From a virus: a stretch of 20,821 nt of DNA. A program made the translations under genes and the position numbers. Under the pieces are notes generated by a model. The model searched no databases. It saw only the letters and a list, made by a program, of their open reading frames with translations, and had not been told where the DNA came from. This document shows, in pieces, positions 1-20,821 of the stretch. The stretch's first letter is position 1. Each line of letters opens with the position of its first letter. The stretch lies in IMG/VR virus record IMGVR_UViG_3300030107_001814, positions 1-20,821 of that record; one strand, written 5' to 3'.

Positions 1-1118
1 ATGAAATTACATGTAGTAGAAAGACCTGCTTCTCTAGCAATAGCAAATGCTTCTATCGCTCTCTCGTTTTGATATACTCTACCTATAACATCCTTACGGA
101 ACTGGGGATCACCATGTTCTACACCCATATTAATCTTCAAACATCCAAGTTCTTTCAATGTCCTTGCTTGATATGGTGTCAATAACTCTGGTCTTGTCTG
201 AGTAAAGAAAGGTAATTTGTATTTGGAATACATCTCAGCCCACTCATCAAAACCTCGTTTTGACATTGTAAGGAATGTATCTGTCAAGATCCACAACACC
301 TCTATGTTATGACGATCTATTAGATATTTCAACTCTGCTTCTTGATGCTCAACAGTTTTCTTTCTGAAGAACAAACTATCTGTTTCCTCCTTATATAATC
401 CTGCATTAGATGGTGAGTTACAGAACTTACATTTGAATGGACATCCACGTTGTGTTTCTGTCACACCAATCTTTACTATCTTACCTTGGAATGGTCTGTA
501 TAATGATTTTGCTGGAAATATATCATGGTCTGTGATTGGTAGTGTGTTGACATTGACAGCAGGTCTCATCGGATTAGGATGAATGTTAGGTAAATGATGA
601 CCTGTCTTACCCTCACTAATAAGATCCATCAGTTCAGGTATTGCTTCATCTCCCTCACCTCTACAAATATAATCACACTTACCTTCAAATGCTTGTGGAT
701 AATAGGTACAGAACACACCACCACAAACACTAATAAACTTTAGATCTGTGATCTGATCCATGAATTTTCTCCACAGATAATAAGTGTCCTCTACAACAGA
801 AGATAATATTACATCAGGTTTGAATTCTAATACCTTCTTTCTCCATGCAACATACATATTCTCATCTTCTAAAGTCAGATCAACTCCTTCTTTCTCCCAC
901 TTATACTCTGGGAACATCTGTCTCTTTTCTCTTTCTCTATCTCTATCAGGACGTGCAAATTCTTCCTCAGTATCTACAGGATACCAAGTAGCATCAAACA
1001 AATCTATATTATTATACCCTGCTCTTTTCAAACATGCAGTTAAAATAGCAATGCCACCTGGAGGGGTGACACGCATATGTTGATTAGGATACAACCATAA
1101 TATCCTAAGTTGTTTCAT
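1..1118 (-). CDS. B12-binding domain radical SAM protein, 3' end outside the window
   Basis: The reading frame opens with ATG at 1118 and is still open at position 1, giving 372 visible residues. The N-terminal half resembles a cobalamin-binding domain: PPGGIAILTACLKRAGY near residues 19-35, GGVFCTYYP near 133-141, and CDYICRGEGDEAIPEL near 148-163. The classical DxHxxG cobalamin ligand motif is not seen, as in many B12-radical SAM proteins. The radical SAM core starts at Cys226-Cys230-Cys233 (CPFKCKFC, the CxxxCxxC iron-sulfur ligand pattern), and a GVEHGD strand lies near 332-337. Such enzymes cleave S-adenosylmethionine to do methylations, cyclisations or thioether chemistry; the substrate cannot be told from sequence. 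The start overlaps the 3' end of the preceding small gene by 14 nt, so it is the last visible cistron of that unit. Family is fairly secure, role unknown. Confidence 0.85.
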   Translation of the reverse strand, partial: MKQLRILWLYPNQHMRVTPPGGIAILTACLKRAGYNNIDLFDATWYPVDTEEEFARPDRDREREKRQMFPEYKWEKEGVDLTLEDENMYVAWRKKVLEFKPDVILSSVVEDTYYLWRKFMDQITDLKFISVCGGVFCTYYPQAFEGKCDYICRGEGDEAIPELMDLISEGKTGHHLPNIHPNPMRPAVNVNTLPITDHDIFPAKSLYRPFQGKIVKIGVTETQRGCPFKCKFCNSPSNAGLYKEETDSLFFRKKTVEHQEAELKYLIDRHNIEVLWILTDTFLTMSKRGFDEWAEMYSKYKLPFFTQTRPELLTPYQARTLKELGCLKINMGVEHGDPQFRKDVIGRVYQNERAIEAFAIAREAGLSTTCNF

Positions 1119-1383
1119 TTACTTTCTTGGCAGTAAGACTCTGATACTTATCTAGGTGATGTGCATCAGGTTCTAAAATTGTCAGGATACTATCCGAATG
1201 AATTATCATCTCACGTTGCATAGAAAACGATGGCCAATGCTGTAGAAAATCTCCAGTGTCAGTGCTTTTGATTTCATATGGTTCAATCAACTTACAATCA
1301 GGTTCTCCCAATTCAGTTGTCAACTCCTCAATACGAGCAATGAGTACTAGAGAGTACTCCTTCAACATTAATATTTTGATCAT
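1105..1383 (-). CDS. Small Sm-like (LSm-type) conserved cyanophage protein, 92 aa
   Basis: This short protein shows the layout of the phage Sm-like family: a strand ending in ARIEEL, then EPDCKLIEPYEI, a HWPSF turn, and SDSILTILEP followed by a helix with a conserved Tyr. The same series of blocks occurs in the 151-residue protein at 15478-15933, so the two look like diverged relatives. Sm-like proteins usually form rings and many bind RNA; no RNA target can be read from the sequence. ATG at 1383 overlaps the TGA of the nucleotidyltransferase gene (ATGA), implying translational coupling. ATG at residue 6 is an alternative start. The family assignment rests on pattern recognition only. Confidence 0.65.
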   Translation of the reverse strand: MIKILMLKEYSLVLIARIEELTTELGEPDCKLIEPYEIKSTDTGDFLQHWPSFSMQREMIIHSDSILTILEPDAHHLDKYQSLTAKKVNETT

Positions 1384-2111
1384 AAAGAAAGACTCTTGGA
1401 TTTTAAGTTTACCACAGTTGAACGTACTTTGTCAATATAACCTTGGTTTCGTAACTCTTTGAAAACCATATTCTCAAAACCATACTCACCATACTTCTGT
1501 AGGGATACTGATCTACCAACTCTAAGTCTCTTTACCAATGTCTTGAGTGCTTCTGGATCCTCACTCTTGATATAAGTATCAATCTTATGCTTTAGATTTT
1601 TTACTTTCTTCTCTAATTCTTTTTCGTCAAGATCATCTTCCATCTTCTCTGGTTTCTGTATCCATGTCTGCTTCATCAGACTATAGACACCTTGACTCTT
1701 CTTACGAGTAACACCAGGTCTTTCAATATAAGGTTCTGCTTTTGCTCCAAGGATAGTTACGTTATGAGTCAACTCCCATAAAGTTTTCTTGTCCATGTAA
1801 AACTCATCTAATAGATCAGGATTACAGTCAGGAATATACTTAGGATCTACAACGATATGTACATCTAAATCAGACATAACAGTATAGTTATAACCTGCAT
1901 TACCACCTAGTAGTATCACATCTGAAATTGCCTTATCATCAAGATCAACATAGTCCGCAAATGCTTTTGCAAATCTCATCAATGCTTCTCTGACCTCAGG
2001 ACGTAGAGAATCCCCAATCCAGAAAACTGGATTGAGGACATCGGTAAATCTAAGAGATATAGTTTCTCTTAGATCCTTTGGTTTAATATGTTTTAGAACT
2101 CTTGAATACAA
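1380..2111 (-). CDS. Predicted nucleotidyltransferase-fold protein, 243 aa, TTG start
   Basis: Residues 69-83 read GG followed by nine residues and SDLD, matching the hG[GS]-x(9-13)-DxD signature of the DNA polymerase beta-like nucleotidyltransferase superfamily, with Asp81 and Asp83 as likely metal ligands. A charged, Lys/Glu-rich helical stretch follows (about 155-190). Proteins of this superfamily transfer nucleotides to RNA, protein or small molecules; the acceptor here is unknown. The only initiator available in frame is TTG at 2111, because an in-frame TAG lies just upstream and the next ATG is at codon 45, past much of the N-terminal region. The 26-nt gap after hsp20 has no clear ribosome binding site. 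It is coupled to the downstream Sm-like gene by an ATGA overlap. Confidence 0.65.
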   Translation of the reverse strand: MYSRVLKHIKPKDLRETISLRFTDVLNPVFWIGDSLRPEVREALMRFAKAFADYVDLDDKAISDVILLGGNAGYNYTVMSDLDVHIVVDPKYIPDCNPDLLDEFYMDKKTLWELTHNVTILGAKAEPYIERPGVTRKKSQGVYSLMKQTWIQKPEKMEDDLDEKELEKKVKNLKHKIDTYIKSEDPEALKTLVKRLRVGRSVSLQKYGEYGFENMVFKELRNQGYIDKVRSTVVNLKSKSLSL

Positions 2112-2137
2112 TGGACTATCACAAGTCTACACTATAT

Positions 2138-2578
2138 TTAGAGCCAATCTTTCCGTTGCTGTGCTTCAGGAATAATCTTTTTGATATCAATTAGTAATAA
2201 TCCATCCTCGAATTTTACTCCCTTGACTTCAAGTTGTTCAGGTAATGACCACTGACGTGTGAATGCACGTTGTGCCAATCCTTTATGTACATAATCTTGT
2301 TCTACACCATCACCTTTCTTACCTTCAATGATAAGTCTTCCTTCTTGTGTGTAGACTTTTAGATCTTCTTTTTTGAATCCTGCAAGTGCTACCTCAACTC
2401 TATACTCATGATTAGAAACCTTTACTGTATTGTAAGGTGGATAGTTATTTGTACTTGCAAAATGCTGATCAAAGGCTGTGAACCAGTCATCAAACCCGAT
2501 CATATTTTTTCTTACTTTTGCCAAGTAGTCCTGAGTTTCAGGCACGGTAAAAGTAATAGCGTTTGGATCGTTAAACAT
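2138..2578 (-). CDS. hsp20: Small heat shock protein Hsp20 (alpha-crystallin domain)
   Basis: This 146-aa protein carries an alpha-crystallin domain from about residue 48 to the C terminus: EYRVEVALAGFKKEDLKV (beta strands 2-3), RLIIEGKK, RAFTRQWSLPE and FEDGLLLIDIKK, the last matching the conserved A/F-x-x-x-G-x-L block. A C-terminal IIPE resembles the I-x-I/V docking motif. Small heat shock proteins hold unfolding proteins in an ATP-independent way; hsp20 is a common gene of T4-like cyanophages. It has its own control signals: a TGGTATAAT extended -10 at 2640-2632, a UUCG hairpin at the predicted mRNA 5' end, and an AGAGG ribosome binding site at 2588-2584, five bases before the ATG. This makes it independently expressible from the replication operon upstream. 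Confidence 0.93.
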   Translation of the reverse strand: MFNDPNAITFTVPETQDYLAKVRKNMIGFDDWFTAFDQHFASTNNYPPYNTVKVSNHEYRVEVALAGFKKEDLKVYTQEGRLIIEGKKGDGVEQDYVHKGLAQRAFTRQWSLPEQLEVKGVKFEDGLLLIDIKKIIPEAQQRKDWL

Positions 2579-2607
2579 AGTGACCTCTTTGAGCGTCTGT
2601 TAGAAAT

Positions 2608-2624
2608 GTACCCCGAAGGCGTAC
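2608..2624 (-). other. UUCG-tetraloop hairpin at the 5' end of the hsp20 mRNA
   Basis: On the minus strand GTACGCC-TTCG-GGGTAC folds into a stem of six base pairs with one bulged G, closed by a C(UUCG)G tetraloop. No U-run follows, so it is not an intrinsic terminator. It begins about where transcription from the -10 at 2632-2640 should start, so it would cap the hsp20 transcript. C(UUCG)G hairpins are known from T4 as unusually stable RNA structures; a 5'-stabilising role here is inference. Confidence 0.55.
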
Positions 2625-2631
2625 ACTACTA

Positions 2632-2640
2632 ATTATACCA
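2632..2640 (-). promoter_or_regulatory. Extended -10 promoter of hsp20
   Basis: TGGTATAAT on the minus strand gives a perfect TATAAT with an upstream TGn extension, 54 bases before the hsp20 ATG. No convincing -35 hexamer is seen at 16-18 bases upstream, which is tolerable for extended -10 promoters. It lies just past the stop codon of the preceding gene. Confidence 0.6.
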
Positions 2641-2642
2641 GA

Positions 2643-3389
2643 TCACTTTATATGACTAGTTCGGTTGTTACTATCAAAAAGTACGGTTGCCTTCTCAGCT
2701 TTTCTATACTGATACTTATTGGTACGGTTATCATCCAAGTTTAATTGAGCTCTAGTCTCAAGATATAAGTCTCTCAGATAATCCATACCATCTTCAAATG
2801 TAATAAGATGTTTACCATCAACTACTAATCCAAAGTCACCAGGTAATTCCTTTACAACAGCATTGAACATACTTTCTATAAGTTGTTTCAATTTTTTCTG
2901 TCGTTGACCTTCACCAAATATCACTACATCTAACTGATGCTCTCCTCTATAAGCAGTAACTACATGACCATAGAATCCTATACTTCTCTCCCACTTACGA
3001 ATCCTTTGTTCTTCAGGAAATAATCTATAGTCATCTAAATCAATAGCATAGATATCTCCTTTCCAATCTTTAATATAATTTTCAGGACGATAGGTATCAA
3101 ATGAGTAATCAGAATCACGTATAACAAGATCCTCAAACACTGCATTGTAATCAGCAATGCTCCTGATAGGTTCACCTTTAATGAACTGACATTCATATAT
3201 CAAAAGTTCACCTTCTATTTTGAAAGTGAACTCAGGAATTTTTATTCTATTAAAGTTTTCTTTCTGTAAACGTTCTAAGTTATCATATGCCTCATCTATA
3301 CCATCAGCAAAAATCATCTCCTTTCTCATAGTGAGAGAGAAGATCTCATATGGTTTTGGTATACCTGATACTCTACGAGAGTAAGTCAT
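2643..3389 (-). CDS. Conserved hypothetical protein, 248 aa, weak kinase-like pattern
   Basis: I do not recognise this protein with confidence. Residues near 64-78 (LLIYECQFIKGEPI) resemble a kinase hinge segment, and RPENYIKDWKGDIYAIDLDDYRLF near 101-124 resembles the catalytic-loop and DxD region of aminoglycoside phosphotransferase-like kinases. However, the ATP-binding glycine-rich loop and the HxD motif are not evident. It could be a degenerate kinase fold or unrelated. The C-terminal 50 residues are charged and Asn-rich. The ATG overlaps the regA stop codon (ATGA), so it is translated with regA at the end of the replication operon, just before the hsp20 promoter. Confidence 0.7.
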   Translation of the reverse strand: MTYSRRVSGIPKPYEIFSLTMRKEMIFADGIDEAYDNLERLQKENFNRIKIPEFTFKIEGELLIYECQFIKGEPIRSIADYNAVFEDLVIRDSDYSFDTYRPENYIKDWKGDIYAIDLDDYRLFPEEQRIRKWERSIGFYGHVVTAYRGEHQLDVVIFGEGQRQKKLKQLIESMFNAVVKELPGDFGLVVDGKHLITFEDGMDYLRDLYLETRAQLNLDDNRTNKYQYRKAEKATVLFDSNNRTSHIK

Positions 3390-3814
3390 CCTTCAGGTGC
3401 TTTCTTTTTACCAATATTATACTTGGTTTCTAAAATCCAATCACCCTTTTCTTTATAAGCAATAACTTTGATTTGATTTAGAGGTGCTATATCAGATACA
3501 ACATCTGGTTTTAGTATAGTAACCAAACCCCAATCTGATAGAAGTTGAATAATTCTATTTCTTCTTTGTATATCATTGATACTAAGGTTTGCCTTCTTAC
3601 CATCTAAGGCAAAAAGTTCCTTGAAGTGAACAATGTAATACTTACCTTGCTTATGCAGTATATGACATGATTGATATAACTTCTTCTCTTTCCTAGATGC
3701 TACTCCTATTCGTGTAAGTGTCTCACGTACCTTTAAGAAATCATCTGGTTCAGACAATGACACCTCGACCATTTTGTCAGGTGACCACTGATAATCTGGT
3801 TCCATCCCACTCAT
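3386..3814 (-). CDS. regA: RegA translational repressor
   Basis: The core from residue 15 on aligns clearly with T4 RegA: VSLSEPDDFLKVRETLTRIG, LYQSCHILHKQGKYYIVHFKELF, and RRNRIIQLLSDWGL. RegA binds the ribosome-binding region of early phage mRNAs, including those of the clamp and clamp-loader genes in T4, and represses their translation. The protein is 142 residues against 122 in T4, and most of the excess is 14 extra residues at the N terminus. Met15 aligns with T4 Met1, but I keep the ATG at 3814 because a strong GGAGG lies six bases upstream and this ATG overlaps the gp62 stop (ATGA); no ribosome site precedes Met15. It sits directly after gp62, as in T4. Confidence 0.95.
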   Translation of the reverse strand: MSGMEPDYQWSPDKMVEVSLSEPDDFLKVRETLTRIGVASRKEKKLYQSCHILHKQGKYYIVHFKELFALDGKKANLSINDIQRRNRIIQLLSDWGLVTILKPDVVSDIAPLNQIKVIAYKEKGDWILETKYNIGKKKAPEG

Positions 3815-4194
3815 CTCAATCCTCCAGTATCAAGTTTACTTGTAATAAAATTCAGTTGTTCTTGTGAGAGAAGTGGTAAGGCTTGCTTGGCTTTTTCATT
3901 ACTATACCCATAGTATCTTTTAACCAACTCAAGGTTTTTCAATTCTTCCTTTCTAATCCAAGGAGAATATCTCTTCTTAGACCTGAGTGTATTTAGATAA
4001 AAGTCATACTGTAGCTTCTTGTCTAGATTAGGATTCATATTCATCTCATTTGCAAACATGATCGCATCTATATGTCCTGCCATACATTTGTTGACAACAA
4101 ATGCTGGATACTTAGATTCTAATAATTCATCCTCATCAATAAGATTCTTTTTAGATGTGTTGATAGTATTGAGCCAGTCTTTCAATTCAGTCAT
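3811..4194 (-). CDS. 62: Clamp loader small subunit gp62
   Basis: This 127-aa protein sits immediately before regA, the T4 position of gene 62. It carries the conserved central pattern FVVNKCMAGHIDAIMFANEMN, LQYDFYLNTLRSKKRYSPW, KYxG/RYYGYS and a C-terminal LLSQEQLNFI segment, corresponding to MVENALS, FNYLMAAVPRGKRYGKW and the C-terminal helix of T4 gp62. It is much shorter than the 187-aa T4 protein, as in other cyanophages. gp62 joins four gp44 subunits to open and load the gp45 clamp. In T4 gene 62 is coupled directly to gene 44; here about 2.7 kb separates them, and gp62 is instead coupled to a 47-aa gene by an ATGA overlap. Confidence 0.88.
   Translation of the reverse strand: MTELKDWLNTINTSKKNLIDEDELLESKYPAFVVNKCMAGHIDAIMFANEMNMNPNLDKKLQYDFYLNTLRSKKRYSPWIRKEELKNLELVKRYYGYSNEKAKQALPLLSQEQLNFITSKLDTGGLR
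3821..3825 (-). promoter_or_regulatory. Strong ribosome binding site of regA
   Basis: GGAGG on the minus strand lies six bases before the ATG at 3814 and inside the end of the gp62 coding sequence. It is one of the few canonical Shine-Dalgarno sequences in the window and supports the upstream start, hence a RegA with an N-terminal extension. Confidence 0.65.
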
Positions 4195-4334
4195 GATAAT
4201 TCAATAATTTTATCTTTCCAATATTGACGATCCTCTTCAGAGATCCAAGGATTATGCTTCTGTACATGTGCATAGTCCAACCACTGTTTAGTAGTCCAAT
4301 CTTTCTTTGGTCCTAGATGATCTTTGAGTGTCAT
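4191..4334 (-). CDS. Small conserved hypothetical protein, 47 aa
   Basis: The frame starts at ATG 4334 and ends with TGA at 4193-4191, with ATGA overlaps to both the upstream 158-aa gene and downstream gp62. The product is hydrophilic and aromatic-rich (three Trp near residues 13-35, NPWISEEDRQYWKDKI near the C terminus). No signal peptide or membrane segment is seen. The tight coupling on both sides is the main evidence that it is translated; the function is unknown. It may help deliver ribosomes to gp62. Confidence 0.75.
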   Translation of the reverse strand: MTLKDHLGPKKDWTTKQWLDYAHVQKHNPWISEEDRQYWKDKIIELS

Positions 4335-4807
4335 CTATCCATTATACGTTCTTTCATCTCTTCTGTCCAGTTGTCATAATATCCTGTCTTCTTCAATTCT
4401 TCTCTTGCTTCCTCTAATTCTTTCCTCTTCTGAACAATCATCATACACAGATCACCTTGATTGACTATAACACCACCAACATCTTCTACTAAATCTGGAG
4501 ACTCTTCAAGAAATAAAAAGTCTGGATACTGTTCATTGAACTTAGATGATAGAGCTTCTAGTTCACCACATCTAGGTAGAGTAGTATATTGAAAAAGATA
4601 TATTACAACTTCCTTATTCCATTCATCAAGATCCTTTCGCATAGATGCAAAGGATTGAAATTCTTTGACTTCTACATTACCATCTAACCATGCCTTCTTA
4701 GCATAAGGACATGGTGGTAAATTATCAAATGCAGAATTAGGTTTACTGAGGAAGTTTAGTACCCAATCCTCTATTTTTTGGTTGGATGATAATTCTGTTG
4801 TTGTCAT
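4331..4807 (-). CDS. Conserved hypothetical protein with CPYAKKAW motif, 158 aa
   Basis: No family is recognised. Residues 29-40 read NLPPCPYAKKAW, a compact Cys-Pro motif that could bind metal or be redox active, with a further Cys near 80 (PRCGEL) and one near 121 (DLCMMI). The C-terminal third is a charged helix (KRKELEEAREELKK) and ends in basic residues. It overlaps the 3' end of the preceding 55-aa gene by 65 nt and couples to the next small gene by ATGA. It lies within the block inserted between gp44 and gp62. Confidence 0.7.
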   Translation of the reverse strand: MTTTELSSNQKIEDWVLNFLSKPNSAFDNLPPCPYAKKAWLDGNVEVKEFQSFASMRKDLDEWNKEVVIYLFQYTTLPRCGELEALSSKFNEQYPDFLFLEESPDLVEDVGGVIVNQGDLCMMIVQKRKELEEAREELKKTGYYDNWTEEMKERIMDR

Positions 4808-4910
4808 AATCAGGAATAAATTCTAAATGAAGATCGTGTTCCCACATCAATTCTTCATATAAACTGTTCAAACGTTCCATGTCTTGATAGAGATCATTGA
4901 CAGGTTCCAT
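4743..4910 (-). CDS. Small conserved hypothetical protein, 55 aa
   Basis: The frame runs from ATG at 4910 to TAA at 4745-4743. The first half is acidic and helical (DLYQDMERLNSLYEELMWE), the second has HLEFIPDYDNNRIIIQP, which looks like a short beta hairpin. The ATG overlaps the TAA of the 78-aa gene (TAATG), while the last 65 nt overlap the start of the 158-aa gene in another frame. I recall similar small proteins from other cyanophages but cannot name a function. Confidence 0.72.
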   Translation of the reverse strand: MEPVNDLYQDMERLNSLYEELMWEHDLHLEFIPDYDNNRIIIQPKNRGLGTKLPQ

Positions 4911-5146
4911 TAAGAGTCTCCATAGGTATCTTGTTTCTTGAAGAACTCACCTAGACTTGATTGAACATTAGGTGGTTCAGGATCCTTGTATCCTTTCATC
5001 TTCTTCCACTTGTTATACAATGCACCTAGTATCCATGACTGAGATAGACTTTTAGGACCATTCTCTAGCAACTCAAGTTCCTTCTTAGAACTTGTATATG
5101 CTTTATACTCTTGTCTCCAGTTAGAGTCATCGTAAGTACTATTCAT
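4910..5146 (-). CDS. Small conserved hypothetical protein, 78 aa
   Basis: A soluble protein with a helical segment containing LSQSWILGALYNKWKKMKGY (about residues 34-53) followed by a proline turn and LGEFFKKQDTYGD at the end. No catalytic motif or membrane segment is visible. Its start ATGAATAG overlaps the last eight bases of the methylase gene, so translation is probably coupled. Function unknown. Confidence 0.72.
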   Translation of the reverse strand: MNSTYDDSNWRQEYKAYTSSKKELELLENGPKSLSQSWILGALYNKWKKMKGYKDPEPPNVQSSLGEFFKKQDTYGDS

Positions 5147-5975
5147 AGTTGAGTAGAACTAACTCCTTTCTATCTTTTTGTGCCTTAGTATATGTAGTTG
5201 TAGATCTCATCGTGTATGTATGTTCATACTCAACAGCCTTCCAATCACTGAATCTATCTCTAACTAATTGTGAAGAATTATAGCTCACAAGAAGATCTTG
5301 AAGACACTTATCACATTTTGTAGAGAAGTCATCATGATCAAAATACTTATGCATATCACCCTTCTTACCATATAAATGAGATCCTATTTCATATGGTGGA
5401 TCAAGGTATATAAATGCATCCTTTACTTTAGTCTGAACTCCACTCAGTAAGAAATCATAAGAGTAATTAGTAATCTTCCAGAACTTTATTATTTCTTGAT
5501 ATCCACTAAGCTTTTCAATTCCCCTGACGGAGAAATTGGATTCTGAAGCTTGGGCAGAAAAAGAACTCGATTCAGTAAGACCAGAAAAACTACACTTGTT
5601 AACGACATAAAAACTAACTGCACGGTGTGTATTGGATAGCGATCTATCACCAACTTCTTTCTTACAGATTTCAAAAAGTTTTTTTGCTTTGTCTCTGTCA
5701 TTGTGCTCGGATTTTAGTTCTAATAGTTTTGTTTCTAACTCCTTACCATTACACTGTAACTGACTCCAGAAGTTATACAAAGGTTCATATAGATCATTTA
5801 CCCACACAAGTAGATCAGGGTACTGTTTAGTTACCCACAAAGCAACAGAACCACCACCTAAGAAAGGTTCTCTAAACTGGTAGTACTTCGTCAGGTCTGG
5901 AAAGAACTGACTCATCTTGGTTATTGCTCTGCTCTTGCCACCTGGATAACGTAGCGGAGTTTTCAAGTTCTTCAT
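5139..5975 (-). CDS. dam: DNA adenine methyltransferase, D12 (Dam) class
   Basis: The 278-residue protein has the class-alpha N6-adenine methylase order: the target/AdoMet-binding LRYPGGKSR at 8-16, EPFLGGGSV (motif I) at 36-44, VNDLYEPL at 59-66, and the catalytic YLDPPYE with DPPY at 192-195. This class, which includes Dam and T4 Dam, methylates adenine in a short palindrome, usually GATC; the actual target is not determinable here. The ATG at 5975 has GAGG ten bases upstream and puts PGGK at the usual position. The first 104 nt are also read, in another frame, as the end of the epimerase gene. Phage methylases can shield DNA from restriction or mark it for packaging or expression control. 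Confidence 0.93.
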   Translation of the reverse strand: MKNLKTPLRYPGGKSRAITKMSQFFPDLTKYYQFREPFLGGGSVALWVTKQYPDLLVWVNDLYEPLYNFWSQLQCNGKELETKLLELKSEHNDRDKAKKLFEICKKEVGDRSLSNTHRAVSFYVVNKCSFSGLTESSSFSAQASESNFSVRGIEKLSGYQEIIKFWKITNYSYDFLLSGVQTKVKDAFIYLDPPYEIGSHLYGKKGDMHKYFDHDDFSTKCDKCLQDLLVSYNSSQLVRDRFSDWKAVEYEHTYTMRSTTTYTKAQKDRKELVLLNYE

Positions 5976-6852
5976 TAATGTAGTCCTCTAAGGTATGATT
6001 GGGTTTCCAATCTAGTAGGAGTCTTGCCCTCTCATTATCGGCAAGAGTTTCTCTGGCTTCGCCAGGTCTTTCTGGAAGGTATACTGTATTATCAGATATC
6101 ATAGCAGCAAGATCATTCACAGAATGATTAGTACCAGTACCAATGTTTATACTAAGACCAGAATAGTTTGTCATCATGGCATTTATATTTGCCTGTACGA
6201 CATCATCAACATGAGTAAAGTCTCTACGTTGTTCACCATCTCCTACAATAGTCAATGGTTCTCCACGTTTCTTTTGCTCTAGAAATAATCCAACAACAGG
6301 TGCATACTGTCCTTTCAATGGTTGACGAGGACCATATACATTGAAGTATCTAAGACTGATAGTCCTAAGACCATACAGATTGTGATACATCTCACACATT
6401 ATCTCAGCAGATTTCTTACTAGCAGAATAATGATTAAGACACTGTGGTTGCATAGACTCCTTCAAAGGAGGTTCATTCACTAATCCATATAGGGATGAAG
6501 TAGAAGAGTTGATAAATCTTCTAGCACCTACTTGCCTAGCACACTCCAACATATTGACAGTACCCTGAATGTTTGTCTCCAAGCACTCCTTAGGATTCTG
6601 CATAGCAACTTGTATTCTACTATGTGCTGCTAGGTGAAAGACATATTCTACACCATCAAAGACTGGTCTGCAAGCATCGAAGTCACGTATATCAACTACA
6701 TGATTCTCAGCATGATCTTCATACCAATTGAAAGCATCATTAGATTCAGCAGATTCATTATCAATGACAACTACTTCATGTCCATTCTGTAGTAATCTAC
6801 CAACGATATGGGAGCCAATGAATCCTGCTCCACCTGTTACTAAACATTTCAT
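5872..6852 (-). CDS. NAD-dependent nucleotide-sugar epimerase/dehydratase (extended SDR)
   Basis: A 326-aa short-chain dehydrogenase of the extended type: NAD-binding GGAGFIG at 7-13, acidic VVIDN at 28-32, FHLAAHSRI near 72-80, catalytic Ser in SSTSSLYG near 116-123, Tyr142 and Lys146 in YSASK, then LRYFNVYGPRQP and RRDFTHVDDVV, the usual sugar-binding blocks. Such enzymes epimerise or dehydrate UDP- or GDP-sugars; the specific sugar cannot be assigned, though it is close to the UDP-glucose 4-epimerase type. It could modify phage glycans or host surface sugars. The last 34 residues, Gln/Asn/Ser rich, overlap dam and look like an added tail. ATG overlaps the gp44 stop (ATGA). Confidence 0.9.
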   Translation of the reverse strand: MKCLVTGGAGFIGSHIVGRLLQNGHEVVVIDNESAESNDAFNWYEDHAENHVVDIRDFDACRPVFDGVEYVFHLAAHSRIQVAMQNPKECLETNIQGTVNMLECARQVGARRFINSSTSSLYGLVNEPPLKESMQPQCLNHYSASKKSAEIMCEMYHNLYGLRTISLRYFNVYGPRQPLKGQYAPVVGLFLEQKKRGEPLTIVGDGEQRRDFTHVDDVVQANINAMMTNYSGLSINIGTGTNHSVNDLAAMISDNTVYLPERPGEARETLADNERARLLLDWKPNHTLEDYINEELENSATLSRWQEQSNNQDESVLSRPDEVLPV

Positions 6853-7796
6853 TTGAATTCGCAGTTACACATAATTTCTGTAAGAGCTGCCAATAGATTT
6901 ATCTCTTGGTCAGCAACAAAGGCTGCTTGATATTGGTATTTCGCAATAATCAATACTGCCTCTGGTATAGACTTAGGTTTCATAGACTCATATATTGAGT
7001 CATAGATACTCCTTAGTATAGCATTAGGATCATTATCTAGGTTCTGAACTATCCATTTCCTAACATTAGGAAACTGTTTCTTAGTTAGATATCCTACTAG
7101 TTCACTTACATTTACATTATCTAGTTCCACAAGAATACCAGAATCTATACTACCACTAGCAGAATACCTTTGGCATTCATTTAGAACTCTTCTCCAGTCT
7201 GGGAAGTGTTTGTTGATGAGTTGGATGAGTACTTTGTTATCACTTTTGCACCCTTCTCCGTCCAAGATAGATAACAATCTTTTGAAAAATTGTGCTTGGA
7301 TTTCAGGCTTTTCTTTGGTAGTGATGCTGAAGTCGATAACAGAGCATCTGGAATGTAAGGGCTCAATTATTTTATTTTTATAGTTACATGTGAATATAAA
7401 TCTACAGTTTTTGTAGAAGGTCTCAATATTCGCTCTAAGAAGGAGTTGTACGTCGGAAGTGGTATTGTCTGCTTCGTCGATGATGATGACTTTATGACCT
7501 CCCTCAGACGTGAGAGAGACTGTAGATGCGAAGTTCTTTGCTTGGTTTCTGACTGTATCGAGGAATCTTCCTTCATCGGATCCGTTGATGACATAATAGT
7601 CTGCTCCTAATTCTTCACATAAACATTTAGCAACTGTAGTCTTTCCAATACCAGGAGGACCAGACAGTAGCAAGTTGGGTATTTCACCTTGAGATAAGAA
7701 TTCCCTAAAGGTTTTCTTTATACTCTCTGGTAGAATACAATCATCAATTTTCTTAGGTCTATATTTTTCAACCCAAATAAAATCAGAAGTTGTCAT
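6849..7796 (-). CDS. 44: Clamp loader ATPase subunit gp44
   Basis: An AAA+ protein of 315 aa with the clamp-loader signature: WVEKYRPKKIDD at the N terminus, Walker A GPPGIGKT at 46-53, Walker B IIIDEAD at 104-110, sensor-1 TCN at 136-138 and the SRC arginine-finger motif at 149-151. The length is close to T4 gp44 (319 aa). Four copies join one gp62 to open the gp45 ring and place it on primed DNA using ATP. Start at 7796 overlaps the 3' end of the oxygenase gene by 14 nt; its stop overlaps the epimerase start, where T4 would have gene 62. Confidence 0.97.
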   Translation of the reverse strand: MTTSDFIWVEKYRPKKIDDCILPESIKKTFREFLSQGEIPNLLLSGPPGIGKTTVAKCLCEELGADYYVINGSDEGRFLDTVRNQAKNFASTVSLTSEGGHKVIIIDEADNTTSDVQLLLRANIETFYKNCRFIFTCNYKNKIIEPLHSRCSVIDFSITTKEKPEIQAQFFKRLLSILDGEGCKSDNKVLIQLINKHFPDWRRVLNECQRYSASGSIDSGILVELDNVNVSELVGYLTKKQFPNVRKWIVQNLDNDPNAILRSIYDSIYESMKPKSIPEAVLIIAKYQYQAAFVADQEINLLAALTEIMCNCEFK

Positions 7797-8340
7797 TTTT
7801 CACTAAAAGATTCATTGCAAGAACAGTCCGTTTACCTTTTGAAGGTGGGACTGAGTGGTAAAGGAAACCTGGCCACACTACTAGTGTACCATTTTCAGGA
7901 TAGAATTTCAACTGCTTCATCCCATGAAAATGTATAGGTGAAGAGTTCTCCTCTACCTCAACATAATATGTGGCAGCATAAGGACATGGAAAATGTTGAT
8001 GCTTTACAGCATATTCATCTGCATCAGCATCATACATATTGACCCAAAAATCACGTAGATGTAATGTCCTCTCAAATCCAGAGTAACCACAGAAATGTCT
8101 ATCGTATTGTTTTATCCCTTTTATATTCTCAATAATCTCATCTATAAAAGGTTGAAACCTAAAATCTTTTAGATGAGTTTTATAATCGCTATGCCATGCC
8201 TTTACATTACTTTGATTAGTTTCAGGATATCTCTTCCTATGAAGGTCGATAATAGTTTTCAACCGTTCATTATCTAAATCAAGTTTACGAGTGTATATGG
8301 GAAGTGACACCAATACATTCTTGGTATGAACATCATTCAT
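7783..8340 (-). CDS. 2OG-Fe(II) oxygenase family protein
   Basis: The 185-residue protein resembles the small phage/bacterial 2-oxoglutarate and Fe(II)-dependent oxygenases (TIGR02466-like). It has DFWVNMY at 97-103, KHQHFPCPYAATYYVEV at 113-129 giving candidate metal ligands His114/His116, and WPGFLYHSVPPSKGKRTVLAMNL at 156-178 with the distal His162 and the 2OG-binding Arg171. The middle carboxylate ligand is not obvious. Such enzymes hydroxylate proteins, nucleic acids or small molecules; the substrate is unknown. They are frequent in cyanophages. Here the gene sits between the clamp and clamp-loader genes, coupled by an ATGA overlap to a 58-aa gene upstream. Confidence 0.82.
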   Translation of the reverse strand: MNDVHTKNVLVSLPIYTRKLDLDNERLKTIIDLHRKRYPETNQSNVKAWHSDYKTHLKDFRFQPFIDEIIENIKGIKQYDRHFCGYSGFERTLHLRDFWVNMYDADADEYAVKHQHFPCPYAATYYVEVEENSSPIHFHGMKQLKFYPENGTLVVWPGFLYHSVPPSKGKRTVLAMNLLVKNDNF

Positions 8341-8513
8341 ATGTCACATAAAGGAATTTGCCTAGGGTTACCACATATTATGGCAGATGGCATAGATGCC
8401 TCAAAGATTTTTTTTGCTTCATGTTGATAGACTGCCTCAACATTAGTATAAAAATACTTAGTGTTGTTAGGCAATCTATACTTACATTCCCAAAGTCGAT
8501 GCATCACGATCAT
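8337..8513 (-). CDS. Small hypothetical protein, 58 aa
   Basis: The frame runs from ATG at 8513 to TGA at 8339-8337 and overlaps the oxygenase start as ATGA. It starts inside the preceding 48-aa gene, giving a 32-nt overlap. The product is basic with three Cys (ECKYRL, IICGNP, PLCDI) and a helix EAVYQHEAKKIFEASM; no known motif. Tiling with its neighbours is the main evidence. ATG at codon 4 is an alternative start. Confidence 0.65.
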   Translation of the reverse strand: MIVMHRLWECKYRLPNNTKYFYTNVEAVYQHEAKKIFEASMPSAIICGNPRQIPLCDI

Positions 8514-8628
8514 CCATTTTTTTAACTTGTCCCAAGTTCGACCTTTGGAACTTTTTGATTTTCTTATACTTTCTCATTACCTCTGCAAGTACGTCCTTAT
8601 TGACACGTACTTCAGGTTTATCATCCAT
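8482..8628 (-). CDS. Small basic conserved hypothetical protein, 48 aa
   Basis: The frame runs from ATG at 8628 to TAA at 8484-8482 and starts within the last eight bases of gp45 (ATGGATGA). The product is Lys-rich (VMRKYKKIKKFQRSN near residues 17-31) and ends in KKMDDRDASTLGM. It may contact nucleic acid or an acidic partner, but this is only a charge argument. Its place directly after gp45 suggests a replication-linked role. Confidence 0.68.
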   Translation of the reverse strand: MDDKPEVRVNKDVLAEVMRKYKKIKKFQRSNLGQVKKMDDRDASTLGM

Positions 8629-9331
8629 CGGTTTCATAACTTGAATCAGGTTCTAGTGCAATAAAGTATGTCAACTTATAGTTAGGGCTATAAAATCTAG
8701 CAAGATTCTTTTTAGATATAGAAACCTCATAACTACCAGGAATCAACTTGATATTTTCAATCTTGAAATTGAACTGGAATCTAAGTTTAGATTCATTTAC
8801 TACAATAGCAAACTCATTAGAAGTATCGTTCTTACGATCACTAACAACTAACTTGACTACACCATCTGCACCTACAACTGACAAGTCAGGTAACTGTAGA
8901 ATAGAAGAAGACTTCATTAGTTTTACTAACTGCTCTTCTGCTATAGCAAATGATATAAACTCATCAGGGAGTTCCATCTCCTTATCAGGTGGTGCAATAA
9001 TAACACTAGGATCAGAGAAGAAATACTTTGATCTTTGATGGAACTGATATGCACCAGCAGACTTTATACTTGCAAAGTTTGGACTGGTTGATACATCTAT
9101 ATCTGCATTCTTATATAACGATACCGTATTCAGGAACTGAGGTAAATCGTAGATCGCAAAGTCCTTTGGTATAAATTCATCTATCTCTGCTTCTGCTAAG
9201 ACGTTCTTCATAGGAGAAATTGTACGTAACTTCCTACCTTCCTTGAACGCTAGTGATTGATTAATAGTTGTAAAGTTCTGAAGAACTTTCAAAGTTGTGT
9301 CAGACAGTTTCATTGTGTCACGTAGTTTCAT
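8621..9331 (-). CDS. 45: Sliding clamp gp45
   Basis: The protein matches T4 gp45 in layout: MKLSDTTLKVLQNFTTINQ at its N terminus (T4 MKLSKDTTALLKNFATIN), FAIYDLPQFLNTVSL (T4 VAIYDLNGFLGILSL), PSVIIAPPDKE, and a C terminus PGSYEVSISKK...LTYFIALEPDSS. gp45 is a trimeric ring that tethers the polymerase to DNA and, in T4, also activates gp55-dependent late promoters. Two in-frame ATGs exist at 9331 and 9313 because the first 18 bases are duplicated; the second aligns with T4 Met1, and neither has a ribosome site. I give the longer form (236 aa), the shorter being 230. It follows DUF3310 and opens the replication block. Confidence 0.95.
   Translation of the reverse strand: MKLRDTMKLSDTTLKVLQNFTTINQSLAFKEGRKLRTISPMKNVLAEAEIDEFIPKDFAIYDLPQFLNTVSLYKNADIDVSTSPNFASIKSAGAYQFHQRSKYFFSDPSVIIAPPDKEMELPDEFISFAIAEEQLVKLMKSSSILQLPDLSVVGADGVVKLVVSDRKNDTSNEFAIVVNESKLRFQFNFKIENIKLIPGSYEVSISKKNLARFYSPNYKLTYFIALEPDSSYETDG
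9296..9331 (-). repeat. 18-bp tandem duplication at the gp45 start
   Basis: On the minus strand ATGAAACTACGTGACACA is followed at once by ATGAAACTGTCTGACACA, 15 of 18 bases identical. Each copy carries an in-frame ATG, giving MKLRDT-MKLSDT at the protein N terminus. Confidence 0.85.
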
Positions 9332-9339
9332 TGTAAAGT

Positions 9340-9651
9340 TTACTTGTCATAATCGACAGAGAATGACGTAGGATTCCCTGCACTGATTTTATTTGCTTTG
9401 TCACGTTTATCACTAAAGTGTAAAAGCAGTATAGCATAATGTATAATTTTTACAATGTCATTCCTCGCAGTTCCTTTTCGATCATACCTTGATGCATACT
9501 TCAGTATGTTACTTCTGCAAAATGCTTCTGCATCTCCAACAGAATCTATCAGGTCTAGAGTTTGAACCCCACCTGTACTGTAATGTCCTTGGTATGTTCT
9601 ACTGATATAGTCTGAGATCTCCTTTAAGATCTCATTTTCACTGTACTTCAT
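9340..9651 (-). CDS. DUF3310 (SaV-like) protein
   Basis: This 103-aa protein shows the DUF3310 pattern: YISRTYQGHYSTGGVQTLDLI near residues 15-35, AEAFCRSNILKYASRYDRKG near 41-60, and KIIHYAILLLHF near 68-79. The family is widespread in phages and sometimes annotated as a nucleotide kinase, although no P-loop is present here; its activity is unsettled. It is the first gene behind the extended -10 promoter at 9673-9702 and lies nine bases before the longer gp45 start, so it probably leads the replication operon. No ribosome binding site is visible. Confidence 0.85.
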   Translation of the reverse strand: MKYSENEILKEISDYISRTYQGHYSTGGVQTLDLIDSVGDAEAFCRSNILKYASRYDRKGTARNDIVKIIHYAILLLHFSDKRDKANKISAGNPTSFSVDYDK

Positions 9652-9672
9652 ACATGTTGATCATTCGATTAT

Positions 9673-9702
9673 ATTATAGCATATGCAATGAGGAACCTGC
9701 AA
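9673..9702 (-). promoter_or_regulatory. Extended -10 sigma70-type promoter of the replication operon
   Basis: TTGCAG at 9702-9697 and TGCTATAAT at 9681-9673 are separated by 18 bases. A second overlapping TATAAT follows at 9673-9668. Transcription would start about 15 bases before the DUF3310 ATG. The host sigma factor can plausibly read this, fitting early expression of clamp and clamp-loader genes. Confidence 0.65.
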
Positions 9703-9796
9703 CCCCAACTCCACATAAAAAAGCAAACTCCAACAACCCATGAGTCGCTGGAGGAATTGTAATTATTAGACTACTGAAAAACGTACTGCCCAACAT
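9674..9796 (-). CDS. Tiny hydrophobic protein, 40 aa
   Basis: The frame runs from ATG at 9796 to TAA at 9676-9674. Most of the product is hydrophobic: FFSSLIITIPPATHGLLEF followed by AFLCGVGVAGSSLHML, which would form one or two short membrane helices broken by a Pro-Pro. It overlaps the end of the 24-aa frame above by 26 nt. The composition argues against chance, but there is no family match and no ribosome site. Confidence 0.45.
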   Translation of the reverse strand: MLGSTFFSSLIITIPPATHGLLEFAFLCGVGVAGSSLHML

Positions 9797-9845
9797 TTGA
9801 ATAGGTGTATGCTGCAATGGTAACAAGAAAAATAATAACAGGCAT
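9771..9845 (-). CDS. Tiny membrane peptide, 24 aa
   Basis: The frame runs from ATG at 9845 to TAG at 9773-9771. It encodes one short hydrophobic segment (PVIIFLVTIAAYTY) and a polar end. Support comes mainly from position: a perfect TATAAATA late promoter ends 22 bases upstream, the same spacing as the late site before the 63-aa gene. Its size is like the small subunits of photosystem complexes, but I see no specific match. Confidence 0.45.
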   Translation of the reverse strand: MPVIIFLVTIAAYTYSNVGQYVFQ

Positions 9846-9867
9846 GGTAGGTAAAAATACTCTGAGG

Positions 9868-9875
9868 TATTTATA
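9868..9875 (-). promoter_or_regulatory. T4-type late promoter TATAAATA
   Basis: A perfect TATAAATA on the minus strand lies just past the stop codon of the 63-aa gene and 22 bases before the ATG of the 24-aa frame. gp55, encoded in this window, recognises this motif in T4. Confidence 0.65.
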
Positions 9876-9876
9876 C

Positions 9877-10068
9877 TTATGCTCCGTTAGGAACATAAAC
9901 AGGTTGTGCTATACGAATTCCCTTACCACCATCTTGATCATCATCGTCATCATTATTAACTGCTCTTAGAATTAGTTCAACCAACACCAAAGCAGCCATA
10001 GGATAGAAAACCCAGAGGACTGCCATGAATGGTGATATCGTACTAGAGTCGGCTATAAAGTCGCTCAT
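9877..10068 (-). CDS. Small membrane protein with acidic tail, 63 aa
   Basis: A single predicted transmembrane helix (FMAVLWVFYPMAALVLVELIL, about residues 14-34) is followed by a run of acidic residues (NNDDDDDQDGGKG) and IRIAQPVYVPNGA. The tail after the acidic run is typical of a soluble extension. I recall similar proteins from cyanophages near hli genes but know no function. A CATAAATA late-type site lies 21 bases before the ATG, and there is no Shine-Dalgarno sequence. Confidence 0.75.
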   Translation of the reverse strand: MSDFIADSSTISPFMAVLWVFYPMAALVLVELILRAVNNDDDDDQDGGKGIRIAQPVYVPNGA

Positions 10069-10089
10069 TTGTATTTTGATACGAATATG

Positions 10090-10097
10090 TATTTATG
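10090..10097 (-). promoter_or_regulatory. T4-type late promoter variant CATAAATA
   Basis: CATAAATA on the minus strand differs from TATAAATA only in the first base, as reported for cyanophage late sites (NATAAATA). It contains the TAA stop of the preceding hli gene and is 21 bases before the ATG of the 63-aa gene, almost the same spacing as the late site at 9868-9875. Confidence 0.55.
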
Positions 10098-10200
10098 TAA
10101 AGTATGTAAACTTAGTATAAGCGGCCATGAGAGCCCAGAAGGCCATCATTGCAAATCTACCATTGGCTCTTGACCAAATTGCTACGTTAGTATTACTCAT
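10093..10200 (-). CDS. hli: Short high-light-inducible protein, 35 aa
   Basis: The frame runs from ATG at 10200 to TAA at 10095-10093. SRANGRFAMMAFWALMAAY (residues 10-28) is a reduced form of the HLIP/chlorophyll-binding helix ExxNGRxAMxGF, keeping Asn13, Gly14, Arg15 and Ala17-Met18 but with Arg replacing the usual Glu. HLIPs bind chlorophyll and carotenoids in thylakoids and protect photosystem II during stress. The start overlaps the stop of the preceding hli gene (TAATG). The lost Glu suggests divergence or pairing with another HLIP. Confidence 0.78.
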   Translation of the reverse strand: MSNTNVAIWSRANGRFAMMAFWALMAAYTKFTYFT

Positions 10201-10307
10201 TAGAATACTCCTGGAATGATTTGACCTGTGAAGGAATAAGCACCTAGTGCTGCTACTATTCCGATCATGGCCATCCAGCCATTAAACTTTTCTGCTTCGG
10301 GTGTCAT
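10200..10307 (-). CDS. hli: Short high-light-inducible protein, 35 aa
   Basis: The frame runs from ATG at 10307 to TAA at 10202-10200. AEKFNGWMAMIGIVAALGAY (residues 5-24) and FTGQIIPGVF at the end are a typical HLIP helix and tail, with Trp in place of the usual Arg in NGR. Glu6 and Asn9 are kept as candidate pigment ligands. It has the clearest ribosome binding site of the cluster (AAGGAG, seven bases upstream). Together with its overlapping partner at 10093-10200 it forms a two-gene unit. Confidence 0.88.
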   Translation of the reverse strand: MTPEAEKFNGWMAMIGIVAALGAYSFTGQIIPGVF

Positions 10308-10314
10308 TGTTTTT

Positions 10315-10320
10315 CTCCTT
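10315..10320 (-). promoter_or_regulatory. Ribosome binding site AAGGAG of hli
   Basis: AAGGAG seven bases before ATG 10307. Most genes around it lack such a site, so this pair of hli genes is probably well translated. Confidence 0.65.
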
Positions 10321-10350
10321 TCGTTGGATTTGTAATAGGGTTAGAAAGTA

Positions 10351-10364
10351 CCTGCAATTGCAGG
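10351..10364. repeat. 14-bp perfect palindrome between hli genes
   Basis: CCTGCAATTGCAGG can form a 5-bp stem with a 4-base loop. It lies between two hli genes. A second small hairpin (GGTATC-TTTT-GATATC) spans the stop codon of the upstream hli gene at about 10382-10397. Neither is followed by a U-run; a role in mRNA processing or as a protein-binding operator is possible. Confidence 0.5.
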
Positions 10365-10384
10365 GGTGTAAGAGACCTGTGATA

Positions 10385-10597
10385 TCAAAAGATACCAGGC
10401 ATAACTGCTCCAAATAGGATGTAGTTATGTACTGCTGCAAAGAATCCAATCATCGCTAGGCGACCATTGAGTTGCTCTGCATTCTTCCAGTAATCATGAT
10501 CGGTATCAACCTGAATCTGAGGTTCATGAGCAAACATGTTCTGCTTACCATACTCAGTAGTTGTGTACCTCTTCATGGTATTGGTAGAAGAAGTCAT
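10385..10597 (-). CDS. hli: High-light-inducible protein, 70 aa
   Basis: The C-terminal half contains the complete HLIP signature AEQLNGRLAMIGFFAAVHNYIL (about residues 40-61) and the family tail GAVMPGIF. The first 35 residues are a polar extension with a HEPQIQVDTDHDYW stretch. HLIPs bind chlorophyll and protect host photosystems during infection. ATG at 10597 is used here; Met8 is an alternative, and neither has a ribosome site. A sigma70-type promoter candidate lies 28 bases upstream, so it could be expressed early. Confidence 0.93.
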   Translation of the reverse strand: MTSSTNTMKRYTTTEYGKQNMFAHEPQIQVDTDHDYWKNAEQLNGRLAMIGFFAAVHNYILFGAVMPGIF

Positions 10598-10624
10598 AAA
10601 ACTTTTGTAAAGTTGTGTAACGTA

Positions 10625-10653
10625 ATTATATAGGAAACATAAAGACTATACAA
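10625..10653 (-). promoter_or_regulatory. Candidate sigma70-type promoter of the hli cluster
   Basis: TTGTAT at 10653-10648 and TATAAT at 10630-10625 on the minus strand, 17 bases apart. The predicted transcript starts about 20 bases before the 70-aa hli gene. The -35 matches only in the TTG half. Confidence 0.5.
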
Positions 10654-10706
10654 GTAGGTATTTGTACGGGTTACCCATCAGAATAAAGTAATGCTAATAG
10701 GGTGTA

Positions 10707-10901
10707 TTAGTAATCATTATCATTTGTCTGTGACTCCACCCACTCAGCATTGTTTCTACAGTATGCATCAGCATCTATTTCCATACGCCAGTGGGTGAGA
10801 GTATGAAGAGTTTGTATCATGACCATCATACCCAGTATCAGCATAGGTCCTATCCAGAGTGGATGCATTACTATATCTTCTGTTTCTTTCATTGACCTCA
10901 T
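10707..10901 (-). CDS. Small membrane protein, 64 aa
   Basis: One Met-rich transmembrane helix (LWIGPMLILGMMVMIQTL, about residues 15-32) is followed by a soluble tail with THWRMEIDADAYCRNNAEW. No family is recognised. ATG at 10901 and ATG at 10892 are both possible; the second has GAGG three bases before it. It has its own promoter and a structured leader, which suggests individually tuned expression. Confidence 0.7.
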   Translation of the reverse strand: MRSMKETEDIVMHPLWIGPMLILGMMVMIQTLHTLTHWRMEIDADAYCRNNAEWVESQTNDNDY

Positions 10902-10907
10902 TAGTGT

Positions 10908-10942
10908 GGTAGGTTCCTATCGCCGCTATTCCTGAACCTACC
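10908..10942 (-). other. Leader hairpin of the 64-aa membrane protein gene
   Basis: GGTAGGTTC at 10942-10934 reads complementarily with GAACCTACC at 10916-10908, a perfect 9-bp stem with a 17-base loop, ending six bases before the start codon. An upstream CTACC at 10969-10965 can pair with the same GGTAG half, so two folds compete. No U-run follows. It may control translation start of the 64-aa gene. Confidence 0.5.
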
Positions 10943-10989
10943 GAAGGGGAATACCGCAGTCAAAGGTAGCGATGCCTTGTGACTCAAAT

Positions 10990-11018
10990 ATTATAACATA
11001 AAAAAAGACCCCTGCAAA
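10990..11018 (-). promoter_or_regulatory. Extended -10 promoter overlapping a terminator
   Basis: TTGCAG at 11018-11013, 17 bases, then TATAAT at 10995-10990 with a TGT extension. The -35 lies inside the terminator stem of the beta-barrel gene, and the U-run forms the spacer. It would transcribe the 64-aa membrane protein gene with a leader of about 80 nt. Confidence 0.6.
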
Positions 11019-11029
11019 GCAGAGGTCTC
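11000..11029 (-). terminator. Intrinsic terminator of the beta-barrel protein gene
   Basis: AGACCUCUGC-UUU-GCAGGGGUCU forms a 10-bp stem (one G-U pair) followed by eight U residues, 24 bases after the stop codon of the upstream gene. The G-U pair forms only in the minus-strand RNA, which fixes the orientation. Confidence 0.9.
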
Positions 11030-11052
11030 GATCCATCTCGAACTAGAGATAT

Positions 11053-11436
11053 TTAGAAGGTGTACTTAACTCCAGCTTTAGCACCCCAGTTAACTACTTC
11101 TTCGTTAGAAGCTTCAGCAGTGATTCCAGAAAGCTCACCATAGATACCGAATTGCTCAGTAGCAGCAACGTTGATACCAGCCTTACCAGAGAACTCAGTC
11201 TCAGAACCGTCAGTTCCGTCTACAGCAACGAATGAAGGACCACCTTGTACGTATCCAGAAACTTTCTCTGAAAGTTGACCTTCAATACCTACGTGTAGGT
11301 CTGTAGTAGCACCTGAATAGTCTCCATCAGGATAAGAAAGATTGCTTTCTACATTCACATATGGACCAGCAAAAGCTGCACCAGCGAAGAGGAATGGAGA
11401 TGCTGCTAAAGCAGCGATTGTTGATTTGATTGACAT
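11053..11436 (-). CDS. Secreted beta-barrel-like (outer membrane type) protein, 127 aa
   Basis: The N terminus is a typical Sec signal peptide: KS, a hydrophobic stretch TIAALAASPFLFAGAAFA, and a likely cleavage before GPYVNV (after about residue 23). The mature part is a chain of alternating amphipathic strands (DLHVGIEGQL, VSGYVQGGPSFVAV, FSGKAGINVAA, FGIYGELSGI) ending in GAKAGVKYTF, the terminal Phe being typical of outer-membrane barrels inserted by BamA. About 104 mature residues would allow only a small barrel. Its own strong promoter, structured leader and terminator make it a single-gene unit. Similar proteins occur in other cyanophages, but the role is unknown; altering the host envelope or a virion location are both possible. 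Confidence 0.75.
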   Translation of the reverse strand: MSIKSTIAALAASPFLFAGAAFAGPYVNVESNLSYPDGDYSGATTDLHVGIEGQLSEKVSGYVQGGPSFVAVDGTDGSETEFSGKAGINVAATEQFGIYGELSGITAEASNEEVVNWGAKAGVKYTF

Positions 11437-11452
11437 GATTGTTTAAGTATCT

Positions 11453-11520
11453 CGCAAGAAAAAATCCCTTGCGGATGATAGCATCCCCGACATGGGATAC
11501 TGTATTACATTCGCAAAGGG
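11453..11520 (-). promoter_or_regulatory. Attenuator-like structured leader
   Basis: In the minus-strand RNA CCUUUGCG (11520-11513) pairs with CGCAAGG (11474-11468) with one bulge, enclosing a second hairpin GUAUCCC/GGGAUGC (11501-11495 with 11488-11482). The outer stem is followed by GA and seven U residues, like an intrinsic terminator. The same CGCAAG can instead pair with CUUGCG at 11458-11453, putting the U-run in a loop. It lies between the promoter and the start of the beta-barrel gene. Either an attenuator or the terminator of the gp46 operon. Confidence 0.5.
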
Positions 11521-11556
11521 TTACGATTCTTTCGAGTCCTTTGTATGATAGTATTT

Positions 11557-11586
11557 AGTATAACATAAACTTATGTAAACTGTCAA
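11557..11586 (-). promoter_or_regulatory. Strong sigma70-type promoter of the beta-barrel gene
   Basis: A perfect -35 TTGACA (11586-11581), 18 bases, then TATACT (11562-11557) with a TGT extension. The -35 overlaps the TGA stop of gp46. The predicted leader is about 115 nt. Confidence 0.75.
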
Positions 11587-13298
11587 GCTTTCAAACGAGA
11601 AAATCCTTTGACTTTTTCAAACTCCAAACATGTGTTGAACTTATCATAGAGTTCATTCTTATGAGAGATAATAAAGACGTTAGCATCCTTTATAACAAAC
11701 CGTACAATCTTCAAGAACTCATCAGTACCAAATCCATCTAGTGATGAATCAAACACTTCATCCATTATTAGTAGATTGGTACTAATACTATTCTTATAGT
11801 CTTTAGCAATTTCTCTCCATGTAAAAAGAAGTGCTAGATCAATCCTCATCTTCTCTCCTTCAGAGAATGAAGAATAACTAAACTTATCATGGACAGGTGA
11901 GACTATCTTCTCATTGAACTCTTCGTCCAATGTAAAGTTGATATAGAAGTCCATCTTCTGCAAGTAATAATTTACTCGCTTGTTTATTATTGGAAGATAC
12001 TTCTTTATTATACTACTCTTGACACCATCATCTTTCAATAAGGAGTTAGTCTGTAGTTGGTAATCGTTATCCTCTTTAGTCTTTTCTAGATCGTTTAGGA
12101 TCTGTTTTAGGTTGTTCTTAAATTCAGTTAGTTTGTCATCTTCAGCAGTTCGATTCTCAAGTTTATAGGTAATGTCCTGAATTTCTGATTCAATACTCTT
12201 TCTGAGTTTATTTGATTCAGAGACTTGGATATTAAGTTGAGAAGTTTCATTCTGGAGGGTAGTTATCTCCTTCTGCAGTTCAAGGAACTTACGTTCTCTT
12301 TCCTCCTCATCAGAGATTGCCTTTTCAATTTCTAAAAGACCTTCTTGATGCTTAGAAAGAACTTGCTGGAGCTGGCCAATCTTATCTATACGAAAAGATT
12401 CTTCTATATCTTGAGTACATGTAGGACAAACCGTATTGTTATCAAAGAACTCCTTCTCCTCACTAGAGTTCTGTTTTTTATTTTGTATCTTACCTTTAAA
12501 ACTTTGTAACTTCTTTAGGTTATCACCTGAAGTAGTATATTGTTGAAGGTCAGTTTCCCTTTCCTTGACCGCAGCAATGAGGTCTTCAATACGTTTTTCA
12601 TTGCCGTCTGACCTTTCCTCAATCTCAATAATTTTCTTTTGTTTCCTTTCAATTTCATCTTGACCTGTTTTCTCAATGGATTTTATAAACTGCTGCTGCA
12701 TCAGAATTTTATCTGCAGCAGATTCCTTCTTTAGTTGAAGTACCTTCAGGCTCTCCTTAGAGGTCTTTATCTTTTGCTTCATGATGTCAGACATAGAAGA
12801 GAAGACTTTGATATCTAAGAGGTCTTCTATGACCTCTCTCCTATGTGCTGTACTCAATTGCATAAAGGGTACAAAAGATGCACTACCTAATATGACAACC
12901 TGTGTAAATGATTTATAATTTAGTCTCAGTATACTACTCTCTAACATCTTCTGCTGATCATTAGCAGAAGCATCTTCATTCATCTTTTTCCCATCTCTAT
13001 AGACTTCAAACACATTAGGTTTGATTCCCCTAATCACCTTATAGGGACTACCTTTAGCATTGAATTCAATCTCAACTTTAGTATCTCTTTCGTTTATAGA
13101 ATTTACTAATTGTCCTTTATTAACTTTTCTAAAGGGTTTACCAAACAAACTGAAAGTAAGAGCATCAAGAACTGTACTTTTACCAGCACCATTAGCACCA
13201 ACGATTAGTGCAGTATTAGATTCTTGAAAGTTTATTTCTGTAAATTGGTTTCCAGAAGATAGGAAGTTTTTATAACGAATAGTTTTGAATTCAATCAT
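11583..13298 (-). CDS. 46: Recombination endonuclease subunit gp46 (Rad50/SbcC-like)
   Basis: A 571-aa SMC-like ATPase with Walker A GANGAGKS at 34-41, two coiled-coil arms (about 170-285 and 300-425), a zinc hook CPTC at 291-294, ABC signature FSEGEKMR at 478-485 and Walker B NLLIMDE at 508-514, followed by the D-loop SSLDG. Length is near T4 gp46 (560 aa). With gp47 it resects double-strand ends to start recombination-dependent replication and also degrades host DNA. The gene overlaps the DUF3110 gene by eight bases, and its TGA stop is part of the -35 of the next promoter. Confidence 0.97.
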   Translation of the reverse strand: MIEFKTIRYKNFLSSGNQFTEINFQESNTALIVGANGAGKSTVLDALTFSLFGKPFRKVNKGQLVNSINERDTKVEIEFNAKGSPYKVIRGIKPNVFEVYRDGKKMNEDASANDQQKMLESSILRLNYKSFTQVVILGSASFVPFMQLSTAHRREVIEDLLDIKVFSSMSDIMKQKIKTSKESLKVLQLKKESAADKILMQQQFIKSIEKTGQDEIERKQKKIIEIEERSDGNEKRIEDLIAAVKERETDLQQYTTSGDNLKKLQSFKGKIQNKKQNSSEEKEFFDNNTVCPTCTQDIEESFRIDKIGQLQQVLSKHQEGLLEIEKAISDEEERERKFLELQKEITTLQNETSQLNIQVSESNKLRKSIESEIQDITYKLENRTAEDDKLTEFKNNLKQILNDLEKTKEDNDYQLQTNSLLKDDGVKSSIIKKYLPIINKRVNYYLQKMDFYINFTLDEEFNEKIVSPVHDKFSYSSFSEGEKMRIDLALLFTWREIAKDYKNSISTNLLIMDEVFDSSLDGFGTDEFLKIVRFVIKDANVFIISHKNELYDKFNTCLEFEKVKGFSRLKA

Positions 13299-13557
13299 CC
13301 TTTGGTCTAGGTGGAATCACAATGTCTTCCTTACTAATGATAGTATAGCGAGTACCTGTTCTTTCGCAAGCACCTATAGCAACTTTATCTGCTACTGATA
13401 TTACTTCCATCTCAGGATCACCCTGAGTTTCAAGCATCATAGCATATCTACTAGCGTCATCCTTCTCTTGAAAGAGAAAGACAACCTTCTCACCATACTC
13501 ATTCAGGACAGCATAAGCACCATCATCTTTCATATTTTTGACAGTGATAATATGCAT
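13291..13557 (-). CDS. DUF3110-type protein, 88 aa
   Basis: The sequence GAYAVLNEYGEKVVFLFQEKDDASRYAMMLETQGDPEMEV matches the layout of DUF3110, a family common in cyanobacteria (VLxFExEDDAxRFALxLExQxFPxPxV), followed by ADKVAIGACERTGTRYTIISKED. Function is unknown. The gene sits between gp47 and gp46, with a TAATG overlap to the first and an eight-base overlap to the second, so it is probably made in step with both nuclease subunits. A host origin followed by fixation in the operon is inference. Confidence 0.8.
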   Translation of the reverse strand: MHIITVKNMKDDGAYAVLNEYGEKVVFLFQEKDDASRYAMMLETQGDPEMEVISVADKVAIGACERTGTRYTIISKEDIVIPPRPKDD

Positions 13558-14600
13558 TATAGCATAACCTCACAAGCTTCTCGATAAACGTCTTGTATAA
13601 GTCCTTTTATTCTAGATTTATTTAGATCTGTCTCGATGGTATCAACGTACCCATTGAGAAGAGTCATAGTATCTTCAGTATCCTTTATCTCACTACCATC
13701 AAGAACCATATCATCTATAAGTTCTATGATCTTTACGTCATGTGGATTGACCTTTTGTAATGCATCCATAAACCTATCAAATTCTTTCTTACTACTTTTC
13801 TTCTGTACCACCACCTTTACAATCTTACCACCATACTCACTAAACTTGAATAGTTGTCTAGGTGTATCATTATAATATATCTTCTTGTATAACTGATTTG
13901 TATTATTGATAGTTTCTAATTTCAATGTCTCTGTATCGTAGATATGAAATCCTCTTTTATCATTTACATCATTCCAAAACATTTCATATGGATTACCTAG
14001 GTAGTAGATCTTACCATTGTTAGATCTAGTATGATAGTGTCCAGAGAATACTTGTTTGAACTTATCATAGCAAGATATATCTGCACCATTCTCCATGGTA
14101 TGACCATGTGTAGCAACAAAACCATTCAACTCTAAGTGACCCATAGCCACTTTACACTTAGTATTTTTTATCTTCTCATAAGTATCTTTTGTATTATCAC
14201 TAGTAATCCAAGGAACAAATAGGATAGGTAAACCTCCTATCTCTAACTCCGTGCATTTAGCAACCACGGTGACATTATCGTACTCTCGTAATAGTATGTC
14301 ATTGCTATTGAGGTCATTAGTGTTTTTGTAATACGCAGCATGATTTCCCACAAGAGTAATGAGACTGGTCCCTTCAGATGCCAAGCGAGAGAAATAGTTT
14401 GCCTTGGCCCACTCCAAGCTATAGAGATCAATATTTTTGCGATTATCAAAAGTGTCCCCAAGATCAAGTACGGTAGTAATACCACGTTCTTTAATTGTTG
14501 GAAAAAAGATTTCATCATAAAATTTTAAAAAGTAATCGTGATATAACTTTGAACCTTTTTTGAATCCAAAGTGTTGATCTGTTATGATTGCAACTTTCAT
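13557..14600 (-). CDS. 47: Recombination endonuclease subunit gp47 (Mre11/SbcD-like)
   Basis: The five metallophosphoesterase motifs are present in order: DQHFG (Asp8, His10), GDTFDNR (48-54), GNHAAYY (85-91), GHLE (154-157) and SGHYHT (186-191, the GHxH motif). Length 347 aa is close to T4 gp47 (339 aa). It is the Mn-dependent nuclease partner of gp46. The start ATG overlaps the purS stop (ATGA) and the TAA overlaps the DUF3110 start. Confidence 0.97.
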   Translation of the reverse strand: MKVAIITDQHFGFKKGSKLYHDYFLKFYDEIFFPTIKERGITTVLDLGDTFDNRKNIDLYSLEWAKANYFSRLASEGTSLITLVGNHAAYYKNTNDLNSNDILLREYDNVTVVAKCTELEIGGLPILFVPWITSDNTKDTYEKIKNTKCKVAMGHLELNGFVATHGHTMENGADISCYDKFKQVFSGHYHTRSNNGKIYYLGNPYEMFWNDVNDKRGFHIYDTETLKLETINNTNQLYKKIYYNDTPRQLFKFSEYGGKIVKVVVQKKSSKKEFDRFMDALQKVNPHDVKIIELIDDMVLDGSEIKDTEDTMTLLNGYVDTIETDLNKSRIKGLIQDVYREACEVML

Positions 14601-14920
14601 GATCCAAACAAATGATGCTTTGAGGTTCCTGCATTATCATTTGATATATTTCCTATTCCAGTCTCTTCAGTCTCCTCCAGTTTATATTCCCAATCTTCTA
14701 TAACAGTATTAGCAAGCATCCTATCAGACAAAAGATCCATTTGTTCTCTTGCAATCTCTTCTGTCTCTGCATCAAACCAAAAGTCTATTGCCTTACCTAT
14801 CCTCAACAAATGAGGTTCTAGTTGTGGGGCAATTCTTTTGACATTATTCATCACTGCATTACCAGCAGCATCAGATACAGACCCTCTTAGTCTGACATGA
14901 ACAAGTGCTTTGAATCTCAT
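14597..14920 (-). CDS. purS: PurS subunit of phosphoribosylformylglycinamidine synthase
   Basis: Residues 1-83 match PurS: FKALVHVRLRGSVSDAAGNAV, LLRIGKAIDFWFDAETEEIAREQM, and LLSDRMLANTVIEDWEYKLEE, the last being the diagnostic LLANPVIEDY block. PurS is the small dimeric part of the PurLQS complex that turns FGAR into FGAM in purine synthesis. The protein has about 20 extra residues at the C terminus, Gly/Asn rich. In cyanophages purine genes are thought to boost nucleotide supply for phage DNA; no purL or purQ is seen in this window. The gene is locked into the gp55-gp47 operon by ATGA overlaps on both sides. Confidence 0.92.
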   Translation of the reverse strand: MRFKALVHVRLRGSVSDAAGNAVMNNVKRIAPQLEPHLLRIGKAIDFWFDAETEEIAREQMDLLSDRMLANTVIEDWEYKLEETEETGIGNISNDNAGTSKHHLFGS

Positions 14921-15384
14921 CTGTTGAACCTATACTGGATAGCATCTTTGATTGAGTTATACTCAGAAGACTTATCACTTTCGTCTGCGACGAAAACTTC
15001 GTCATACCCAGATCGTTCTATAATCTTTTGTCTTATCTCTAACTGCTTCTTCTCTTTTTGTATCCTACGTAAGAAAGCATAATGTATAATCTGAGTGAAA
15101 TATGCAAATGGATTGTTTGATTTCTCAGGATTGAAGTTGTTTATATACTGAACACAATTCTCTATACCGTCACATATCATATCATCTTTGAACATATAGT
15201 TAACAAAGTTTGGTTTATATGACAGGTGTGTTGCGATCTTTAGAAAGCATTCACCAAGGTAATTAGTAATTCTAGGTTTAGGTTGTCCTGCTTCTTCTGC
15301 ATCAACAATCGCTTTCTTATATGCAACAATAGCGTGTAAAAACTCTTTGTTATTAACGTAATGTTCAGATCGTTTTCTTGTCAT
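14917..15384 (-). CDS. 55: Late transcription sigma factor gp55
   Basis: The protein matches T4 gp55 in YVNNKEFLHAIVAYKKAI near its N terminus, MICDGIENCVQYINNFNPEKSNNPFAYFTQIIHYAFLRRIQKEKK in the middle (sigma region 2-like, contacting RNA polymerase and the -10) and the downstream acidic part. It directs host RNA polymerase to TATAAATA sites. A longer frame exists from TTG at 15405, but that lies upstream of the predicted transcription start at about 15401, so I use ATG 15384 (155 aa). No ribosome site is seen. It is first in the operon gp55-purS-gp47-DUF3110-gp46. Confidence 0.94.
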   Translation of the reverse strand: MTRKRSEHYVNNKEFLHAIVAYKKAIVDAEEAGQPKPRITNYLGECFLKIATHLSYKPNFVNYMFKDDMICDGIENCVQYINNFNPEKSNNPFAYFTQIIHYAFLRRIQKEKKQLEIRQKIIERSGYDEVFVADESDKSSEYNSIKDAIQYRFNR

Positions 15385-15407
15385 TATATGTTGACTTGTT
15401 ATCAATC

Positions 15408-15436
15408 ATTATAGCACCACTTGACAACCTTGGCAA
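15408..15436 (-). promoter_or_regulatory. Strong sigma70-type promoter of the gp55 operon
   Basis: TTGCCA (five of six to the -35 consensus) at 15436-15431, 17 bases, and TATAAT at 15413-15408 with a TGC extension. The leader to ATG 15384 is about 17 nt. A host-type promoter in front of the late sigma factor gene fits pre-late expression. Confidence 0.78.
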
Positions 15437-15477
15437 ATCTATGTAGAATCACTGTGTTGCCGTTCAACGGGACTAGC

Positions 15478-15933
15478 TTAGCTTTCTTTAGGATCTTTAG
15501 AAGCATCTTTACCATCATATAGTTTCTTTAGAAGATCTCTCGCTTGATCTACTTTACTTATATAACCCATTTCCCTATTAAGTTCAGGATGCATTCTCTT
15601 GAATCCATTCTCAACTATCTGATTATATGTTTCTATTATAGCAATATCTCTTATCTCTGAAAGAGTTATAACTTTATCTAAACCTAAGACAAAACAATCT
15701 TCATCTGTCATTTTCATCCAAGGCTCAAATTTATATCCCATAGGGATATTCGCTCCATGGGAGCGAACCTCATGACATATTACTGGATTGTCTATAACAA
15801 CTTGTTCTTCACCAGTACTATAATCTACAATCACTTTTGACAGAATCTCTTCGCCACTAACTAGTTTGATTGACGCAAGGAACTCATCAAGTGAATCCTC
15901 AGAGTCTTTAGATTTTGATCTGAATAATTTCAT
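15478..15933 (-). CDS. Sm-like (LSm-type) conserved cyanophage protein, 151 aa
   Basis: After a charged N-terminal stretch the protein shows IKLVSGEEILSKV (Sm1-like strands), VVIDNPVICHEV, YKFEPWMKMTDEDCFVLGLDKVITLSEI and a helix with IIETYNQIV. This is the pattern of the small Sm-like family in T4-like cyanophages, with a further helical tail. RNA binding is likely for the fold but unproven here. ATG 15933 is chosen because GAGGAG lies ten bases upstream, at 15949-15944; a longer frame from 15972 would run further into uvsW. With this start the overlap with uvsW is 26 nt. Confidence 0.75.
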   Translation of the reverse strand: MKLFRSKSKDSEDSLDEFLASIKLVSGEEILSKVIVDYSTGEEQVVIDNPVICHEVRSHGANIPMGYKFEPWMKMTDEDCFVLGLDKVITLSEIRDIAIIETYNQIVENGFKRMHPELNREMGYISKVDQARDLLKKLYDGKDASKDPKES

Positions 15934-17356
15934 AACTAAATTTCTCCTCATTGTAGTATTTGATGCGTTCAATAAGATGATTCAAAGTGTAGTTTTGCTT
16001 TGAACCTTTCTTACAATCATCAGCTACATCGTATAGAGTCGCCTCTACCTTACCAGAACCTTTTCTGAGAACTCGGCCAATTGATTGGAGAGTTCTAATT
16101 CTGGACTTGGAGGGACTGGCGAAGACGATGTTGTGCAACCGCTTAATGTTGATCCCAGTGCTAAAAGTGCCATAGGAAGCAACAATAATTGCATCATTTT
16201 CTTGTTCAGTAATTGCACGGACTTCTTCTCGATCTTCAGTGTCAACACCACCATGTACAAAGAACACAGGGCGTTCATTAGTATTTATGAGGTCATATAG
16301 TATCTGTCCATGGGTAGCAACCCTACTAAACAGTATCAAAGTATTACCCTTCAAGTCTAATGCTAGGTTTCTAATGAATCTATTTCTCTTTTCGTGTCCT
16401 ATAAGATACTCTATCTCATCTTGATAAGTATCAAACACCTGTCCTTCATGCCTTAGAAGCAATACTTTTATTTTTAGTTTGGCAAGATATCCTGCTTCCT
16501 GAAGTTCTGCAGTATTGATAATCTTATATGATGGTCCGAAAAGACCTTCTAGAACCCACTTATGAGTTTGAGTACCATCTAAAGTACCAGTAAATCCATA
16601 CCGATATTTGGTATCATACATCTTAGTCATGATACTGACTAGAGATTTTGATTTGAATTGGTGTGCTTCATCCCCTATGACCACATCAAATCTATGAAAC
16701 CATTTCTTAGGGAGCTTGTAAATTGATTGCCAAGTTGATATAATAACCTTCTTAGGACTTATCAAATCCTTACCTGCATAAATCTTATGGCAAAATTTTT
16801 CGACATCCCAACCATACTCTACAAAGTCCTTATACATCTGTTCTACAAGAGAGGTAGTAGGAACAATAATAAGAGTATCCCTACCAGTCTCGGCATGGTA
16901 TCTCGTTATAGAATAAATCATCAGGGATTTCCCAGAACCCGTAGGAGATATAATAAGCCTCCGATTTCTTTTTAGTGCATCACATACTCCATCTATCTGA
17001 TAGTCTCTCGGTTTATATTTCGAGATAGCAGTCATATAATCTTTTACACCCTCACGAGATATCTTATCCGTCTCATCGTAAGGTAGTCCATAATACTTAC
17101 TATCCTCAAACTCAAATTTATAGTCATACCTTTTACAGAATGACGCTACCTTATCTAATAGTCCTACGTATATCTCACCTTTGTTTATATTATATAATCT
17201 TATCTTACCATCCCAATACTTACTACGGTACTGTGGCATGAACTTAGCACCAGGTACATCAAATGTAAATTCATCTGACAGTTCATGTGCCACATGGGGA
17301 TCACATTCTATCTGAAGAAAGACTTCGTTCTTCTTCTTGATAACAAGATTAGCCAT
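15908..17356 (-). CDS. uvsW: UvsW DNA/RNA helicase
   Basis: A superfamily 2 helicase of 482 aa: motif I SPTGSGKS near 137-144, Ia VPTTSLVEQM, II DEAH near 229-232, III TGTL near 256-259, V ASYGTFSTGINI and VI QSIGRVLRKG. The N-terminal FTFDVPGAKFMPQYRSKYWDGKIRLYN matches the substrate-recognition domain of T4 UvsW. UvsW unwinds R-loops and branched DNA, shutting off origin replication in favour of recombination-driven replication. ATG 17356 is preferred over 17389 because it aligns with the family N terminus and overlaps the uvsY stop by eight bases. Confidence 0.96.
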   Translation of the reverse strand: MANLVIKKKNEVFLQIECDPHVAHELSDEFTFDVPGAKFMPQYRSKYWDGKIRLYNINKGEIYVGLLDKVASFCKRYDYKFEFEDSKYYGLPYDETDKISREGVKDYMTAISKYKPRDYQIDGVCDALKRNRRLIISPTGSGKSLMIYSITRYHAETGRDTLIIVPTTSLVEQMYKDFVEYGWDVEKFCHKIYAGKDLISPKKVIISTWQSIYKLPKKWFHRFDVVIGDEAHQFKSKSLVSIMTKMYDTKYRYGFTGTLDGTQTHKWVLEGLFGPSYKIINTAELQEAGYLAKLKIKVLLLRHEGQVFDTYQDEIEYLIGHEKRNRFIRNLALDLKGNTLILFSRVATHGQILYDLINTNERPVFFVHGGVDTEDREEVRAITEQENDAIIVASYGTFSTGINIKRLHNIVFASPSKSRIRTLQSIGRVLRKGSGKVEATLYDVADDCKKGSKQNYTLNHLIERIKYYNEEKFSYEIIQIKI

Positions 17357-17807
17357 AACCTGCAGAGAACCTACGCCATTCAATAGCATTTTTTATTTGG
17401 TAGGTTCTATTAGAAACTTGCTTTAGTATCTCTTCGAGATACCTTAACATTGTGTCGTAGTATTCGATCTTCAATTTAGTCTTAGACAGTTTTTGATCTG
17501 CCTCAAGATATAATTTGAGATCTTCTTTATCTCTGACTTTATATGGGAATGGTTCCTCAGCATAAATGTCTGCGGTTGCTTTCCCAGTGTAATAGTTTCT
17601 ACGTTCTAATAGAGTATTGTTATACTGCTGTTCGTCACGCTTTCGCATGAGCAGTATCGTATTATATAGGTCGTAATACTTGGCGTGGAGTTGTGGTATT
17701 TTTAGCGACTCACTATCAAGTTCATCTTGATTCATATTGGAGTCTTTATCCCACATTGACTGTATTGCTTCTACAGTGCAGGGGTTAGACTTTTTTTCCA
17801 TTGACAT
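17349..17807 (-). CDS. uvsY: Recombination mediator UvsY
   Basis: The protein (152 aa) lies directly before uvsW as in T4 and has the UvsY layout: KIPQLHAKYYDLYNTILLMRKR near the front third, LLERRNYYTGKAT, EADQKLSKTKLKIEYYDTMLRYLEEILKQV and TYQIKNAIEWRRFSAGYG at the end (T4 RGFAIKHIQDMRAFEAGK). UvsY helps load UvsX recombinase on gp32-coated single-stranded DNA. ATG 17807 is used; ATG 17801 is equally possible and a TTG lies at 17810. It overlaps the end of the tail protein gene by 23 nt. Confidence 0.9.
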   Translation of the reverse strand: MSMEKKSNPCTVEAIQSMWDKDSNMNQDELDSESLKIPQLHAKYYDLYNTILLMRKRDEQQYNNTLLERRNYYTGKATADIYAEEPFPYKVRDKEDLKLYLEADQKLSKTKLKIEYYDTMLRYLEEILKQVSNRTYQIKNAIEWRRFSAGYG

Positions 17808-18363
17808 CAATCACATCAAAAATCGTATAACGGAAGGAGGCTTGTGCCGTATAATATTGTTGTTGCTCACTAGTAGCATTGAATGGAATACCACTCAAAC
17901 TAATAGGGAACAGGTCTTTAAATTTTATTCTTACACTTGGATTGTAATCACTATTGATAATCATCAGAGTTGCATCTGATCTTTCATTGAATCTATCATC
18001 CTCATCTATAGTAGGATAAAATCTATCCTCTTTAGTGAGTTCACTATACTGTGATATAGATTCAGGAAAACCTAGTGAAGTAATCCATTGGTATAACTGG
18101 AGATAGTTTTCCATATCTTCATCTACCATGAAACTAAGAGTCAAGTCACCGTACTGCAACTTATCACCTGGTACTGGTATGTTCTTTAGATATGTTCTTT
18201 GTTCAGCAACACCCAATTGGACATCTGGTATGTTGGCTTGATTGCACAAGAAATCTACCTTGGGACAACGTTCTAATAAGAATTTAAAACCAACTATTGA
18301 TAAAAAATTTCTATTAGAAGTCTCTTGCCACTCCTTTGGGTGTACTGATTTTCTTGTTGGCAT
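17785..18363 (-). CDS. Tail-tube-fold virion protein, probably gp3 tail completion protein
   Basis: The 192-aa protein has NIPVPGDKLQYGDLTLSFMVDEDMENYLQLYQWITSLGFPES (about residues 61-102), a segment typical of the tail-tube fold shared by gp19, gp48, gp54 and related tube terminators, and an RYTIFDVIDV strand at the end. In T4-like cyanophages the gene between gp23 and uvsY is usually gp3, the tube terminator; I base the gp3 label mainly on that position. It is coupled to the preceding small gene through TGATG. Confidence 0.7.
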   Translation of the reverse strand: MPTRKSVHPKEWQETSNRNFLSIVGFKFLLERCPKVDFLCNQANIPDVQLGVAEQRTYLKNIPVPGDKLQYGDLTLSFMVDEDMENYLQLYQWITSLGFPESISQYSELTKEDRFYPTIDEDDRFNERSDATLMIINSDYNPSVRIKFKDLFPISLSGIPFNATSEQQQYYTAQASFRYTIFDVIDVNGKKV

Positions 18364-18566
18364 CAGTAGTCGTACTCGTCTAATATCTCCAATGCATTAT
18401 TTAGGGCTTGTTGGGCAGCCCATCTTTCTTTACTGTTCCATTGTGGATACCAATGTTTATCATCTATCCCCTTTTTTATATTGAGAAGACGTGATTCCAT
18501 ATCCACTTTCTTAAGTCTTCCGTTCATATATTCTGGGTACTGAGGAAATTTTGGTTGAGGTTTCAA
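18363..18566 (-). CDS. Small conserved hypothetical protein, up to 67 aa
   Basis: The longest frame starts with TTG at 18566 (67 aa); ATG at 18527 would give 54 aa. The product has a basic front (MNGRLKKVDMESRLLNIKKGIDD) and a helical acidic end (AAQQALNNALEILDEYDY). No ribosome site distinguishes the starts. The TTG form leaves an 11-base gap to the gene before, the ATG form 50 bases. Function unknown; its neighbours suggest a virion or assembly role. Confidence 0.65.
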   Translation of the reverse strand: MKPQPKFPQYPEYMNGRLKKVDMESRLLNIKKGIDDKHWYPQWNSKERWAAQQALNNALEILDEYDY

Positions 18567-18577
18567 GGTGATTATTG

Positions 18578-18745
18578 TTACCGTCGTATAGTACTTAGGT
18601 AATCTAACACTTGATTTCGGACTTCCATCAGCTCATGATAACATTTCTGGTTGTGAGCACAGTTCCTAAGTTTAGGGTCAGGTTTATGAACACTCTCTGT
18701 AAAGATAGTGAGAGCATCATTCCACTTTTCATTTTTTTCATTCAT
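18578..18745 (-). CDS. Small conserved hypothetical protein, 55 aa
   Basis: The frame runs from ATG at 18745 to TAA at 18580-18578 and overlaps the preceding gene as ATGA. The product is hydrophilic and helical (KWNDALTIFTESVHKPDP, then a pair of Cys in LRNCAHNQKCYHELM). No function is known. The two Cys and two His within ten residues (CAHNQKCYH) could bind a metal, but the spacing is not a recognised zinc finger. Confidence 0.68.
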   Translation of the reverse strand: MNEKNEKWNDALTIFTESVHKPDPKLRNCAHNQKCYHELMEVRNQVLDYLSTIRR

Positions 18746-19014
18746 GATACTTTACCGCCCCAATCGGAATTGGGATCCATATAACGAAATCCAGATCCCT
18801 CTGGATATATGTATTTACCATTCTCATCAAAGTTTGGACCTACCTTTTTTGCAGGGTATGTGGGGTATGGTCTCTTACCTTCCCTCATTTCATTACCCCT
18901 TCTTCTTCTCATTTGATTGCCAGTCTCATGATCTTCTGGCATAGTTGGCCAAGAAGTACCTAGTATCTCCTTGATCATTTCTCTGGTGTAACCATTTGGA
19001 TGTTTGTCAGTCAT
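18742..19014 (-). CDS. Basic hypothetical protein, 90 aa
   Basis: The protein has an Arg-rich patch (QMRRRRGNEMREGKRPY near 34-50) followed by a Pro/Gly/Tyr-rich low-complexity tail (GPNFDENGKYIYPEGSG). No family is recognised. The -10 upstream ends only four bases before the ATG, so the transcript would be leaderless or nearly so, unless translation starts at a later Met (residue 13) or transcripts read through from upstream. Confidence 0.65.
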   Translation of the reverse strand: MTDKHPNGYTREMIKEILGTSWPTMPEDHETGNQMRRRRGNEMREGKRPYPTYPAKKVGPNFDENGKYIYPEGSGFRYMDPNSDWGGKVS

Positions 19015-19018
19015 TAGT

Positions 19019-19027
19019 ATTATAGCA
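19019..19027 (-). promoter_or_regulatory. Extended -10 promoter fused to a terminator
   Basis: TGCTATAAT on the minus strand follows the U-run of the terminator at 19029-19056 with only one base between. No -35 is visible. It is four bases from the ATG of the 90-aa gene. Confidence 0.5.
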
Positions 19028-19028
19028 T

Positions 19029-19056
19029 AAAAAAAGAGACCCTATTGGGGTCTCTT
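19029..19056 (-). terminator. Intrinsic terminator
   Basis: AAGAGACCC-CAAUA-GGGUCUCUU, a 9-bp stem with a 5-base loop, followed by a run of U (seven, the first two also paired). Ends transcripts from the gp23 / 70-aa gene region. Confidence 0.9.
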
Positions 19057-19167
19057 ATAGATTTGTGGGTGGGTTATATGTGCCACCAATATCAATAATA
19101 ATTCAGCATTTCTTTTGCTGCTACTACATATGGTCTCAATTTCTTTAAGAGGTAGTACCGATTCCAT
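19042..19167 (-). CDS. Doubtful small ORF, 41 aa
   Basis: ATG at 19167 lies two bases after the stop of the 70-aa gene and the frame ends with TAG at 19044-19042, inside the terminator stem. The product has a hydrophobic run (AELLLILVAHI). A different frame in the same DNA also looks protein-like (LKKLRPYVVAAKEMLNYY) but has no ATG. One of them may be a decayed gene; neither is secure. Confidence 0.3.
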   Translation of the reverse strand: MESVLPLKEIETICSSSKRNAELLLILVAHITHPQIYKRPQ

Positions 19168-19169
19168 GA

Positions 19170-19382
19170 TTACCTTTCCCCCTCCATCGTTTTGACGATC
19201 CTATCAGCAAGTGATTCTATCTGATCATCTGTTGGATATAAGGGATAGTCGTTTGGATCTTGGTTGACACCTTTCTCATCTAGGTATTCGTACCTTTGTC
19301 TAGTTTCATAATAACGACTTTGTAGTCTGTTTTCTGCTAATTGCAGACACTCAAAACGGAGTTCGTATGGGTTTCTGGCCAT
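19170..19382 (-). CDS. Small conserved hypothetical protein, 70 aa
   Basis: The product starts MARNPYELRFECLQLAENRLQ, a pattern I recall from small proteins next to structural genes in T4-like cyanophages, and continues as a helical, Tyr-rich hydrophilic chain ending in DDQIESLADRIVKTMEGER. A perfect late promoter lies 51 bases before the ATG, with a CTTAC-TACA-GTAAG hairpin in the leader (about 19410-19423), so it should be expressed late, with the virion genes. Its function is unknown. Confidence 0.75.
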   Translation of the reverse strand: MARNPYELRFECLQLAENRLQSRYYETRQRYEYLDEKGVNQDPNDYPLYPTDDQIESLADRIVKTMEGER

Positions 19383-19433
19383 AATCGTATGTGATGTGAC
19401 TGAGTATGCTCTTACTGTAGTAAGATGCGAATA

Positions 19434-19441
19434 TATTTATA
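19434..19441 (-). promoter_or_regulatory. T4-type late promoter TATAAATA
   Basis: Perfect TATAAATA on the minus strand, one base after the U-run of the gp23 terminator and upstream of the 70-aa gene. Recognised by gp55 in T4. Confidence 0.75.
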
Positions 19442-19442
19442 C

Positions 19443-19471
19443 AAAAAAAGAGACCCCCGAAGGAGTCTCTT
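19443..19471 (-). terminator. Intrinsic terminator of gp23 with UUCG loop
   Basis: AGAGACUCC-UUCG-GGGGUCUCU: nine pairs including one G-U, a UUCG tetraloop and seven U residues. It lies 17 bases after the gp23 stop codon. Confidence 0.93.
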
Positions 19472-19488
19472 GAATCTTGTAATATAAA

Positions 19489-20821
19489 TTACATGAGGTT
19501 AGTAACTTTAACACGTCTGTAGTAACGGTTAGAGTCTTTCTTGATAGCACCAAGACCTTGAGTTGTTCCCTCAGCGAATGGGTTTGCAACCATTCCGTAT
19601 CTTGTCTTGAAGCCAATTTTTGGTTGGAATGTGTCCTGACCAACAGCACGAACCATCTGTAGTGGAACGTATGGGCAGTAGAACAGTCCTGCGTCATAAG
19701 GTGAAGAACCTTTATAACCCATGACGTAATACTGGTTAGCGTCAAGGTTAGCAGCGAATGGATCGATGTATACCTTGTAGCGTCCGTTAAGTGTACCAGC
19801 GAATGTGTTACCTGTGTCGTCAACCTGTAGGTTAGCGTTCAATGCAGGTGTGTAATCTAACTGGCCAGCAGCTGTAAGTGCAGAAGCAACGTCAGCAGAG
19901 CAAAGGATGATGTTACCCTTTCCACGACGAGTTCTTTGTGCGATAGCGTTAGCATCACGCTCTAGCTGGAAGATCATACCCTTGAACTTCTCAACCATCC
20001 ATCTTCCGTTTGAGTCAGTGTCAAGGTCAAAAGCACCAGCAGTTGCTGTGTTTGTTTGAGCACCTGCCTCAGCAGTCTTGTAAACAGTACGGATGATTTC
20101 TCTGTTGATTTCCGCAAGGATCTCAGTAGAGAGGATGTTTGCTAACTCAGCCTCAGCATCCAAACCATGAATGGCTTTGAGGTCTTGAGCGAGTTCTAAT
20201 GAGTACTCAGCTTTTAGAGCACGTGACTTAGCAGTAACCGAGACCTTCTCGATACTGAATGCCATCTCACGGAAGTCGTTAGAGGTTGTATTGTCCCCTA
20301 ATTTTTCCAAATCTTGTGTCTTGAATCCTTGTCCAACACCGTATGCGTTAGCAGATCCACCGTTCAAGATGCTTGGGTTAGTACCTGACTGAGCAGTAGT
20401 ACCAAAACCAACACTTGTTCCCTCGTCAGAACCACCTGTGTAATCACCTTGAGTAAGTGATGCAGCAGAGTTCTGTGCAGAGAATGCGGAATCTGGCTCG
20501 TTGAATAAGGCTTCTGTTCCTTGCTGATTGTCGTAACGACTTCTCATCGCAAAGATCAAACCTGTTGGTCCGTTCATTGGCTGAACACCAGCAAGGTCGT
20601 AAGCGACCAAGTTAGGCATTGCACGACGGATCAAGCTGATCAGTACGGGGTCGAAACCAGCAACTGGACCAGCAGCAGCAGCACCACCACTAAAACCTGC
20701 TGTACCAGCAGATGCAGGGTCTGTGTTTACTGTTGGAGGAGCTTCTGATAAGAATGCTCTCTCTTCTCTTAAAAATCTTTCTTGGTTTTCTAGAAGTTGG
20801 GCGGTAACTGCCTTCCTATGG
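19489..20821 (-). CDS. 23: Major capsid protein gp23, N terminus outside the window
   Basis: The frame is open at the window edge, giving 443 residues. Matches to T4-like cyanophage gp23 include LISLIRRAMPNLVAYDLAGVQPMNGPTGLIFAMRSRYD, the EMAFSIEKVSVTAKSRALKAEYSLELAQDLKAIHGLDAEAEL block, and the C-terminal KIGFKTRYGMVANPF. It forms the hexamers of the capsid shell. Visible residues 24-27 (LSE|A) fit the (L/I)xE cleavage site of the gp21 prohead protease, so the mature N terminus is probably APPTVN. Codon use is visibly more GC-rich and repetitive than in neighbouring genes, as expected for a very highly expressed protein. A strong terminator follows. Confidence 0.97.
   Translation of the reverse strand, partial: HRKAVTAQLLENQERFLREERAFLSEAPPTVNTDPASAGTAGFSGGAAAAGPVAGFDPVLISLIRRAMPNLVAYDLAGVQPMNGPTGLIFAMRSRYDNQQGTEALFNEPDSAFSAQNSAASLTQGDYTGGSDEGTSVGFGTTAQSGTNPSILNGGSANAYGVGQGFKTQDLEKLGDNTTSNDFREMAFSIEKVSVTAKSRALKAEYSLELAQDLKAIHGLDAEAELANILSTEILAEINREIIRTVYKTAEAGAQTNTATAGAFDLDTDSNGRWMVEKFKGMIFQLERDANAIAQRTRRGKGNIILCSADVASALTAAGQLDYTPALNANLQVDDTGNTFAGTLNGRYKVYIDPFAANLDANQYYVMGYKGSSPYDAGLFYCPYVPLQMVRAVGQDTFQPKIGFKTRYGMVANPFAEGTTQGLGAIKKDSNRYYRRVKVTNLM

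Follow-up and report, generated by a model that had tools for sequence, protein, structure and literature searches.

AprD4 is a member of the B12-type radical SAM fold that does not use cobalamin, and MgmA, with a similar fold, is the methyl-coenzyme M reductase glutamine C-methyltransferase. Among viruses, bchE has been reported among the AMGs of surface viruses (PMC10653327), and radical SAM cassettes have been reported in pelagimyophages (PMC7029224). Marine phages with a class II RTPR are B12-dependent (PMC10547690); in these a phage enzyme needs host B12, as is likely for the locus described here, but the enzyme is a ribonucleotide reductase and its role is another one. A structural search of viral models showed that other uncultured phages also encode B12-type radical SAM proteins, so this kind of protein is not new to viruses. 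The window analyzed here is an IMG/VR virus record of 20,821 bases, which carries at one edge the 5' 372 codons of a B12-binding-type radical SAM gene.

The radical SAM ORF lies on the minus strand (positions 3-1118). It starts with an ATG at 1118 and stays open through 372 codons up to the contig edge, with its 3' end past that edge. Pfam places a PF04055 radical SAM core at residues 221-369 (positions 12-458, minus strand; 66.6 bits vs. a cutoff of 29.5, 4e-18) and, N-terminal to it, a PF02310 B12-binding match at residues 94-163 (630-839, minus strand; 35.5 bits vs. a cutoff of 32.1, 1e-8). The PF02310 match falls within an N-terminal part that shows a Rossmann-like strand/helix order in the AF2 model; in the phage proteins the PF02310 cutoff is exceeded by a narrow margin. 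The initial annotation had described a B12-binding radical SAM enzyme with a CxxxCxxC cluster at residues 226-233, and it was right on both counts: the two Pfam domains score over their cutoffs, and the [4Fe-4S]/SAM motif CPFKCKFC (C226-PFK-C230-KF-C233; 420-443, minus strand) was located at exactly these residues, the motif being invariant across 25 aligned full-length relatives. A missing PF02310 match or a broken gene would have spoken against that description, and neither was found. In L002, a relative with 97% identity, the gene is complete (485 aa), and its 3' end overlaps gp43 by four bases (ATGA). Complete relatives are 450-493 aa long, and the frame is complete in nearly all untruncated contigs. 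Because the relatives are complete, the gene in the window is truncated by the contig end only.

The AF2 model of the protein (alignment A1; pLDDT 82.8, pTM 0.84) matches solved class B enzymes. The best PDB folds by Foldseek were MgmA, AprD4, TsrM, OxsB, and CysS, all of them B12-type radical SAM folds. MgmA (9ccb) was the top match (E 9e-18), and its profile alignment extends over the B12 and radical SAM domains (residues 96-410), but the identity is 18% and the score with TIGR04014 is 48 bits vs. a cutoff of 360. AprD4 (6fd2), the second-best fold, shares the two-domain fold with TM-scores of 0.65/0.69, the highest among the top structural matches; it was also the sole PDB chain found by single-sequence search and the best in the profile search. 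However, the AprD4 profile match is limited to the radical SAM part (215-420), and the NF033070 score is 52 bits vs. a cutoff of 500. The comparison with BchE made in the initial annotation held at the level of the superfamily, where likeness covers both domains, but not for BchE itself (TIGR02026, 79 bits vs. a cutoff of 481). The hopanoid enzymes HpnJ and HpnR scored 76 and 45 bits vs. cutoffs of 577.6 and 650, respectively. With every equivalog far below its cutoff, no NCBIfam family claims the protein, and the subfamily is therefore unnamed in NCBIfam; no PHROG family matched it either. The PF04055 core with CxxxCxxC, the PF02310 domain N-terminal to it, and the fold are features of class B, and we assign the protein to the cobalamin-type (class B) radical SAM enzymes with high confidence.

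By our own count, three scans of IMG/VR gave about 80 contigs of this family; the first yielded 69 loci, including the remote L070 (30%), and the two further scans added contigs. Matches to psbA were present in three larger family contigs (full-length in two of the three) and the relatives of the window's gp23 are from T4-like cyanophages, which places the lineage among cyanophages, as had been proposed. A 70-aa ORF of the window (10385-10597) looks like a high-light-inducible protein by eye and fits a cyanophage. The window protein found no match among 50,697 phage records, a collection that may omit records near the window, and a search of phage records with the closest SAR11 homolog also gave none; the first result and the absence of the gene at the same junction in relatives agree with the earlier statement that it is not a T4 core gene. 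No description of the family was found in the open-licence literature, which is weak evidence of absence. CobS, taken as a B12 marker, gave a weak match in 1 of 11 records of carrier phages only, and no B12 riboswitch was found at the phage loci. The carrier phages have further radical SAM genes: two that match PHROG radical SAM families are present in another contig (L119:94-2090), and the phage contig G004 has three PF04055 matches at 51.7-60.6 kb besides the cassette gene.

The genes of the window's minus strand run from hsp20 of the T4-like replication operon (2578-2138; Pfam, PHROG) to an NTase-like gene (phrog_36119; 2111-1380), DUF6561 (PF20198; 1383-1105), and the radical SAM gene, whose start overlaps DUF6561 by 14 bases. 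The order hsp20, NTase, DUF6561, radical SAM, gp43 is kept wherever these neighbors are on the contig. The 92-aa DUF6561 protein had been called Sm-like, in line with its Foldseek match to the Sm/Lsm-like 3by7 (E 6e-4, TM about 0.7-0.8). At least 20 related contigs without a radical SAM gene have the NTase-like gene and DUF6561 next to gp43. Because both occur without the cassette, they do not define the substrate of the enzyme, and we rejected a functional coupling to them. We likewise rejected a connection with the cytidylyltransferase-like gene that follows gp43, since many cassette-minus relatives and cultured cyanophages have it too.

In carriers the radical SAM gene begins within or directly at DUF6561, and its 3' end either overlaps gp43 or is close to it; the enzyme is thus probably made together with the DNA polymerase. 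In L071, L139, L147, and other relatives that lack the cassette, DUF6561 runs straight into gp43. On the gp43 tree there were at least 10 presence/absence changes of the radical SAM gene, 8 of them forced by well-supported branches. In three contigs (L049, L165, and L124) gp43 identity is 99.3-99.6% for the protein and 97-98% for the DNA, and the DNA of the flanking NTase and DUF6561 genes is 94-97% and 88-91% identical, respectively; the radical SAM genes between these flanks and gp43 show 56-65% protein and 64-70% nucleotide identity. A fourth contig (L169), with a gp43 98.9% identical to that of L049, has no radical SAM gene. These sequence comparisons show the gene to be an exchangeable cassette between DUF6561 and gp43, and recombination between the conserved flanks would be the simplest reading of the allele swap. 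Of 12 pairs, 11 gave a dN/dS of 0.04-0.16 for the radical SAM gene; the pair that had diverged most (dS 1.6) gave 0.23. The gene, with its intact B12-binding/radical SAM architecture, is under purifying selection. In three contigs (L021:2046-2654, L025, and L026) a gene of ∼200 aa (202 aa in L021) separates DUF6561 from the radical SAM gene; it has 2OG-oxygenase-like HxD...H residues by eye, and the L021 copy found no match in Pfam or PHROG. L120 and L121 show a gap of ∼600 bases here.

The best cellular match in the genome scan was SAR11, with homologs in 30 of 297 Pelagibacteraceae genomes (about 10%; E below 1e-40). The SAR11 proteins have the same full-length architecture at 32-46% identity, at which the phage enzyme may differ in substrate or cofactor use. 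Their setting is different: most SAR11 copies are surrounded by glycan genes, frequently with a riboswitch-associated btuB-like/DUF6580 unit next to them, whereas the phage copies form the cassette before gp43. Other SAR11 neighbors encode NeuB, a cytidylyltransferase, an NAD epimerase, and SIS proteins, pointing to surface glycans. In the tree, some of whose branches were flagged as long, all phage proteins formed one clade (support 100) and the nearest row was the SAR11 genome G130 (support 99); the sampling is dense for SAR11 only, so that SAR11 is at most a possible origin. The G130 copy lies among housekeeping genes, an exception to the glycan setting. Besides the SAR11 genome itself, 11 of 378 Pseudomonadota genomes scanned had weaker relatives. 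A scan of genome contigs with two short peptide patterns gave none from cyanobacteria, weak evidence that cyanobacteria lack the gene.

In 9 of 21 SAR11 loci there is a TonB receptor that scores best with the B12-receptor family (TIGR01779; 188 bits vs. 98 for the next non-B12-receptor family, with a cutoff of 600), and 9 of 21 carry the membrane protein DUF6580. The receptor of L074 matched solved BtuB at 5e-25; for that of L224, BtuB was a slightly poorer match than the colicin I receptor. BtuB-like receptors were found in 25 of 30 SAR11 genomes with a radical SAM homolog vs. 35 of 267 without (Fisher 2.5e-15), and DUF6580 in 26 of 30 vs. 32 of 267 (2.4e-17), both tests ignoring relatedness; five genomes with the homolog had no BtuB match. 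Of 9 SAR11 loci scanned, 7 have an AdoCbl-II riboswitch where the btuB-like gene begins (73-101 bits vs. a gathering score of 36.5). At L207, L216, L217, L219, L220, L221, and L224 the riboswitch, the BtuB-like receptor, and DUF6580 are all beside the radical SAM gene. We regard such loci as a candidate unit for B12 uptake and use. In six SAR11 genomes (G011, G159, G187, G188, G190, and G294), which may be incomplete, the PF02310 search matched no protein other than the radical SAM enzyme, and all six have the BtuB-like and DUF6580 genes. If the enzyme is indeed cobalamin-dependent, some SAR11 cells may retain B12 uptake on its account.

Cobalamin dependence of the phage enzyme is predicted from sequence and we consider it likely; it is supported indirectly, because the SAR11 relatives adjoin the riboswitch-associated btuB-like/DUF6580 unit. 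The earlier suggestion that the phage uses host (pseudo)cobalamin is strengthened by the same indirect evidence. The best overall explanation, which we favor by a modest margin of confidence, is a cobalamin-type radical SAM enzyme of uncultured T4-like cyanophages that probably methylates a glycan precursor or another small-molecule precursor. Host (pseudo)cobalamin would carry the methyl group, cleavage of SAM at the [4Fe-4S] cluster would give a substrate radical, and an unactivated carbon of a small molecule would be methylated or otherwise remodeled. Methyl transfer itself is somewhat better than an even proposition. The target would most likely be a sugar or other surface-glycan precursor; this assignment is the weakest step and remains tentative.

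The enzyme might instead have the B12-type fold and, as AprD4, make no use of cobalamin, with diol dehydratase or epimerase chemistry on a sugar or aminoglycoside-like substrate. AprD4 leads the sequence and profile searches of PDB as well as the TM-scores of the top structural matches, and PF02310 is barely over its cutoff; but the profile match covers the radical SAM part only, where MgmA aligns over both domains, the AprD4 family score is far from its cutoff, and the SAR11 relatives are accompanied by B12 uptake genes and a B12 riboswitch. We consider this reading unlikely. Somewhat less probable still is a modifier of nucleic acids or nucleotides made with the replication proteins, for example one that C-methylates phage DNA bases against host nucleases. 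The site directly before gp43, with overlapping or abutting frames, would suit it, and an arms race would fit the high turnover of alleles. The initial annotation had seen a hint of a nucleic-acid target in the coupling to the NTase and Sm-like genes, a hint that lost its force with the persistence of both flanking genes beside gp43 where the radical SAM gene is missing and with the surface-glycan neighborhoods of the SAR11 relatives. The 2OG-oxygenase-like gene at the same site in some relatives also argues against such a modifier, and we know of no B12 radical SAM DNA methylase.

Among NCBIfam models, BchE ranks first or second for the phage protein, and bchE AMGs in the surface viral survey (PMC10653327) would be in keeping with a pigment enzyme, a Mg-protoporphyrin monomethyl ester cyclase that boosts chlorophyll synthesis. 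Several unrelated B12 radical SAM families score alike, however, the BchE score is far below its cutoff, and the SAR11 relatives are placed with glycan genes. SAR11, to our knowledge, makes no chlorophyll. A BchE-like role is accordingly very improbable, and what surface viral surveys have reported as bchE may in part belong to the radical SAM family of the window. The frequent lack of the gene in close relatives could be explained by a passenger without a fitness role or by a decaying gene; the complete frames in nearly all untruncated contigs, the invariant catalytic motif, and the low dN/dS in most pairs make this, if anything, the least credible account.

Should the preferred reading of a cobalamin-dependent enzyme be true, cyanophages would rely on host corrinoid cofactors for infection via an enzyme unnamed in the family databases searched, and the gene swapping before the DNA polymerase would make this a variable site within an otherwise conserved replication operon. 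More speculatively, the DUF6561-gp43 junction of marine T4-like cyanophages could be a hot-swap site: under host-surface or defence selection, phages would exchange divergent alleles of a B12-dependent modifying enzyme there, and at times a 2OG-oxygenase-like gene, with host (pseudo)cobalamin as an infection determinant; we hold this to be doubtful. Elsewhere in the window, a D12-class DNA adenine methyltransferase ORF (5139-5975) overlaps a nucleotide-sugar epimerase ORF (5872-6852) by ∼100 bases. A 127-aa ORF (11053-11436) has a signal-peptide-like start and an alternating pattern, and by eye possibly encodes a small outer-membrane barrel.
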